NCBI GenBank assembly: GCA_947501265.1
Contig: CANMVY010000001.1
Coordinates: forward strand, 248,001 to 312,000
Direction: 5' to 3'
Length of the DNA stretch: 64,000 nucleotides
Origin: Bacteroidota bacterium
GTDB taxonomy: Bacteria > Bacteroidota > Bacteroidia > UBA7662 > CANHCV01
The position numbers were made by a program, and so were the translations under genes. Below are positions 1 to 64,000 of this stretch, piece by piece. The notes beneath the pieces were generated by a model, which saw nothing but the letters and a program-made list of their open reading frames with translations, did not search any database and was not told where the DNA came from. Each line of letters starts with the position of its first letter. Position 1 is the stretch's first letter.

Positions 1-403
1 GGTGAATTCTGAAATCCGCGCATCCGGTTACGAAAAGAAATTAATTGGAGGAATCGTTTTAACTGGCGGTGGTGCCATGTTGAAAAACCTAAAAGCCCTT
101 TTTGAATTGGAAACCGGATTCGACGTTCGCATCGGATCACCAGCCGAATTCCTCGCCAAAAACGACCGTTCGCTTCAACATCCCATGCACGCCACCGGCG
201 TTGGCTTGGTTCTTCAAGGAATTCGAAACAAGCGAACCGTTCTTACGGCACAGGTTGAAGATGAGGGCGTTACAGGTCAACCCATTTCTGTAACCCAGAA
301 GAACGATCCTCCACGCGGTCCATTCTATCAAAAGATTCTTGCCGGATTCAAAAAAATCCAAGGAATGTTGGGAGAAGATGAGGAAGACTACAACGATCGT
401 TAA
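1..403 (+). CDS. ftsA: Cell division protein FtsA, C-terminal part (5' end outside window)
   Basis: This is the end of FtsA, the actin-like protein that tethers FtsZ to the inner membrane and helps recruit the divisome. The reading frame is open to the window edge, so the N-terminal part lies upstream. The segment carries the ATPase-fold motif GIVLTGGGAMLKNL, followed by an RIGSPAEFLA stretch and a HPMHATGVGLVLQG stretch, which match the last conserved block of FtsA. The C-terminus (residues about 100-133 of the visible part) is basic, then acidic, which fits the variable linker and tail that ends in a membrane-binding helix in this family. ftsZ follows 115 bases downstream on the same strand, the classical order. 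The ORF-track methionine (GTG at base 2) is an internal codon. Confidence 0.93.
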   Translation, partial: VNSEIRASGYEKKLIGGIVLTGGGAMLKNLKALFELETGFDVRIGSPAEFLAKNDRSLQHPMHATGVGLVLQGIRNKRTVLTAQVEDEGVTGQPISVTQKNDPPRGPFYQKILAGFKKIQGMLGEDEEDYNDR

Positions 404-518
404 TGCAAATTGTTGAAAAAATATGCATAATCAACCTGTTGGTTACCTTTTGAAATCGACGTTCTATCTCGATTTTTGTAGAGGTCGCAACAGGTCCACC
501 ACTTAACACTTTAACAAC

Positions 519-2204
519 TTGGAAAACAATAACTTTATGTTTGATTTACCCACTTCTCGCCCCAAAATTATCAAAGTCATTGGTGTTGGTGGCGGTGGAA
601 GTAATGCTGTTTCGGCCATGTTTCAACAAGGAATCAAAGATGTTGACTTTTTGGTTTGCAATACCGATGCTCAACACTTGGACGCTTGCCCGATACCTCA
701 GAAGTTAATTCTGGGCCCAAGTTTAACCGAGGGAATGGGCGCAGGTTCCATCCCCGCGGTTGGAGAACAAGCGGCTTTGGAAACGTTGAACGACATCAAT
801 TCGATGATTGGCACGGAAACCAAAATGGTTTTCATTGCAGCCGGAATGGGCGGAGGTACCGGAACAGGTGCTGCTCCGATCATTGCCGAAGAATGCCAAA
901 AAGCTGGAATTCTCACCGTAGGAATTGTAACCATGCCCTTCAAATTTGAAGGACCACGTCGAAGAAAACAAGCAGAAGAAGGTTTAAAGTCTTTGGCCAA
1001 ACATTTGGATTGTTTGATCGTGGTTTCCAACGACCGTGTGATGGAAATTTATGGAGAGTTGTCCTACTCCAACGCTTTTGCCAACGCTGATTTGGTTTTA
1101 ACCAATGCAGCAAAATCCATTGCAGAAATCATTACCGTTCGAGGAATCATCAACGTGGATTTCAAAGATGTTGAAACGGTGATGCGCAACAGTGGAAAGG
1201 CTGTCATGGGAACCGGTTCGGCAGAAGGAAACGATCGCGCTATTCGTGCTACCGAAGCTGCATTGCGTTCTCCTTTGTTGAACGACACCGATATTTCCGA
1301 CGCTCGTTACGTATTGTTGAACATTACATCCGGTGGAAAAGAAATCACCATGAATGAAATCAGCGAAGTTACCGATTACATTCAAGATTATGCTGGAAAC
1401 AATGCAGATTTGATTTGGGGAACCTGCGTAGATCCAAACATGGGCGATAAAGTACAAATCACTGTCATTGCTACCGGCTTTAGCGGAGAAAAAGGAAATA
1501 TGTTGGCCGATCACATCAACGAACCCGTAAAAAAGGAAGTGATTGATTTGAATGGAGGTCGTGTGCAACAAGTAACGGTGAATCCGGTTGTTGCAACAGT
1601 ATTCGAAGCTCCCAAAACCATTCAACCGGAATCCTTTTCTTCTCCTGAAAACAAAGTTGTGGTTCCTCTTGAAAAACAAGAACCAATTTCTGTTCAGGAA
1701 AATGAAAATACCATCGTTTTTGAATTTTCACCCTCAGTTTCAGCACCTGAACCCATCACTCCAGAACAATTCTTTCATCCAGAAGCTGCCTCAGTAGATT
1801 TACCTCAAGCTGAATCATCCCCAATCTTGGCTTCCGAAATGGGAGGTATTAATCATTCCGAAGAATTTCAAGAAGAAGATCATGGCTGGAAAGTTTACGA
1901 AAAACAAGCATCAGATACCATTAGTGTGATGGGCACCCGTTCCGTACATCCCGGAAACGACGCAACATCTTCCCCAAATCAACACCGGGCCGATACCCTA
2001 CGTGGGTTATCCATGATGCAACATTTCGATTTAAAACAAGTGATTGAAATGGAAAATACCCCGGCCTACCAAAGAACCGGACTTGAATTGGATCCGACAC
2101 CACATTCTTCGGAAAGTGCTGCTTCACGCTTTACTGTGAATGCTCAAGGCGAAGGAATTACTATCCGTCCTCATAATCCATTCTTACACGATAATGTGGA
2201 TTAA
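519..2204 (+). CDS. ftsZ: Cell division protein FtsZ
   Basis: FtsZ is the tubulin-like GTPase that forms the cytokinetic ring. The nucleotide-binding start IKVIGVGGGGSNAV lies near residue 20, the tubulin signature GGGTGTGAAP near residue 112, and the T7-loop region with NVDFKDVE near residue 210. The GTPase core ends near residue 330 and is followed by a Gln/Pro/Glu-rich linker of about 180 residues. The C-terminus has a PAYQR-type conserved peptide and ends in NPFLHDNVD, as in other Bacteroidota FtsZ proteins. The start is ambiguous. The track uses TTG at 519 (MENNNFMFDLP); ATG at 537 gives MFDLPTSRP and is equally plausible. There is no clear Shine-Dalgarno sequence at either. The gene follows ftsA and ends just before a strong palindromic terminator. 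Confidence 0.98.
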   Translation: MENNNFMFDLPTSRPKIIKVIGVGGGGSNAVSAMFQQGIKDVDFLVCNTDAQHLDACPIPQKLILGPSLTEGMGAGSIPAVGEQAALETLNDINSMIGTETKMVFIAAGMGGGTGTGAAPIIAEECQKAGILTVGIVTMPFKFEGPRRRKQAEEGLKSLAKHLDCLIVVSNDRVMEIYGELSYSNAFANADLVLTNAAKSIAEIITVRGIINVDFKDVETVMRNSGKAVMGTGSAEGNDRAIRATEAALRSPLLNDTDISDARYVLLNITSGGKEITMNEISEVTDYIQDYAGNNADLIWGTCVDPNMGDKVQITVIATGFSGEKGNMLADHINEPVKKEVIDLNGGRVQQVTVNPVVATVFEAPKTIQPESFSSPENKVVVPLEKQEPISVQENENTIVFEFSPSVSAPEPITPEQFFHPEAASVDLPQAESSPILASEMGGINHSEEFQEEDHGWKVYEKQASDTISVMGTRSVHPGNDATSSPNQHRADTLRGLSMMQHFDLKQVIEMENTPAYQRTGLELDPTPHSSESAASRFTVNAQGEGITIRPHNPFLHDNVD

Positions 2205-2220
2205 TTTATAAAGATGAAAC

Positions 2221-2261
2221 CCAATAAAAAAGCCCCGACGATGTCGGGGCTTTTTTATTGG
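2221..2261. terminator. Perfect 19-bp palindromic terminator between ftsZ and tRNA-Leu
   Basis: CCAATAAAAAAGCCCCGAC pairs perfectly with GTCGGGGCTTTTTTATTGG around a 3-base GAT loop. A GC core flanked by A- and T-runs makes it a bidirectional intrinsic terminator serving ftsZ (plus) and the tRNA (minus). The right arm includes the three bases that encode the CCA end of the tRNA. Confidence 0.92.
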
Positions 2262-2345
2262 TGCCCAGAACAAGACTCGAACTTGCACATCCGTAAGGAA
2301 ACCACCCCCTCAAAGTGGCGTGTCTACCAATTTCACCATCTGGGC
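2259..2345 (-). tRNA. tRNA-Leu (anticodon GAG), CCA encoded
   Basis: Read on the minus strand, the gene folds as a class II tRNA. The 7-bp acceptor stem is GCCCAGA/TCTGGGC, the D-arm contains GGTAGACACG, and the anticodon stem CCACT/GGTGG encloses the loop TTGAGGG. That loop gives anticodon GAG, which reads CUC and CUU leucine codons. A long variable arm of about 15 nt and a T-arm with TTCGAGT follow. The discriminator base is A and the terminal CCA is encoded. Length with CCA is 87 nt. The long variable arm and the discriminator A agree with leucine identity. Confidence 0.95.
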
Positions 2346-2526
2346 AACGGGAGCGCAAATATACAAAGACGTTTTGAAAAAGAAAGAAGGAAATCAGCGA
2401 ATAAATAAAAACCAAATGATGCACACCAAGGTGTAAAAAATGATCATGAAAATGAAAAATTTAGACTTAAAGAATCTAAACATGTTGATTAGTTAATTAC
2501 AAAGTCAAAAGTAACCAAAATTGCGT

Positions 2527-2534
2527 TATTTTTG
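2527..2534 (+). promoter_or_regulatory. Bacteroidota -7 promoter box TATTTTTG before the CotH-type gene
   Basis: TATTTTTG matches the Bacteroidota primary-sigma consensus TAnnTTTG. It lies 18 bases before the ATG at 2553 in the only sizeable gap on this side of the gene. No clear -33 TTTG was found. Confidence 0.6.
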
Positions 2535-2552
2535 ATTTATTATCAACTCAAA

Positions 2553-4601
2553 ATGAAAAAAATTCTGACATTCCTTTTTGGATTGCTTTTTATTCATCTC
2601 GGTGCTCAAAACTTTTCAGGTAGTGGAGGAGCCATTACCGATAACCAACAGCCATCTTTTTTCCCTCTTACCATTCAAGGAATTGCAAATCGGATTGATT
2701 CTTCGTTCGGAATACAGCAACTTTGCTTCAACATCACCCATGCTCGAGCCAACGATTTGGAAATAAAATTAGAATCCCCAGATGGCTCGATCATCACCTT
2801 AGCATCTCGTTTGGGAAACCCAACTTCTCAAAACTTTTCATCAACGTGCTTTCGTGGAAGCTCTCCCAATAGCATTCGTACCGCAATCGCTCCATTCACA
2901 GGCACATTTCGCCCGTTCGAAATGCTGGGAGCTTTTAATAACGGACAAAATCCGAACGGAACATGGAAACTTTGGGTGACCGATTTGGTTACCGGGGTCA
3001 CTGGTAGCGTATCCAGTTGGACGTTGTCCTTTTCAGGGACGTCACCAGCCATTCCCGAATTACCCTATTCCAACCTTCCGATCATTAAAATCAATACGGG
3101 CGGGCAAACCATTGTAGACGAGCCCAAAAGACGCGTAGCCATGGAATACGTGATGGATTCGGCAGGAGGAAACACCTATCCGTACCGCTCTGCTTCCAAA
3201 TTCAAAGGAACCATTGGTATCGAATTCCGGGGCTCATCTTCCCAAGGATTTCCCAAGAAAAGCTATGGATTTGAAACATGGGATGTAACATTGAACGATT
3301 CCGATGTTGCTTTCCCAGGTTTTCCAGCCGAATCCGACTGGATCCTCAATGCCAACTATACCGATAAGTCGTTGTTGCGAAATGTTTTTACGTACGACAT
3401 GGCCAGAAAGATGGGTTGGTATGCACCAAGAACCCAATTCGTTGAGTTGATCATCGATGACAAATACCAAGGGATTTACATTTTGATGGAGAAAATCAAG
3501 AAAAACAACGACCGGGTCGATATTGCCACCATGAAAGCAACCGACACCTCGGCCATTGAAATCACGGGAGGATACATTTTCAAAATTGATAAAACAACCG
3601 GAAGCGGTTCCGGAAACGGGTGGAATTCTAACTTCCGGTCACCGAGCAGCAATAAAGTCATTTCCTTTCAACCGGAATACCCCGATGCCGATTCCATCAC
3701 CCCGCTTCAGAAACAATACCTCATTCGGTACGTCGATTCTTTTGAACGTGCCTTGGCCGGCCCCAACTTCATGGATTCGGCTTTGGGATGGAGAAAATTC
3801 GCCGACGAGGCATCGTTTATCGATTATTTTCTACTCAATGAATTGGCGAAAAACGTAGATGGCCTCCGAATTTCTACCTATTTACACAAACATAAAATCA
3901 CGAATAAAAAGGGGAAATTGGTCATGGGGCCGGTTTGGGATTACGACATTGCCTACCGAAATGCCGATTATTGCGACGGCGACAATTTAACGGGTTGGGC
4001 CTACAATTTCAATTTGGTTTGTGGCACTGATGGCATGCAAGTTCCGTTTTGGTGGTCGAGATTGGTGCAAGACACCGCATTCACGACCCATTTGCGTTGC
4101 CGATATGATCGCTTAAGATCTGGCTATTGGAGCAACGCATCCCTTAACCGTTGGGTAGATTCGATGGCAACCGTTTTGAGCCCAAGCAAAACCCGTAATT
4201 TCAACAAGTGGCCCATCCTTGGAGTTTATGTGTGGCCCAATCCAAGTCCCATTCCATCCACCTATGCCGGTGAAATTGCCAATTTTAAAAGCAATCTTTC
4301 CTCTCGCTTGAATTGGTTGGATGCCAATATTCCCGGACAATGCTGGGGAATTCCTTTGACCAATGAAGAAGAAAAGGTTGGGCCCGCTCAAATTTATCCC
4401 AATCCTGCCAACAACCAAGTCTTGGTAGTCCTTTCAAAATCCGTAAATCAGTTGGAATGGTTCAACTTGGCCGGTCAAAAAATCATGGCTATTCCTACCC
4501 AAGGAGTTTTGCAATTGTCGGTTTCTACCGCGCAACTGCCGAACGGGATCTATTGGTTGAAAATGGGAAATGAGGTTCGAAAAGTGGTTATTCAACATTA
4601 A
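2553..4601 (+). CDS. Secreted CotH-kinase-fold protein with P-domain and T9SS sorting tail
   Basis: This 682-residue exported protein has three recognisable parts. A signal peptide (KKILTFLFGLLFIHLGAQ) is followed by a proprotein-convertase P-type jelly roll at about residues 25-165, with PNGTWKLWVTDL and GSVSSWTLSFSG. A CotH-like domain spans about residues 180-570, with FRGSSSQGFPKKSYGFE, DWILNANYTDKSLLRN, MEKIKKN and VMGPVWDYDIAY. The C-terminal 75 residues are a T9SS type A sorting domain (IYPNPANNQ, NGIYWLKM). CotH proteins are atypical protein kinases in Bacillus spores; whether this one phosphorylates anything is unknown. I moved the start from the track TTG (2532) to ATG 2553 because the signal peptide begins there. 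It should be exported and anchored or released by T9SS. Confidence 0.9.
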   Translation: MKKILTFLFGLLFIHLGAQNFSGSGGAITDNQQPSFFPLTIQGIANRIDSSFGIQQLCFNITHARANDLEIKLESPDGSIITLASRLGNPTSQNFSSTCFRGSSPNSIRTAIAPFTGTFRPFEMLGAFNNGQNPNGTWKLWVTDLVTGVTGSVSSWTLSFSGTSPAIPELPYSNLPIIKINTGGQTIVDEPKRRVAMEYVMDSAGGNTYPYRSASKFKGTIGIEFRGSSSQGFPKKSYGFETWDVTLNDSDVAFPGFPAESDWILNANYTDKSLLRNVFTYDMARKMGWYAPRTQFVELIIDDKYQGIYILMEKIKKNNDRVDIATMKATDTSAIEITGGYIFKIDKTTGSGSGNGWNSNFRSPSSNKVISFQPEYPDADSITPLQKQYLIRYVDSFERALAGPNFMDSALGWRKFADEASFIDYFLLNELAKNVDGLRISTYLHKHKITNKKGKLVMGPVWDYDIAYRNADYCDGDNLTGWAYNFNLVCGTDGMQVPFWWSRLVQDTAFTTHLRCRYDRLRSGYWSNASLNRWVDSMATVLSPSKTRNFNKWPILGVYVWPNPSPIPSTYAGEIANFKSNLSSRLNWLDANIPGQCWGIPLTNEEEKVGPAQIYPNPANNQVLVVLSKSVNQLEWFNLAGQKIMAIPTQGVLQLSVSTAQLPNGIYWLKMGNEVRKVVIQH

Positions 4602-4602
4602 A

Positions 4603-4634
4603 CAAAAAGCCCCGAATTTCTTCGGGGCTTTTTG
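4603..4634. terminator. Bidirectional intrinsic terminator between the CotH-type gene and ribE
   Basis: CAAAAAGCCCCGAA pairs with TTCGGGGCTTTTTG around a TTTC loop, a perfect 14-bp stem with A/T runs on both sides. It lies between two convergent genes and directly abuts the ribE stop codon. Confidence 0.93.
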
Positions 4635-5219
4635 TTATTTCATCATCATCCTTTGCAAATACTTTCCAAGGATATCAAATTCCAAATTAACCGAATCGCC
4701 CACTTTTAACGAGTGAAAATTGGTATGTTCGTAGGTATAGGGAATAATAGCCACTGAAAATCCATGAAGGGTTGAATCAACCACGGTCAAACTAACTCCA
4801 TTCACGGTAATGCTGCCTTTGGGAACTGTCATCATTTCGGGCTTGTTCTCGTGCTCGAATCGAAAACGCCAACTGCCGCCGTCATCGTTTACCTCAACAC
4901 ATTTACCCAATCCATCCACGTGCCCTTGAACCCAATGCCCGTCTAACCGATCGCCCATTTTCAAACAACGTTCCAAATTAACCATCGTTCCAACGGCCCA
5001 ATCGCCCAAGTTGGTCTTCAACAAGGTTTCACGAATGGCCGTTACCCGGTGCGCACTTCCCTTTACCTCCACCACGGTGAGGCAAGCTCCGTTGTGCGCA
5101 ACCGATTGGTCGATTTTTAACTCGGATGAAAAGGATGATTCAATCCAAAAATCGACATTCTGTTCGTTTTCCATGCGGCCCACAACGGTGCCCATGGCTT
5201 CCACAATCCCTGTAAACAT
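4635..5219 (-). CDS. ribE: Riboflavin synthase, alpha chain
   Basis: This enzyme dismutates two molecules of 6,7-dimethyl-8-ribityllumazine to riboflavin, the last step of the pathway. The protein has 194 residues, normal for the family, and shows the two tandem lumazine-binding repeats. The first begins MFTGIVEAMGTV and the second contains HWVQGHVDGLG and GSITVNGVSLTVVD. The track start at 5237 adds six residues before the invariant MFTGIVE, so the ATG at 5217-5219 is used. It is monocistronic here, divergent from the MBL hydrolase gene. The partner lumazine synthase (ribH) is about 13 kb downstream rather than next to it. No FMN riboswitch was recognised upstream. Confidence 0.95.
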   Translation of the reverse strand: MFTGIVEAMGTVVGRMENEQNVDFWIESSFSSELKIDQSVAHNGACLTVVEVKGSAHRVTAIRETLLKTNLGDWAVGTMVNLERCLKMGDRLDGHWVQGHVDGLGKCVEVNDDGGSWRFRFEHENKPEMMTVPKGSITVNGVSLTVVDSTLHGFSVAIIPYTYEHTNFHSLKVGDSVNLEFDILGKYLQRMMMK

Positions 5220-5234
5220 GGTGGTAATTTTCTG

Positions 5235-5242
5235 CAAAAGTA
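5235..5242 (-). promoter_or_regulatory. Promoter box TACTTTTG for ribE
   Basis: CAAAAGTA on the plus strand reads TACTTTTG on the minus strand, a full match to TAnnTTTG. It is 15 bases upstream of the ribE ATG, in a 59-base divergent intergenic region. Confidence 0.65.
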
Positions 5243-5266
5243 GGGAATAACCCGCTCAACCGTTTG

Positions 5267-5274
5267 TATTTTTG
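5267..5274 (+). promoter_or_regulatory. Promoter box TATTTTTG, four bases before the MBL hydrolase ATG
   Basis: TATTTTTG matches TAnnTTTG and is followed by TTGA and then ATG. With transcription starting a few bases after the box, the mRNA would be leaderless or nearly so. Confidence 0.65.
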
Positions 5275-5278
5275 TTGA

Positions 5279-6124
5279 ATGAAATTGTATCCCATTTCTA
5301 CCGGAACCTTCAAGTTAGACGGTGGAGCCATGTTTGGTGTAGTGCCAAAAACGCTCTGGAACCGCCACAACCCTGCCGATGAAAACAATTTGTGCACTTG
5401 GGCCATGCGTTGTTTACTCATTGAAAACGGAAATCGATTGATGTTGGTAGATACCGGATTGGGAAGCAAACAAACCGAGAAATTTTTCAGTTATTACCAG
5501 CCCAACCGCGAGGAAAACCTTGAAAATTCGCTGAAGCAACTCGGGTTCCACCCTTCCGATATTACCGATGTGCTGCTTACCCATTTGCATTTCGACCATT
5601 GCGGAGGAGCCGTTAATCTGGAAAAAGATGGCACCCATTCCATTGCCTTCTCCCAAGCACAATATTGGGTTTCAAAAGGGCAATGGGAAACATCTCACCA
5701 ACCCAACCCCAGAGAAAAAGCTTCCTTTTTAGCCGAAAATTTCGATCCCATCCAAGCCTCAGGCCAACTTAACCTCATTGAAAATGCTTCTTCTTTGAAT
5801 TTTGATGGGGTTGATTTTATCACCGTGAACGGACATACCGAGCAAATGATTCTTCCTTTGGTAGAAATGAACGGACGCAAAGTTGTTTACCTAGCAGATC
5901 TGATGCCGTCCATCGACCACATCAATCCTTCTTGGGTAATGGCTTACGATATTCGTCCGCTCGACACGATGAAAGAGCGCCAATCGCTCATTGATAAAGC
6001 GATTAAAGAAGATTGGATCTTTTTTTTCGAACATGATGCTATAAACGAAGCCGCACTCCTTTCTACCAATGAAAACGGAAAGACCGTTTCTACCGCCACT
6101 ACCCTATCTGAAATATTCGGATGA
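5279..6124 (+). CDS. MBL-fold metallo-hydrolase
   Basis: This 281-residue soluble protein has the metallo-beta-lactamase fold and probably hydrolyses an ester, lactone or phosphoester. The dinuclear zinc motif THLHFDH is at residues 101-107, preceded by the conserved LVDTG at about 57-61. Later ligands fit the NGHTEQMI segment near residue 185 and the VYLADLMPS segment near 205. The true substrate cannot be told from sequence. The ATG lies four bases after a promoter box. The gene ends in an ATGA overlap with cmk, so the two are probably translated from one mRNA. Confidence 0.88.
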   Translation: MKLYPISTGTFKLDGGAMFGVVPKTLWNRHNPADENNLCTWAMRCLLIENGNRLMLVDTGLGSKQTEKFFSYYQPNREENLENSLKQLGFHPSDITDVLLTHLHFDHCGGAVNLEKDGTHSIAFSQAQYWVSKGQWETSHQPNPREKASFLAENFDPIQASGQLNLIENASSLNFDGVDFITVNGHTEQMILPLVEMNGRKVVYLADLMPSIDHINPSWVMAYDIRPLDTMKERQSLIDKAIKEDWIFFFEHDAINEAALLSTNENGKTVSTATTLSEIFG

Positions 6125-6816
6125 AACGGATCATCATTGCCCTCGATGGATTTAGCGCTTGCGGGAAAAGTACCCTTGCCAAAGATTTAGCCAAGAAGTT
6201 GCATTACAGTTATGTAGATTCTGGTGCCATGTACCGTGCTGTTACGCTCTATTTCATCGAAAACGGAATTTCCTTGGAAGACCCGATTGCCATTGAATCG
6301 GCTTTGAAAAACATCCACGTAGAATTTCACCGAAATCCAGAGACCAAAGCCAACGAAACCTGGTTAAATGGAGAAAACGTAGAACAACCCATTCGTAAAA
6401 TGGAAATTTCTAATTTGGTAAGTGAAGTGGCCGCCCTCAAATCAGTGCGACGTGAGATGGTAGCTCTTCAACGGAAAGCGGGAAAAAAACGCGGAATTGT
6501 AATGGATGGCCGAGACATCGGAAGCAACGTTTTTCCCGATGCCGAATTGAAAATTTTTCTCACCGCTCGTCCAGAGATTCGTGCCCAACGCCGTTACGAC
6601 GAATTGGTGGAAAAAGGAACGCCCGAAAGCATGGAAACAGTCGTCGAAAATTTGGCTCATCGCGATCATATCGACTCTACCCGGGAAGAGAATCCGTTGA
6701 TTCAATGCCACGATGCCCGGGTACTCGATAATTCAGATCTTTCCAAAGCCGAACAATTGGAAACCGTATTCCGCTGGGCCACCGAACTCAAAGAAACGAT
6801 TTCTCTCCTACCTTAG
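6121..6816 (+). CDS. cmk: Cytidylate kinase
   Basis: Cmk phosphorylates CMP and dCMP to the diphosphates in pyrimidine nucleotide salvage and synthesis. The P-loop GFSACGKS is at residues 10-17, the substrate-binding segment YVDSGAMYRAVT follows near 31-42, and the MDGRDIGSNVFPDA block is near residue 138. The length of 231 residues is normal for a bacterial Cmk. It overlaps the upstream MBL hydrolase gene by four bases (ATGA). The downstream glycosyltransferase fusion starts ten bases after the stop, so the three genes look like one operon. Confidence 0.97.
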   Translation: MKRIIIALDGFSACGKSTLAKDLAKKLHYSYVDSGAMYRAVTLYFIENGISLEDPIAIESALKNIHVEFHRNPETKANETWLNGENVEQPIRKMEISNLVSEVAALKSVRREMVALQRKAGKKRGIVMDGRDIGSNVFPDAELKIFLTARPEIRAQRRYDELVEKGTPESMETVVENLAHRDHIDSTREENPLIQCHDARVLDNSDLSKAEQLETVFRWATELKETISLLP

Positions 6817-6826
6817 TTTTCCATCC

Positions 6827-8992
6827 GTGAAAACACTCCTCTATTTCTGCCAATATTTTCCCTTTGGTCAACGTGAACCACTAGCCCAAACCGAAATATT
6901 TCAGCTCGCACCCCACTTTGAAAAAATCCTCATCATCCCATTTTTTCGAGAAGAAGGAGAAAGGCCCATTCCCGAAAACGCCGAAGTTCATTGGTTTGAA
7001 AAATCTACCCGATCTTGGAATACACCCAAAACCTGCAACACCCATCAAGCATCCCAAAACATTCTGAAAAGAATTCCAGAAATTGGACCAATTGATCAAT
7101 GGAATCTGGAATTTGCTCGAAAATGGAGAGCAGCTAGAATTCATGCCGAACGGTTGATGTTCGATTTGGACATTTCATCGGAAACCATCCTATATTCCCC
7201 GTGGATGAACCCTTGGGGGCCAACTTTATCCATCGTAAAAGAATACCTGCAGGAATTGAAGGTATTTCCACCGTTGTTTTTCCGTGCAAATGGAGCCGAT
7301 TTGTACCGCGAACGCATGACGGACGTTCAACGGAAATTTCAAGCGGTAACCTTGGAGCTCGCTACCCGAGTTTTCCCGGTTTCCAACCACGGAAGCGAGC
7401 ATTTGAAACATCATTATCCAAGGTATTCTTGGAAAATTGAAACGTCTTACCACGGGAATATCCCGCTGCAATTGTTTTATTCACCCGGAAACGAGAAACG
7501 CTGGCTAACGGTTTCTACCCTGCAACCTGTGAAACGGTTGGAACGAATTTTGGAATTGCTTTCGAAAGTAACCGAACCAACCGTTTGGACGCATCTTGGA
7601 GGTGAAGGAAAAGCGTTGGCAGCGTTGAAAAAACGCTGCGAAGCGTTGCCGCCTCACGTTAGCGTTGATTTTCGAGGACGAATGCGGCAAGGTGAAATTC
7701 TGGATGTTCTTCAAAACGAGCACTTCGATTTATTCCTAAACGTAAGCGATTCGGAAGGACTGCCCCTTTCGGCCGTTGAGGCCGCCCAAGCCGGCATTCC
7801 ACTGCTCCTCAGCGATGTGGGCGGCTCCAAAGAAATTCCGCATGCCCAAGTGCTACCCGTATCTCCATTTCTACCCGAGGTTTGGCTTTCGAAGATTCAC
7901 GAATTGCAAAACCAACCTTTGCAAGATCGTCAATTGATTCAATCGGGTGCGCAACAACGATTTGGATTGAAGAATTACAGCGAGTTTGCTCAAAAAATGC
8001 TCTTCGATGTTCAAGGAACGGTAGTGATCATGGACGATAATTTACCGGGATATTCCATCGCCAAAGCCCTCATCGATGCCGGAGTTGCACCATCAAAAAT
8101 AACGGTTATTCGGAAACGCGTAGGAAGAATGGAACAACTTTCCATTGCCGATTTCGATGCATCGATTGCCCCCAAACCGTGGATTTTATTCCCGCTCAAT
8201 GAAGGCCATTGGGAGGAAGCAAAAAAATGGAAAGAACGTGAACCTGATTCCATTCGATTAACGTTTGACCCAATAACGCGGAACGATTCTTTGCAGAAAC
8301 ACCTACAAAGAGAAAAAGTACAAAGGGCGGGAATTCCCACCGTTCCATTTCAATTGGTTGCCGAATTCAACATGGAACATTTCTCGTTTCCGTTGGTGGT
8401 TAAGCCTTCCAATAAAATGGAGGTAGACCGGAAGGCTGAGCGCTTGGTATTGATTGATTCGTTGAAAGATTGGGAAGAACAACGTCATCAATTCCAACCC
8501 ACTGATTTGGTAGAATCGTGGAAAAAAGGAGCTAAAGTAGCGGCCGTGGTAGGTTTCAGGGGCGAAGGTGCGGTAGAACAATTTTCGGCTTTTCGCCGGC
8601 GGTGCTACCCCGATGATTATACGGTTTTTTCAACGGTAGAAGTTTTGGAAAACGAGGAACTTCTACAATTATCTTCTCAAATTTTGGAACAAATACCGGT
8701 GAAAGGATTGTTAGAAATTGAATTTTTAGAAACGGAGAACGGTTTTGAATTTTTGGAATTGAATAACCGCGCTACCACCTGGATCGAAGCATGGCGATGG
8801 GCGGGCAAAAACGTAATTTTTCAAACCATTTTGTGGTCGCTTGGCAAACCAATCAACGTAACCTCAGAAAAAATGGGCAGCGGATGGTTGGTTCATCGAA
8901 AGCACGAATGGCTCAATTTAAAGCACAAACCCGACCAAGTTCGGTGGTTGGTGAGCCTTTACCTCAAAGGGAAAAAGGCAATGTGGATTTAA
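6827..8992 (+). CDS. Glycosyltransferase (GT4-like) fused to an ATP-grasp domain
   Basis: This 721-residue protein joins two enzymes. Residues 1 to about 395 are a GT-B glycosyltransferase: a Rossmann-type N-terminal half, then VSTLQPVKRLERI, and the GT4 nucleotide-sugar block GLPLSAVEAAQAG near residue 311 with LLLSDVGGSKEI. From about residue 400 the sequence VVIMDDNLPGYSIAKALID begins a separate preATP-grasp/ATP-grasp region. It has FPLVVKPSN (nucleotide-binding lysine, about 524) and the metal-ligand strand FLELNNRATTW (about 644). ATP-grasp enzymes join a carboxylate to a nucleophile through an acyl phosphate, so the protein may glycosylate and ligate one substrate. The track start at 6713 would overlap cmk by 104 bases. 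GTG 6827 gives VKTLLYFCQYFPFG, a typical GT-B first strand, and is preferred. No signal peptide or membrane segment is evident. Confidence 0.85.
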   Translation: MKTLLYFCQYFPFGQREPLAQTEIFQLAPHFEKILIIPFFREEGERPIPENAEVHWFEKSTRSWNTPKTCNTHQASQNILKRIPEIGPIDQWNLEFARKWRAARIHAERLMFDLDISSETILYSPWMNPWGPTLSIVKEYLQELKVFPPLFFRANGADLYRERMTDVQRKFQAVTLELATRVFPVSNHGSEHLKHHYPRYSWKIETSYHGNIPLQLFYSPGNEKRWLTVSTLQPVKRLERILELLSKVTEPTVWTHLGGEGKALAALKKRCEALPPHVSVDFRGRMRQGEILDVLQNEHFDLFLNVSDSEGLPLSAVEAAQAGIPLLLSDVGGSKEIPHAQVLPVSPFLPEVWLSKIHELQNQPLQDRQLIQSGAQQRFGLKNYSEFAQKMLFDVQGTVVIMDDNLPGYSIAKALIDAGVAPSKITVIRKRVGRMEQLSIADFDASIAPKPWILFPLNEGHWEEAKKWKEREPDSIRLTFDPITRNDSLQKHLQREKVQRAGIPTVPFQLVAEFNMEHFSFPLVVKPSNKMEVDRKAERLVLIDSLKDWEEQRHQFQPTDLVESWKKGAKVAAVVGFRGEGAVEQFSAFRRRCYPDDYTVFSTVEVLENEELLQLSSQILEQIPVKGLLEIEFLETENGFEFLELNNRATTWIEAWRWAGKNVIFQTILWSLGKPINVTSEKMGSGWLVHRKHEWLNLKHKPDQVRWLVSLYLKGKKAMWI

Positions 8993-10674
8993 ACGAAATT
9001 GGGGATTTGAATGGTGAATCGGGTCCAGCGACCTTCTTCCGATTCAACCTGAATACTTCCCTGAAGGAAACGAATCGTTTCCGAAACGATAAATAAACCG
9101 ATGCCAGTTCCCGGTAAATCGGGATGTGCGCGGTAAAACATTTGAAATACTTTGTTCAAGTGTTCAGAAGAAATGCCTTTGCCGTTATCTTCAAAAATTA
9201 ACGTTGTTTCTTTATCGGTCACTTTCCAGGTGATGTTCAACCGAGGGATATGATTGGTATTTCTATTCCGGTATTTGATGGCATTGCTGATGAGGTTATT
9301 GAATACGATTTCCATTCTACGTCTATCGGTTACCAAAGGCACTTCAGAAAGGTCAACAAATTCAAGTTGAAAATTTTCAACATCAACAGGAAGGACCATT
9401 TTATATACATTTTCTGCCATTTCCTGAACCGAAATTTTCTCAAGTTCCAAAGCCAAGCGTCGATTGCGGGAATAATTGGTAAGATCTTGAATGAACCGCT
9501 CCAATTTGTGAAGGGAGATCGACATGAATCTGAGGTATTCCTGTATGGTTTCAATGTTTTGCTCGAGCTGGGAAAGCTCGATCAATCCCATAACGGTAGC
9601 AATGGGAGCACGTAAATCGTGAGATGCCCCGTACACCATGCGATCTAATTCTTCATTCAATGATTTGAGCTCTTCATTTTGATCAGAAAGTTTACGTTCA
9701 CTTTCCCGAATATCGGTAATATCCGTACCAAAACCCACTACATAAATTAGTTTACCCCCATCCAAAACGGGAACAAAGTTTCTCCAAAGGTTTCGTTTCT
9801 CCCCTTTTCCATTAACAAATTCCTCAAAATATTCAACCGTTTTTAAGGTAGAGACACACTCGTTGAATCGCTCTTCCCGATTTCTACCTAATTCCAATTG
9901 TGAATTCCTGCGAATAAAATAATCCAAATTGCTTTTTCCAATGATCCATTTTCTCAGTTCTTCATCTTTCATGGCAAATTTAGATAAGTAAAGGAATTTA
10001 CCTTCCAAATCAAACAAGACCACGTCCATGGGAATTCGGTCAAAAACATTATGAAAAAGCTGAACCGTTTGGTCGCGCTGCTTTTCGGATAGCCCTTTTT
10101 CTTCTTCGGTTTTACGAAGTGCGATGACGTAGAAATAGGCCACAAAAAAGGAAATCAGCAAACATGAAATGGTGTTGGTGGTCGCCATTTGTTTTATTTC
10201 CATCTCCGTTGTTGGTAAAATACCGTTTTGAGGCAATTGGAAATACAACAGGTACAAACTCACCAATGGAATGATGATGATGAATAGGCGCTGAATAAAA
10301 CTCAATTCCCTCATCACCAAAACAATCACAAAAGCAATGGGAATGTAGTAAACCTGGTAATTCGCGTCGGTTCCGTACAAATAAACCGAAACTCCGTTGG
10401 TGATGTTAACAAGAAGGATAAAATAATTTAAGGAAAGAGCGTGCCATTTTACCGCATTAAAAACAAGGGGAAGTAGGTATAAAACAAACAGGCCAATGGA
10501 GGCCAATTTAATCGCAGGTTCAGTTTCTTTGAAGAGAATACTTACAAGAACACCAGCGGAAAACAATAAAGAAAGCGATCCTAACTGATTTACCTTTTTT
10601 ATATTTTCAATCTTATTCGAAGAATAGCCCTCTCCTAAACCGATTTCGAAAGTCCATTTCAGAAAGCTCTTCAT
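8989..10674 (-). CDS. Membrane PAS-domain sensor histidine kinase
   Basis: This 561-residue sensor kinase has about six hydrophobic helices between residues 28 and 185. A short coiled linker and a PAS domain (about 205-325) follow, then a dimerisation domain with the phospho-acceptor box YGASHDLRAPI near residue 350. The C-terminal ATPase domain has the N-box NLISNAIKYRNRN, the G1 box FEDNGKGI and a GTGIGLFIV G2 box. No receiver domain is present and no response regulator is adjacent, so it is an orphan here and its target is unknown. Its stop codon overlaps the stop of the convergent glycosyltransferase fusion in one TTAA. Confidence 0.93.
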   Translation of the reverse strand: MKSFLKWTFEIGLGEGYSSNKIENIKKVNQLGSLSLLFSAGVLVSILFKETEPAIKLASIGLFVLYLLPLVFNAVKWHALSLNYFILLVNITNGVSVYLYGTDANYQVYYIPIAFVIVLVMRELSFIQRLFIIIIPLVSLYLLYFQLPQNGILPTTEMEIKQMATTNTISCLLISFFVAYFYVIALRKTEEEKGLSEKQRDQTVQLFHNVFDRIPMDVVLFDLEGKFLYLSKFAMKDEELRKWIIGKSNLDYFIRRNSQLELGRNREERFNECVSTLKTVEYFEEFVNGKGEKRNLWRNFVPVLDGGKLIYVVGFGTDITDIRESERKLSDQNEELKSLNEELDRMVYGASHDLRAPIATVMGLIELSQLEQNIETIQEYLRFMSISLHKLERFIQDLTNYSRNRRLALELEKISVQEMAENVYKMVLPVDVENFQLEFVDLSEVPLVTDRRRMEIVFNNLISNAIKYRNRNTNHIPRLNITWKVTDKETTLIFEDNGKGISSEHLNKVFQMFYRAHPDLPGTGIGLFIVSETIRFLQGSIQVESEEGRWTRFTIQIPNFV

Positions 10675-10701
10675 ACATTAAATTTACGATGCGAAAATAA
10701 A

Positions 10702-10731
10702 AAAAGAGGTCGCTTTTCAGCGACCTCTTTT
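10702..10731 (-). terminator. Intrinsic terminator after the Omp28-like T9SS gene
   Basis: AAAAGAGGTCGCT pairs with AGCGACCTCTTTT around a TTTC loop (13 bp, perfect), followed on the minus strand by a T-run. It ends the transcript of the upstream minus-strand gene, 16 bases past its stop codon. Confidence 0.9.
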
Positions 10732-10747
10732 AAAATAAAATCTCGAA

Positions 10748-12952
10748 TTATTTTCTAACGCTCAATTTTTGAACGAAGTTTTCACCTCCAACGTTCATCT
10801 TCAAAAGATAAACCCCTTCAGCTAAGTCTTGAGTTCCAATGGTTTCCTGGAAACGACCAGCACCTTGAATACCCAAATTCTTTTGGATCACTATTTGACC
10901 CAACTGATTCACCAATTGGTAAGAAACGGTAGTTCCTTGTGTAATTTCATAAGCAACGGTAGTGGATTCCTTCGCAGGATTTGGGAAAACCGCTTTAATT
11001 CCGGCTGTACCATCTACCATGTTCGCTGCAAGTCCATAAGAAACTGCTTCATTACTCTGAAATACTTCCCTTGTGATGATGTCTTGAATCCAAGAAACCA
11101 CCATCAAATCGCTCATTTGCTCGGGAACACGACCAGCTGGGAACGTGTGAGCCAAATTGAAGGTGCGAGGAGTACCGGCTGTTAAAGCTCCCACGGTATT
11201 TCCGTTTCCATTAGGAAGCATTTTGTGAACCACATGATTGAATTGTGTTTCACCATTTGAAGCAACATTTCCTGTAGTCAATTTCTCAGCAACGGCAACG
11301 AACAAACGCAAGTTGGTGTTATTTACGTTGATCGTTGGATTGATGGTAACATCAACATTCACATCGCGATTGGTTACCCAAAAACGGCTGCTCATAGCGT
11401 AGGAAGACAAACGATCGGAAGTTGTATCGTAATCGAACTGATTCCAAGAACGAGGATCAAAAACAACACCATCTACTCTCCAGTAAGGAATGGAATTGAA
11501 GTTGTAAAGCGTACGGCGGTTTCCGTTATCAGCATTGTAATAAGGATCTCCAGAACCAGGCCAGTTCATTTGGAATTTCAAGTATTCGTGATCACCGGTT
11601 GGGTTGGCATCAAAAATACCTTTCATGTTTACGTTGGCGGATACACATGGTCCACAAGTGGATGAAGAATATCCTTCGTACATGATCTTTTTAACGATTC
11701 CGTTATCTACCACGTTGGTGGTGTGGGTTAAGGTATCGTTGGCGTTATTTCCATCGTTGTTGGTTCCGTTCAAATTGGTTGCAAACATTTTGATGGAAGC
11801 AGAACCGGAAGTAGCTGGTGCATAACCAGTTGGGAAGTTAAAAGAATAGGTTCCGTTAAATGGAGCTACGTTTACCCCAGTAACGTTGTAAGAAACAGGA
11901 GTACCGCCATTCACTGAATAATTCATGGTGAAAGAGGTAATTGCTGCAGATCCAACGTTTTTCACAACACCTTTGATGTTCATGGCACCTAAGTTACGAG
12001 CCCAATTCTTACGAGTAGAAGAAGCCGTTACGCTCATATCAAAAGCATTTTGAACGGTTACATTGTGAACCAATGCATTGTTCGCCGCCATGATGTCGGC
12101 TGCACCGTTTGGATTGATGGCAGAAACCGTCAAAGCGTAATTTCCAACTGCTGTAGGGTTCCAAGGAGTAGAACAAGTGAAGTTGTAATTAGCTCCAGGC
12201 AAAACGTTCAAACCGGTTAGGGTATCAGAAAACGTAGTTCCTGTTCCAACTTGGTAAGAAACAACAATGGAACGAACTGTATCCAAACCAATGTTAGCGA
12301 AGTTACCTGTAACACTGTAAGCACCGGAAGTTAATCCCCAGTTGGTTGCAGAAGTTACCGCGTTCATGCCCACTTCCGTGCGAGAAGTACCAGTGTAAAC
12401 GGTGTAAGAAATCGCACCGGTGAACTGACGTGGAGTAAAGGTTGGATTCGGAATCGGTCCGCCGAAACCAGCTCCAGTTCCCAATTTCATGGAAATGTCG
12501 CCGTTCGCAGCAGAATCAGAAGTACCCGCTGCCCAGTTGGTATAAATGGTACCGCAAGCACCATCAACGTTACCAATGTAGAAACCGTAGTTCTGACCCG
12601 CCCACAAAATCATCTTTCCTGTTGTTGGCAAAGGTGAAAGCGTGGTAGTACCGGTTGCTGTTTGTTGAGCTGTCATCATTCCAGATGCTGCTTTTTTCCA
12701 AGTTGGACCAGCAATGGTAGGAGCAGAAGTAAGGAAACCGTTTCGGGTCCAAACCTCAAACATTCCTTGATCACCAACTGCTGCTCCGTATACCGGATTC
12801 CAGATGGTATCAATGATTACAGTTCGGTAAGCACGAAGGTTGAAAGTCACCCCCGCCTGTCCGTTAGCTCCAGCGCGGCCGGTAGCTAAGTACTGGGCAT
12901 CAGCGCCGAATGCCGCAAGGGCCAACGCCAATCCAAAGTAAAGTTTTTTCAT
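10748..12952 (-). CDS. Large T9SS-secreted protein with Omp28/thioredoxin-like domain
   Basis: This 734-residue exported protein begins with a signal peptide (KKLYFGLALALAAFGADAQ). The middle contains repeated beta-sandwich modules resembling CARDB/Ig-like repeats, with the phrases LDTVRSIVVSYQVGTG and GSAAITSFTMNYSVNGG. An Omp28-like thioredoxin-fold region starts near residue 425 with the redox-type motif STCGPCV, then YNFNSIPYWRVDG. The last 75 residues are a T9SS type A sorting domain (AVFPNPAKEST, LAEGVYLLKM). The start is placed at 12952 rather than the track 13009 because the signal peptide begins there. Related proteins in marine and freshwater Bacteroidota are cell-surface or secreted; the CxxC suggests extracellular disulfide chemistry, which is inference. 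It is monocistronic, with its own terminator. Confidence 0.88.
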   Translation of the reverse strand: MKKLYFGLALALAAFGADAQYLATGRAGANGQAGVTFNLRAYRTVIIDTIWNPVYGAAVGDQGMFEVWTRNGFLTSAPTIAGPTWKKAASGMMTAQQTATGTTTLSPLPTTGKMILWAGQNYGFYIGNVDGACGTIYTNWAAGTSDSAANGDISMKLGTGAGFGGPIPNPTFTPRQFTGAISYTVYTGTSRTEVGMNAVTSATNWGLTSGAYSVTGNFANIGLDTVRSIVVSYQVGTGTTFSDTLTGLNVLPGANYNFTCSTPWNPTAVGNYALTVSAINPNGAADIMAANNALVHNVTVQNAFDMSVTASSTRKNWARNLGAMNIKGVVKNVGSAAITSFTMNYSVNGGTPVSYNVTGVNVAPFNGTYSFNFPTGYAPATSGSASIKMFATNLNGTNNDGNNANDTLTHTTNVVDNGIVKKIMYEGYSSSTCGPCVSANVNMKGIFDANPTGDHEYLKFQMNWPGSGDPYYNADNGNRRTLYNFNSIPYWRVDGVVFDPRSWNQFDYDTTSDRLSSYAMSSRFWVTNRDVNVDVTINPTINVNNTNLRLFVAVAEKLTTGNVASNGETQFNHVVHKMLPNGNGNTVGALTAGTPRTFNLAHTFPAGRVPEQMSDLMVVSWIQDIITREVFQSNEAVSYGLAANMVDGTAGIKAVFPNPAKESTTVAYEITQGTTVSYQLVNQLGQIVIQKNLGIQGAGRFQETIGTQDLAEGVYLLKMNVGGENFVQKLSVRK

Positions 12953-13010
12953 AAAATTTGATTGATTAGTTTTCTTTCCTAAAAGTACAAAGAATCCGTT
13001 AACTTCCAAA

Positions 13011-15629
13011 TTATTGCAACTGTTTCAAAGCATTTTGCAACGATGAAATTTTGGATTCTGCATCGGCCATTTTTTTCCGCTCGTTGGCTACCACCGCTTC
13101 CGGTGCTCCAGCCACAAATTTTTCATTGCTCAATTTCGCATTTATCGACTTCAAAAACCCTTCTTGATACGCAATTTCCTGCATAATCTTCTGAATTTCT
13201 TCTTCTTTATTGATGTTTTCACTCAAGGCAATGTACGCCTCGTTGGTTCCTACCACCAGCGTCAATTGGCCATCAATCGGCGCATCCATCATGGACAAAG
13301 CAGAAGTGTTTCCCAATTTAACAATCATGCTTTCCATGCGCTTCCATGACTTTGAATGGTTCGAAATCCCCACTTCCAAACTTTCCTTGGGCGATAACCC
13401 CTTCTGCTGACGAAGATTTCTCAATTCCGAAACCAACGCAATGGCGGCTTCTACATCGGTCAAAATTTGGTGGTCAACCGATTGGGGAGTTGGCATTTTT
13501 GAAATGGCCAAAAACGATTTGGAGATGCCCAAGTGGCTCCACAATTCTTCCGTAATGAACGGCATGAACGGGTGCAGAAGTGCCAATACATCGCCCATCA
13601 AAGCGATGGTTGCTTCATACGTTTCCCGATCGATGGGCGCACCGAAAGATGGTTTAATCCATTCCAAATACCAGGAACAGAAATCATCCCAAACCAATTT
13701 GTACACCTTCATCAAGGCCTCGCTCAAGCGGAATTTTGCATAATCGTCCTCCAACTCGGCCATCACCTGGTTCAAACGGTTGCGGAACCAATCCACGGCC
13801 ACACGGTTTTCTTCCACGGCTCCATCCACCACTTCCCATCCTTGAATCAAGCGGAAAGCATTCCACAGTTTATTGCTGAAGTTCCTACCTTGCTCGCACA
13901 ACCTCTCGTCAAATGGCAAATCGTTCCCCGCTGGCGAGCACAACAACATGCCCACCCGAACTCCATCGGCCCCGAATTGAGCAATCAAGTCCAACGGATC
14001 GGGTGAATTGCCCAAACTTTTACTCATTTTCCGACCCTGTTTGTCGCGAACGATACCGGTTAGGTACACATTTTTGAACGGGGCCTTTCCGGTATAATGC
14101 TTGCCGGCCATGATCATTCTCGCCACCCAGAAAAACAAAATCTCGGGAGCAGTCACCAAATCGCTGGTCGGATAAAATTGCTTGAAATCTGGATTCTCGG
14201 GATGTGTCAAACCGTCGAAAACCGAAATGGGCCACAACCAACTCGAAGCCCAGGTATCCAAAACGTCTTCATCTTGGCGTAAATCGGCCAAGGTTAATTG
14301 AGCGTTCCCGGTTTTTGATTTGGCCTTTTCCAAAGCTTCTTCGGCCGTTGGTGCAACCACAAAATCGTTGGTTTCTCCCAAGTAATACGCCGGAATGCGA
14401 TGTCCCCACCACAACTGTCGACTCAAACACCAATCGCGAACGTTTTCCATCCAGTGTTTGTAGGTATTCACAAATTTATTGGGGATGAGATTGACTTCTC
14501 CATCTAGAACAGCATCTAAGGCAGGTTTTGAAAACTCTTGCATCTTCAAAAACCATTGCATGCTCAAGCGGGGTTCAATCACCGCATTGGTACGTTCGGA
14601 AACGCCTACTTGGTTGGTGTAATCTTTCAACTGATCCAACAAACCGGCTTCTTCCAACGCTTTGATCATTTTTTTACGAACGATGAAGCGATCTTCGCCA
14701 ATGAATAAACCTGCCGCTTCGCTCATCGTCCCGTCGGGATTGAATACATCGATCACCGGAAGCTGGTGACGCAAGCCGATTTCGTAATCGACCAAATCGT
14801 GGGCAGGGGTGACTTTCAAACAACCCGTTCCAAATTCCATATCCAACGCTGCATCGGCAATGATGGGAATCATGCGATTAACCAAAGGAACTTGAACTTT
14901 TTTACCAACGAGATGGCGGTAGCGCTCATCGTCGGGGTGTACCGCAATGGCCACGTCGCCCATGATGGTTTCCGGACGCGTTGTGGCTACCACTAAATGT
15001 CCTGATCCATCTTCCAGGGCATATTTTACGTAACAAAGTTTGCCGTGGCTCTCTTTGTACAACACTTCTTCATCCGAAACCGCGGTTTGCGCTTGCGGAT
15101 CCCAATTCACCATGCGAACACCGCGGTAAATGTATCCTTGTTCGTACAAATCGCAGAACACCCGAATTACATCGCGGTAATAATCTGCATCCATGGTAAA
15201 ATGGGTTCTATCCCAATCGCAGGAGGCGCCCAATTTGAGCAATTGCTTTAAGATAATCCCACCGTATTTTTCTTTCCATTCGAAAGCATGGCTTAAGAAT
15301 TCATCTCGAGAAAGGTCTTGTTTCTTGATGCCTTGATCGGCCAAAAGTTTTACCACTTTGGCTTCGGTAGCAATGGAAGCGTGATCGGTTCCAGGAACCC
15401 AACAAGCATTTTTACCCTGCATTCTTGCCCGACGCACCAAAACATCTTGAATGGTATTGTTGAGCATGTGCCCCATGTGTAAAACACCAGTAACGTTGGG
15501 CGGTGGAATGACCACGGTGTACGGCTCTTTCGACGGATCGGGAGTTGCTGTAAAGCAATTCGCATCGATCCATGCTTTGGTCCATTTTTCTTCAAAAAGT
15601 TCGGGTTGCCAGGTTTTAGAAAGCGACAT
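13011..15629 (-). CDS. valS: Valyl-tRNA synthetase
   Basis: ValS charges tRNA-Val. The 872-residue protein shows class I signatures: the HIGH motif as HMGH at residues 51-54 in PPPNVTGVLHMGH, and KMSKS within GRKMSKSLGNSPDP near residue 535. The editing domain lies between them, and an anticodon-binding domain and a C-terminal coiled coil (from about 805, NKEEEIQKIMQEI to SKISSLQNALKQL) follow. The track start at 15773 would run into recF. ATG 15629 gives MSLSKTWQPELFEEKW, the usual N-terminus, and sits 18 bases after a TATTTTTG box. It follows recF on the same strand by 41 bases. Confidence 0.97.
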   Translation of the reverse strand: MSLSKTWQPELFEEKWTKAWIDANCFTATPDPSKEPYTVVIPPPNVTGVLHMGHMLNNTIQDVLVRRARMQGKNACWVPGTDHASIATEAKVVKLLADQGIKKQDLSRDEFLSHAFEWKEKYGGIILKQLLKLGASCDWDRTHFTMDADYYRDVIRVFCDLYEQGYIYRGVRMVNWDPQAQTAVSDEEVLYKESHGKLCYVKYALEDGSGHLVVATTRPETIMGDVAIAVHPDDERYRHLVGKKVQVPLVNRMIPIIADAALDMEFGTGCLKVTPAHDLVDYEIGLRHQLPVIDVFNPDGTMSEAAGLFIGEDRFIVRKKMIKALEEAGLLDQLKDYTNQVGVSERTNAVIEPRLSMQWFLKMQEFSKPALDAVLDGEVNLIPNKFVNTYKHWMENVRDWCLSRQLWWGHRIPAYYLGETNDFVVAPTAEEALEKAKSKTGNAQLTLADLRQDEDVLDTWASSWLWPISVFDGLTHPENPDFKQFYPTSDLVTAPEILFFWVARMIMAGKHYTGKAPFKNVYLTGIVRDKQGRKMSKSLGNSPDPLDLIAQFGADGVRVGMLLCSPAGNDLPFDERLCEQGRNFSNKLWNAFRLIQGWEVVDGAVEENRVAVDWFRNRLNQVMAELEDDYAKFRLSEALMKVYKLVWDDFCSWYLEWIKPSFGAPIDRETYEATIALMGDVLALLHPFMPFITEELWSHLGISKSFLAISKMPTPQSVDHQILTDVEAAIALVSELRNLRQQKGLSPKESLEVGISNHSKSWKRMESMIVKLGNTSALSMMDAPIDGQLTLVVGTNEAYIALSENINKEEEIQKIMQEIAYQEGFLKSINAKLSNEKFVAGAPEAVVANERKKMADAESKISSLQNALKQLQ

Positions 15630-15647
15630 AATTTGGAAAATAAAAAA

Positions 15648-15655
15648 CAAAAATA
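15648..15655 (-). promoter_or_regulatory. Promoter box TATTTTTG for valS
   Basis: CAAAAATA on the plus strand is TATTTTTG on the minus strand, a full consensus match in the 41-base gap between recF and valS, 18 bases upstream of the valS ATG. Confidence 0.55.
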
Positions 15656-15670
15656 CGGAAAAAAAACGGC

Positions 15671-16699
15671 TTATAAACCGATGAAATCCATGGAACCGCC
15701 TAAGAGTTGTTGACTGCGTTCCTGCTGGGTATCGGTAATGAAGAGTTGGGCAAACGGTTGCCCCTGCACCCATTCCAGCAAACGTTTCAATCGCTGCTGA
15801 TCGAGTTTTTCAAAAAGGTCGTCGAAAAGCAGCGTTGGAGGAGCGGTATTTTCCTGGGACAAGCGTTGAATTTGGGCCAATTTAATAGCAAAAACCAAGC
15901 TTTTCTGCTGCCCTTGGCTCGCAAATTTCTTCACCGAAAATCCATCCAACTTCCATTCGATTTCATCGGCTTGTGGCCCCACCAAATTTCTTCCTGATGC
16001 TTTTTCTTGAGGTGTTGCGGGGCAAAATTCCGAGGGTTGGTACTCCATGCTGGGAAATTCTTTGCCTCCGCTGATGCTTTTGTAAATCCCTTCCAATTCA
16101 GGCGCCAAGGCGTCGGCAAACGTTTTACGTCGATGTTGGATCAAGGTAGCGAGCGGCCCCATTTTCAACTCGGTAAACTCCAGTAAAAAAGGATCAACGG
16201 GACTGTTTTCGGAAATTTGTTTGAGGATGGCCGAACGTTGCTTCAGCCATTTCTGGTATTCGGTTAGGGACGCAAGGTACTCGGCGTCTACCTGACACAA
16301 AAAGCGGTCCATCATCTTCCTTCGTTCTTCGCTACCGCCCAAAATGAGTCCGGTGTCCGAAGGAGCCACCATCACCACAGGGCGTTTTCCAATTAGAGCT
16401 TTGGCCGTTTGGTTGGATCCGTTTTCGCGAATAACTTTTCCTCTCCCCTCTTCCCATCCCATGAACACTTGCCCGTTATCGAACATTCCTTCCAAGGTAA
16501 AAAGAGCACATCCGAACTTCACATTGTGCTGTTCCATTGATTTGAAATAGCTCTTGGTGAGGCAAAGTTGATGCACCGAATCCATCAAATTGGTTTTACC
16601 CAATCCGTTTAATCCGTGAATAACCACCACTTTTTCTTCAAAATGGCAAGTCATTTCGGGGAGGTTTCGGTACTGAAATAATTTAAGTTGATGGAGCAA
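15671..16699 (-). CDS. recF: DNA replication/repair protein RecF
   Basis: RecF is an SMC-like ATPase that helps load RecA at gapped DNA together with RecO and RecR. The 342-residue protein has the Walker A motif GLNGLGKTN at residues 29-37, a signature-like KKFASQGQQKSLVFAIKLAQ near 260, and the Walker B LLFDDLFEKLD near 290. The reading frame has no ATG near the expected N-terminus. TTG at 16697-16699 gives MLHQLKLFQYRNL, which aligns with the usual RecF start, so an unusual TTG initiation is likely. It is divergent from pdhA and upstream of valS, not in a dnaA-dnaN cluster. Confidence 0.94.
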   Translation of the reverse strand: MLHQLKLFQYRNLPEMTCHFEEKVVVIHGLNGLGKTNLMDSVHQLCLTKSYFKSMEQHNVKFGCALFTLEGMFDNGQVFMGWEEGRGKVIRENGSNQTAKALIGKRPVVMVAPSDTGLILGGSEERRKMMDRFLCQVDAEYLASLTEYQKWLKQRSAILKQISENSPVDPFLLEFTELKMGPLATLIQHRRKTFADALAPELEGIYKSISGGKEFPSMEYQPSEFCPATPQEKASGRNLVGPQADEIEWKLDGFSVKKFASQGQQKSLVFAIKLAQIQRLSQENTAPPTLLFDDLFEKLDQQRLKRLLEWVQGQPFAQLFITDTQQERSQQLLGGSMDFIGL

Positions 16700-16723
16700 T
16701 GTTGGGGATTGAATGGTTTGTTG

Positions 16724-16731
16724 TATTTTTA
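16724..16731 (+). promoter_or_regulatory. Probable promoter box TATTTTTA for pdhA
   Basis: TATTTTTA differs from TAnnTTTG at the last base only. It is 27 bases upstream of the pdhA ATG in the recF/pdhA divergent gap. Confidence 0.4.
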
Positions 16732-16758
16732 CGCGCTATTTAAAAAGCACGGAAAAGC

Positions 16759-17754
16759 ATGGCAAAAATAAACATCACCAAGGAAACCTACTTAAAATGG
16801 TTTGAAAGTATGGTGTTGATGCGCAAATTTGAAGAAAAATGTGCTCAAGTTTATGGAAATCAGAAGATCAAAGGATTTCTTCACCTCTACAACGGACAAG
16901 AAGCCGTTGTGGCAGGCACCTATTCGGTGATTAACAAAAACGACCGTGTGATTACGGCTTACCGCGATCACGCCCATGCTCTTGCTGCAGGAATTACTCC
17001 CAATGCTTGCATGGCCGAAATGTACGGACGCAGTACCGGCTGCTCCAAAGGAAAAGGTGGTTCCATGCACTTCTTCTCCAAAGAACACAACTTTTTTGGC
17101 GGCCACGGAATCGTAGGCGGACAAATTCCCCTCGGTGCAGGTTTGGCTTTTGCAGATAAATACCTGGAAACCGGTTCGGTAACCGTAGCTTATATGGGCG
17201 ATGGTGCTGTTCGCCAGGGTGGGGTTCACGAAGCGTTTAATATGGCCATGAACTGGAAATTGCCCGTGGTTTTTGTTTGCGAAAACAACGGATATGCCAT
17301 GGGAACCTCGGTAGAGCGCACAGCCAATAGCGAAGATATTTACAAATTAGGATTAGCCTACGACATGCCTTGCATGCCGGTAGATGGCATGAGTTGCGAA
17401 GCGGTTCACAAAGCCATGGACGAAGCTGTTGACCGTGCTCGCCGCGGCGATGGTCCTACTTTCTTAGAAATTAGAACGTACCGTTTCCGCGGACACTCCA
17501 TGTCGGATCCTCAGAAATACCGCTCCAAAGAAGAAGTGGAAGAATTCAAAAAGCAAGACCCCATAGAGGTTGTTCGCGATATCATCCTTAAGAAAAAATG
17601 GGCTAAAACAACGGAATTAGAAGCCATTGAAGCCCAAATGAAAAAAGTGGTGGAGGAAGCCGAACAGTTTGCCGAAAACTCTCCTTGGCCCGAATTATCG
17701 GAACTTTACACCGATAATTACACCCAGGCCGACTACCCATTTATCATGGATTAA
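16759..17754 (+). CDS. pdhA: Pyruvate dehydrogenase E1 component, alpha subunit
   Basis: This is the thiamine-diphosphate-binding alpha subunit of the pyruvate (or branched-chain 2-oxoacid) dehydrogenase E1, 331 residues. The ThDP motif runs from MGDGAVRQGGVHEAFNMA near residue 145 to CENNGYAMG near 174. The phosphorylation-loop-like TYRFRGHSMSDP is near 240. The ESMVLMRKFEEKCAQVYG start and the FLHLYNGQEA segment are typical of the PDH rather than the branched-chain branch. The beta subunit and E2 genes, often adjacent to pdhA, are not in this window; the next gene is a TPR protein with its own promoter box. Confidence 0.95.
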   Translation: MAKINITKETYLKWFESMVLMRKFEEKCAQVYGNQKIKGFLHLYNGQEAVVAGTYSVINKNDRVITAYRDHAHALAAGITPNACMAEMYGRSTGCSKGKGGSMHFFSKEHNFFGGHGIVGGQIPLGAGLAFADKYLETGSVTVAYMGDGAVRQGGVHEAFNMAMNWKLPVVFVCENNGYAMGTSVERTANSEDIYKLGLAYDMPCMPVDGMSCEAVHKAMDEAVDRARRGDGPTFLEIRTYRFRGHSMSDPQKYRSKEEVEEFKKQDPIEVVRDIILKKKWAKTTELEAIEAQMKKVVEEAEQFAENSPWPELSELYTDNYTQADYPFIMD

Positions 17755-17772
17755 AAATTCAACCCTTTTTGT

Positions 17773-17780
17773 TAACTTTG
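17773..17780 (+). promoter_or_regulatory. Promoter box TAACTTTG before the TPR protein gene
   Basis: TAACTTTG is a full TAnnTTTG match, 18 bases before the ATG at 17799. It suggests that the TPR-ribH-methyltransferase-plsC run has its own promoter separate from pdhA. Confidence 0.6.
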
Positions 17781-17798
17781 CAATTCAATTCGTAAAAC

Positions 17799-18494
17799 AT
17801 GTCACAACAAAACGAAGAAAACGTTTTCAATTTAGAAAACATCAACGTTGAAGAAACCCTAGGAAAAGCGGAATTGTTCATCCGCAAAAACCGAAATATT
17901 TTAATTGGCGTTGCCATAGGTTTATTGGCCATTATCGGTGGTTTGTACTACTACAATAGCGTTTACCTTCCAGAAATGATCATGGAAGGCAACGACGCTT
18001 CCTTGGAAGCGCGTTCCTATTTGAAACAAAACGATTTTGACAAAGCCTTGAAAGGCGATGGAAAAAACATGGGCTTTTTGGCGTTGGCCGATGAATACAG
18101 TGGAACACCGGTTGGAGATCGCGCCAATTACTACGCTGCTACCATTCTGATGGCTCAGGGAAAATTCCAAGACGCTATCGAACATTTGGAATCTTACCAC
18201 CCTGGCGATTTGATCACCGAGTCGTTGGCAATGGGTTTAATTGGAGATTGCCAAGTTGAATTGAATAAAAAAGAGGATGCTTTAACGCAATACGAAAAAG
18301 CAGCCGGCAACAACCCTAATAATTTGACCTCTCCTTTGTTCCTTTTCAAAGCCGGAATGTTGGCAGAAGAATTGAACAAATCCGATAAAGCCATCGAATT
18401 GTACAAAAAAATCAAAGCCGATTACCGCAGCTCTGATCAAGGAATGGACATCGATAAATACATCGCAAGAGCAGAAGCTAAAACTGGAAAATAA
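17799..18494 (+). CDS. Single-pass membrane protein with TPR-like repeats
   Basis: This 231-residue protein has an N-terminal cytoplasmic stretch, one membrane helix at about residues 35-55 (ILIGVAIGLLAIIGGLYYY), and an exported domain with tetratricopeptide-type helices. Examples are QGKFQDAIEHLESY, KKEDALTQYEKAAGNNP and KSDKAIELYKKIKADY. The layout resembles the YfgM-type ancillary proteins, which bind the SecYEG translocon or periplasmic chaperones; a role in envelope protein assembly is inferred from that. Its stop overlaps the ribH start (TAATG). This coupling to ribH is common in Bacteroidota but does not prove a shared function. Confidence 0.85.
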   Translation: MSQQNEENVFNLENINVEETLGKAELFIRKNRNILIGVAIGLLAIIGGLYYYNSVYLPEMIMEGNDASLEARSYLKQNDFDKALKGDGKNMGFLALADEYSGTPVGDRANYYAATILMAQGKFQDAIEHLESYHPGDLITESLAMGLIGDCQVELNKKEDALTQYEKAAGNNPNNLTSPLFLFKAGMLAEELNKSDKAIELYKKIKADYRSSDQGMDIDKYIARAEAKTGK

Positions 18495-18985
18495 TGGCTA
18501 CAGCAATTTCGGCAATCCCGAATTTCGATGTAACCCAGCTTCAAAATCCACAAAATATTCGAGTAGGAATCGTTACTGCTCAATGGAATAACGACATTAC
18601 AGGGCCCTTGGAACAAGGGGCCCTTGGTGTTTTAGAAAAGGCTGGTCTTATCCCCGAAAATATTCGGGCAGCTTCCGTTCCTGGAAGTTATGAATTACCC
18701 GTTGCTGCCCGTTGGATGCTGGAATCTGGATGCGACGCCGTGGTTTGTATCGGTTGTTTGATCAAAGGCGACACCCCACATTTTGAGTTCATTTCTGAAT
18801 CGGTTGCAAAAGGATTGATGGATTTGAATCTTCAGTTCGGCAAACCCGTTATTTTCGCGGTCATCACCACCTTAACCCATGAACAAGCCCTCGATCGAGC
18901 AGGCGGAAAATTGGGAAACAAAGGAGCAGAAGGAGCAGAAGCTGCTTTGCACATGGTTCAGTTAAAGCAACAACTCCTTTCCTGA
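18494..18985 (+). CDS. ribH: 6,7-dimethyl-8-ribityllumazine synthase
   Basis: RibH condenses the ribityl-aminopyrimidine with dihydroxybutanone phosphate to give lumazine, the substrate of riboflavin synthase. The 163-residue protein shows the RVGIVTAQWNNDI N-terminal strand, the ASVPGSYELPVAARWM substrate loop, the VVCIGCLIKGDTPHFEFI block with the catalytic histidine, and the terminal KGAEGAEAALHMV helix. The start overlaps the TPR gene stop by one base (TAATG), indicating coupled translation. The partner ribE is at 4.6-5.2 kb on the other strand. Confidence 0.97.
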   Translation: MATAISAIPNFDVTQLQNPQNIRVGIVTAQWNNDITGPLEQGALGVLEKAGLIPENIRAASVPGSYELPVAARWMLESGCDAVVCIGCLIKGDTPHFEFISESVAKGLMDLNLQFGKPVIFAVITTLTHEQALDRAGGKLGNKGAEGAEAALHMVQLKQQLLS

Positions 18986-18986
18986 A

Positions 18987-19703
18987 ATGACTTCAGAATT
19001 AGGCACCTTGTTTTTAGTCCCTTGCCACTTATCGGAGGACAATAAATCGAATATCCTTCCCGAATACACCGTGAATGTTGCCAAGGAATTGGTGCATTGG
19101 GTAGCAGAAAGCGAAAAAACAGCGCGCAGATTCCTTCGCGATATGGGTACCCAAATCCCTTTGAACGACCTTCAATTTTCCCTGCTCACCAAAGACACCA
19201 AACCCGAGTTGGTGAAACACCTTTTAGCCCCAGCGCTCAACGGCCACTCCATAGGAATGATGAGCGAAGCGGGATGTCCGGCCGTGGCCGACCCCGGGAA
19301 TCTATTAGTAGCAGCCGCCCATCAATTGGGAATTCGGGTGGTACCCTTGGTAGGTCCTTCGTCCATTTTGATGGCGCTAATGGCGAGCGGTATGAGTGGA
19401 CAGCAATTCGCTTTTCATGGTTATTTGCCCATTGATCGGGAGCAGCGAAAAAAAGCCCTTCAAGAATTGGAATTAAATTCAAAGAAGCGCAAACAAACTC
19501 AAATATTCATGGAAACCCCTTTCAGGAACGATGGGCTGGTAGAAGAAGCATTGAAATGCCTACAACCTTCTACTCGTTTCAGTATTTCGGTTGATTTAAC
19601 GGGTACTACTGAATGGAATTTTTCGGGAACCGTGGCCCAGTGGAAGAAAATGGAAGTTCCTTCCTTTCATAAGCGATTGGCCGTTTTTTGTTTATTAGGA
19701 TGA
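18987..19703 (+). CDS. SAM-dependent methyltransferase, tetrapyrrole-methylase fold (RsmI-like)
   Basis: This 238-residue protein belongs to the tetrapyrrole (corrin/porphyrin) methylase superfamily, in the branch that includes the 16S rRNA 2'-O-ribose methyltransferase RsmI. The GTLFLVPCHLSED N-terminus, the EAGCPAVADPG block near residue 94 and the VVPLVGPSSILMALMASG block near 117 are the SAM-pocket signatures. Compared with canonical RsmI it is shorter, with a divergent first loop. In Bacteroidota a second RsmI paralogue of this kind is common, so the RNA target is not certain. It follows ribH by one base and overlaps plsC by four. Confidence 0.85.
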   Translation: MTSELGTLFLVPCHLSEDNKSNILPEYTVNVAKELVHWVAESEKTARRFLRDMGTQIPLNDLQFSLLTKDTKPELVKHLLAPALNGHSIGMMSEAGCPAVADPGNLLVAAAHQLGIRVVPLVGPSSILMALMASGMSGQQFAFHGYLPIDREQRKKALQELELNSKKRKQTQIFMETPFRNDGLVEEALKCLQPSTRFSISVDLTGTTEWNFSGTVAQWKKMEVPSFHKRLAVFCLLG

Positions 19704-20434
19704 GTAATAAATTACCACTTCACAAACGAATATCTCTATCGGCCGGTTATGCGTTGGGATCTTTCGGGCTGTTGTTTTTGTTGTACTATCCGGTTATATG
19801 GTTCTTTTTATTGCGTCCGAAAACATATCGAACGGCTTTAATTGCCCGAACTGCTTTTGCTCGAATGTTTTTGCGATTTGCAGGAATCCGATGGAAGGTG
19901 GAAGGAGCCGAGAACATTCCAAGTAGCGGAAAAATTATTTTAGCGGCCAACCACGATAGTTACTTAGACATACCTGTTTTGATGATGCTATCGAAAGAAC
20001 CGGTGTTTTTCGTTGCAAAAGCAGAATTGCTAAAAATACCCTTGTTTGGGGATTTTTTCAGAACCGTAGATGTACCTGTTGATCGAGAAAATGCTGAAGA
20101 CGGTCGGCGAGCGTTCAAAGCGGCCATGGAAAAAATGAAAGAAGGGTACCATTTGGCCATTTTCCCAGAAGGAGGCGTGAAAAAAGGAAAACACGTTTTA
20201 TCGCCTTTAAAATCGGGGGTATTTCGCATGGCCGAAGCCACGGGTGCCACCATCGTTCCGGTGTACATTCACGGCACCGCCGATCGGATTTTCGATGATG
20301 GGGAAAAAACGTTTTACCGCCCTGGACGGGTAACCATTCGAGTTGGTAAGCCACTGGAAGCCGATACGGTTGCCGGCCAAAAGGGTGAGTTCAAGGACCG
20401 AATTTTCGAATTGGCCGGGGTAAAACGGTCGTAA
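19700..20434 (+). CDS. 1-acyl-sn-glycerol-3-phosphate acyltransferase (PlsC family)
   Basis: This membrane-bound acyltransferase should make phosphatidic acid from lysophosphatidic acid. The 244-residue protein has one or two N-terminal hydrophobic helices (LGSFGLLFLLYYPVIWFFLL). The catalytic NHDSYLD box (NHxxxxD) is near residue 84, the FVAKAELLKIPLFG segment near 107, the FPEGG acceptor-binding motif near 154, and VPVYIHGT follows. The start is set at ATG 19700, which overlaps the methyltransferase stop as ATGA, instead of the track 19688. Confidence 0.93.
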   Translation: MSNKLPLHKRISLSAGYALGSFGLLFLLYYPVIWFFLLRPKTYRTALIARTAFARMFLRFAGIRWKVEGAENIPSSGKIILAANHDSYLDIPVLMMLSKEPVFFVAKAELLKIPLFGDFFRTVDVPVDRENAEDGRRAFKAAMEKMKEGYHLAIFPEGGVKKGKHVLSPLKSGVFRMAEATGATIVPVYIHGTADRIFDDGEKTFYRPGRVTIRVGKPLEADTVAGQKGEFKDRIFELAGVKRS

Positions 20435-20476
20435 CGGTTATTGCCAGAATCCCGAAAGATCTCGGGGTCGAAGGGC

Positions 20477-20713
20477 TTATTTCCGACTCGTATAAATCAA
20501 CTGACAAACCTTATCCATGGCCTTAAACAAAGGCACATCTACCTCGGTTTGTTTCGAAATTTTCGCAAGAAGAGTCACGGCATTAAAGAGCATCTCATCC
20601 TCGGCTGAAGGAATTCGCTCAATCTCGGTTATTTTAAAACTCCCTTTGGCCGATTCCGAGACCAAAATTTCGCTGCTTGCAGCGACGATGGCAAATAAAT
20701 AAGTGGATTTCAT
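20477..20713 (-). CDS. Small hypothetical protein next to a secreted HNH nuclease
   Basis: This 78-residue ORF follows the HNH gene on the same strand after a 12-base gap, so it would be its operon partner. I do not recognise a family. The sequence is mildly acidic, with a hydrophobic start (YLFAIVAASSEIL) too short and polar for a clear signal peptide, then a probable helix (DEMLFNAVTLLAKI) and a basic end. It could be a protective partner of the nuclease, but nothing in the sequence itself shows this. The overlapping 20634-20903 ORF is a frame shadow. Confidence 0.45.
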   Translation of the reverse strand: MKSTYLFAIVAASSEILVSESAKGSFKITEIERIPSAEDEMLFNAVTLLAKISKQTEVDVPLFKAMDKVCQLIYTSRK

Positions 20714-20725
20714 GGTGTTTATTTT

Positions 20726-21148
20726 TTATTGGTGATGATGGCAACGAGCATTGGAATTGGTGGTTCGGTTGCGGCAACGTTCCCCCTTCTTGGTGGTTCC
20801 GGTGCATTGTTGACTGGAAGACTGGGAAGAAGATCGTTGAGTTGAACTTCCTCCATCGCAGCAATTGGTTCCAACCCGCCTTTGGTGAATTTTGCAAACA
20901 CAACTGTTGGATTTACTGCGGTTGCACTTCTGACATAGCAGTTGAATATTGGAAGCATCGCTGCTTCCACCGCAGGAAAACGGTGTAATGTGATCAAACT
21001 CCAAATTCAATGAACTTCCACAACATTGGCAAATACCTCCATCTCTGGAATAAACCATTTGCTTGGTGGTAGTAGAAATGTACCGACTTTGAGAAAATCC
21101 GAGGCTTCCCAAAAGTAAAAAAGCCCACAAAAGAATAACCTTTTTCAT
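20726..21148 (-). CDS. Secreted HNH endonuclease-domain protein with a Cys/His C-terminal motif
   Basis: This 140-residue protein has a signal peptide (KKVILLWAFLLLGSLGFSQ). It is followed by an HNH nuclease core: CQCC at residues 40-43, LEFDH with the Asp-His pair at 52-53, asparagine at 67 and CQKC at 72-75. HNH domains cut DNA using one metal at the His/Asn/His site and a structural zinc on the cysteines. After a Ser/Gln-rich linker the end is CTGTTKKGERCRN...CHHH, like the DUF5763-type zinc-binding module found on Bacteroidota nucleases. Export suggests a role in degrading extracellular DNA or attacking neighbours; both are inference. A small ORF follows 12 bases downstream. Confidence 0.85.
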   Translation of the reverse strand: MKKVILLWAFLLLGSLGFSQSRYISTTTKQMVYSRDGGICQCCGSSLNLEFDHITPFSCGGSSDASNIQLLCQKCNRSKSNSCVCKIHQRRVGTNCCDGGSSTQRSSSQSSSQQCTGTTKKGERCRNRTTNSNARCHHHQ

Positions 21149-21528
21149 AATGCTAATTTGATGATGAATCTTCCTTAGCAGGAACTAGAATTCAAAAATA
21201 AGTTTTTTTTATTTAGGGATAATATTATTTTAACTTTTTCATCCCTTTTTTCCAAATGCCTCTATTAAAGTTCAGCGAACAAAACGCATCCATTTCATTC
21301 ATTCAAAGGTTTTTATTCGATCCACAAAAAAAGAAAAAAACGGGTTCCTCCTATTGCCTTCCATCATGCTTGGGCACTAAACTTGCTCCATAATAAAAAA
21401 CATCATCTTCTTTCAAGAACATTAATTGAATTGTGGACATTCTTTCGCATTAAACTTTTAAACCATTTAAAATTAAACCTTGTTTTATGATGTAAAAAAC
21501 CCTAATTTGGCGAAAAATTCGACAAGAT
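21149..21528. other. 380-base AT-rich intergenic region, no gene recognised
   Basis: The gap separates the divergent HNH and lipoprotein genes. It is clearly more AT-rich than the flanking genes, with several A- and T-runs. I found no RNA gene, convincing terminator or intact coding frame. No perfect TAnnTTTG box was found near either start; CCTAATTTG about 25 bases before 21529 is only a loose match. Confidence 0.6.
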
Positions 21529-22032
21529 ATGCTGAAGTACATTTTACCAATTTTTGTTTTATTCCTATTTTCTTGTTCATCGCCAGTCGTTGAAAAAGTT
21601 TCCAGCCCAGAGCTGGTTCTTGAAATGGAAGGCCCCATTTATGAAGGGGCAAATACAGCCCTTGGCGTTTGGAAAAATCCACTCGAAGCTTGGTTGAAAT
21701 CCAAAAACATCGACAAAGAAAAAATCAAAAACATCAAAATCATTTCGGTTAAGTTTCAACCGAATTCGCCTTTAAGCGAAAAAGATCTTCAGGAAATCAC
21801 CTTGCAGCTCACCGCCAAATCGGCTGATATGCAAAAAATTGCATTTTTGAATCCTTATCCGGCAAAAAGTGGCAGTGCAGATTTAAAAGTAGCCGAGGAA
21901 CAAAATCACATCTTAGAGCTGTTTTTGTCCCCAGAGCTTACCGTCGTTGCCGATGTGAACATCAATAAAGATTTTGAAGAAAATTTGAGTTCAAAAATCA
22001 TTTTGGAATTTGAAATTAGTTATCAACCATAA
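21529..22032 (+). CDS. Predicted lipoprotein, family not recognised
   Basis: This 167-residue protein starts with a lipoprotein signal peptide (LPIFVLFLFSCSS) whose cysteine at about residue 16 is the likely lipidation site. The mature part is a soluble domain rich in Lys, Glu and Ser, with an alternating strand pattern toward the end (LTVVADVNINKDF, KIILEFEISYQP). No family was recognised. It is followed 10 bases later by a DUF2147 gene and then a DUF6268-like outer membrane gene, so the three probably form an envelope-related operon. Confidence 0.75.
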   Translation: MLKYILPIFVLFLFSCSSPVVEKVSSPELVLEMEGPIYEGANTALGVWKNPLEAWLKSKNIDKEKIKNIKIISVKFQPNSPLSEKDLQEITLQLTAKSADMQKIAFLNPYPAKSGSADLKVAEEQNHILELFLSPELTVVADVNINKDFEENLSSKIILEFEISYQP

Positions 22033-22042
22033 AATAAAAATC

Positions 22043-22492
22043 ATGAAAAAGTTTTTTTACTTCTTTACCGCATTTTGTTTGTTCGCTTTTGCCCCTCAAA
22101 GCAATGAAGCAGATAAATTAATTGGCGTTTGGGAACCAAGCCATGGAAAAGCTCGGGTTAAAATCGATAAAATTGCCGACAAATTTTACGGAAAAATTGT
22201 TTGGTTAAGAGAACCGAACGATCCTGCATCCGGACTTCCCAAATTAGATAAAAACAATCCCGACGAATCGATGAAAAAGGTACCACTTAAAGGTTACCGA
22301 ATTCTAAAAGATTTCGTTTATTCCGGTAATAAAGAATGGACCGAAGGCACCATTTATGATCCCGAGAACGGTAGTACTTACAGTTGTGTTATTAAGTTAA
22401 AGGACGACAACACCCTTGATATTCGGGGTTATGTAGGCATCAAAACTTTTGGAAGAACCGACATTTGGAAAAGGGTACAACTTAAAAAATAA
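22043..22492 (+). CDS. DUF2147 family exported protein
   Basis: This 149-residue protein has an N-terminal signal peptide (KKFFYFFTAFCLFAFA). It is followed by a small beta-barrel with the DUF2147 pattern: LIGVWEPSHGKARVKI, FYGKIVWLREPNDP, LKGYRILKDF and GTIYDPENGSTYSCVI, ending with GRTDIWKRV. Function is unknown; members are periplasmic or surface proteins of about 140-160 residues. The start is moved from the track 22010 to ATG 22043, where the signal peptide begins. It overlaps the next gene by one base (TAATG). Confidence 0.85.
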   Translation: MKKFFYFFTAFCLFAFAPQSNEADKLIGVWEPSHGKARVKIDKIADKFYGKIVWLREPNDPASGLPKLDKNNPDESMKKVPLKGYRILKDFVYSGNKEWTEGTIYDPENGSTYSCVIKLKDDNTLDIRGYVGIKTFGRTDIWKRVQLKK

Positions 22493-23586
22493 TGGGCATG
22501 AAGCACTATTTCATCCTTGCATTTTCGGCCTGTTTCTTTTTACATACTCAAGCGCAAGATTCCACAAAAACATCCAAAGAAGAAGAAGAAGATTATAGTC
22601 AATACGGGGATGTAGAATATGTTGGCAGCGAAACAAAAACTTATGCCAATGCTAAAATTAACGGACTCGCTCCTCAGCGATTTGCTTCCATTTCTTGGGA
22701 TGCCCAAGGAGCGCATACGCTGAAATTTTCGGACATTGGAAGTTATGCTCCTGAATCAACTTGGACCGCAAGCGAAGAAGGCAAGGTAAATTACCTTGGG
22801 GGATTACGTCTTTATGCAAACATCCCGGTTGTTTCCAGCAACAAATTACTGTGGCAATTGGGATTTAACTACGCAGCAAGCAACTACCAAATCACCGGCA
22901 TTAGTCCTTCATCTAAGATTATTTCGGTTTTGGACGAAAAAGGGCTAAAAACAACGGGGTTGTTCTCGACTTTGTACAAGCCGTTGGATGCCAAACAATT
23001 TATCTTGGTTCAGGCACAAGCCGATGTTAGTGGAGATTACAGTTTATCGAACCCACAATCGCTTCGTTATTCCCGATATTCAGCTGCTGCACTTTGGGGG
23101 AAAAGACCACACGATCGATTTCAATGGGGGGTTGGATTATCCCAAACCTACCGAGCTGGAGCTCTCAATTACATCCCCGTTATTCTTTACAACAAAACCT
23201 CTAAAAGCGGGAAATGGGGGACAGAAATTTTATTCCCGGCTCGTGCTCATGCCCGCTACCGATTTTCTACCAACAGCCTTTTGTTGGTTGGTTATGAATT
23301 GGAAGGAAACAGTTACCGCCTGGAAGATTTTTCAAACTCTGCAAATAGTTTCGAACTACGCAGATCCGAACTCAGACCTCGATTGGAATTTCAAAAGAAA
23401 TTAACCGGCTTTTTCTGGGTTTCTGCCCAAGCTGGAGTTCGTTTGAATTATTCCTTTGATGGAGATAACTTGCCCAACGGCAAAGACTTTTTTCGAGGAT
23501 TTACGGGTCAACAACCCTTTGCAGCTTTCAGTTCAATGACTCCTGCACCTTACCTCAATTTCGGAATTCACTTTGTAAGTCCGTAA
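22492..23586 (+). CDS. Outer membrane beta-barrel protein, DUF6268-like
   Basis: This 364-residue protein has a signal peptide (YFILAFSACFFLHTQAQ) and a short acidic region (KEEEEDYSQYGDVEY). The rest is a string of alternating amphipathic strands typical of an outer membrane barrel, including WGVGLSQTYRAGALNYIPVI and LLLVGYELEGNSYRLEDF, a pattern I associate with DUF6268. The function is unknown. It is coupled to the DUF2147 gene by a TAATG overlap and followed by an intrinsic terminator, so it closes the operon. Confidence 0.78.
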   Translation: MGMKHYFILAFSACFFLHTQAQDSTKTSKEEEEDYSQYGDVEYVGSETKTYANAKINGLAPQRFASISWDAQGAHTLKFSDIGSYAPESTWTASEEGKVNYLGGLRLYANIPVVSSNKLLWQLGFNYAASNYQITGISPSSKIISVLDEKGLKTTGLFSTLYKPLDAKQFILVQAQADVSGDYSLSNPQSLRYSRYSAAALWGKRPHDRFQWGVGLSQTYRAGALNYIPVILYNKTSKSGKWGTEILFPARAHARYRFSTNSLLLVGYELEGNSYRLEDFSNSANSFELRRSELRPRLEFQKKLTGFFWVSAQAGVRLNYSFDGDNLPNGKDFFRGFTGQQPFAAFSSMTPAPYLNFGIHFVSP

Positions 23587-23624
23587 TTCGTTAAAAATTA
23601 GGAATACTTCTAACGATCAAATAA

Positions 23625-23661
23625 GAAAAAGGGGAAACAAATTTTTGTTTTCCCTTTTTTT
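23625..23661 (+). terminator. Intrinsic terminator after the DUF6268-like gene
   Basis: AAAAAGGGGAAAC pairs with GTTTTCCCTTTTT (13 bp with one G-U pair) around an 8-base loop and ends in seven T residues, 39 bases after the stop codon. Confidence 0.85.
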
Positions 23662-23926
23662 ATGCTCTACTCGATTGGAAATCTTGGATTAAAGGGCTTA
23701 AAAACTATCGAGTAAAAAATCATTTACCCCTAGAAAAACAAGGAAGTCCTAAGAAAAACTTGATGTTCGTAAAAGAGCTAAAAACATTCTTTATCAACCA
23801 TTTAATAAATTCAGATCCTCCTTCGATGAAAATCAGGGACCACCTTCAAGCTTGGTCAAAAATGGGGTGCTTTTTCCCGCTATCCGTTTATAAACGTTTC
23901 AAAACGGATAAGTCGGTCCTGCGATT

Positions 23927-23934
23927 TACCTTTG
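23927..23934 (+). promoter_or_regulatory. Promoter box TACCTTTG, four bases before the M3 peptidase ATG
   Basis: TACCTTTG is a full TAnnTTTG match followed by TACC and then ATG. The mRNA is expected to be leaderless or nearly so. Confidence 0.65.
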
Positions 23935-23938
23935 TACC

Positions 23939-25603
23939 ATGAACTCCATCACCAAAGAATTTCTCCGCACCGGATACGAATCTTTACTTCAATTTCCCAT
24001 TTCCTCGTTGAATGATTTTCAAACCTGGTTGAGAGAACGCGCCACTTTCGAAGCTCAAATTGAGGAAGAATCGGGGTGGCGCTACATCAAAACCACTACT
24101 CATACCAACGACGAACAAGCCCAACAGGCATTCGAAGAATTTTCCACCGAATGGTACCCCATCATCGCCGAAAAAGCCCACGAACTCAATCAAAAAATGC
24201 TTGAATGTTCGTTCATCGAACAATTGAACGAACCCGGGTTTCATCGCTACCTCAACGATATCCAAAAACAAGTTCAGCTTTTTCGGGAAGAAAACATTCC
24301 CATTGAAACCGAGTTGAGGATGCTGGGAAATGAATACGGGAACATCATGGGAACCCTGCAAGTGGAACACCAAGGACAAACCCTCACCTTGCAGCAAGCT
24401 GCCAAATTATTGAAGGAAAACAATCGGGCCCTACGTGAATCCATCTACCGAAAAATTGGAGCCGCCCGACTTGAAAAACGCGACCAATTGAATCAGCTAC
24501 TCAGCAAAATGATTCAACTACGTCACCAAATGGCCCTCAATGCCGGTTTCCCCAACTACCTCGAATACAAGTTTGTGGAACTTGGTCGTACCGATTATAC
24601 CCCGGCCGATTGCCTTCAATTCCACCAAGCTGTTGAGGTTGCAATCGTTCCCATCAATCGAAGTTTCATTCAAATTAGAAAAGACCAACTTAAATTGGAG
24701 TCCCTCAAACCATGGGACCTCAAAGTTGATCCTTTCGGGAGAACCCCTTTGTCGCCGTTCAAAACCGCAACAGAACTCATCGAAAAGTCGAAGCAACTCT
24801 TCCGTCGCCTCGACTCTTCCATGGCCGACTGGCTTCAAACCATGGAAAATCAACATCGCCTCGATTTGGAAAGTCGAGCCAACAAAGCCCCAGGCGGATA
24901 TCAATATCCACTCCCCCATTCCGGAATTCCGTTTATTTTCATGAACGCCACCGGAACCATGGCCGATCTATCCACCATGGTGCACGAAATGGGACACGCC
25001 GTTCATACCCAATTGGCCAATCCACTTCCTACCATTTACCAGAATCCACCCATGGAAGTAGCCGAGCTCGCCTCCATGAGCATGGAATTGGTTACCATGG
25101 ATTTATGGGATGAGTTTTTTGGTACGGAAGATTTACTTCGGGCTAAAGAAGATCAATTGCAAGATGCCATAGGCATGTTGCCGTGGATCGCTCAAGTGGA
25201 TGCTTTCCAACATTGGTTGTACCTCAATCCGGAACACACCTCGGAAGAAAGAGAAGCCCATTGGCAATCGTTGAATGAGCGTTTTGGCACCGGAATGGTG
25301 GATTATACTGGATTTGAAATTCTTCAAAAAATATCTTGGCAAGGTCAATTGCATATTTACGAGGTGCCATTTTACTACATTGAATACGGTTTTGCACAAT
25401 TGGGAGCCATCGCACTTTGGAGAAATTATCTTTCCAACCCAACTCAATGTTTAGAAAATTATAAAAAAGCACTAGCTTTAGGAAACACCGAAAGCATTCC
25501 GAACGTTTACGAAATAGCAGGCATCTCTTTCAATTTTTCACCCGAGTACTTGGAGGAATTGGCCAGCTTCGTTTCTCAAGAATTCAAAAAAATACATGCA
25601 TGA
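23939..25603 (+). CDS. M3 family oligoendopeptidase (PepF-like)
   Basis: This 554-residue zinc metallopeptidase should hydrolyse short peptides in the cytoplasm; there is no signal peptide. The catalytic HExxH motif is HEMGH at about residues 348-352 in STMVHEMGHAVH. The third zinc ligand is in MEVAELASMSMELV some 25 residues later. The long helical N-terminal half and the closing IYEVPFYYIEYGFAQLGA helix are typical of oligoendopeptidases. The start lies four bases after a promoter box. It overlaps the next gene by four bases (ATGA). Confidence 0.93.
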   Translation: MNSITKEFLRTGYESLLQFPISSLNDFQTWLRERATFEAQIEEESGWRYIKTTTHTNDEQAQQAFEEFSTEWYPIIAEKAHELNQKMLECSFIEQLNEPGFHRYLNDIQKQVQLFREENIPIETELRMLGNEYGNIMGTLQVEHQGQTLTLQQAAKLLKENNRALRESIYRKIGAARLEKRDQLNQLLSKMIQLRHQMALNAGFPNYLEYKFVELGRTDYTPADCLQFHQAVEVAIVPINRSFIQIRKDQLKLESLKPWDLKVDPFGRTPLSPFKTATELIEKSKQLFRRLDSSMADWLQTMENQHRLDLESRANKAPGGYQYPLPHSGIPFIFMNATGTMADLSTMVHEMGHAVHTQLANPLPTIYQNPPMEVAELASMSMELVTMDLWDEFFGTEDLLRAKEDQLQDAIGMLPWIAQVDAFQHWLYLNPEHTSEEREAHWQSLNERFGTGMVDYTGFEILQKISWQGQLHIYEVPFYYIEYGFAQLGAIALWRNYLSNPTQCLENYKKALALGNTESIPNVYEIAGISFNFSPEYLEELASFVSQEFKKIHA

Positions 25604-26274
25604 AGCATTCTGAAGACATTCACCAATTACTGGCAACCAAAAGTTCGTTGAAACAACGCACCCACCGAAACACCATCGAGGTTTTTCAAAGGATGAAAAA
25701 AATTTTGGAATCCATTGCCAAAGAACAACACGATAAAATCAAAGGAGTTGACGCCTACGTTCCCGTAAGTTATCAATCTAGGAGCCAGTTCGAAGCCCAA
25801 ATTCAGTTTTCAGGAGATGTGCTTTTGCTGCAGCAACACACCAATACCTTCACGTTTCCTTCTGATCATCCCATCCACCACAATTCGTATGTAAAAACAA
25901 ACTCCGATCATGCCTACGTTGGAGTTATTCGCATTTACAACTTTTTGGCAGATTCGTTCAAATTCGCCCGAATGAATGACATGGGGTACTGCATCGGCCG
26001 CATTTTTGTGAATGCCGAAAATCAGTTTTTCATGGACGGATTGAGGCCATTTTCCTTTCTTTATGAAGAATACGGTAAGAAAGAACTGACCGAAGACGTG
26101 ATCAAGGAAATTTTGGAAATGGCCATGAAAGGTGCCATTTATGATGAATTAACCGTACCGCCTTTTGAACAAGAACAGTACATTTCTATTGGAGCCAAAA
26201 TTTCCCAAGACGGAAATATTCTGATCGCCACCTCCAAAAGGGTTGGCTTTCCTTATACCGATGCCACCGATTGA
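25600..26274 (+). CDS. Conserved hypothetical protein coupled to the M3 peptidase
   Basis: This 224-residue soluble protein has no signal peptide or membrane helix. It begins with a charged helix (RNTIEVFQRMKKILESIAKEQHDKI) and continues as an alpha/beta domain. Distinctive phrases are VPVSYQSRSQFEAQIQFSGD, GVIRIYNFLADSFKFARM and GRIFVNAENQFFMDGLRPF. I do not recognise a named family. The ATGA overlap with the peptidase gene means coupled translation, so the two products may act together, but nothing indicates how. Confidence 0.8.
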   Translation: MKHSEDIHQLLATKSSLKQRTHRNTIEVFQRMKKILESIAKEQHDKIKGVDAYVPVSYQSRSQFEAQIQFSGDVLLLQQHTNTFTFPSDHPIHHNSYVKTNSDHAYVGVIRIYNFLADSFKFARMNDMGYCIGRIFVNAENQFFMDGLRPFSFLYEEYGKKELTEDVIKEILEMAMKGAIYDELTVPPFEQEQYISIGAKISQDGNILIATSKRVGFPYTDATD

Positions 26275-26297
26275 TCAATTATTATTATCTTGAGGGC

Positions 26298-28850
26298 ATG
26301 AAATGGTTTTTCGTTTTCTGCTCCATCTTCCTCTTTCAAACCGTTGGATTCGCTCAAGTTTCCGACGCTTTTACCGACAATGATTTCACCGCAAACCCTT
26401 CGTGGAGTGGTGAATCATCCAAATTCCAAGTCATCAATCAACGGTTGCAACTCAATGGCCTTCCGGCCAACGACACGGCTTATTTATCAACGTCCAACGC
26501 TCTGTTCCGGAATACCGAATGGAGCTTTGTTGCCCAGCTGAATTTCGCTCCTTCCGATAATAATTTATTGAGGGTGTATTTGATGTCCAACACGGCTGAC
26601 TTAAAGAGTTCAACTTTGCAGGGCTATTACCTCAAAATTGGGGAAAATGGAAATGCTGATGCACTGGAATTGTACCGCCAAAACGGCTCAACCCACACCT
26701 TGGTTACCCGGGGAACGAACGGCCGTTTCGCTACCCCTAAAACCATGCGCATCAAAGTCCTTCGCGACTCCATTGGCAATTGGGAACTCTACACCGATTC
26801 TACCCTTACCTCGGCTTACAACTTGGAAATCACCGGATTCGATTCCACTTATCAATTCACCCAATCCGTTGGATTTTGGTGCAAATACACCACGTCCAAC
26901 AAATCCAATTTTTGGTTCGATGCCGTTTATGTGGGTCCCGAACAAAGAGACACGGTTCCGCCACGAGTGGTTGGCCTCACCATCGGCTCCCCAACCAGCA
27001 TCACGGTGTTTTTGGACGAAACCATAACTCCAGCCACGGGAGAAACAACCACCAACTATTTTATTGATCAGGGTATAGGATTTCCCACATCGGCTACGCT
27101 CTCGGCCTCGGCCACCGAGGTAACGTTAACCCTGCCTTCGGCCCTTCCGAATGCAACCCTTTGCTCGCTTACGGTGGGCCGACTGTCTGACATAAAAGGC
27201 AACCTAAAACCCATCAGCTACCATCCCTTCTCGTTGATCATTCCTCAATCGGGAGACATCGTAATATCTGAACTTATGCCTGACCCTGAACCTCCGTTGG
27301 GACTTCCGAATACCGAATACGTTGAACTCACCAATCGCCTTACATCGTCGATAGATTTGGCGGGATGGACCTTGGATGATGGAGGCACCCCGGTTGTTTT
27401 GCCCAACCTAACCATCCCCGCGGGAGGTTCGTTGGCATTAGCACCCATTGCACAAGCGGGTAATTTTGTTGGTTTTCGAAATGTAATTGGCGTTCCGTCT
27501 CTTCCTTCTTTGAATAATACGGGAGATATCATTTCCTTGAAAAACGCCCAAGGGAAAATCATTCATCAAGTGGCGTATTCCGATTCTTGGCATCAAAACT
27601 CGGTGAAAAAAGGCGGGGGTTGGTCTTTGGAAATGGTGGACCTTTCGGTGGCCTGCGTGGGACAAGGAAATTGGAGCAGCAGCAACGACCCGCGCGGTGG
27701 AACTCCAGGAGAACCCAACTCGGTGCGCGGAACTTTCCAAGATACACTCCCCCTCCAAGTTTCTGGAATTCGAGTGGTTCATCCCGACACCCTTGAAATT
27801 CGGTTTAACCTTCCATTGGCGCCTCCTCAAAAATCATGGTTCTCTTCTCCTTTGTTGGTGATTGATACTTTGATTTCGAACGGCAGCCAATCGGTTCTAA
27901 TAAAATTGAATTCCAGTTTGGTGGCCGGCTCCTCCTATTGGTTATATTGGAAGAGCGTAGGTACGTGTTACGGTTCTTTGGGTGGACAAGATTCCGCATT
28001 AATCGGTTTACCGGTGAACCCTCAACCCGGAGATTGGATCATTTCGGAAGTGCTTTTTGATCCCAAAACCGGAGGAGTAGATTATGTGGAGTTATTCCAC
28101 AACGGGAAGAAAATGTTGGACTTGAAAGATCTCCTTTTTTCAACGGAAGATGCCAATGGCAACCCCATCGATTTTGCAACAGTTCCCTCTGGAAGATTGG
28201 CTGTACCTGGAGATTACTACGTCCTTACGTCGAATCCCAACATCGTTCAAAATCAATATTTTTGCCCAAACCCGAAAAATTTGGTCAGCCTTTCGCTTCC
28301 TTCTTTGGGATTGAGCGATACGCGAATTACGCTGAGAACCCTTTCATTGAATCTGTTAGACAGTTTGCAGTATTCGGAAAAATGGCACAGCCCCATCATT
28401 AAGGATACGAAAGGGGTTGCGTTGGAGCGGTTGAATTCCAACGAGCCTTCCACCCAACCCCAAAATTGGTACAGCGCCTCCTCCCGTGTTGGTTATGGCA
28501 CCCCAACCGGTCCTAATTCTCAATGGAAGGGCCTGTTACCCGATGAAATTTCCTGGAGTTCCGACATCCTTACACCCAATGGCGACGGCGATCGGGATTT
28601 ATTGTTCTTCCAAATTCCGAATGATGCGTTGGGCACCACCCTCTCGGTTCGCATTTTCGATACCCAAGGTTTCCTTTGGGCCAATCCTTACGAACGAATT
28701 TTAGCTGGAAGCTCCAACGAATTGCGGTGGGATGGGACTGGATTGAACGGAAGTACGGTTCCTCAGGGTCTCTACATCATATGGGTTCAACTCATGGGGT
28801 TGGATGGAAAATCGCAAATCATTAAAAAAACCATAACCGTAGTCCCTTAA
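26298..28850 (+). CDS. Large secreted protein with lamin-tail domains and gliding-type C-terminus
   Basis: This 850-residue exported protein starts with a signal peptide (MKWFFVFCSIFLFQTVGFAQ). In order it shows a jelly-roll-like N-terminal region, an Ig-like module (PPRVVGLTIGSPTSITVFLDE, about 220-315), a lamin-tail domain (GDIVISELMPDPE, YVELTNRLTSSIDLAGWTLDD, about 320-445), another Ig-like module, and a second lamin-tail unit (WIISEVLFDPKTGGVDYVEL, about 585-690). The C-terminus (ILTPNGDGDRDLLFF, RWDGTGLNGSTVPQGLYI) matches the CHU_C/FlgD-like domain that directs T9SS export. The function is probably adhesive or surface-structural. The start is placed at ATG 26298 rather than the track 26271. 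It is followed two bases later by lnt. Confidence 0.87.
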   Translation: MKWFFVFCSIFLFQTVGFAQVSDAFTDNDFTANPSWSGESSKFQVINQRLQLNGLPANDTAYLSTSNALFRNTEWSFVAQLNFAPSDNNLLRVYLMSNTADLKSSTLQGYYLKIGENGNADALELYRQNGSTHTLVTRGTNGRFATPKTMRIKVLRDSIGNWELYTDSTLTSAYNLEITGFDSTYQFTQSVGFWCKYTTSNKSNFWFDAVYVGPEQRDTVPPRVVGLTIGSPTSITVFLDETITPATGETTTNYFIDQGIGFPTSATLSASATEVTLTLPSALPNATLCSLTVGRLSDIKGNLKPISYHPFSLIIPQSGDIVISELMPDPEPPLGLPNTEYVELTNRLTSSIDLAGWTLDDGGTPVVLPNLTIPAGGSLALAPIAQAGNFVGFRNVIGVPSLPSLNNTGDIISLKNAQGKIIHQVAYSDSWHQNSVKKGGGWSLEMVDLSVACVGQGNWSSSNDPRGGTPGEPNSVRGTFQDTLPLQVSGIRVVHPDTLEIRFNLPLAPPQKSWFSSPLLVIDTLISNGSQSVLIKLNSSLVAGSSYWLYWKSVGTCYGSLGGQDSALIGLPVNPQPGDWIISEVLFDPKTGGVDYVELFHNGKKMLDLKDLLFSTEDANGNPIDFATVPSGRLAVPGDYYVLTSNPNIVQNQYFCPNPKNLVSLSLPSLGLSDTRITLRTLSLNLLDSLQYSEKWHSPIIKDTKGVALERLNSNEPSTQPQNWYSASSRVGYGTPTGPNSQWKGLLPDEISWSSDILTPNGDGDRDLLFFQIPNDALGTTLSVRIFDTQGFLWANPYERILAGSSNELRWDGTGLNGSTVPQGLYIIWVQLMGLDGKSQIIKKTITVVP

Positions 28851-28851
28851 A

Positions 28852-30369
28852 ATGCGCAGCTTCGTTCTCGTTCTCGTTTCTATTTTATTTTTTGTTTTGG
28901 GATTCCCTCCCTATTCCGTATTGCCCTTAATGATGTTGGCCTGGGTTCCCCTTCTCTGGCTTTGGAAAGAAAAAAAATCAATTTGGTGGTGCATTGCAGC
29001 ATTTATTGGATGGAACGTTGGATCAATCGGTTGGTTGATGGAGGTTCAAATGAATCAAATCATGGCCTTTGTCCCAGCCTTAGTGGTGAACACGAGTTTG
29101 TTTGCATTGGCTTGGTTTCTAGTCCGAAGAACGTGGATTCGTTTGCCTAAAACTTGGTCGTGGTTGGCTTTGCCCATCGCATGGATTCCAGTAGAATGGA
29201 TTCATTTCTATTGGGATTTGGATTTCCCCTGGCTTACAGTGGGGAATGCCTTGGCCGAATGGCCCATTTTTGCCCAAGGCTACGAAATTGCCGGAACTGC
29301 GTTGGGCAGTTTGTGGATTTTAGGAATCAATGGACTCGTTTTTTCACTTTTGAAGAAGGAAATAAATTGGAATAGAAAAGCAGGAATTGCTGTAGCGATT
29401 TGGACCACGTTTCCGTTGTTTTTTCTTCCTTTAGGTTGGAGAGATCAAGAAGAAAAATCAGCAGTGGTATCGGTGGTTCAACCGAACATTGAAACCTACC
29501 AAGAAAAGTACGATTGGGGAAGATACGCGGATCAATTCCATTCCATGGCCTTGCTTTCTGAAAAAGAGGGAAATGGAGATTGGATCATTTGGCCGGAAAC
29601 GGCTGTTCCTGGAAACTTCCCCATTCGATTTCCGGCCGGATTCGACCGTAAATCGATACAGATTTGGCAATGGGATAGCTTGGAAAACCTTTCGGTTCGA
29701 TTAAAAAATAAAAACCTCTTGGTAGGCGCTTCCTGTTACGGGGTGTTTTCAGATTCTTTGGCGCCCAATGGTCAACGGGTTGAAACCTACAATGCAGCAC
29801 TTTGGTTCCGAAACGGCACTTTGAAAGGCATTTACCAAAAATCGAAAATGGTAGCAGGAGTGGAGAAAATACCGTTCATCAACCTTCTTCCCGGTTTAAA
29901 ATCGCTTTCGCTTGACTTTGGTGGAACCACCGAAAGCCTATCGGGCCAGGATACCTTGTCGATTTTTAGCGATGGAACCTCCTCGGTTTGTCCGCTCATT
30001 TGTTTTGAACAGGACTTTGGTCGACATGCCTCCAAAGGGAATCGAGCAGATTTTTTGGCCATTGGAACCAACGATGGATGGTGGAACAACAGCAATGGCC
30101 ACCTTCAGCATTTTGAAATCGCTCGCCTTCGCGCTATTGAAAACCGCAAATGGGTGGCAAGAGCGGCCAACACGGGCAAATCGGGATTCATCCAACCCAA
30201 TGGAGACGTTGTAGGTTCGCTATTGAACTGGAATGAGAAGGGAGTCATAACCCAGAGAATCTCCCTAGAAAGCAGAACCACTTGGTATGCGCTGTTCGGA
30301 GATTATTTGGTAATGATTCTTTTGTTGGGATTGATCGGAATTCAATTCCGGAAACCCAAAGGAAATTAA
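28852..30369 (+). CDS. lnt: Apolipoprotein N-acyltransferase
   Basis: Lnt adds the third acyl chain to the N-terminal cysteine of lipoproteins in the inner membrane. The 505-residue protein has five or six N-terminal membrane helices (residues about 1-195) and a nitrilase-fold exported domain. Catalytic-triad motifs are visible: WPETAVPG with the glutamate near residue 247, the lysine region YQKSKMVAG near 330, and VCPLICFEQDFG with the nucleophilic cysteine near 385. NDGWWNNSNGHLQHFEIARLRAIENRKW follows in two blocks, and a last membrane helix closes the protein. Its TAA stop shares a TTAA with the convergent gene. The window contains several lipoproteins it would process. Confidence 0.95.
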   Translation: MRSFVLVLVSILFFVLGFPPYSVLPLMMLAWVPLLWLWKEKKSIWWCIAAFIGWNVGSIGWLMEVQMNQIMAFVPALVVNTSLFALAWFLVRRTWIRLPKTWSWLALPIAWIPVEWIHFYWDLDFPWLTVGNALAEWPIFAQGYEIAGTALGSLWILGINGLVFSLLKKEINWNRKAGIAVAIWTTFPLFFLPLGWRDQEEKSAVVSVVQPNIETYQEKYDWGRYADQFHSMALLSEKEGNGDWIIWPETAVPGNFPIRFPAGFDRKSIQIWQWDSLENLSVRLKNKNLLVGASCYGVFSDSLAPNGQRVETYNAALWFRNGTLKGIYQKSKMVAGVEKIPFINLLPGLKSLSLDFGGTTESLSGQDTLSIFSDGTSSVCPLICFEQDFGRHASKGNRADFLAIGTNDGWWNNSNGHLQHFEIARLRAIENRKWVARAANTGKSGFIQPNGDVVGSLLNWNEKGVITQRISLESRTTWYALFGDYLVMILLLGLIGIQFRKPKGN

Positions 30370-30857
30370 ATGTTGTTGTTTTCTTCTTTGGCCACCAACA
30401 TCCACTTGCCATTGGTACGCTTGAAGTAGTAGTTTTTGTTGCCTTCAATGAAACTCAACACGCTAATCACCATGGAATCTGACTCGTGCGGCTTCATGTC
30501 GAAATTATCATACGTTTCAACGCGATAAGTATTTCCTTGTCCGTCGTGATCGCCAACAATGGCAACGGGATTGAAGTTTTCGGCTTTGGTGTAAATGGTA
30601 TCCCGGGCATTATCATCGGCGTAACCGATATCGATCAATGGGAACTGGGTACGTTCTTTTTGGAACTGAGGATCGTCAAAAAACTGAAGGCGGAACTGTT
30701 CGAAGGATTCACCTACTTGGGTTGAATCGGTGGTAGAAACGGATGCTTTATCAGAAGCTTTATCTCCTGATCCAATGAAATAACCTAGAGCTGCGGCAGC
30801 GATTCCTACTCCGGCCACCCAAATCCAAAGGGTGTTTTGAGATCTATTTTGTTCCAT
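30366..30857 (-). CDS. Membrane-anchored protein, possibly DUF4348-like
   Basis: This 163-residue protein has one N-terminal membrane helix at about residues 10-29 (LWIWVAGVGIAAAALGYFIG), then a Ser/Thr/Asp-rich linker and a soluble domain. The domain contains FEQFRLQFFDDPQFQKERTQFPL, reminiscent of the Bacteroidota DUF4348 family. The family call is a recollection of pattern, not a search. The ATG lies four bases after a TATCTTTG box, and the stop shares a TTAA with lnt. Confidence 0.75.
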   Translation of the reverse strand: MEQNRSQNTLWIWVAGVGIAAAALGYFIGSGDKASDKASVSTTDSTQVGESFEQFRLQFFDDPQFQKERTQFPLIDIGYADDNARDTIYTKAENFNPVAIVGDHDGQGNTYRVETYDNFDMKPHESDSMVISVLSFIEGNKNYYFKRTNGKWMLVAKEENNNI

Positions 30858-30861
30858 ACAT

Positions 30862-30869
30862 CAAAGATA
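30862..30869 (-). promoter_or_regulatory. Promoter box TATCTTTG, four bases before the 30857 start
   Basis: CAAAGATA on the plus strand is TATCTTTG on the minus strand, a full TAnnTTTG match with a four-base spacer to the ATG. Confidence 0.65.
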
Positions 30870-30894
30870 AGGTAAATGCCGTACAAAAACCCAA

Positions 30895-30902
30895 TATCTT
30901 TG
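30895..30902 (+). promoter_or_regulatory. Promoter box TATCTTTG before the small membrane protein/SDR pair
   Basis: TATCTTTG matches TAnnTTTG, 17 bases before the ATG at 30920. It faces away from the minus-strand box at 30862-30869 in a 62-base divergent gap. Confidence 0.62.
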
Positions 30903-30919
30903 CAGGAAGCATTGGCATT

Positions 30920-31270
30920 ATGAAAATTAAAACTGCAAAATTTGGCTATTTGGCGTCGTACGCCTTTTTGTTCGCCTACCATTTGGTTTGGTTGTATTTG
31001 AACATCACTGTTGGGGGCAAAAAGGAGTTTTTGAACATTCTAACGATTCCCATTTTGCCCATTGGTTACTACTCGTTGATCTTTATTTTCTTTGAGATCA
31101 TTGCCTTGCTTTATTTAGCTTGGTACATTGTTCGGGTGGAATACCGGGATTACGACTTTCATTTTTCGGACGTTGTTTTTTACCTGAGTATCATTTTTTA
31201 CGCCGCTTCGGTTGGCTTCCAAGTCATTTATGCCGCAGCTCAGGGAGCGAATACCTACATCAATGGGTAG
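30920..31270 (+). CDS. Small polytopic membrane protein, unknown function
   Basis: This 116-residue protein is mostly hydrophobic, with three or four predicted membrane helices: YLASYAFLFAYHLVWLYL, ILTIPILPIGYYSLIFIFFEIIALLYLAWYIV and VVFYLSIIFYAASVGFQVIYAA. No family was recognised. Its last eight bases overlap the start of the SDR gene, so the two are co-translated. A helper or anchor role for the SDR is possible but only inferred from the overlap. Confidence 0.75.
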   Translation: MKIKTAKFGYLASYAFLFAYHLVWLYLNITVGGKKEFLNILTIPILPIGYYSLIFIFFEIIALLYLAWYIVRVEYRDYDFHFSDVVFYLSIIFYAASVGFQVIYAAAQGANTYING

Positions 31271-32060
31271 TGTTGATCAATCGGTCGTTTGGATCACCGG
31301 TGCCTCATCGGGCATCGGTACAGAATTGGCTTTGGCATTTGCTCGCCGGAAATGCAAATTGGTGCTTTCTGGGAGAAAAGTAGATGCGCTCCAAACGGTG
31401 GCCGATCAAGCTCAACTCTTGGGAGCGCCCCACGTTTGGGTCAAACCCTTTGATGGTACCGATTTTTCGGTTATTCCATCTTTAGGGGCTCAAATTTGGG
31501 AAGAAACGGGAGGAGTGGATATCCTCATCAACAATGCTGGAATTTCGCAACGAAGTTTAACGGCAGAAACCGATTTATCGGTGGATCAATCCATCATGAA
31601 CATCAATTATTTTGCTGCCGTAGCCCTCACAAAATCCATTCTCCATCAGATGATCGAAAAAGGAAACGGACACGTTGTTATGATGAGTTCGGTGGTTGGT
31701 TATTTCGGATATTACCAGCGTTCCGCTTACGCCGCATCAAAACATGCCTTGCATGGATTTACCGATTCACTCTGGGCAGAGTGTTCCAATCAGGGCATCA
31801 AAACCCTTTTGGTAACTCCTGGGGGCGTTCGAACCAATATTTCATTGAATGCCTTGAACGGCAAGGGGGAGCAATTTGGAAAATTGGATAACTTACAAGC
31901 CAAAGGTATGGAGCCCGATTGGGTGGCCAATAAAGTTATTCAAGCCATTGAATCCAATAAAAGAGAATTGCTTCTCGCCCAAAAAGAAAGGATACTGGTT
32001 GTATTACGTCGTTTTTTTCCAACAATCTATTTTTGGATCATCCCAAAGGTTCGTCGGTAA
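31263..32060 (+). CDS. Short-chain dehydrogenase/reductase
   Basis: This 265-residue NAD(P)-dependent oxidoreductase shows the classical SDR pattern. The cofactor motif TGASSGIG is near residue 13, NNAG near 88, the catalytic serine in VMMSSVVGYFG near 142, and the YAASKHAL catalytic Tyr-Lys near 157. The C-terminus has extra basic and hydrophobic residues (VVLRRFFPTIYFWIIPKV), which suggest membrane association, as in DHRS7-like SDRs. The track start 31212 lies deep inside the upstream gene. ATG 31263 (MGSVDQSVVWITGA) gives a normal N-terminus. The substrate is unknown. Confidence 0.92.
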   Translation: MGSVDQSVVWITGASSGIGTELALAFARRKCKLVLSGRKVDALQTVADQAQLLGAPHVWVKPFDGTDFSVIPSLGAQIWEETGGVDILINNAGISQRSLTAETDLSVDQSIMNINYFAAVALTKSILHQMIEKGNGHVVMMSSVVGYFGYYQRSAYAASKHALHGFTDSLWAECSNQGIKTLLVTPGGVRTNISLNALNGKGEQFGKLDNLQAKGMEPDWVANKVIQAIESNKRELLLAQKERILVVLRRFFPTIYFWIIPKVRR

Positions 32061-32071
32061 TAATAATTCCT

Positions 32072-32088
32072 TATTTTTGATAAATTTG
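32072..32088 (+). promoter_or_regulatory. Two adjacent promoter boxes before the VOC gene
   Basis: TATTTTTG (32072-32079) and TAAATTTG (32081-32088) both match TAnnTTTG. They precede the ATG at 32097 by 17 and 8 bases. Either or both may drive the VOC-radA transcript. Confidence 0.5.
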
Positions 32089-32096
32089 AAAACAGT

Positions 32097-33152
32097 ATGG
32101 CCGATTTAATCAGTGGAATTCAACAAGTTGGCATAGGAGTAACGAATGCTGACGAAGCCTGGAAATGGTACATTCGCCACTTTGGAATGGATATCAAAGT
32201 ATTTGCCGATGAGGCTCGAGCCGAGTTGATGAAGCCGTACACGGGTGGAGAGGGCCACGATCGCTATGCGATATTGGCATTGAACATGCGTGGAGGTGGC
32301 GGATTCGAAGTTTGGGAATACAAAAGTCGGAAATCGGCACCGCCCATTCGCCCATTCCTCTTGGGAGATTTGGGATTCAACATTTGTAAAATAAACTCAG
32401 TTTCCGTAAAAGATGTTTGCGAGTTTTTGCAACCCTTAAATCCACCATCTTTTACCGGTTTAATGAACAATTCCCTCGGTAAAACCAATGCTTTTTTGCA
32501 GGATCCCTACGGGAATTGGTTTGAGATCATTACCGCCAGAAGCAAATTTATGGAAACCAACCATCCCTGCGGTGGAGTTGGAGGAGTTACCATTGGTGTT
32601 TCAAACATGGATAAATCCATTGTATTTTATGCGGGTGTTCTGGGGTACGATATCATCAAGCACGACGAAACGGGTGTCTTTGAAGATTTTAAATCGTTAC
32701 CCGGTGGAAATCAAACGTTTCGAAGGGTAGTTATGATTGCAGGAAAAACCCGAAAGGGGCCTTTTTCCGATCTTTTAGGCAGAACAGAAATAGAATTGAT
32801 TCAAGTTTTAGATCGAAAACCTGAAAAAATTTACGAAGGACGATATTGGGGAGACCAAGGTTTCATCCATTTGTGTTACGACGTGAATGACATGAAGGGA
32901 TTGAAGAAACATTGCTCTAACCTTGGGTCTGAATTTACGGCAGATAGTTCCAACAGTTTCGACATGGGTCAGGCTGCTGGACATTTTGCCTACATTGAAG
33001 ACCCCGACGGGGCACTCATTGAATTCGTGGAAACCCATCGTGTTCCTGTTATCAAAAAAATCGGCTGGTATTTCCGTTTAAAAGGTAGAAATCCCAAACC
33101 ACTTCCAAAATGGATGGTGTGGGCGCTCAGCTTCAATCGTGTAAAAGCATAA
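32097..33152 (+). CDS. Double VOC (glyoxalase/dioxygenase fold) protein
   Basis: This 351-residue soluble protein holds two vicinal-oxygen-chelate modules. The first runs over residues 1-150 (IQQVGIGVTNADEAWKWYI, AFLQDPYGNWFEIITA). The second runs over about 158-310 (GGVTIGVSNMDKSIVFYAGVLGY, AYIEDPDGALIEFVETH). The DPYGN-FE and DPDGALIEF ends carry the usual metal-ligand glutamates. A basic extension of about 35 residues closes the protein. The two-module layout occurs in extradiol dioxygenases and glyoxalase-type enzymes, but the substrate is not evident. The stop overlaps the radA start (TAATG). Confidence 0.88.
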   Translation: MADLISGIQQVGIGVTNADEAWKWYIRHFGMDIKVFADEARAELMKPYTGGEGHDRYAILALNMRGGGGFEVWEYKSRKSAPPIRPFLLGDLGFNICKINSVSVKDVCEFLQPLNPPSFTGLMNNSLGKTNAFLQDPYGNWFEIITARSKFMETNHPCGGVGGVTIGVSNMDKSIVFYAGVLGYDIIKHDETGVFEDFKSLPGGNQTFRRVVMIAGKTRKGPFSDLLGRTEIELIQVLDRKPEKIYEGRYWGDQGFIHLCYDVNDMKGLKKHCSNLGSEFTADSSNSFDMGQAAGHFAYIEDPDGALIEFVETHRVPVIKKIGWYFRLKGRNPKPLPKWMVWALSFNRVKA

Positions 33153-34504
33153 TGGCAAAAGCAAAAACAGCTTGGTTTTGCTCGAGTTGCGGACAACAAT
33201 CTTCGGCTTGGGTGGGAAAATGCCATTCTTGTGGCTCATGGAATTCCTTTGTGGAAGAACTCGTTGAACCGGCATCAACCTCGAAAACAGGACCTCGAAA
33301 GAAAATCAACGTACTTCCACAGACCATTCAATCGGTCGAGCGCAAAGAGGAAGCCAGAATGGTTACTCCCGACTCGGAATTGAATCGGGTTTTAGGGGGT
33401 GGAATTGTTCCCGGAGCATTGATGCTCTTGGGAGGAGAACCCGGCATTGGAAAAAGTACGCTGCTTCTTCAATTGGCCATGCAAATGCCGGGAGTAAAAG
33501 TTTTGTACGTTTCCGGAGAAGAAAGTCCAACCCAAATCAAACTCAGGGCAGAACGCATTGAAGGTGGGAACGAAGAAGTGTATTTGTTTCCAGAAACCGA
33601 TACCCACCTGATTGCCGAGCAAATGGATGAATTGGAACCCGATTGGGTAGTCATCGATTCCATCCAAACCATTCACTCTCCTACCCTTGATTCAGGGCCC
33701 GGTTCGGTGGGGCAAATCCGCCAAACTGCAACCGAATTGATGAAGTTAGCCAAAGAAAGAAACATCCCCATTTTCCTCATTGGTCACATCACGAAAGATG
33801 GAAGCATTGCAGGACCAAAAGTGTTGGAACATTTGGTAGACACCGTCCTTCAATTTGAAGGTGATCGACACTATTCGTACCGCTTGTTGCGAACCATGAA
33901 AAACCGATTTGGCTCAACTTCCGAACTCGGTTTGTATGAAATGCAAGGCAGCGGACTTCGTTCCGTGGAGAATCCTTCGGAATTATTGCTTTCTACCCGT
34001 GACGAACCCACTGCAGGCATCGCCATTGGTGTTCTTTTGGAGGGAAGTCGACCCCTGCTGATCGAAGTTCAAGCCTTGGTTACTCCCACGGCCTACGGCA
34101 TGCCCCAAAGAAGTTGTACCGGATTCGATCCGAGAAGATTGAACATGCTGCTCGCCGTTTTGGAAAAACGAATGGGTTTCCGATTGGGCCAAATGGATGT
34201 ATTTCTGAACATGGCAGGAGGGATTAAAGTTGAAGATCCGGCCTTGGATTTAGCAGTTTGTGCGGCCATTGCCAGCAGTGTTAGAGATACACCGCTACCC
34301 GAATTAACCGTATTTTGTGGAGAGGTGGGATTGAGCGGAGAAATTCGCCCGGTTCACCGTTTGGAACAACGAACCAATGAAGCTTCTCGTTTGGGATTCA
34401 CTCAGGTTTTCTGCGGCCCAGGAAACACCGAAGACAAGGGAAAAGGAACTTTAAAAGTGGTGCAGAAAAATCGACTTTTCGAAGTGCTACAATCCATTCT
34501 ATGA
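33152..34504 (+). CDS. radA: DNA repair protein RadA
   Basis: RadA is a RecA-like hexameric helicase that processes branched recombination intermediates. The 450-residue protein has the N-terminal C4 zinc finger (CSSCGQQ...KCHSCGSW), the Walker A GGEPGIGKSTLL near residue 95, and the diagnostic RadA motif KNRFGST near 250. A Lon-protease-like C-terminal domain follows (PLLIEVQALVTP, SAxxGMPQR-like PTAYGMPQR, GEVGLSGEIRPV). The start was moved from the track 33110 to ATG 33152, which overlaps the VOC gene stop as TAATG. Confidence 0.96.
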   Translation: MAKAKTAWFCSSCGQQSSAWVGKCHSCGSWNSFVEELVEPASTSKTGPRKKINVLPQTIQSVERKEEARMVTPDSELNRVLGGGIVPGALMLLGGEPGIGKSTLLLQLAMQMPGVKVLYVSGEESPTQIKLRAERIEGGNEEVYLFPETDTHLIAEQMDELEPDWVVIDSIQTIHSPTLDSGPGSVGQIRQTATELMKLAKERNIPIFLIGHITKDGSIAGPKVLEHLVDTVLQFEGDRHYSYRLLRTMKNRFGSTSELGLYEMQGSGLRSVENPSELLLSTRDEPTAGIAIGVLLEGSRPLLIEVQALVTPTAYGMPQRSCTGFDPRRLNMLLAVLEKRMGFRLGQMDVFLNMAGGIKVEDPALDLAVCAAIASSVRDTPLPELTVFCGEVGLSGEIRPVHRLEQRTNEASRLGFTQVFCGPGNTEDKGKGTLKVVQKNRLFEVLQSIL

Positions 34505-34506
34505 CT

Positions 34507-34514
34507 TATTTTTG
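34507..34514 (+). promoter_or_regulatory. Promoter box TATTTTTG before the ECF sigma gene
   Basis: TATTTTTG matches the housekeeping TAnnTTTG box, directly after the radA stop and 49 bases before the sigma factor ATG, giving the longest leader among the boxes listed here. Confidence 0.5.
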
Positions 34515-34563
34515 AAGTTGTGGGTTACCTTTTTAAGAAGAATAGAATTAAGTACGAACCGAT

Positions 34564-35124
34564 ATGTCGCTGAACGACTTAGATGGTTTGAGATCGGGTG
34601 ACCGATTTATTACCGGAAAAATTTACGCCGAGCATTATTCTCTCATCGAGCGGATGATTGTTGCCCAAAAGGGCGACTCCGACGATGCGAAGGATATTTA
34701 TCAAGAAGCGTTTATCATCTTTCTGGATAATATTCAAAATCCGAGTTTTGAACTTACTGTCAAAATCAGCACTTATCTGTATGCGATTGCCAAAAACTTA
34801 TGGTATAAACGTTTGAAAGTAATTGGGCAACAGGGCTTTGTGATTGACGATCGCTTCGCCGATGAATTGCCCGACGTAACGGAAAACGTGGATCGATTTT
34901 TGGAAGAAGAGCAGAAGTACGACGATTTGTATTCGGGTTTGGACCAATTGGGAGAGCCTTGCAAATCGGTTCTTACCGACTTCTTCTTTCAAAAACTAAG
35001 CATGGAGGCGATTGCAAATAAGCACGGTTATACCAATGCCGATAATGCCAAAACACAGAAATATAAGTGTTTGATGCGGTTAAAAAAATTGGTAGCGGTT
35101 GGACAAAAAAGAAGAAACGGATGA
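34564..35124 (+). CDS. ECF-type RNA polymerase sigma factor
   Basis: This 186-residue protein has the two domains of extracytoplasmic-function sigma factors. Region 2 (about residues 20-85) includes DDAKDIYQEAFIIFLDNIQ and ISTYLYAIAKNLWYKRLK, which contact the -10 element and core polymerase. Region 4 (about 125-180) has LGEPCKSVLTDFFFQKLSMEAIA and a helix-turn-helix ending NAKTQKYKCLMRLKKLV. The next gene starts inside its stop codon (ATGA) and encodes a membrane protein with a trypsin-like domain, placed where an anti-sigma factor gene normally sits. The regulon is unknown. Confidence 0.93.
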   Translation: MSLNDLDGLRSGDRFITGKIYAEHYSLIERMIVAQKGDSDDAKDIYQEAFIIFLDNIQNPSFELTVKISTYLYAIAKNLWYKRLKVIGQQGFVIDDRFADELPDVTENVDRFLEEEQKYDDLYSGLDQLGEPCKSVLTDFFFQKLSMEAIANKHGYTNADNAKTQKYKCLMRLKKLVAVGQKRRNG

Positions 35125-36146
35125 ACCCATTCAGCGAAGAAATGAACGAGCTATTTGAAAAAATGGCGTCTGGAGAAGGAAGTAGAGCGGAGCGAACCCT
35201 CTTTTTTCAAGAATTAGAGTCCAACCCCACCCTAAAGAATTTGTACGAATCTCATTTGAGTTTTCGGAAGGGCATTGAAGTAGTTACAAGAAGAACAGCA
35301 CTTCGAAGTGAAATTTCAGGTTACCACCAACAGGTCAAAACAACTAAAAGAAAATCTTCCAATCCCATTTCCATTTCTCGTTGGGCTATTGCGGCTTCCG
35401 TTTCTGCCTTAATTGCCGTTGGAGCTTGGTTTGGATACGATTGGGAGCAACGGCAAAAAGCAAATGGCGAGCAATTATTGGCTCGCTCAACCCCTAAATC
35501 TCGGCATTCTAATCATCCCATAAGAACCATCGAGTCGGGAGAAGAAGTGGTTTCAGGAACCGCTTTCGCGGTAAATGCAGAGGGTTATTTCCTTACTTCT
35601 TCCCACGTGATTGGAAATAAATCCGAAGTTGAATTGGAAAATCCGGAAGACGGTAGTATTTATGCCGCTCGAGTTGTTGCGAGAGATACCAAGTACGATT
35701 TGGTTTTGGTGAAAATCGACGACGAGAGTTTCATAGGATTATCGAGAATTCCTTACCCCATCAAATCATCCAAAGTTAATCTAGCTCAAGATGTTTTTAC
35801 ATTGGGGTTCCCCAAAGAGGACATCGTTTTTGGGGAAGGAAGCGTGAGTTCCTTGAACGGTTATAACGGTGATACCTTAAAATATCAAGTTTCGGTACCG
35901 GTAAATCCTGGACAATCTGGATCTCCCTTGTTCGACGAACAAGGAAATGTCATTGGAGTTATTTCAGCAAAAAATGGAAGTGCAGATGGGGTTTCCTATG
36001 CCGTTAAATCTTCCCACATGATTCACTTTTTTGAAAATGCCTTGGAAGATCCCATCCAACTACCGAAATCCAACAGTGTTTCTGGGCTATCAAAAACAAA
36101 GAAGATTCAGAAGATTAAGTCTTTTATTTTTATTGTTCGCGCTTAA
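35121..36146 (+). CDS. Membrane-anchored trypsin-like (HtrA-type) protein, candidate anti-sigma partner
   Basis: This 341-residue protein has a soluble N-terminal region of about 95 residues (MNELFEKMASGEGSRAERTLFFQELESNP), one membrane helix at about 97-116 (WAIAASVSALIAVGAWFGY), and an exported trypsin-fold domain. The catalytic triad is visible: histidine in TSSHVIG (about 160), aspartate in KYDLVLVKI (about 195) and serine in PGQSGSPLF (about 273). There is no PDZ domain. The N-terminal part has the size and position of an anti-sigma domain, but without a zinc-binding HxxxCxxC motif. Because it overlaps the ECF sigma gene by four bases, I infer that it senses the envelope and controls that sigma factor. 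The start at 35121 replaces the track 35067. Confidence 0.85.
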   Translation: MNPFSEEMNELFEKMASGEGSRAERTLFFQELESNPTLKNLYESHLSFRKGIEVVTRRTALRSEISGYHQQVKTTKRKSSNPISISRWAIAASVSALIAVGAWFGYDWEQRQKANGEQLLARSTPKSRHSNHPIRTIESGEEVVSGTAFAVNAEGYFLTSSHVIGNKSEVELENPEDGSIYAARVVARDTKYDLVLVKIDDESFIGLSRIPYPIKSSKVNLAQDVFTLGFPKEDIVFGEGSVSSLNGYNGDTLKYQVSVPVNPGQSGSPLFDEQGNVIGVISAKNGSADGVSYAVKSSHMIHFFENALEDPIQLPKSNSVSGLSKTKKIQKIKSFIFIVRA

Positions 36147-37252
36147 CTGATTGAAAGTAGCTTTTTATACATGATTTCATGCTTTTCTACCTCAATTGCT
36201 AAGGAAAATTGTTCGCGAATGATTTTCAACTGTTGATCGATTACCTGTTTCATTTCATCCTGCGTTAGTTGAATCGCCAATTCCAATTTGTGTTTTAATT
36301 CTTCATGATCTCCAACCTGAAATAACTGCTGAGGGAGTTCCTTCAATTGATCCTTCAATCCTGGAATGTTACTTCCTAAAGAATAAGTCCCAGAGGCCAT
36401 CGCTTCCAAGAAACTTACCGGAGAGGCTTCCTTAAAAGAAGGAAAAACAAAAAAATCAGCAAGGGATAAAAAAGCGGCAACGTCCATTCGCTTGCCTGTA
36501 AAAACCACAGGAATGGGCAACCTCTTTGCATGACTTTTCAATTCATGACCGTATTCAGTGGTATCATCTCCAACAATAAATATCCTAAAATCGCTACCTG
36601 AGGGAAAAGTCATGGTTTCAACAGCTTTAAACAGCACTTCAATCCCCTTCAATGGAACCAAATTAGCAACATTCACGATCACTTTGGTTTCAGGAGTCAA
36701 GTTGAACTCTTTCATTAAATCCTCGCTTGGTGGCTTGGGATAAAATTCATTCAAATCTACACCACTGCTGCAATACATCACCTTGGAGGCTTTATTAAAA
36801 AAGTCTTCGTAAATATTTAAGTTTTGAGCAAAGATTCCGTTCGCAAGTAAAGATCGAAGCTTCCAACCATTTCCACCCCAGTTCATGTTTTTCTTGTGAT
36901 AAACCCATTTTACTCCGGCCATTCTAACGCTCAAAGCCTCGGAATAATCGTCGGAATAATGATACGAGTGAACCAAGTCGAAATGATGTTCTCGGTAAAA
37001 TTTCCTCATTTTCCAACACGTCTTCACCCCATTCAACTTGTTTTTCATGGACGTTGTTGTTGGCATGATGTGCACTGGAATACCCGAATCCTTCACAACC
37101 TTAAAAAATGCACCGCGATCATGATTGCAAGCAATATGAGGTTCGAACAAATTTTTATCCAGTCGTTGAATAATTTTTAACATGGCCTTACCCGAACCAG
37201 CGGTATCGAAATTGGGAATGGTGAACAGAATTTTCTTTCTCTTGTTAGGCAT
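36143..37252 (-). CDS. Glycosyltransferase, GT4 family
   Basis: This 369-residue GT-B fold transferase has an N-terminal acceptor domain (RKKILFTIPNFDTAGSGKAMLKII) and the donor domain from about residue 180 (VNVANLVPLKGIEVLFKAVE, FIVGDDTTEYG, VFTGKRMDVAAFLSLADFFVFPSFKEASPVSFLEAMASG in segments). The E-x7-E motif is in FKEASPVSFLEAM. The donor sugar and acceptor are unknown; a role in surface polysaccharide is likely. It stands alone, opposite to its neighbours. The ATG is four bases after a TATTTTTG box, and the stop shares a TTAA with the protease gene. Confidence 0.93.
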   Translation of the reverse strand: MPNKRKKILFTIPNFDTAGSGKAMLKIIQRLDKNLFEPHIACNHDRGAFFKVVKDSGIPVHIMPTTTSMKNKLNGVKTCWKMRKFYREHHFDLVHSYHYSDDYSEALSVRMAGVKWVYHKKNMNWGGNGWKLRSLLANGIFAQNLNIYEDFFNKASKVMYCSSGVDLNEFYPKPPSEDLMKEFNLTPETKVIVNVANLVPLKGIEVLFKAVETMTFPSGSDFRIFIVGDDTTEYGHELKSHAKRLPIPVVFTGKRMDVAAFLSLADFFVFPSFKEASPVSFLEAMASGTYSLGSNIPGLKDQLKELPQQLFQVGDHEELKHKLELAIQLTQDEMKQVIDQQLKIIREQFSLAIEVEKHEIMYKKLLSIS

Positions 37253-37256
37253 ACCT

Positions 37257-37264
37257 CAAAAATA
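37257..37264 (-). promoter_or_regulatory. Promoter box TATTTTTG, four bases before the GT4 ATG
   Basis: CAAAAATA on the plus strand reads TATTTTTG on the minus strand, a full consensus match with a four-base spacer to the ATG. It touches the terminator of the upstream lipoprotein operon. Confidence 0.65.
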
Positions 37265-37295
37265 AAAAGGGGGACTCAATGAGTCCCCCTTTTTA
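37263..37295 (-). terminator. Intrinsic terminator after the paired lipoprotein genes
   Basis: AAAAAGGGGGACTC pairs perfectly with GAGTCCCCCTTTTT around an AAT loop, flanked by A/T runs. It lies 15 bases past the stop of the 37311 gene and just before the GT4 promoter on the same strand. Confidence 0.93.
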
Positions 37296-37310
37296 ATAAA
37301 AATGTTTGAA

Positions 37311-37793
37311 TTATTTTTTGTTCATTTTGATGTTGTAGTTCACGTTAGTGGTTTCTGTTCCATCAACATTAATTTGATTGAATTTCCACTCTTGTGCAGA
37401 CTTCTCACTTGAAACAATGGTAAAAGCAGTGTTTTGTGTTGTACCTGTTTTATCCTTGATGGTCATGGATACATCTTTATCGGAATTGTTCCACAAAGTA
37501 ATGTCTCCAGCAAGGGTATCTTTGAAAGTGAAGGTGGTACCGCCGAAAGGAACATCAATATCATAGATTACATTGATTTTACCGGTTGCTGTTTCGCGAT
37601 CCAAAGACATGTCTCCAGTACCGTTTTTAAGCGTTAATGTTTCGGTTTGGCCTTGATCTGTAATAGCAACAGTACCGTTCAAAGAAGCAACTGTCCAATC
37701 ACCGTTCAAAATCTTTTCGGTCTTTTCTTCTTTGTTGCAAGAAGCCAAGCTTACTGATAGTGCAACAGCACCAAATAAAAATACTTTTTTCAT
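37311..37793 (-). CDS. Lipocalin-like lipoprotein (second of a tandem pair)
   Basis: This 160-residue protein has a lipoprotein signal peptide (KKVFLFGAVALSVSLASC) with the lipidated cysteine near residue 19. The beta-rich domain begins KILNGDWTVASLNGTVAI and continues with short strands (DVSMTIKDKTG, AQEWKFNQINVDG), suggesting a lipocalin-like barrel. It is clearly related to the upstream gene product: same length, same GDW/GNW opening, same order of strands. The function is unknown. The two genes are two bases apart and share a terminator. Confidence 0.82.
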   Translation of the reverse strand: MKKVFLFGAVALSVSLASCNKEEKTEKILNGDWTVASLNGTVAITDQGQTETLTLKNGTGDMSLDRETATGKINVIYDIDVPFGGTTFTFKDTLAGDITLWNNSDKDVSMTIKDKTGTTQNTAFTIVSSEKSAQEWKFNQINVDGTETTNVNYNIKMNKK

Positions 37794-37795
37794 AA

Positions 37796-38287
37796 TTATG
37801 GTTTTTTAGTTAGTTCAAATTTTGTAACACGCCAAGAGGCAGATTCCCCTAAAACAGACGCAGACACGTTGCTGGAGGTTGCCCAACTTTGAAATTCTTT
37901 TTGATTAACATTCACGTCCCAATTCCAAGTTATTTGTGCAGCACCCGCAGCCGATGTTTTCATGGTTACTTTAACACCTTCAGCATTGGACCAAGAAGTG
38001 ATGGTTGCATCCATGGTATCGCGAACTGGAATTCCAGCGTAACGGAAGATGGTGTACAATTTAAAAGATCCTTTTCCGGTTGTTGCATCGAATTTTACTT
38101 CGCCTCCATCCGAACCTAAATCTACCGAATCGGTACCAAATTGATTGGTAATGATGGCTTTCCCTTCGAATTTGTCGATATTCCAGTTACCATCTAATCG
38201 TTTGTTCAAAGAATTTTCTTTGGAACAACCAACGAAAGCCAAACCCATCGTAAGTGCTAAACCCGTTGTAAATAATAATTTTGTCAT
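37796..38287 (-). CDS. Lipocalin-like lipoprotein (first of a tandem pair)
   Basis: This 163-residue lipoprotein has the signal peptide TKLLFTTGLALTMGLAFVGC and mature residues opening RLDGNWNIDKFEGKAII, as in its neighbour. Strand-like segments such as SFKLYTIFRYAGIPVRD and VKVTMKTSAAGAAQITWNW follow. It is a tandem paralogue of the 37311-37793 product, diverged strongly in sequence but not in layout. The ligand or role is unknown. Confidence 0.82.
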   Translation of the reverse strand: MTKLLFTTGLALTMGLAFVGCSKENSLNKRLDGNWNIDKFEGKAIITNQFGTDSVDLGSDGGEVKFDATTGKGSFKLYTIFRYAGIPVRDTMDATITSWSNAEGVKVTMKTSAAGAAQITWNWDVNVNQKEFQSWATSSNVSASVLGESASWRVTKFELTKKP

Positions 38288-38326
38288 TGATAAAATTTTT
38301 GCGAACTCAATTTAGGAAAAAAAACC

Positions 38327-39469
38327 TTAACCTTTTAATACTTCTCGTGAAATGACAATTTTTTGCACTTCTGAGGTACCTTCATAAATCTGCGTAATCT
38401 TCGCGTCGCGCATCATGCGTTCCACATGGTATTCCTTTACGTAGCCGTAACCACCGTGAATTTGAACCGCTTCATTGGTTACTCGCTGAGCAATTTCAGA
38501 AGCATACAATTTTGCTTGAGCAGAAATCAAATTGTAATCCAACCCTTGGTCTTTGGTCCAAGCTGCTTTCAAACACAACAAACGGGCAGCTTCTACCTCA
38601 GTAGCCATGTCGGCCAATTTAAACTGAATAGCTTGGTGATTCTTGATTTCTGTACCGAATGCTTTTCGCTGTTTTGAATACGCCAATGCCAATTCCAAAG
38701 CACCGGAGGCAATGCCTAATGCTTGTGCTGCAATACCAATTCGACCACCGGCTAAGGTTTGCATGGCAAACTTGAAACCGAATCCATCTTCTCCAACGCG
38801 GTTCGCTTTGGGAACTTTTACATCATTGAACAACAAGGTATGGGTATCACTTCCGCGAATGCCCATTTTATCTTCTTTCGTTCCTACCACAAAACCTGGC
38901 ATATCGCGTTCAACGATCAAACAGTTGATCCCGCGGTGTCCCAACTCAGGGTTGGTTTGTGCGATCACCAAATAAACCGATGCAGAAGAACCGTTGGTAA
39001 TCCAGTTCTTCGTTCCATTTAACAGGTAATAATCGCCTTTGTCTTCAGCAGTTGTTTTCTGGCTAGTTGCATCGGAACCGGCTTCGGGCTCAGACAAGCA
39101 AAAAGCGCCGATTTTTTCGCCACGAGCAAGTGGTTTTAAGTATTTTTCTTTTTGCTCTTCCGATCCAAATTTCTCCAAACCGTAGCAAACCAAAGAGTTA
39201 TTCACCGACACACACACCGAAGTTGAAGCGTCTACTTTCGACAACTCTTCCATCGCCAAAACGTAGGAAATCGTATCCATTCCTGCTCCATCGTACTTGG
39301 GGTCAACCATCAATCCCATGATGCCCAACTCACCCAATTTTTTGATTTGTTCAGCTGGAAATTTCTGATGTGTATCGCGTTCAATGACTCCAGCCAATAA
39401 CTCTGTTTGCGCGAAATCGCGCATGGCTTGTTGAATCATTTTTTGTTCTTCGGTCAATTGAAAAAGCAT
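38327..39469 (-). CDS. Acyl-CoA dehydrogenase
   Basis: This 380-residue flavoprotein oxidises short- or medium-chain acyl-CoA to the enoyl-CoA. The family signatures are FCLSEPEAGSDATSQ near residue 124 and the C-terminal IHGGYGYVKEYHVERMMRDAKI. The catalytic glutamate is in IYEGTSEVQ near residue 365, the position used by short-chain and butyryl-CoA dehydrogenases. No electron-transfer flavoprotein gene is adjacent. A 3-hydroxyacyl-CoA dehydrogenase of the same pathway lies at 55.9 kb. A TACTTTTG box is 16 bases upstream. Confidence 0.95.
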   Translation of the reverse strand: MLFQLTEEQKMIQQAMRDFAQTELLAGVIERDTHQKFPAEQIKKLGELGIMGLMVDPKYDGAGMDTISYVLAMEELSKVDASTSVCVSVNNSLVCYGLEKFGSEEQKEKYLKPLARGEKIGAFCLSEPEAGSDATSQKTTAEDKGDYYLLNGTKNWITNGSSASVYLVIAQTNPELGHRGINCLIVERDMPGFVVGTKEDKMGIRGSDTHTLLFNDVKVPKANRVGEDGFGFKFAMQTLAGGRIGIAAQALGIASGALELALAYSKQRKAFGTEIKNHQAIQFKLADMATEVEAARLLCLKAAWTKDQGLDYNLISAQAKLYASEIAQRVTNEAVQIHGGYGYVKEYHVERMMRDAKITQIYEGTSEVQKIVISREVLKG

Positions 39470-39485
39470 AGTAAAAAGATTTTTG

Positions 39486-39493
39486 CAAAAGTA
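39486..39493 (-). promoter_or_regulatory. Promoter box TACTTTTG for the acyl-CoA dehydrogenase gene
   Basis: CAAAAGTA on the plus strand is TACTTTTG on the minus strand, a full TAnnTTTG match 16 bases before the ATG. Confidence 0.62.
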
Positions 39494-39549
39494 ACGTCTA
39501 ACGCCCTAAGAAACAACAAAATTAAACGCTGTTGTTTTCTTAGAAAACC

Positions 39550-40302
39550 TTATCGTTTTCCTTCTAAATAGTAACTCAATTTCATATCAAAGGTTTCACC
39601 CGTTTTTTTTCCTTTTAGTAGAAAAGGGATTTCAACGAAGCCTTTGTTTTCCAACTTTTTCGACTTCACTTCCAACCACAACACATTAACTTGCTGCTCT
39701 TTAACCCATTTTCTTTTCAATCGAAAGCCTTTAGGAAGATACAACACTTCCACTTTTTCCTTTTTTCTTCCCTCTAATCCCAACGTTATTTTTGCCTTTG
39801 CCGCCTCTTTTCCTGAAACGTTTCCGAAAACTACCAAAGGCGTTAACAACAACAAATGCTTATTCTTATAAGGAAATCTCTCACGATAAGCAGGTTGAGG
39901 GGGTTGAACTTCCCCGTGCAACAGAAGCGTATCTGAAAAATTCAATTCATTTGCCTCGTACTCCACCACCAATAACTTATGCAGATGTCCCACTTGCCCC
40001 GCAGAAAGAAAACGAAAGGCAAAACTGTCTACCGATTGCGGGGCAATTGCCCTCCCTTCCACAAAATTGGTAGAAGTGCACCCGCAGGTGGTTTGAAGTT
40101 TCTTCAAGATGACCGAACGATTTGAAACATTCTGAAATTGAAAAAAACCGGAAACGGAATCGCCTTCGGTTAAAACACCTAGTTCCAATTGGGTTTCTCT
40201 CCACCGAATGGAACGTTCTTGGGCAAAAGAACCCAAACAAAAAAAGAGCCCTAAACCGAAGATTAGGACTCTTTTTTTGAAATTATTTGATGAATTACGC
40301 AT
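39550..40302 (-). CDS. Exported DUF1573-domain protein
   Basis: This 250-residue protein has a signal peptide ([18 protein letters not shown]), then a DUF1573/ASH-type beta-sandwich. It opens with [31 protein letters not shown] and the hallmark TTCGCTS. A second beta domain fills the C-terminal half ([17 protein letters not shown]). Such domains are common in Bacteroidota surface proteins; the role is unknown. It overlaps the end of nrdA by eight bases on the same strand, so it is probably a passenger in the nrd operon. Confidence 0.85.
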
Positions 40303-42586
40303 TAGATTTTTGCGCAGCTTGGGTGTCTACCGTGAACTGAATGGCATTTACCGCCGGTTTAGTTCTAAGGTAATACATGCCTGTTTTCAATCCCTTTTTC
40401 CAAGCATAGAAGTGCATGGAACTGAGCTTAGAGAAGGTAGGTTCGGCCATGAATACGTTCATGGATTGACTCTGACAAATGAATGCTCCTCGATCGGCGG
40501 CCATATCTAAGATGGACTTTTGTTTGATTTCCCAAGCGGTTTTGAAAACTTCACGAATTTCTTCGGGTATTTCATCGATTTGTTGAACGGAACCGTTGGC
40601 CGCCATGATTCGATTTTTCATGTCGTCGTTCCACATGTCCAAGCGCACCAATTCATTCAACAAGTGTTTGTTAACGATAGCGAATTCTCCGGAAAGAACG
40701 CCTCGGCTGTACACGTTGGAGGTGTAAGGTTCAAAACACTCGTTGTTTCCTAAAATTTGGGAGGTCGAGGCGGTTGGCATCGGGGCAACCAATAACGAAT
40801 TTCTGGCTCCAAACTCCATTACTTCTTTGCGAAGTACATCCCAATTCCATCGGCCTGACAAACGGGGCGCTTCCCAGAAATCGAATTGGAACATGCCCTT
40901 GCTGAGGGGTGAACCTGGGAAAGATTCGTAATATCCTTCTTTTTTGGCTAAATCTACCGAGGATTGCATGGCCGCGAAATAGATGGTTTCAAATATTTCA
41001 GCGTTCAGTTGCGCGGCTCCATCAGATTCAAAAGGTAATCCCATGAGAATAAAGGCATCGGCCAATCCTTGCACACCTAAGCCGATAGGACGGTGGCGAA
41101 AGTTGGAGTTTTGGGCTTCAATAACCGGATAATAATTCACATCGATAACCTTGTTCAGGTTTTTGGTAACGGTGTAGGTAATGTCGTACAACTTTTGGTG
41201 GTCAAATTGACGATCAGCCGTCACGAAACGAGGGAGGGCCAAGGATGCGAGGTTACAAACGGCTACCTCGTCTTTGGAAGTATATTCCAAAATTTCGGTG
41301 CACAAATTGGAGGAACGGATGGTTCCTAAGTTTTGTTGATTGGATTTGCGGTTCGCAGCATCTTTGTAAAGCATGTACGGGGTGCCGGTTTCGATTTGAG
41401 ATTCGAGAACGGCAAACCACAATTCTTGGGCGTTGATGGTTTTTACCGCCTTGCCTTCGCTTTCGTACCTCAGGTAATGCTGTTCAAATTCTTCGCCCCA
41501 GGTATTGAACAATTCAGGGGTAACATTGGGATCGAACAACGACCATTTCTCGTTTGCCTCTACCCGCTGCATGAACAAATCAGAAATCCAAAGGGCGTAA
41601 AACAAATCACGGGCACGCATTTCTTCGGCTCCGTGGTTTTTCTTCAAATCCAAAAACGAAAAAATATCGGCATGCCATGGTTCGAGGTAGATAGCAAAGG
41701 AGCCTTTTCGCTTTCCACCGCCTTGATCAACGTAACGGGCCGTATCGTTGAAAACGCGAAGCATAGGAACAATTCCATTGGAGGTGCCGTTGGTTCCTTT
41801 GATGTAAGAACCCGTAGCACGAATGTTGTGGATGCTCAATCCAATACCACCTGCACTTTGAGAAATTTTTGCGCACTGTTTCAAGGTGTCATAAATTCCA
41901 TCGATGCTATCTTCTTGCATGGTTAACAAAAAGCAACTGGAGAGTTGTGGCTTGGGGGTTCCAGCATTAAACAACGTGGGTGTAGCGTGAGTAAACCAAC
42001 GTTCACTCATCAAATTATACGTTTCAAGAACAGAATCGATATCGGTTTTGTGAATCCCAACTGCAACACGCATGATCATGTGCTGAGGGCGCTCAACCAC
42101 GCGACCGTTGGTGCGTAGGAGATAGGAGCGCTCCAACGTTTTGAATCCAAAATAATCGTAATCGTAGTCGCGGTGATAGATGATGGCAGAATCGAGCTGC
42201 TCGCTGTGTTTTTCAATGATTTCCATCACGTCGCTCGCAATAAGAGAGGCCGATTCTCCGGTGTGGGGATCGACGTACTCGTACAAGTCGCGCATGGTTT
42301 CGGTGAAGGACTTTTTCGTTTCTTTATGAAGGTTAGAAACTGCAATTCTTGCCGCTAGAACGGCATAATCAGGATGTTTGGTTGTTAAGGATGCGGCGGT
42401 TTCGGCAGCAAGATTATCCAATTCAATGGTGGTAACCCCATCGAATAAGCCGTTGATGACTTTTTTTGCTACCTCAGCCGGGTCAACAAACCGCTCATGA
42501 AGGTTGTAACAAAGCTTGCTGATTCGAGCGGTAATTTTATCGAATTGTACGGGCTCTTTGCGACCGTCGCGTTTAACTACAAACAT
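40295..42586 (-). CDS. nrdA: Ribonucleoside-diphosphate reductase, alpha subunit
   Basis: NrdA is the catalytic subunit of class I ribonucleotide reductase. The 763-residue protein has an N-terminal ATP-cone ([20 protein letters not shown]) that controls activity, and the first active-site cysteine in LSSCFLLTM near residue 217. The [26 protein letters not shown] block carries the radical-site N-x-C-x-E-like residues, and [23 protein letters not shown] is near 605 in two pieces. The C-terminus stops at [14 protein letters not shown]. The usual flexible tail with a CxxC-type shuttle pair is missing; no cysteine lies in the last 60 residues. nrdB is nine bases upstream. Confidence 0.97.
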
Positions 42587-42595
42587 GGCTTTGAA

Positions 42596-43573
42596 TTAAA
42601 AATCTTCGTTAAGGGTGATGGTTCTTTCGGCAGGAGCTTGTCCTACACCGGCTTTTTTGTATTCAGCTACTCGCTTTTCGAAGAAGTTGGTTTTGCGCTC
42701 CAAAGAAATAAATTCCATAAAATCGAACGGATTCACGGCGTTGTATACTTTGTTGCATCCCAATGAAACCAACAAACGATCGGCAACGAATTCGATGTAT
42801 TGACACATCAATTCGGAGTTCATTCCGATCAAACGAACTGGAAGCGCATCGGAAACGAATTCTTTTTCAATTTCAACCGCTTCGGTAATGATGGAAGTAA
42901 CAACTTCTTGGCTTGGACGGCTTTGCAAGTGGTTCGTGAACAAATGACACGCAAAATCGCAATGCAAACCTTCGTCTCTGGAAATCAATTCATTTGAAAA
43001 ACTTAAACCGGGCATCAACCCGCGCTTCTTCAACCAGAAAATGGAGCAGAAAGAACCAGAGAAGAAAATTCCTTCCACTGCAGCAAATGCGATCAAGCGC
43101 TCGGCAAAAGAAGCTTTCTTGATCCACTTCAAGGCCCAATCGGCTTTTTTGCTCACGCAATCCAAGGTTTCGATGGCCTTGAACAACTTGTTTTTCTCCT
43201 GGGTATCTTTGATGTAAGTATCGATCAACAACGAATACGTTTCGGAGTGAATGTTCTCCATCATGATTTGGAAACCATAGAAAAATTTGGCTTCGGTGTA
43301 TTGCACCTCGCGCACAAAGTTTTCGGCCAAGTTCTCGTTCACAATCCCGTCGGAAGCTGCGAAGAAGGCAAGAACGTGCTTGATGAAGTGGCGCTCGTTA
43401 TCGTTCAATCGCGTATTCCAATCAACCAAGTCTTGATTCAAATCAATTTCCTCGGCAGTCCAAAAACTCGCTTCCGATTTTTTGTAGTATTGCCAAATAT
43501 CATGATGCTGAATTGGAAACAATACAAATCGATCTGGATTTTCAACGAGAATGGGTTCGGTGGTGTGAGACAT
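42596..43573 (-). CDS. nrdB: Ribonucleoside-diphosphate reductase, beta subunit
   Basis: NrdB carries the diiron-oxo centre and tyrosyl radical that starts catalysis in NrdA. The 325-residue protein shows the ligand helices [36 protein letters not shown], and [24 protein letters not shown], where the tyrosine of FYGFQ is the expected radical residue. [16 protein letters not shown] supplies the later Glu/His ligands. It therefore looks like a normal tyrosyl-radical enzyme. ATG 43573 ([13 protein letters not shown]) replaces the track 43648. The gene is first in the nrdB-nrdA-DUF1573 run. No NrdR box was recognised upstream; CATCTTTG 39 bases upstream is one base off the -7 consensus. Confidence 0.97.
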
Positions 43574-43866
43574 AGCTATGATTTTTGTGTGATTTTTTTC
43601 CTTTCGGGATAACAAAGATGGTGGATGAAGTTTTTCTGAAATCCACAATCCGATTCGAGTTATTCACACTTCCAAAAAATAATCTTATATAAACCATATC
43701 AGCATCTTACAAAATTGTTTTTTATATCATTCATATCTTTCAATTTTTCACCACCTTTCCAAAAAGAAATCAAAAAACGTCTAAAAAACAGGATGTTTTT
43801 ATCCCTTCTTACCTCAATTTTCACGAAACTTTCGTTATTTGCAAAGCCAAATATTTTTTCCACCTC

Positions 43867-44505
43867 ATGAATCGAATTTTCTTTTTTCTTCTTTTTTTCA
43901 CGCTCACCTCCGTTACAAAAGCAGGGCCTTCCAAAGTGCTTCAAGAATTCATCTCCTGGTACTCGGGAACATTCACCAATACCTCCCAATGGAAGTCAGA
44001 TACCACCTTGCCCCACTACCAACTGGAAGTGAAAGAGATTTGGAAAACCCAGAAAGAAGAAGGCATTACTTGGCTGTTTGAACAAATAACTTACGTGAAC
44101 AAACCCGATGTGGTATTTTCTCAGTTCTTCTTAAAGTTGAGCGAAAGTGGTAAAGGCCGATACGAAATGGAAATTTTCACCATCAATTCCTTGTTCGATG
44201 CCGACAAAATGAGGAAGCCGGATGGCTTCGACGGGCTATCTCCAGACGATTTGGAACCCCTTGGTGAATGCGTCATGGCCGGTAAAAAAGCCGATGTAAA
44301 CAAATTTAACTTCGCAACACCCAACAGTCAAAACTGCAAAATTTCTGACTTCCAGGGCAGTTACCACCTCATCGATTTGTCGGTGTACAAAGAGGGGAAG
44401 ATTTTTCGCAAATTCGACGGTTACAACGACGATGGCGAACGTGTCTTAGGAATAAAAGACGACCGAGGCGTCATGTTCCTTAAAAAGCAACCGGCCAAGA
44501 AATGA
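43867..44505 (+). CDS. Exported CpeT/CpcT-like protein
   Basis: This 212-residue protein has an N-terminal signal peptide (RIFFFLLFFTLTSVTKA) and a domain that follows the CpcT/CpeT pattern. It opens with a W-x-x-G-x-F-x-N-x-x-Q segment (FISWYSGTFTNTSQW), then ITWLFEQITYVNKPD, EIFTINSLFD, the Leu-x-Pro-Asp-Asp-Leu segment before a conserved cysteine (LSPDDLEPLGECVMAGKK), NCKISDFQGSYHLID and KFDGYNDDGERVLGIK. In cyanobacteria these proteins attach bilins to phycobiliproteins. A non-photosynthetic Bacteroidota has no phycobilisome, so the job here must differ. The next gene overlaps by four bases (ATGA). Confidence 0.78.
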   Translation: MNRIFFFLLFFTLTSVTKAGPSKVLQEFISWYSGTFTNTSQWKSDTTLPHYQLEVKEIWKTQKEEGITWLFEQITYVNKPDVVFSQFFLKLSESGKGRYEMEIFTINSLFDADKMRKPDGFDGLSPDDLEPLGECVMAGKKADVNKFNFATPNSQNCKISDFQGSYHLIDLSVYKEGKIFRKFDGYNDDGERVLGIKDDRGVMFLKKQPAKK

Positions 44506-45773
44506 AGAAACCGCTTCTTCCAATCCTACCTACTTGGCGGTGGATCCTCCTTTTATCAGCCATCTTGGGATTGTTGTCGTTTTTCAATTTAGACTCCACC
44601 CAAATGCAGGGGTTGATTCCCAATTACATCGATTTTGCTCATTTCTTCCGCAGCGGTTTTGATTTGAATTCACCTTTTAGAACGGGGCAAACCACCTTTC
44701 CGATGTGGGGTTACGGGATGATTTTAGCAACGGCTTGGCCGAAGTGGTTGATCATTCTTCTACAACAAGCGGCCAACCTCTTGTTTTTGGTTTGGCTCGA
44801 CAAGCAGTGGTTGGCCTTGGGTTACTCCACAAAAGCCAGAAATACCTTTCGTTGGCTCACCTTTTTCGCTTGGCCGTGGCACCTGATGCATGCCGTTATG
44901 TGGCCGTATTCGATCGGTGCCATCGGCATTTCTGTTGCCGTTTTCTCGCTTTTCCGCTTTTTAAAGGACGGCCATTGGAAATTTGCCATCGCTGCGGGGG
45001 TTGCGTTTGGAATTACCCTTCATTTCCGCAGCGACTACACGATCTTCTTCCTCCTTGTTTCTTCGGGGATTGCCGTTTATTCGTGGTGGAAAACCAAGCG
45101 ATGGATCGGTTTCAGCATTCCAGCCATCGGCCTATTTCTTCTACTCCCGTGGATGCAATACACCCAGCAGCGAACCGGACATCGTTTACTAACTTCTACC
45201 AACGCCGGACACACTTTTTTCTGCGGATTGGGGCAATTGAACAACAACGTTTGGGGAATTACCCCATTCGACGAGGACTCCACCATGCAAGCCATTGCAC
45301 GTCCGTTTGGAGGAACGCTTTCCTATGCCGGCGATTCGATTTTAAAAAAAGCATGGAAAGATTCCGTGTTGGCCCATCCTTTTGAATTCGTTAGAAAAAT
45401 GGGAAGCGTAGCCGTGTTTCGATTAGCGCCTAGGCCGTTCAACGCCGGCGGAATGATGGATCCCGTTTTGGAACAAGCTGCACTACCGAAAAATCCAACG
45501 AGCTACGGGATTCGGTTCTTTTTAACCGTTTTAACCGTTGTTTTTGGGTTCTGTTGGTTTGCTATTGGTTTGATTGCCATCGTGTTTTGGATTTTTCGAA
45601 TCCGCAAAAAAGATTGGGAATGGTTGGGCCTCGGTCTCATTGCTTTTCAAATTGCGTTGGTGCTGGGTGCCATCTTTATGCCGCCCTACCACACCAACAT
45701 TTTTTGGTTCTACGCTTTATTTTTTCTTCATCCTTCGGTAAATTTTTCATTTAAGAATCGAAGAAGAAATTAA
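44502..45773 (+). CDS. Polytopic membrane protein, possible GT-C-type glycosyltransferase
   Basis: This 423-residue protein has about ten membrane helices, from WILLLSAILGLLSFFNL to a closing IALVLGAIFMPPYH...FWFYALFFLH region. Loops are rich in Trp, His and Arg (FHFRSDYTIFF-like LHFRSDYTIFFLLV near residue 170). The layout resembles Dol-P-mannosyl-transferase-type GT-C enzymes, but the diagnostic acidic motif of the first exported loop is only weakly matched by IDFAHFF. It is translationally coupled to the CpeT-like gene. An oligosaccharide flippase gene follows after about 210 bases, so a surface-glycan role is plausible but unproven. Confidence 0.75.
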   Translation: MKKPLLPILPTWRWILLLSAILGLLSFFNLDSTQMQGLIPNYIDFAHFFRSGFDLNSPFRTGQTTFPMWGYGMILATAWPKWLIILLQQAANLLFLVWLDKQWLALGYSTKARNTFRWLTFFAWPWHLMHAVMWPYSIGAIGISVAVFSLFRFLKDGHWKFAIAAGVAFGITLHFRSDYTIFFLLVSSGIAVYSWWKTKRWIGFSIPAIGLFLLLPWMQYTQQRTGHRLLTSTNAGHTFFCGLGQLNNNVWGITPFDEDSTMQAIARPFGGTLSYAGDSILKKAWKDSVLAHPFEFVRKMGSVAVFRLAPRPFNAGGMMDPVLEQAALPKNPTSYGIRFFLTVLTVVFGFCWFAIGLIAIVFWIFRIRKKDWEWLGLGLIAFQIALVLGAIFMPPYHTNIFWFYALFFLHPSVNFSFKNRRRN

Positions 45774-45985
45774 ACTTGAGGAATGTTGAATCAATTCGGC
45801 GTTCACAACCATCTACTTAAAATTGCCCCATCTTCATTGCTGTTATCATTGTTGGAGAAGCGGCAAAGAATTACTTCATCGAAAAGGATTGAAAAACAAA
45901 GTCCTCACCTTAATTTTACCTATTGGATTGAACATTTCGCGGCCTCTCACGGCCAACGAAATGCGGAACATCAAGAATACAAAGC

Positions 45986-47419
45986 GTGAGTAGTCTTAAA
46001 AAATTAGCCCAGCAAACTGCACTTTATGGCATCAGCAATGTTGTTGGAAGGCTGTTGAATTTTCTGCTTGTACCTCTTTACGTTCGCCTTTTCGCGCCAG
46101 AAGATTATGGAATTGTTACGGAATTATACAGCTATGTAGCCCTTTTGAACGTGATTTATACTTACGGAACCGAAACGTCTTTTTTCCGATTTTCACACGA
46201 ATCTCCCGAAGTTTCCAAGAGCGTTTATCCTACCCTTTTTGCCAGCCTTTTCGTTTCCAGTTGTTTGTTTAGTGGTGTACTTTGGCTGGCATCCGATGTG
46301 CTATCCAACTGGATGAATTATCCCGACAAAGGTCATTACATTCGTTGGTTTTCGCTCATTTTGGCGTTTGATGCGTTGGCCAGCATTCCTTTTTCCCAAC
46401 TTCGGCAGCTTCAAAAGCCCTTGCTTTTCGCGGGGCTAAAACTCTTGAACATCGGCATGGTCATCGGTTTGAATTTATTCTTGTTGGTTTATGCCCCCAA
46501 AAACGGCATTTCTATGTCGGCCTCCTTCCAAGGCGTTGATGCCGTTTTCTTCAGCAACCTCATTGCCAATGGCATCACCCTGCTTCTGCTTCTGCCTTGG
46601 TTTCCCAAAATGTGGAACCTTTTGAATTGGGAGTTATGGAAAAAAATGATGCAGTATTCTTGGCCATTGCTCTTCGTTGGATTGGCGTTTGTGGTGAACG
46701 AAGCCATGGACCGCATGCTCCTCAAATACTGGATCCATGCCGAAAATCCGGAGCGGGAATTGGGCATTTACGGGGCCGTTTATAAACTTGCCATGTTCAT
46801 GACGTTGTACACCCAAAGTTTTCGAATGGGCGCTGAGCCGTTTTTCCACCAACGATTTCGGAAGGAAGGAAATACCGAAATTTTCGGACACATTGGCTAT
46901 GCATTTTTGCTCGTTGGCCTCGGCTTTTTTCTTGTTGTGGTTGGGTTTCGAGAAGAAATCGGACGTGCTTTTTTAGGAAAAACCCATCCCGAATATTTGG
47001 AAGGTCTTACCGTTGTTCCGCTTTTATTTCTCGCAAATTTGTGCCTCGGCATGTACTACAATTTTAGCGTTTGGTACCGCCTTGCCGACCAAAATCGAAA
47101 AGGAATGTGGATGAGCATCGGCGGTGCCGGTATCACCATCCTTGGAAATGCGCTTTTGATTCCCATTTTTGGGTACGTTGGTGCTGGAATGACCACCCTT
47201 CTGTGTTACGGAAGCATGATGCTGGGCAGTTATTGGTGGGGGCAGCGCATTTTTCCCATTCATTACCCCATTCAAAAAATGATCATGGCTGCAGCGGTGG
47301 TTTTATGCATTTGGGGATTCATGGAATTAAATCCGCAAATCTGGGTACGCATTTCTGGAATAGGAATCGCCTTGGTTTACCTGGGTTGGAACCTTAAAAA
47401 ATCTCTCCAAAGTTCATAA
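45986..47419 (+). CDS. Oligosaccharide/lipid-linked sugar flippase (MOP superfamily, Wzx-like)
   Basis: This 477-residue integral membrane protein has 12-14 helices. It starts SLKKLAQQTALYGISNVVGRLLNFLLVPLYVRLF, the usual opening of polysaccharide flippases, with APEDYGIVTELYSY after it. Members move undecaprenyl-linked glycans across the inner membrane. The start codon is GTG. It begins inside the stop codon of a doubtful 68-residue ORF. A Nudix gene follows after two bases. The glycan handled cannot be told; two glycosyltransferase-like genes lie within 10 kb. Confidence 0.92.
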   Translation: MSSLKKLAQQTALYGISNVVGRLLNFLLVPLYVRLFAPEDYGIVTELYSYVALLNVIYTYGTETSFFRFSHESPEVSKSVYPTLFASLFVSSCLFSGVLWLASDVLSNWMNYPDKGHYIRWFSLILAFDALASIPFSQLRQLQKPLLFAGLKLLNIGMVIGLNLFLLVYAPKNGISMSASFQGVDAVFFSNLIANGITLLLLLPWFPKMWNLLNWELWKKMMQYSWPLLFVGLAFVVNEAMDRMLLKYWIHAENPERELGIYGAVYKLAMFMTLYTQSFRMGAEPFFHQRFRKEGNTEIFGHIGYAFLLVGLGFFLVVVGFREEIGRAFLGKTHPEYLEGLTVVPLLFLANLCLGMYYNFSVWYRLADQNRKGMWMSIGGAGITILGNALLIPIFGYVGAGMTTLLCYGSMMLGSYWWGQRIFPIHYPIQKMIMAAAVVLCIWGFMELNPQIWVRISGIGIALVYLGWNLKKSLQSS

Positions 47420-47421
47420 AG

Positions 47422-47985
47422 ATGGATTTCATCCAAACCATTCGCATGGAATTGGCCCCGGAAGGGCGATTGTATCCATCGGCCGAATGGATGGAAAAAC
47501 AACAACCCAAACAATCGGCCGTGGCCATCATTCTAGCTCCTATTGAGCAACATCCTACCATTTTGTTAACCCGAAGAGTGGAATACGGCGGGGTTCACAG
47601 CGGCCAAATGAGTTTTCCAGGCGGCCGGCTGGAACAGCATGAACAACCTCTGCAGGCCGCCATTCGAGAAACCCAAGAAGAAGTAGGGATTAACCTTTCG
47701 CCCTCCGCCCTTATTTCTGAACTTCACCCCCTCTACATTCCCCCTTCCAACTTTTTGGTTTACCCTTTTGTATTTCAGCTGAATAACCTCCCCGAGCTCC
47801 AACCCAACGAAGAGGTAGCCTACTCGAGGTGGATTGGTTGGAATAATTTGGTTGAAGCAAGCATCCATCATCAAGAAATGAGTGAAAAAAGATCGGTTCC
47901 CGGATTTTTATTCGATAATGATTTTGTTTGGGGGGCAACGGGAATGCTGCTCAACGAAATCAGAAAAACGTTGTTTACTCCTTAA
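47422..47985 (+). CDS. Nudix hydrolase, CoA pyrophosphatase-like
   Basis: This 187-residue protein contains the full Nudix box (GRLEQHEQPLQAAIRETQEEVGI, given here as one 23-residue consensus region, GRLEQ to EEVGI) at about residues 70-92. It is preceded by GGVHSGQMSFPGG, as in the NudL/CoA diphosphatase branch. TRRVEYGGVHSGQ and LHPLYIPPSNFLVYPFV are also typical of that branch, which hydrolyses CoA and its derivatives to 3',5'-ADP and phosphopantetheine. The substrate is inferred from this pattern only. It lies two bases after the flippase gene and ten before a transporter gene. Confidence 0.9.
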   Translation: MDFIQTIRMELAPEGRLYPSAEWMEKQQPKQSAVAIILAPIEQHPTILLTRRVEYGGVHSGQMSFPGGRLEQHEQPLQAAIRETQEEVGINLSPSALISELHPLYIPPSNFLVYPFVFQLNNLPELQPNEEVAYSRWIGWNNLVEASIHHQEMSEKRSVPGFLFDNDFVWGATGMLLNEIRKTLFTP

Positions 47986-47994
47986 ATTCCATTC

Positions 47995-48798
47995 ATGGCC
48001 CATTTGAAAATTGATAAAAAAACGAAGCTTCTGATGTTTTTATCGGCATTTTTCGTTAGCAACGCCCTCATTGCGGAAACCATTGGCACGAAAATTTTTT
48101 CTTTGGAAGCCTTGTTGGGCTGGTCCGTTTCAGACTTTTCCCTGTTTGGAGAAGACCACCTGAGTTTCAACCTTACCGTAGGCGTATTGCTGTGGCCGTT
48201 GGAATTTGTGATGACGGATATTGTGAACGAATATTTCGGTTTTCGCATCGTTCGACGCATCTCCTACATTGCTGTTGGTCTCATTTGCTATGCGTTTCTG
48301 ATGTTTTACTTAGGCATTCACGTTCCGGCACCGAGTTGGTGGATTTTCGGGAAAGTAGATCAAGGAGTTCCCAACATGCAAGACGCGTTTTCATCCATTT
48401 TTGGTCAGGGAATGTGGATCATTGTGGGAAGCATTTGTGCCTTCTTGTTCAGTCAATTTGTTGATGCTTTTATTTTCCAGAAGATCAAAAAATTAACCAA
48501 TGGAAAGTACGTTTGGCTTCGAGCAACGGGCAGTACGCTTTTCAGTCAGATGGTGGATAGTTTCATCGTTTTGTACATCGCCTTTGGAATTGGTGCGGGA
48601 TGGCCATGGCAAAAAGTATTGGCCATCGGCTTGGTAAATTACACCTACAAATTCACCATGGCGTGGGTGTTAACGCCTGTCATTTTATTGGCTGAAAAGC
48701 TCATTGACCGGTATTTGGGAAAAGAAGAAGCCGAGCACATGAAAAGGCTATCGATTTCGGAAGAAGAGGAAGAAGTCGAACCCATTGCCAATTTGTAA
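47995..48798 (+). CDS. Queuosine-precursor-type transporter (YhhQ/VUT family)
   Basis: This 267-residue membrane protein has six or seven helices. It starts LLMFLSAFFVSNALIAETIGTKIF and carries the family motif GVLLWPLEFVMTDIVNEYFG, then GSTLFSQMVDSFIVLYIAF. This is the pattern of the YhhQ/vitamin-uptake transporter family, whose characterised members import queuosine precursors. The end is an acidic tail (EEEEEVEPIANL). No queuosine synthesis gene is visible in the window, so salvage is an inference from the family. Confidence 0.9.
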   Translation: MAHLKIDKKTKLLMFLSAFFVSNALIAETIGTKIFSLEALLGWSVSDFSLFGEDHLSFNLTVGVLLWPLEFVMTDIVNEYFGFRIVRRISYIAVGLICYAFLMFYLGIHVPAPSWWIFGKVDQGVPNMQDAFSSIFGQGMWIIVGSICAFLFSQFVDAFIFQKIKKLTNGKYVWLRATGSTLFSQMVDSFIVLYIAFGIGAGWPWQKVLAIGLVNYTYKFTMAWVLTPVILLAEKLIDRYLGKEEAEHMKRLSISEEEEEVEPIANL

Positions 48799-48871
48799 TT
48801 GGGAAAAGTAAAAAGAAAACGGGAAGAACTTCGAAGAATAAAACCTGTTTTCATTCCGGCCCAAGTCGTTG

Positions 48872-48879
48872 TACCTTTG
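48872..48879 (+). promoter_or_regulatory. Promoter box TACCTTTG for the GH3/beta-lactamase fusion
   Basis: TACCTTTG matches TAnnTTTG and lies seven bases before the ATG at 48887, giving a very short leader. Confidence 0.6.
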
Positions 48880-48886
48880 TGGGAAG

Positions 48887-51800
48887 ATGCGTTTTCTCCT
48901 CCTTTTTTCTTTCTTTCTCCTTTCCATTTTTTCCTCTGCCCAAATTTGGAAGCGGAAATCACCCGATGTGATTGGGGTGATGAATGGGCCGAACGCATGG
49001 GCCGATTCGGTTTTTAGAACCTTAACGGTGGAGCAACGTTTGGGGCAATTGTTCATGGTTGCCGCCTACTCCAATTCCAAGGAAACCACCGAAGCCCGCA
49101 TCGACTCCCTCATTAAAATCTACAACATCGGCGGGCTGATCTTCATGCAGGGAACACCCGAGAAACAAGGCACCCAAACCAATTATTACCAATCCATCGC
49201 TCCAACCCCACTCATGATTGCCATGGACGCCGAATGGGGACTTGGCATGCGCCTAACCGGCATCAAAGACTTGCCCCGCAGCATGACGTTGGGCGCCACC
49301 GGAGACGAACGATGGGCCTACGAATTAGGAAAAACCATGGGCCGCCAATGCAAACTCATGGGCGTGCACATCAATTTCGCACCGGTGATGGATATCAACA
49401 ACAATCCCGATAATCCGGTCATTAATTTCCGATCTTTTGGAGAAGACAAAGAAAATGTTACCAGAAAGGCATTAGCGGTTGCTCGTGGTTTACAAGAGGA
49501 ACGTGTCATGGCTTGTTCCAAACATTTTCCCGGACACGGAGACACCAATACCGATTCCCACGAAGATTTACCAACCATTTCAGCATCCCTTTCCCGTATA
49601 GATTCCCTGGAATTGTTTCCGTTTCGAGAAGCGGTTAAAAAAGGTATTGGGGCAACCATGGTTGCGCATTTGAACGTACCCGCATTGGGCGATTCAGCAC
49701 GAATTCCGACCACCTTATCTGCCAAAGCGATCCAAGAATTGTTGCAAGATGATCTCAAATTTAGAGGTCTTACATTTACCGATGCGTTGAACATGAGAGG
49801 AATTTCCAAATACTACGATCCAGGAGAATTGGAAGTTCGAGCATTGGAGGCCGGAAACGATGTTTTACTTTTCGCACAAGATGTTCCTTTGGCCATCGAA
49901 GAGATTAAAAAAGCCCTGCTTTCCGGACGTTTGGATGAAAAGGAAATTGACCGAAAGGTGAAGAAAATTCTTCGTTCCAAATACTGGATGGGATTATCCT
50001 CTTTCACGCCCATTGATACTACCCGATTAACCGGGCGGCTTCAGCCCGAGGAGAATTGGGAACTTTCTCGAACCATTTATGAAGAAGCCATCACCTTGGT
50101 AAAAAACGATTCGTTGTTTTTGCCCTTGGTTCCATCAGAAACGGAAGAAGTGACGTGCATTGTGGTTGGGAACAACAAAAATCAAGAAATCATTTCCGAA
50201 AACATTCGGCTTTCCGGAAGATCAACCCTTATTCATGTCGATTGGAAAGCCGACTCTTCCACCCTTCTTCACCTTTTCGATTCGGTAGCAACGCCAAAAA
50301 AGCTTCAGTTTTTCCTTCAAATTCCCACCGTTTATCCGAAGAAAAAATTCGGTATGCCGGATTCCTTTTTAGGTTGGATGGATAGCGTTGCCCAACGAAT
50401 TCCAAGTGGAGTAATGATTCTTGGCAACGCCTATGCTTGCAGGTATTTCGACTCGGTGTACCGCTCGGTAAGTGTGGTGTATGAAAATACGCCAATGGCC
50501 CAACTAACCGCCGTTCAAGCTGTTTTTGGAGCCATTCCTTTCAAAGGAGCCTTGCCTGTAACGGCCGGAAATTATTCCCACTGCTCGGGCATTTGCATGG
50601 CACCGCTCACTCTTCCTGCCGTTGGAAAACCCATCGCATGGACCAGAGAATACCAATGGCTTTCTCAAAAAATAGACTCCATTGCTCAAATTGGACTTTC
50701 ACAAAATGCCTATCCGGGCTGCCAAGTAATCGTCATTCACCGCGATCGCATCGTACATCGAAAAAATTACGGCTACCTCGATTATTCCAAATCTCAACCG
50801 GTGCAATCCCAAACGATTTACGATTTAGCATCGGTCACCAAAGTGGCATCCACCACCAATTTATTGATGATGGCCCGAGAAGATGGAAAGTTTAAACCCA
50901 CGGACACCCTTGGAAAACTAGAACCCAATTGGCAATTCACCAACAAAGCGTCCATTTCTATGGCCGAATGGATGACCCACCAAGCAGGTCTTCCGGCGTT
51001 CATTCCGTTTTACCAAAAATGGGATCTCAGAAATCCCGATCGACCCTTAGTTTCCGATACGCCTCATCCAGATTTTCGATTGGAAATCGCCAAAAATCTT
51101 TGGGGAAACAACGATTTACCAGCATTGGTATTCGATAGTGTTCTTAAAGCTCCGCTACAAGGGCGAGGCATGTACAAATACAGCGATTTGGGCTTTGGGT
51201 TTGGTCAGTATTTGTTGGAATTGTGGTACCGAAAGCCCATTAACATGCAATTCGAAGAGAAAATTGCTGCACCATTAGGATTAAACACCGCCACGTTTCT
51301 TCCCCTCAAGAAATTCCCACTAAATCAGATTGCCCCAACCGAGGACGATAAAACTTTTCGGAAGCAAGTTGTTCGCGGCTACGTGCACGACCAAACGGCA
51401 GCCATGAAAGGTGGAGTAGCCGGACATGCTGGGCTTTTCTCCAACGCCACTGATCTCAGTAAAATTGGTTATTTATGGATGCGAGACGGGGTTTATGGGG
51501 ATGAAACCCTCCTTTCCGATTGGGTGATTTCAACGTTTACTCAACCTTACAATAATAGCAATCGCAAAGAAAGCCTCCTTTCCGATCGGGTGATTTCAAC
51601 GTTTACTCAACCTTACTTTATGAGCAATCGCAGAGGTTTGTGTTTCGACAAACCCGCCGTGGGCCAAGGTGGGAGTCCATGCAGCAAGAGTACACCGGCC
51701 ACGGCCTTTGGTCATACCGGATTTACGGGAACGTGCATTTGGGTAGATCCTGAAAACGAATGGGTTTTTGTGTTTCTGTCCAACCGTGTTCATCCATTTG

Positions 51801-51922
51801 CCGAAGTGAACAAATTGGCTTCGCTTAATATTCGAACCCTTATTCAAGAAGAATTGTACCAATTTAAAACCGAAGACGGTGGCGAAAAAATGGGAAAATT
51901 ACCGAAAGAAGGTTTGGATTAA
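48887..51922 (+). CDS. Exported GH3 N-acetylhexosaminidase fused to a serine beta-lactamase-like domain
   Basis: This 1011-residue protein has a signal peptide (RFLLLFSFFLLSIFSSAQ). A GH3 catalytic domain follows at about residues 40-375, with the NagZ-type KHFPGHGDTNTDSHEDLP near 210 and the nucleophile region FTDALNMRGI near 298. A GH3 C-terminal-like domain extends to about 590. A class C/PBP-like serine hydrolase domain then runs to the end: SxxK as SVTK near 650, YSD in place of YxN near 764, and HTG near 942. The fusion probably acts on peptidoglycan fragments, with the second domain hydrolysing an amide or ester. The 66-base tandem duplication at 51508-51639 adds 22 residues. Start 48887 replaces the track GTG 48869. 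Confidence 0.93.
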   Translation: MRFLLLFSFFLLSIFSSAQIWKRKSPDVIGVMNGPNAWADSVFRTLTVEQRLGQLFMVAAYSNSKETTEARIDSLIKIYNIGGLIFMQGTPEKQGTQTNYYQSIAPTPLMIAMDAEWGLGMRLTGIKDLPRSMTLGATGDERWAYELGKTMGRQCKLMGVHINFAPVMDINNNPDNPVINFRSFGEDKENVTRKALAVARGLQEERVMACSKHFPGHGDTNTDSHEDLPTISASLSRIDSLELFPFREAVKKGIGATMVAHLNVPALGDSARIPTTLSAKAIQELLQDDLKFRGLTFTDALNMRGISKYYDPGELEVRALEAGNDVLLFAQDVPLAIEEIKKALLSGRLDEKEIDRKVKKILRSKYWMGLSSFTPIDTTRLTGRLQPEENWELSRTIYEEAITLVKNDSLFLPLVPSETEEVTCIVVGNNKNQEIISENIRLSGRSTLIHVDWKADSSTLLHLFDSVATPKKLQFFLQIPTVYPKKKFGMPDSFLGWMDSVAQRIPSGVMILGNAYACRYFDSVYRSVSVVYENTPMAQLTAVQAVFGAIPFKGALPVTAGNYSHCSGICMAPLTLPAVGKPIAWTREYQWLSQKIDSIAQIGLSQNAYPGCQVIVIHRDRIVHRKNYGYLDYSKSQPVQSQTIYDLASVTKVASTTNLLMMAREDGKFKPTDTLGKLEPNWQFTNKASISMAEWMTHQAGLPAFIPFYQKWDLRNPDRPLVSDTPHPDFRLEIAKNLWGNNDLPALVFDSVLKAPLQGRGMYKYSDLGFGFGQYLLELWYRKPINMQFEEKIAAPLGLNTATFLPLKKFPLNQIAPTEDDKTFRKQVVRGYVHDQTAAMKGGVAGHAGLFSNATDLSKIGYLWMRDGVYGDETLLSDWVISTFTQPYNNSNRKESLLSDRVISTFTQPYFMSNRRGLCFDKPAVGQGGSPCSKSTPATAFGHTGFTGTCIWVDPENEWVFVFLSNRVHPFAEVNKLASLNIRTLIQEELYQFKTEDGGEKMGKLPKEGLD
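51508..51639 (+). repeat. Imperfect 66-base tandem duplication inside the GH3/beta-lactamase gene
   Basis: The unit starting CCTCCTTTCCGAT occurs twice in frame, at 51508-51573 and 51574-51639. The first 43 bases differ at one position (GATTGGG versus GATCGGG); the last third has diverged except for AGCAATCGCA. The protein shows LLSDWVISTFTQPYNNSNR and then LLSDRVISTFTQPYFMSNR. Confidence 0.93.
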
Positions 51923-52287
51923 GATTCATCCAACTCGTCCAAATCAACCTTGAGTCGGTGGAGGAATCGGTGAAAGATGGGAGCGAAAAAAACAGCAAAG
52001 ATGGATAAAAAAGCCACGCCGCTGTACAGGGCGTAGAAGCTGGAAAACAGTTTTGCGGCGTCATTCGGCATTTTATCAACCGGTCCCATGCCGGTTAAAA
52101 TCATGCTTGCGTTCAACAGGGAATCTACCCAATTCAATTTTCCCAATTCATGGTAGCCGACCATTCCCAAACCCACAGAAAACGAAATCAATCCAAAAGA
52201 GAACAGCAAACTCCGTCTGATTTTCTTTTGAAAATCGTGAACGGGATGCAAACCTTTTTTCTTGGTCGACGGTAGAAATCGAATCAT
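51919..52287 (-). CDS. Small membrane protein, pore-helix-like segment
   Basis: This 122-residue protein has two or three membrane helices: SLLFSFGLISFSVGLGMVGYH near 27-47 and LFSSFYALYSGVAFLSIFAVFFAPIF near 84-109. Between them lies a re-entrant-looking stretch LLNASMILTGMGPVD. The TGMGP segment placed before a long helix recalls the pore region of two-helix potassium channels, but the canonical TVGYG filter is absent, so an ion-channel role is only a suggestion. It is coupled to the cysteine desulfurase gene by an ATGA overlap, and its stop shares a TTAA with the convergent GH3 gene. Confidence 0.75.
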   Translation of the reverse strand: MIRFLPSTKKKGLHPVHDFQKKIRRSLLFSFGLISFSVGLGMVGYHELGKLNWVDSLLNASMILTGMGPVDKMPNDAAKLFSSFYALYSGVAFLSIFAVFFAPIFHRFLHRLKVDLDELDES

Positions 52288-53414
52288 TCAAATATTTTCT
52301 TGAGCACCTCGATGGTGTAATCTACCTCTTCCAAGGTATTGTGTTTACCAAACGAGAATCGAACGGCTGGAGCATCCATGTCCCGGTCCATTTCGGCCAA
52401 AACGTGACTCCCTTTTGTGGCTCCACTGCTGCAGGCCGAACCTCCGGAACAACTGATTCCGTTTAAATCCAATTGAAACAACAACATGTCGGGACGATCT
52501 ACTTTTGGGAAGTTTACGTTGAGAACGGTGTACAAGCTTTTCTCCAAATCACCACTCGTGCCGTTGAAAGAAATCCCCGGAATTTCTTGGGTTAATCGTT
52601 GAATGAAATGCTGTTTTACGGCTTCAATTTTCTTGCGTTTCTCAGGCATGATCGAATAGGCCAATTCCAACGCTTTGGCCAAACCAACCATACCGTAAAC
52701 GTTTTCGGTTCCACCTCGCATGCTGCGTTCTTGTCCACCACCGGTGATGAACGGGTGCAATTTTAGTCTCTTATTGATGTACAAGAATCCCGTTCCTTTG
52801 GGTCCGTTAAATTTATGCGCAGCTGCCGTGATAAAATCAACCGGAAGCACCGACAAATCGTGCTCGAAATGTCCTATGGTTTGAACCGTATCGGAATGAA
52901 AAATCCCATCGTACTTGCGAACCAAATTCCCGATGGCCACCAAATCAATCATGGTTCCCACTTCATTGTTGGCATGCATCAAACTCACAAACGAGCGAGC
53001 GTTGTTTTGCAGTAACTCTTCTAAATCCTTCAAATCCACTTCTCCCTGCCCATTCATTTTCACGAAGGAAAGTTTGATTTTACCCTTTTCAGCCAATTCT
53101 TCCAAGGTATGAAGAACGGCATGGTGTTCAATTTTAGTGGTGATGCAATGGGTAATGCCAAGGTCTTCCACCGAATTTCGAATGGCCATGTTATCGGCCT
53201 CGGTGCCGCCCGAAGTGAAAACTATTTCTCCTGTGGTACACCGCAGCAATTGGGCTACTTTCTTGCGCGCCAACTCAATCTGCACCTTCACTTTTCGTCC
53301 ATGCTCGTGGGTGCTGGAAGGATTTCCAAAATGATCGCGAAGCATGGGCGCCATTACCTCAAAAACCTGGGGATCGAGGGGCGTAGTAGCGGCATTATCG
53401 AAATAAATACGCAT
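52284..53414 (-). CDS. Cysteine desulfurase (IscS/NifS family)
   Basis: This 376-residue PLP enzyme removes sulfur from cysteine for iron-sulfur clusters and thiolated RNA. It starts MRIYFDNAATTPLDP, has the PLP lysine in ITAAAHKFNGPKG near residue 200, and the catalytic cysteine in CSGGSACSSGATKGSHVL near 325. The long loop before SSG follows the IscS/NifS type. Its start overlaps the glmM stop by one base (TAATG), and it overlaps the downstream small membrane gene by four bases. No IscU gene is next to it. Confidence 0.95.
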   Translation of the reverse strand: MRIYFDNAATTPLDPQVFEVMAPMLRDHFGNPSSTHEHGRKVKVQIELARKKVAQLLRCTTGEIVFTSGGTEADNMAIRNSVEDLGITHCITTKIEHHAVLHTLEELAEKGKIKLSFVKMNGQGEVDLKDLEELLQNNARSFVSLMHANNEVGTMIDLVAIGNLVRKYDGIFHSDTVQTIGHFEHDLSVLPVDFITAAAHKFNGPKGTGFLYINKRLKLHPFITGGGQERSMRGGTENVYGMVGLAKALELAYSIMPEKRKKIEAVKQHFIQRLTQEIPGISFNGTSGDLEKSLYTVLNVNFPKVDRPDMLLFQLDLNGISCSGGSACSSGATKGSHVLAEMDRDMDAPAVRFSFGKHNTLEEVDYTIEVLKKIFE

Positions 53415-54790
53415 TAGATGAAGGATTTAATTTGATGAATGATTTCTTGGGCCAATTGATCGGCACGTTCAGGGGTTTCGCTTTCGGAATAAATGCGAAT
53501 GATGGGTTCGGTGTTCGATTTGCGCAAGTGAACCCATTCGGTTGGAAAATCAATTTTCACCCCATCGATGGTGGAAATGTTTTGGTGGGAATGGTGCGCA
53601 GCCATTTTCGCTAAAATTCCATCCACATCGATTCCGGGAGTAAGTTCTATTTTATTCTTCGACATGAATTTGGCCGGATATGAAGCCCGAAGTGCTTTGC
53701 ACGACATTCCGGTTTCGGCCAAATGCGACAAAAACAGGGCGATACCCACCAGGGCGTCGCGGCCGTAGTGCAACTCGGGGTAAATGATTCCTCCGTTGCC
53801 TTCTCCACCGATGATGGCACCGATCTCTTTCATTTTTTCAACCACGTTAACTTCTCCAACTGCTGCGGCCTCGTAACGTTGGCCATGGGCTTGGGTTACA
53901 TCGCGCAAGGCACGGGTGCTGCTGAGGTTGCTCACGGTTGCACCGGGAGTGTGCTTCAGAACGTAATCGGCAACGGCAACGAGGGTGTACTCTTCACCAA
54001 ACATGCTGCCGTCTTCGTTCAAGATGGCCAAACGATCAACATCTGGATCAACCACAAATCCAACATCGGCTTTTTCGCGAGCAATCAAATCCGATAAATC
54101 GGTTAGGTGCTCGGGAAGTGGCTCGGGATTGTGCGGGAAATGTCCGTTCGGTTCGGTATACAGTTCCAATACGTTTTCAACGCCCAAGGCTTTCAATAGG
54201 CGAGGAAGTGCAATGCCGCCGGTGCTGTTCACCGCATCGATGGCTACTTTGAAATTTTTTGACCGAATAGCGGAAACATTCACCAAGGGCAAAGCCAAAA
54301 TTTGTTGAATGTGCTCATCGATGTAATCCAATTCACGGTAAGATCCCAAAAGATCTACCTCGGCAAAAGTGAAATTTCCGCTTTCTCCAAGTGCCAATAC
54401 CGCTTGACCTTCTGAGGCGGAAATGAATTCGCCTTTTTCGTTCAAAAGCTTCAGGGCATTCCATTGTTTGGGATTGTGGCTGGCCGTTAGAATGATTCCG
54501 CCATGGGCTTTCAAAGCCGGAACGGCCATTTCAACCGTTGGCGTGGTGCTCAATCCCAAATCGATGACGTGAATGCCTTGCATCCGCAAGGTATTCACCA
54601 CCAAAGCCGAAACCATGGGCCCGGAAATGCGGGCATCCCGCCCGATGACCAAAGTTGGATGCTCTTTCCCGCGGGTTAAAATGGAAGCGAAAGCCGCCGA
54701 AAACTTTACAATATCAATGGGGGTAAGGCCTTCTCCTGGAAATCCTCCCATCGTTCCTCGAATTCCAGAAATGGATTTTATAAGTGTCAA
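53414..54790 (-). CDS. glmM: Phosphoglucosamine mutase
   Basis: GlmM converts glucosamine-6-phosphate to glucosamine-1-phosphate for UDP-GlcNAc and peptidoglycan. The 458-residue protein has the phosphoserine loop LTASHNPKQWNALKLL near residue 100, the metal loop FVVDPDVDRLAIL near 240, the sugar loop GGEGNGGIIYPE near 325, and the phosphate-binding RKSNTEPIIRIYSE near 428. The only start giving the expected MTLIKSISGIRGTMGG is TTG at 54788-54790; the purine-rich GAAAGGAAAG lies just upstream. It could also act as a phosphomannomutase, since the family overlaps. It heads a run with the cysteine desulfurase. Confidence 0.93.
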   Translation of the reverse strand: MTLIKSISGIRGTMGGFPGEGLTPIDIVKFSAAFASILTRGKEHPTLVIGRDARISGPMVSALVVNTLRMQGIHVIDLGLSTTPTVEMAVPALKAHGGIILTASHNPKQWNALKLLNEKGEFISASEGQAVLALGESGNFTFAEVDLLGSYRELDYIDEHIQQILALPLVNVSAIRSKNFKVAIDAVNSTGGIALPRLLKALGVENVLELYTEPNGHFPHNPEPLPEHLTDLSDLIAREKADVGFVVDPDVDRLAILNEDGSMFGEEYTLVAVADYVLKHTPGATVSNLSSTRALRDVTQAHGQRYEAAAVGEVNVVEKMKEIGAIIGGEGNGGIIYPELHYGRDALVGIALFLSHLAETGMSCKALRASYPAKFMSKNKIELTPGIDVDGILAKMAAHHSHQNISTIDGVKIDFPTEWVHLRKSNTEPIIRIYSESETPERADQLAQEIIHQIKSFI

Positions 54791-54913
54791 AATTGCTTTC
54801 CTTTCTTATTGAAACAAACTAAAATGGTCTTCAAAGGTCGGTTTTTTCAGGGAGAAAAGCAATGAAAAAATGACAATTGGAGTAACAAAACAAATAGGTT
54901 GGTGGAATTTTGC

Positions 54914-54921
54914 TATTTTTG
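54914..54921 (+). promoter_or_regulatory. Promoter box TATTTTTG, four bases before pheS
   Basis: TATTTTTG followed by AGGC and then the pheS ATG. A full consensus match with a four-base spacer implies a leaderless or nearly leaderless mRNA. Confidence 0.68.
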
Positions 54922-54925
54922 AGGC

Positions 54926-55948
54926 ATGATTCAAAAAATCAATGCTTTGTTGGCCGAAGTGGCCCAAGCGAAAGCCAAGAATGCGGAAGAAGTAGAACAA
55001 TTCCGTTTGAAGTTTTTAGGGAAAAAAGGAGCGATGAACGACTTGTTCGAGGCGTTTAAATCGGTTCCAGGCCCAGAAAAAAAGGATGTTGGACAAGCGT
55101 TGAACCAATTGAAGGTGGCTGCTGCTGCTAAATTGGAAGAATTTCAACAAGCCTTGGAAGAAACCGCGAACGATCAAGTTGCTTACGATCCATTTCTTCC
55201 ACCTGCGCCTTACCCCATTGGCTCTTTGCATCCCATTACCATCATCAAAAATCAGATTACTGATATTTTCGAGCGGATGGGATTCAACATTTCGGAAGGG
55301 CCTGAAGTGGTCGATGATTTCCACAATTTCGAAGCCCTTAATTTCGCAGCAGATCATCCAGCTCGCGACATGCAAGACACGTTTTTTGTCCAAACCAACC
55401 CCGATATTTTACTCCGCACCCATACTTCATCGGTTCAAGTAAAAGTGATGCGGGAAGGAAATTTGCCCATTCGTACCATTTCACCAGGAAGAGTGTACCG
55501 AAACGAAGCCATTTCTGCCCGTTCGCATTGTTTCTTCCACCAAATTGAAGGACTTTATATCGATGAAAAAGCGTCTTTTGCCGATTTAAAGCAAACCCTT
55601 TTCAAATTCGTTCAAGAGTTTTTTGGGGAAGGCGTGAAAATTCGTTTTCGTCCAAGCTTCTTCCCCTTCACCGAACCCTCAGCCGAAATGGACATCTACT
55701 GGGGTTTGGAAACCGAAGTGGATCATCGCATCACCAAAGGAACCGGATGGTTGGAAATTTTGGGTTGCGGCATGGTCGATCCTCAAGTTTTAGAGAACTG
55801 CGGAATTGATTCCAAACAGTACTGCGGATTTGCTTTCGGTTTAGGAATCGAGCGCATTGCCATGTTGAAGTACCAAATTGGCGATTTGCGCATGTTCAGC
55901 GAAAACGATTTGCGCTTTTTGAAACAATTTGTTGGAGAAACCGCCTAA
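54926..55948 (+). CDS. pheS: Phenylalanyl-tRNA synthetase, alpha subunit
   Basis: PheS is the catalytic alpha chain of the alpha2-beta2 enzyme. The 340-residue protein has an N-terminal coiled coil (residues 1-80) that contacts tRNA, then the class II core: GFNISEGPEVVDDFHNFEALN, DTFFVQTNPDILLRTHTSSVQ (motif 2 region), RNEAISARSHCFFHQIEG, and the motif 3 segment GFAFGLGIERIAMLKY. It is monocistronic for synthetase purposes, since pheT is not adjacent. The next gene starts six bases later. Confidence 0.96.
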   Translation: MIQKINALLAEVAQAKAKNAEEVEQFRLKFLGKKGAMNDLFEAFKSVPGPEKKDVGQALNQLKVAAAAKLEEFQQALEETANDQVAYDPFLPPAPYPIGSLHPITIIKNQITDIFERMGFNISEGPEVVDDFHNFEALNFAADHPARDMQDTFFVQTNPDILLRTHTSSVQVKVMREGNLPIRTISPGRVYRNEAISARSHCFFHQIEGLYIDEKASFADLKQTLFKFVQEFFGEGVKIRFRPSFFPFTEPSAEMDIYWGLETEVDHRITKGTGWLEILGCGMVDPQVLENCGIDSKQYCGFAFGLGIERIAMLKYQIGDLRMFSENDLRFLKQFVGETA

Positions 55949-55954
55949 TCGATC

Positions 55955-56809
55955 ATGGCACACTCCATCGAAAAAATTGCAGTTATTGGTGCCGGCACCA
56001 TGGGCAGCGGAATTGCTCAGGTAGCCGCTGTTGCCGGATTTCAAGTTCAACTTTTTGACCTCAATCCAGAGGTTTTGAAAAAAGGAATGACTGGAATTCA
56101 GAAAAACCTTTTGAAAGCCGTAGAATTGGGGAAGTTATCGGCAGAAAATGCTGAGGCCACCCTGGCTCGCATTGCTCCAGCCGACGACCTTCGACAATTG
56201 GTTTGCGACGTGGTGATCGAGGCCATCATTGAAAAAACGGAAGCCAAGCAAAACGTTTTTCAATCCCTCGCTCAAATCAATCCCCCCACCACCATTTTTG
56301 CTTCCAACACTTCTTCCATTCCCATTACCCGAATTGCCCGTGGCATTCCTCACCCCGAACGCGTGGTTGGTATGCACTTTTTCAATCCAGCACATTTGAT
56401 GAAGTTGGTGGAGGTTATTTCCGGTGAGGCAACCTCGGCTGAAGTAGCACAAACCGTTGCCGAACTGAGCACCCAAATGGGAAAAACTCCGGTTATGGCG
56501 GCCGACGCTCCTGGATTTATTGTGAATCGCGTAGCCCGCCACTTCTACCTTGAAAGTTTAAAATGCTTGGAAGAACGCGTGGCCGATTTTGCCACCATCG
56601 ATGCATTGATGGAGAATTCCGGATTTAAAATGGGTCCTTTCAAGTTGCAGGATTTAATTGGAATGGACATTAATTTCTCGGTAACTTCGAGCATGTTCGA
56701 TAGTTTTCATGGGGAATCGCGTTTTCGCCCAAGTCGTTTGCAAGAAATGAAAGTGGAAGGTGGATTTTTAGGAAAGAAAACCGGAAAAGGCTGGTATTCT
56801 TACGAATAA
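55955..56809 (+). CDS. 3-hydroxyacyl/3-hydroxybutyryl-CoA dehydrogenase
   Basis: This 284-residue enzyme oxidises 3-hydroxyacyl-CoA with NAD. The Rossmann motif IGAGTMGSGIAQVAA is near residue 11, and DVVIEAIIEKTEAKQ and FASNTSSIPITRIAR follow. The catalytic histidine is in VVGMHFFNPAHLMKLVEV near residue 145, and DAPGFIVNRV lies before the C-terminal helical domain, which ends GKKTGKGWYSYE. The short-chain (Hbd/PaaH) length is normal. A link to the acyl-CoA dehydrogenase at 38 kb in beta-oxidation or phenylacetate breakdown is inferred. It is four bases from the following permease gene. Confidence 0.94.
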   Translation: MAHSIEKIAVIGAGTMGSGIAQVAAVAGFQVQLFDLNPEVLKKGMTGIQKNLLKAVELGKLSAENAEATLARIAPADDLRQLVCDVVIEAIIEKTEAKQNVFQSLAQINPPTTIFASNTSSIPITRIARGIPHPERVVGMHFFNPAHLMKLVEVISGEATSAEVAQTVAELSTQMGKTPVMAADAPGFIVNRVARHFYLESLKCLEERVADFATIDALMENSGFKMGPFKLQDLIGMDINFSVTSSMFDSFHGESRFRPSRLQEMKVEGGFLGKKTGKGWYSYE

Positions 56810-56813
56810 TTCC

Positions 56814-58013
56814 ATGAATGCCCATTCTTTGTTGCGCAAATCGGTTGGAGCGAAATTCTCCAAAATCGCTGGTTTTTTAGCCGTAACGGGAGTTGGATTG
56901 GGCACCATGGTGATTCTGATTACCATGGCCATTGTTCAGGGCTACCAACAAGAGGTTCCCAAATTACTTCAAACCTTTTCGGGAGAAGCACAAATTTTAC
57001 CGGCTCGCATTAGCCAATCCACCGAAAGTGGCTCGATGGTTCTTCCCAAAGAACAACGGAAAGCCCTTCAAGCCAACGAAAACATCCAATCGTTTTTTCC
57101 GTTTGCACTCAAAGCAGGCATTACCCAAACCGAAACCGAATTTGAGGGCATCGTTCTTCAAGGGGTAGGCGAAGGTTTCCCCGCCGAAAAACTCAAAAAC
57201 GTTTTGTTGAAAGGCCGCACACCTTCGTTTCAAAATGGAAGTAAAGAATGTGCCATTCCCGAACCTCTTGCTAAAAAATTAGGACTGAAAATCGGGGCAA
57301 CACTACCGGTTATTTTTGTTCAACAACCGCCCCGAACCAGGGCTTTTACCGTGGTAGGGATTTTCAAAAATCCGATGGAACACCAAACCGGCCGGCCCGT
57401 TGTTTTGGTTCCCCTCCATCATGTTCAGGCCGTGAATGGCTGGGATTCGGCCACCGTTGGCGGATACCAACTCCATTTCAAACAAGGAACCAACATCCAA
57501 AAAGAAGTCGATCAAATCCATAACAGCCTACCGATGACGCTTGAAGCGTTTTCTTTGGGCGAATTGTTCCCTCAACTTTTTCAATGGCTTGCGCTTTTCG
57601 ACACCAATCAAAGCATCATTTTGGTGATCATGTTGGCGGTTGCGGGGTTAAACATGATGAGTGCCCTGGTGCTCTTGGTACTCGAGAAAAAGAAGGAAGT
57701 TGGATTGATGAGAGCCTTAGGTCTTCCCACCGCTGCCGTGAGCCAGTTGTTTCGGTGGTGGTCGTTGCGGTTGGTGGGACGAGGACTTCTCTTCGGGAAT
57801 CTTTTGGCTGGAAGCATTTTGTTAAGTCAGCATTATTTCCATTGGCTTTCATTGGATGAAAAATTGTATTACCTTTCGTACGCTCCGGTTGCACTGGATG
57901 GGCTTTCTTGGGCCATCACCAACCTGGGAATTGCTTTGTTTTGCTGGCTGAGCATGATGGTCCCATCTCGGGTAGTCGCAAAATTGGACATCATTGAATC
58001 ATTAAAAAATTAA
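56814..58013 (+). CDS. FtsX/LolE-like ABC transporter permease
   Basis: This 399-residue inner-membrane protein has the MacB/LolE architecture: one N-terminal helix (IAGFLAVTGVGLGTMVILITMAIVQGY), a large exported domain (about 55-270), and three C-terminal helices (IILVIMLAVAGLNMMSALVLLVLEKKKEVGLMRALG and two after it). The KKEVGLMRALGL cytoplasmic loop is the coupling segment for an ATPase. No ATPase gene is adjacent, so the partner is elsewhere. In Bacteroidota such proteins are often lipoprotein-release LolE/C candidates, which is an inference. Confidence 0.92.
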   Translation: MNAHSLLRKSVGAKFSKIAGFLAVTGVGLGTMVILITMAIVQGYQQEVPKLLQTFSGEAQILPARISQSTESGSMVLPKEQRKALQANENIQSFFPFALKAGITQTETEFEGIVLQGVGEGFPAEKLKNVLLKGRTPSFQNGSKECAIPEPLAKKLGLKIGATLPVIFVQQPPRTRAFTVVGIFKNPMEHQTGRPVVLVPLHHVQAVNGWDSATVGGYQLHFKQGTNIQKEVDQIHNSLPMTLEAFSLGELFPQLFQWLALFDTNQSIILVIMLAVAGLNMMSALVLLVLEKKKEVGLMRALGLPTAAVSQLFRWWSLRLVGRGLLFGNLLAGSILLSQHYFHWLSLDEKLYYLSYAPVALDGLSWAITNLGIALFCWLSMMVPSRVVAKLDIIESLKN

Positions 58014-58016
58014 TCG

Positions 58017-58724
58017 ATGAAAAACGTTATTTCGGTTCTCGCCTTAGGGGTTTCACTGGTTTTTCTTTCTGCTTGCAATAAAGAGAAACCGCCGAAAGTG
58101 GATACGCGGGAAGTCACAGAAATCACCATGCAATCGGCCAAATGCGGCGGAAACGTTAGCAGCATTGGAAGTTCGGGAATTACCAGCCGTGGGGTGTGTT
58201 GGAATACTTCAGGAACTCCCACCACGGCCGATGCGTTCACCATCGATGGAGCCGACGTGGGCGATTATTCTTCTATGCTTACCCAACTCCAACCCAACAC
58301 CGAATATTTCGTTCGAGCTTATGCCAAAAATGTTTTTGGAATGGCGTATGGCAAAGAGAAATCCTTTAAAACCCTTCCCGGAGTGGTGGATCCAAGAGCT
58401 GCTGTAATTGGTTACTACTATGGTCAAGATACGGTTCAATATATTACACCACCACAATCAACGCCAACCACCAGTCAGATTTCATTTTCAGTCACCACCG
58501 AAGGAACGGTAAAAGACACCATTTATATCGCTTCCATTGGCCCACAAAACAGCGTTTTGATGGCGTACTGGAACGGGACCAAATGGGTTATGCCAAATCA
58601 ATTCCACAGCCAAACCGGATTCGACGGATTTTCCATCATTACTCAAGGCAATTATTTCTATGCTGGAGGATACATCGACAACGGTCCATCGCGTTTGTAT
58701 TACTCGTTTTTCGGGAATAAATAA
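58017..58724 (+). CDS. Predicted lipoprotein with a fibronectin-type-III-like module
   Basis: This 235-residue protein has a lipoprotein signal (MKNVISVLALGVSLVFLSAC) with cysteine 20 as lipidation site. The first half is a fibronectin-III-like module containing SRGVCWNTSGTPTTADAF and LQPNTEYFVRAYAKNVFGMAYGKEKSF, the style seen in Bacteroidota surface lipoproteins. The second half is a beta-rich region without recognised family (DTIYIASIGPQNSVLMAYWNG). It begins three bases after the permease stop, so it probably shares that transcript. Confidence 0.83.
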   Translation: MKNVISVLALGVSLVFLSACNKEKPPKVDTREVTEITMQSAKCGGNVSSIGSSGITSRGVCWNTSGTPTTADAFTIDGADVGDYSSMLTQLQPNTEYFVRAYAKNVFGMAYGKEKSFKTLPGVVDPRAAVIGYYYGQDTVQYITPPQSTPTTSQISFSVTTEGTVKDTIYIASIGPQNSVLMAYWNGTKWVMPNQFHSQTGFDGFSIITQGNYFYAGGYIDNGPSRLYYSFFGNK

Positions 58725-58757
58725 GGTTTTTTAAACTTTCTGAATCAAGCCAAAGGC

Positions 58758-58765
58758 TATCTTTG
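58758..58765 (+). promoter_or_regulatory. Promoter box TATCTTTG for the receptor-like gene
   Basis: TATCTTTG matches TAnnTTTG, six bases before the ATG at 58772, giving a very short leader. Confidence 0.62.
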
Positions 58766-58771
58766 CGTTTC

Positions 58772-61207
58772 ATGAAAACGTGGGCGTTGCTTTTATTCTG
58801 GATCTTCGGAACCACCTTGGTTTGGGGACAGAAAAATAAATCGGGAAAAATTTCTTTAAAAGTAGTTGAGATCAACAGCCAAAAGCCCGTTCCTTTGGCT
58901 TCGGTTGGCGTGAGCTTAGGCACCCAAGTTTTTGGTGGATTTACGAACGAGGAAGGATTCATTCAAATTTCGAACCTCCCCTTGGGTTGCTATGAAGTAA
59001 AAATCTCAGCCATCGGATTTGAGACTCCGGAATTGAAAAAAACGTGTTTAACGGAAGAAAAACCCGTTCAATTGCTCGGCACCTACTCCATTCAAGCCAA
59101 TCCCAAAGTACTGCAAGGTGCCGATATTCAAGGATCACGTACCGCTTTCGAAATTCAACTCGACAAAAAAGTCTTCAACGTAGGCAGCAACGCAACCGTT
59201 CAGGGTGGAACAGCGCTTCAGGTTCTGGAAAACGTTCCTTCCGTAAGCGTTGATCAAGAAGGGAAGGTTTCCCTCCGCGGAACCGGAAATGCCAATATCT
59301 TCATCGATGGGAAACCTTCCAACCTTTCTCTTCAACAAATCCCTGCCTCTTCCATCGATAACATCGAACTCATCACCAACCCTTCCGCCAAATACGACCC
59401 CGATGGAATGTCGGGTATCATCAACATCGTTCTCAAAAAGAATAAAGCGAACGGATTGAATGGAGTAGCAACGGCCGTGGTGGGCTACGGTGGAAAATAT
59501 TCTTCCGGATTCAACATCAACTACAAAAAAGGAGCGTGGAATTTCTTCGCCAATGCCAATTACCGGGATTGGGAATTGTACAAGAAGAATAGCGCCAATC
59601 GCATCAATTACTTGTCGGATTCTTTGCCCTGGATCATTCAATTCTCTAGCGGATTTCAACGTACCCAAACCACCAATACCAAAGCAGGAGCCGAATATTC
59701 TTGGAAAAGAAATACCCTCAGCACCTCGTTTGGTTTTACCCCGAACCGGGAAACCTCGGAAGACATTTATCGCTACCAAATTTTGTCCTTGGACACCGTT
59801 GAAAAATTCCAATACAGCGGAGCTCAAACGGGAAAAATCCCTGGATATACGGCTGAATTCAACGCCCTCTACAACAAAAAATTTGAGAACAAGAAAGAAG
59901 ACCTCACTGTTTCTTACCAGTTCAGCAAGAATTTAACCGATCAGTTCAACGATTTGCGTCAAGATGTTTGGACGTGGCAACCCCTGAAACAAACCAATGC
60001 AAATTTGGGAATCATTGGCACCCACACACTTCAACTCGATCGAATCAAAATGGTGCAACACGGTGCCAAGTGGGAGTTTGGAGGAAAGGTGATCCTTCGG
60101 AATACCGATCGCGATTTACGCTTTGATCGGTTGGATACGGCCCTGCAATCGTACTTCAACGACGCTTCGGTAACCAACCGATTCGTTTACGACGAGAAAA
60201 TTTACGCCGTTTACAGCACCTACACCCGAACATTCGGAAAGTGGAACACCACCGGCGGTTTGCGCATCGAGCAAACGAATACCCAAAGCGATCAGCTCAC
60301 CCAAGGCAGTCGGTTTTTGTTCAACTACGGAATAAGAGGAAGCGGAGACACCTTGGGAATTTGGCCAGGCTTGTTTCCCAGCTTTGCTGTTTCGCGCAAG
60401 GTGGCCAAAAATTGGGACGCGAGTTTGTCTTATTCCCGACGTTTAACCCGTCCCAACGGCGGACAAGTTAATCCGTTTCGGAATCTGCAAGACCCTTTGA
60501 ATATTTTCATCGGAAATCCCTATTTGAGGCCCGAATACATTCATTCGTTCGATTTCAATCTGATTTATCGTTCTCCCAAATTCACCTTTACCCCAGCCTT
60601 GTACTTCCGTCAGAGTTCAGGAGAAATGTGGCGTTTCCGCACGGTCGATTCCAAGGGCATCAGCACAACGACCTTCATCAATTTTAATCAAAGCAACAAC
60701 TATGGAAGTGAATTCACCTTGGTGGGCGACCTTTTTCCCTGGTGGAATTTGAATGCCAACGTGAACGTGTTTTATTATCAGGTTGATGCTACCAATTTGA
60801 TTGGCGGATTGGTGAACCGAGGATTGACTTACAATGCCAAAGCAATTCAGAGTTTTAAAATTAAAAAAGGATGGAATGCTCAGGTGGTGTACAACTACCG
60901 TGGAAAATTGAAACGTGCCATTGGGGTCATCGATCCCATTCCGGCCTTCGATTTCAGCCTTCGAAAAGACGTGATGAAAGGCAAAGGAAATCTAACTTTT
61001 GCCGTGAACGATGCCTTTAACCAGCGTTACTTCCGCATTAACATTGCCGATCAAGGTCAGGGTTTCGCCCAGGAAATGCGTTGGAAAACCGAGAGCCGAA
61101 TCTTTACGCTGGCGTTTAACTACTACTTCGGAAGAGCTGAAGGAGGAAAGAAACCCGCCAAAGTGGAAACCGGACCAGTGGGCGGCGAAGGCGGAGGCGG
61201 TTTTTAA
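58772..61207 (+). CDS. Outer membrane beta-barrel receptor-like protein (TonB-dependent-receptor fold)
   Basis: This 811-residue protein has a signal peptide (KTWALLLFWIFGTTLVWG), a carboxypeptidase-regulatory-like domain (about 27-105, PVPLASVGVSLGTQVFGGFTNEEGF), a plug domain (about 125-215, VQGGTALQVLENVPSVSV, IFIDGKPSNLSLQQIP) and a large barrel up to the end. I see no N-terminal TonB box, as is usual in the OMP_b-brl_3 type. The C-terminus is a Gly/Glu-rich tail (GGKKPAKVETGPVGGEG) after the last strand. The substrate is unknown. Start 58772 replaces the track TTG 58763. Confidence 0.92.
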   Translation: MKTWALLLFWIFGTTLVWGQKNKSGKISLKVVEINSQKPVPLASVGVSLGTQVFGGFTNEEGFIQISNLPLGCYEVKISAIGFETPELKKTCLTEEKPVQLLGTYSIQANPKVLQGADIQGSRTAFEIQLDKKVFNVGSNATVQGGTALQVLENVPSVSVDQEGKVSLRGTGNANIFIDGKPSNLSLQQIPASSIDNIELITNPSAKYDPDGMSGIINIVLKKNKANGLNGVATAVVGYGGKYSSGFNINYKKGAWNFFANANYRDWELYKKNSANRINYLSDSLPWIIQFSSGFQRTQTTNTKAGAEYSWKRNTLSTSFGFTPNRETSEDIYRYQILSLDTVEKFQYSGAQTGKIPGYTAEFNALYNKKFENKKEDLTVSYQFSKNLTDQFNDLRQDVWTWQPLKQTNANLGIIGTHTLQLDRIKMVQHGAKWEFGGKVILRNTDRDLRFDRLDTALQSYFNDASVTNRFVYDEKIYAVYSTYTRTFGKWNTTGGLRIEQTNTQSDQLTQGSRFLFNYGIRGSGDTLGIWPGLFPSFAVSRKVAKNWDASLSYSRRLTRPNGGQVNPFRNLQDPLNIFIGNPYLRPEYIHSFDFNLIYRSPKFTFTPALYFRQSSGEMWRFRTVDSKGISTTTFINFNQSNNYGSEFTLVGDLFPWWNLNANVNVFYYQVDATNLIGGLVNRGLTYNAKAIQSFKIKKGWNAQVVYNYRGKLKRAIGVIDPIPAFDFSLRKDVMKGKGNLTFAVNDAFNQRYFRINIADQGQGFAQEMRWKTESRIFTLAFNYYFGRAEGGKKPAKVETGPVGGEGGGGF

Positions 61208-61209
61208 CG

Positions 61210-61779
61210 TTACAATCCCAATCGTTTCTGCACCGTTCCCGAAACCATTTCGAAAAATTGAAGCGGACGTAGCGTTCGCCAGGCCGTAGCATCCAAACTT
61301 CCGCCGTGGATGAAATACCGATCGATGCCGAATTGATGAAAATCTTCACGCACGTGATCCAAAAAATTAATCGCGGCAATCCACCCTTCTTCCACTTCAT
61401 CAAACCATTCTTCGTAGTAACTATCATCGCTGGGGTGAAAGACCATCACGTTTTCACCGATGAGAATGAAATGGATGATTCCACGATGGATGAGCGGATC
61501 AATGACTTGGCGCTTTAACAGGGCGATGTCGTTGTGCAAACAGTCGTTCCATTCGCCAATAAACTCCAAAATGGCGACTTGTTGGCGGTCGTCAACAAAG
61601 AGAATTTTGCAATACAGGGTTTCGGAACCAAACTCATCCCATTGAGGATGAATGACGTAATTGTATACTTGATTAACGAATTCGAATTCGTGGTATTCCC
61701 TTCCAAAAAACGGGGATTTTTCATCCTCGGCAGCGTCGTAAATTCCGCGCCACCGATCGTACGGTTCGATGCTATGCAT
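61210..61779 (-). CDS. Conserved hypothetical protein
   Basis: This 189-residue soluble protein has no signal peptide or membrane helix and is rich in acidic and aromatic residues. Segments include RWRGIYDAAEDEKSPFFGREY, NYVIHPQWDEFGSETLYCKIL, VAILEFIGEWNDCLHNDIA and YFIHGGSLDATAWRTLRPLQFFE. I do not recognise the family; the look is that of a Bacteroidota-specific cytoplasmic protein. The ATG lies four bases after a TACTTTTG box. Its stop lies two bases from the stop of the convergent receptor gene. Confidence 0.8.
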   Translation of the reverse strand: MHSIEPYDRWRGIYDAAEDEKSPFFGREYHEFEFVNQVYNYVIHPQWDEFGSETLYCKILFVDDRQQVAILEFIGEWNDCLHNDIALLKRQVIDPLIHRGIIHFILIGENVMVFHPSDDSYYEEWFDEVEEGWIAAINFLDHVREDFHQFGIDRYFIHGGSLDATAWRTLRPLQFFEMVSGTVQKRLGL

Positions 61780-61783
61780 GGGG

Positions 61784-61791
61784 CAAAAGTA
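61784..61791 (-). promoter_or_regulatory. Promoter box TACTTTTG, four bases before the 61779 start
   Basis: CAAAAGTA on the plus strand reads TACTTTTG on the minus strand, with a GGGG/CCCC four-base spacer to the ATG. Confidence 0.66.
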
Positions 61792-61804
61792 GTTTTTTTC
61801 GGCG

Positions 61805-61812
61805 TATCTTTA
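61805..61812 (+). promoter_or_regulatory. Probable promoter box TATCTTTA for the PorV-family gene
   Basis: TATCTTTA differs from TAnnTTTG at its last base. It lies seven bases before the ATG at 61820, back to back with the minus-strand box at 61784-61791 in a 40-base divergent gap. Confidence 0.45.
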
Positions 61813-61819
61813 CCGGCTC

Positions 61820-62812
61820 ATGCGAAGAATAATTTTTGCTTTTGTTTTGTTGATTTGCGGATCGGTTCAAGCCCAAATTCTCCCTTCTTTTGGAGGATCA
61901 CGGTCGGGCACAACGGGCATGCAGTTTTTAAAATTGGGCGTCGATGCCCGTTCTTCGGGAATGAGTGGAAACGTGGTGGCTTCTACCAACGATGTTGCTT
62001 CATTGTGGTGGAACCCGGCTGGAATTGCCCAGCTCGACTCTTCTCGATTGCACGTTTTAGCTGCCCATACCCAATATTTTGCAGATGTTCCAGTGAACGC
62101 ACTAGGAATTGTGAAGCAACGCAAAGGTACCTACTTCGGCCTTTCTCTATTTTCCCTCAATACCGGTCAAATGCCGTTAACCACCGAGTTCCAACCTTTT
62201 GGAACGGGGCAAACGTTTTCGGTGAACGATTTCGTGGCGGGATTAACCTTCGCAAAATCATTAACCCGCCAATTCAATTTTGGAATGACGGCGAAATATG
62301 CCCGAGAGAACATTGCTGGATTGACCAATCAGAACTTTTTGGTTGATTTGGGATTTCAGTACGACATCGGTTGGCAGAATACCCGTTTTGCGGTAACCAT
62401 TTCCAATTTCGGGGTCAACAATCAGCCAACGGGAACGTGGACTTCCACTTCGTTAAATGGACCGTTAACTCAAAAGGATTTCGAAGAAATGGGTGTACCC
62501 GCCGTTTTCCGTTTTGGAATTGCTTGGGATGCCATTCGCACAGATCAACAGGTGCTTACCGCTACGGCCCAATTGAATCACCCAACCGATAACAAAGAAA
62601 CGTTTGGACTGGGTGCCGAATACCGCTTCAATCAAGTGCTTTATGCACGCACTGGTTACGAATTCGGCATGGATGAAGCGTTTGTTCCATCGTTTGGAGC
62701 AGGAATATTGATTCCTCGTTCCTTCGGAAAAATACGGTTTGATTACGGTTACCAATCCAAATCTCGTTTAGGAAATGTGCATCGCATCACCCTACAAATG
62801 AATATTTTATGA
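61820..62812 (+). CDS. PorV/PorQ-family outer membrane protein
   Basis: This 330-residue protein has a signal peptide (RRIIFAFVLLICGSVQAQ) and the family opening GMQFLKLGVDARSSGMSG, SLWWNPAGIAQLD and ADVPVNALGIVKQ. The rest is a barrel of alternating strands to the C-terminal RFDYGYQSKSRLGNVHRITLQM. PorV-type proteins act in T9SS as the shuttle or attachment factor for cargo; other family members are poorly known. The window encodes several T9SS cargo proteins. Its stop overlaps the next gene by four bases (ATGA). Confidence 0.88.
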   Translation: MRRIIFAFVLLICGSVQAQILPSFGGSRSGTTGMQFLKLGVDARSSGMSGNVVASTNDVASLWWNPAGIAQLDSSRLHVLAAHTQYFADVPVNALGIVKQRKGTYFGLSLFSLNTGQMPLTTEFQPFGTGQTFSVNDFVAGLTFAKSLTRQFNFGMTAKYARENIAGLTNQNFLVDLGFQYDIGWQNTRFAVTISNFGVNNQPTGTWTSTSLNGPLTQKDFEEMGVPAVFRFGIAWDAIRTDQQVLTATAQLNHPTDNKETFGLGAEYRFNQVLYARTGYEFGMDEAFVPSFGAGILIPRSFGKIRFDYGYQSKSRLGNVHRITLQMNIL

Positions 62813-64000
62813 AGAAGTACTGGTGGATTTCTTGGATGTTTTTCGCGATGTTCCTCACCTCGTGCGATTTCCTTTTTGGCCGAAAAGACGATGATACCGT
62901 AAAAGATATCATTACCCAAGGAGCCATCGATCCCAACTTGGTTCCCAATACGGTAGGTTATGTTCCTGTTCTTCCCACTTGGGGAGGCTTTGTACAGCCG
63001 CACGACGTGTTTGTGGGCTACGACGAAATGGTGTACATTGCCGATGATCGGGGCGTTCATATTTTGGATCAAAAAGGGACTTTGCACCGCAGCATTCCGT
63101 TTTCGGGCGCTACCAAAGTAAGTCAAGATCGACGGATGAACACCTACGTTTGCGCCCGAATTGCCTACAACAACAACGGCACAACCTACCAACTTCCAGC
63201 AGTTTTTGTACTGCGAAACGGAAGCGGCACCAATCCCGAATTCATCGACACCCTCATTCATCCATTCTGCGATAATTCGCGGAATAACACCAACTTCCGA
63301 GGCGTGCTTGACGAACAAGTGGAATTTGCAGGGGTTTCGTTTATGCACGATAACACCTTTTATTTGGCACGTCGCGGGCCCACCAATAGCTTAACGTCCT
63401 CTGCTCGCCCCGACAACTGCGTGTTGTCTTTCGATGCTTTCCGCAACAATTCCGGTTACGCACAAGGGCTTTCTCCCGTGGGAACCAGTTTAAAAAGTTG
63501 CCTCTCACCCACGGGCATTACCACTTTTGCCTCGCCACCTCAAGTGGCTTTTGGAATGAGCCAAAGCACCGATTTCCTACTGCTCCAAGGCGATCCTGCA
63601 GCCGAGTACAAAACCCTGTGGATTAAGAAATTTGAAGACCCCGATTTGGGGATTCAATACACCGAAAATCCTGGCATGTTGAATTTTGACACCAGCAAAA
63701 GCAGTCGTTTCCTTTACGATTCTTATCGATTTGGGAAACCCATGGATGTTTGTTTTGCTCCCGATGAAACCCAGTATTTATTTGTGGTTGATGCCGCGAA
63801 AGATTCGGTTTTTCAATTTACTTTCCGCGGCTTTGAAGGGGTGAATGCTCCTCCAACGTTTACCGACAAAAAGCAAATCATCGCCAGTTTTGGAGGAACA
63901 GGAAGTGGCCCAGCCCAATTTAGAAATCCGGAAGGCGTCGCCTATTTCAAGCGAGTGTTGTATGTGGCCGATACCGGCAATGGCCGCATCGTTCGTTTCA
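62809..64000 (+). CDS. Predicted lipoprotein with NHL-like repeats, 3' end outside window
   Basis: This reading frame is not in the supplied ORF track because it has no stop before the window ends, but it is clearly coding. It starts at an ATGA overlap with the PorV-family gene. The translation opens MKKYWWISWMFFAMFLTSC, a lipoprotein signal with cysteine 19. The visible 397 residues contain beta-propeller-like segments: DVFVGYDEMVYIADDRGVHILD near the start, and FGGTGSGPAQFRNPEGVAY followed by VLYVADTGNGRIVRF at the end, the NHL repeat style. It is probably a surface-anchored propeller acting with the PorV-family protein, which is inference from gene coupling. Confidence 0.9.
   Translation, partial: MKKYWWISWMFFAMFLTSCDFLFGRKDDDTVKDIITQGAIDPNLVPNTVGYVPVLPTWGGFVQPHDVFVGYDEMVYIADDRGVHILDQKGTLHRSIPFSGATKVSQDRRMNTYVCARIAYNNNGTTYQLPAVFVLRNGSGTNPEFIDTLIHPFCDNSRNNTNFRGVLDEQVEFAGVSFMHDNTFYLARRGPTNSLTSSARPDNCVLSFDAFRNNSGYAQGLSPVGTSLKSCLSPTGITTFASPPQVAFGMSQSTDFLLLQGDPAAEYKTLWIKKFEDPDLGIQYTENPGMLNFDTSKSSRFLYDSYRFGKPMDVCFAPDETQYLFVVDAAKDSVFQFTFRGFEGVNAPPTFTDKKQIIASFGGTGSGPAQFRNPEGVAYFKRVLYVADTGNGRIVRF

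Follow-up and report, generated by a model that had tools for sequence, protein, structure and literature searches.

In Campylobacter jejuni, the capsule enzymes Cj1438 (Q0P8H6) and HS19.11 (Q5M6M2) each combine a GT2 glycosyltransferase with a TupA-like ATP-grasp amidoligase, and both activities have been measured (PMC11800379, PMC13276843). The ligase couples serinol phosphate to glucuronic acid through an amide bond, after which the glycosyltransferase extends the amidated sugar; unamidated glucuronic acid is not accepted by the glycosyltransferase of Cj1438 (PMC11800379, PMC13276843). Here, we analysed a 64,000-nucleotide stretch of a Bacteroidota genome (the window), in which a GT4 glycosyltransferase and an ATP-grasp ligase are joined in a single gene. 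According to the original prediction, this pairing is without a characterised example, which is wrong in kind, as Cj1438 and HS19.11 have both been characterised (PMC11800379, PMC13276843). A characterised fusion of GT4 with a CPSase/ATPgrasp_Ter-like ligase was not found in the literature searched. Because the general pairing of glycosyltransferase and ATP-grasp ligase already has biochemical precedent, the claim made for the window protein is a modest one.

The fused gene and its conservation

The fused gene lies on the forward strand (6827-8992) and reads through 721 codons from GTG to TAA without an internal stop. Its features are listed below, together with the upstream neighbour.

6121-6816, + strand: cmk, cytidylate kinase, upstream neighbour, given for context only (PF02224, E 1.1e-66)
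6827-8992, + strand: fused GT4 glycosyltransferase/ATP-grasp ligase gene, 721 aa, GTG start, TAA stop
6827-8002, + strand: GT-B type GT4 glycosyltransferase half, residues 1 to about 392 (alignments with stand-alone GT4 proteins)
7484-7948, + strand: Glycos_transf_1 (PF00534) donor-binding domain, residues 220-374 (Pfam E 4.8e-16)
7754-7780, + strand: EX7E motif, E310 to E318 (EGLPLSAVE), read from the sequence
8015-8341, + strand: pre-ATP-grasp (Rossmann-like) region, residues about 397-505 (start placed at residue 1 of stand-alone relatives)
8342-8989, + strand: ATP-grasp domain and C-terminal tail, residues 506-721 (family profile and hhalign)
8402-8404, + strand: K526 of FPLVVKPSN, putative ATP-binding lysine (the same in all seven diverse homologues)
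8720-8770, + strand: putative metal-ligand strands, E632 (EIEF) and E644-x-N646-x-R648 (ELNNR) (invariant in seven diverse homologues)

The GTG start is common to the orthologues of all three species that carry the gene, and the N-terminus read from it coincides in alignment with the beginning of stand-alone GT4 relatives. On these two grounds it is a better start than the alternative in-frame ATG upstream at 6713, which lies within cmk. As had been predicted, the gene follows cmk, whose stop (6816) is separated from the GTG by 10 nt. The downstream neighbour is a histidine kinase gene on the opposite strand, overlapping the stop of the fused gene by 4 nt, and the order of cmk, fusion, and the same histidine kinase is kept in both other species (L001 and L002). 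The place behind cmk, conserved as it is in three species, is uninformative on function. Since the gene sits between cmk and the histidine kinase, outside any polysaccharide cluster, its neighbours do not reveal its pathway. Elsewhere in the window, positions 2532-4601 (+) encode a CotH kinase-like secreted protein, which has a proprotein convertase P-domain at its N-terminus and also carries a tail for type IX secretion; this gene lies between ftsZ and riboflavin synthase and is conserved in L001.

Two further species of this genus carry the same fusion, at identical length, gap-free, and with 81 and 79% identity. Across the three orthologues, dN/dS ranges from 0.18 to 0.28 in the GT half and from 0.15 to 0.22 in the ATP-grasp half, with dS of 0.5-1.1, indicating that both halves are kept by purifying selection. 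A join produced by a sequencing frameshift or an assembly error was ruled out, as three genomes carry the fusion at identical length and under purifying selection; no point was found in favour of such an artefact and we regard its probability as negligible. The frame is therefore a single real fusion, as first proposed, and the gene is conserved and functional-looking. When the fusion was sought in other genomes, the two congeners were positive and none was detected outside the genus in the sampled genomes of the order, class, and phylum. Within the order, 3 of 21 genomes carry it, all of this genus, and a profile search with the C-terminal half over 395 sampled genomes of the class recovered it in the same three only. 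Among 396 sampled genomes of the phylum, all GT and ATP-grasp matches outside the genus were in separate frames of approximately 340-460 aa. Two other interpretations were rejected. For a viral or mobile origin, no relative was present in viral contigs or phages and the plasmid matches were single-domain relatives only; for a role in defence or conflict, the GT4-conflict Pfam model scored below its cut-off and PADLOC gave no match.

The two halves abut, with hardly any linker between them, the relatives of the first half ending near residue 392 and those of the second beginning near residue 397. As the halves meet almost directly and have no additional domain in common, losing the stop between two adjacent genes would be enough to create the fusion, and the halves may then serve different steps of one pathway, fused just for joint expression or placing, so that no acceptor is modified twice by this protein. 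A Parabacteroides capsule locus, in which a related GT4 gene is directly followed by a different ATP-grasp gene, is consistent with this. However, the fusion has been kept through substantial synonymous divergence (dS 0.5-1.1), and the domains of Cj1438 and HS19.11 modify the same glucuronic acid one after the other (PMC11800379, PMC13276843), which makes an arrangement of pure convenience unlikely in our assessment.

The glycosyltransferase and ATP-grasp halves

The Glycos_transf_1 match in the N-terminal half reaches 59.2 bits, above the Pfam cut-off of 26.4. Both glutamates of the EX7E motif, which is the motif of retaining GT4 enzymes, are invariant across the three orthologues. Stand-alone GT4 proteins of Bacteroidota (L056, L057) align over residues 2-392 of the window protein and end there, and a Parabacteroides glycosyltransferase aligns over residues 1-337 (E 3e-21), in agreement with the complete GT4-like domain of the original prediction. 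The nearest stand-alone GT4 relatives are 24-32% identical and lie in polysaccharide loci; that of Parabacteroides distasonis (P0002) is located between a flippase gene and an ATP-grasp gene. The ATP-grasp gene beside the Parabacteroides glycosyltransferase was considered as a split orthologue of the C-terminal half and rejected, its best E value being only 0.005. The stand-alone GT4 proteins of Bacteroidota, P0002 among them, are homologous to residues 1-392 but, unlike the fused window protein, are encoded as separate genes of approximately 400-450 aa.

The C-terminal half matches ATPgrasp_Ter (PF15632) directly over residues 605-674 at 22.1 bits, below the Pfam cut-off of 29.1, which is not reached in the three orthologues (22-27 bits). 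NCBIfam returned weak matches to PylC and D-Ala-D-Ala ligase in the same half. We then used a family profile of 17 stand-alone ATP-grasp homologues, from which the window protein and its orthologues were left out. This profile matches residues 450-706 of the window protein with 71.2 bits (E 6.5e-22), and the best of 500 shuffled C-terminal halves scored 8.3 bits against it. Alignment of the C-terminal half with its stand-alone relatives by hhalign gave a probability of 99% (E 2e-18). The 17-member profile also matches carbamoyl-phosphate synthase in the PDB (E 2.8e-21), and CPSase_L_D2 is matched by 13 of its 17 members. Because the C-terminal half is matched by an independent profile that itself matches carbamoyl-phosphate synthase, we assign it to the ATP-grasp domain. 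The original prediction was to fall if this half failed to match ATP-grasp profiles; the outcome is a Pfam score below cut-off together with a strong match to the independent profile.

Residues K526, E632, E644, N646, and R648 are intact and invariant in an alignment of seven homologues, down to approximately 20% identity, and the VVKPSN lysine and ELNNR strand stand where they had been predicted. From established knowledge of the superfamily, we take these residues to correspond to the ATP lysine (K526) and the magnesium ligands of ATP-grasp enzymes, K526, E632, E644, and N646 fitting the pattern of Lys, D/E, and E-x-N. AlphaFold models had low pLDDT values, of 32.5 for the whole protein and 37.1 for the C-terminal half, their input alignments consisting of only three near-identical rows. 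The closest stand-alone relative is encoded on a Methanosarcina plasmid (P0005, 383 aa, blastp E 4e-19), and further relatives of approximately 390 aa occur in many Bacteroidota. These CPSase_L_D2/ATPgrasp_Ter-like proteins are homologous over the whole C-terminal half and share its catalytic residues, but carry no GT fusion in the genomes searched. As the ATP-grasp half is only about 20% identical to the nearest of them, transfer of a substrate by homology is weak. To our knowledge, the group has no characterised member.

Polysaccharide loci and the proposed function

The neighbourhoods of the 17 stand-alone ATP-grasp relatives comprise 130 proteins, including 16 Glycos_transf_1 (GT4) proteins, 7 polysaccharide deacetylases, 5 Polysacc_synt flippases, 5 UDP-GlcNAc 2-epimerases, and 3 initiating sugar transferases (Bac_transf). 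This census places the ATP-grasp family in surface-polysaccharide loci. Separate relatives of both halves are thus found in such loci, which fits the surface-glycan setting suggested originally. The genome of the window itself contains 18 GT4-family matches above cut-off, the fused gene included, five Bac_transf initiating transferases, and two strong UDP-sugar dehydrogenase family matches. The UDP-sugar dehydrogenase genes adjoin putative Wza/Wzc-like export genes and sugar epimerase genes, named by reading of their sequences. Together with the five Bac_transf enzymes, the placing of these dehydrogenases makes uronic acid acceptors plausible.

Several further arrangements of glycan enzymes were observed. 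A 734-aa protein of the same genome (C6:59136-61340; L126:2137-4341) resembles two GT4 glycosyltransferases fused in tandem; its gene, a second glycan-enzyme fusion in this genome, lies beside genes for an ABC transporter and an asparagine-synthase-like protein. In a Parabacteroides plasmid record (L038, NZ_OY725767.1, 5049-12213), genes for a GT4 enzyme, an ATP-grasp protein, a sugar transferase, a second ATP-grasp protein, and an aminotransferase stand in a row, and this capsule-type locus points to sugars decorated with amides at this site as well. One polysaccharide locus (L101:6138-8831) contains, next to each other, two distinct ATP-grasp proteins of the C-terminal-half family. In two distant genomes of the class, an ATP-grasp gene lies beside that of a PLP-dependent decarboxylase (L059:7461-9906 and L060:8401-10848), of the ornithine/DAP type in L060; this arrangement resembles a separate pair for making peptides or amines.

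We consider it somewhat probable that the window protein is a genuine two-enzyme fusion making a surface or lipid-linked glycan, in which sugar transfer and a carboxylate-amine condensation take place successively on one acceptor. The GT4 half would be a retaining transferase that takes its sugar from a nucleotide-sugar donor. The ATP-grasp half, as predicted from its family, would use ATP to convert a carboxylate to an acyl phosphate and then condense it with an amine. In doing so it would most likely amidate a uronic acid of the same growing glycan or link an amino acid to that glycan. By analogy with Cj1438, the two steps may follow each other on one acceptor, which could plausibly gain a sugar as well as an amine or amino acid.

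The product could instead be a small soluble conjugate, such as a thiol, an osmolyte, or an antibiotic-like compound, if the GT4 half glycosylates a small acceptor and the ATP-grasp half adds an amino acid. BshA, which glycosylates malate, is a model for such a reaction. It is the second-best NCBIfam match of the glycosyltransferase half (31.9 bits), and the best match of the ATP-grasp half is the small-molecule ligase PylC (17.5 bits), both far below cut-off; the fused gene also stands alone, with no polysaccharide cluster around it. On the other hand, the nearest full-length glycosyltransferase and the nearest ATP-grasp relatives are in surface-polysaccharide loci, and another GT4 enzyme of BshA length is encoded in the same genome (C1:211396, 377 aa). 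We therefore hold a soluble product to be improbable and prefer the glycan-making reading. A more specific form of the latter, which we offer only tentatively and think rather doubtful, is a lineage-specific GT4/ATP-grasp bifunctional enzyme that is independent of the Campylobacter fusions and makes a glycan amidated with an amino acid or amine, of a kind undescribed in Bacteroidota, this glycan being a constant component of the envelope and not of a variable capsule.

Comparison with the Campylobacter fusions

The window fusion suggests that a large uncharacterised family of ATP-grasp proteins from Bacteroidota polysaccharide loci is linked to glycan modification. Set beside the Campylobacter enzymes, the window protein suggests that sugar transfer and ATP-driven ligation were brought together in one polypeptide at least two times, from different glycosyltransferase and ATP-grasp families, and such repeated coupling hints at a tight ordering of both reactions on surface glycans.

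As in Cj1438 and HS19.11, one protein carries a glycosyltransferase at its N-terminus and an ATP-grasp ligase at its C-terminus, action on a surface glycan having been measured for the Campylobacter pair. The glycosyltransferase of the latter belongs to GT2 and is inverting, whereas that of the window protein belongs to GT4. Cj1438 and HS19.11 contain a middle domain of approximately 130 residues, which the window protein, with almost no linker, lacks. Their ligase is TupA-like and that of the window protein is not: in Pfam searches, neither the GT2 nor the TupA-like (PF14305) families matched the window protein at E values up to 1, PF14305 also being searched against the C-terminal half alone. 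Moreover, the Campylobacter enzymes serve capsule synthesis, whereas the window gene lies outside a capsule cluster. The window fusion, built from other glycosyltransferase and ATP-grasp families, apparently had an origin independent of the Campylobacter GT2/TupA fusions. Judged from these family assignments, the window protein is not a member of the Cj1438-type GT2/TupA fusion family, and its proposed likeness to that family lies in the way of working.
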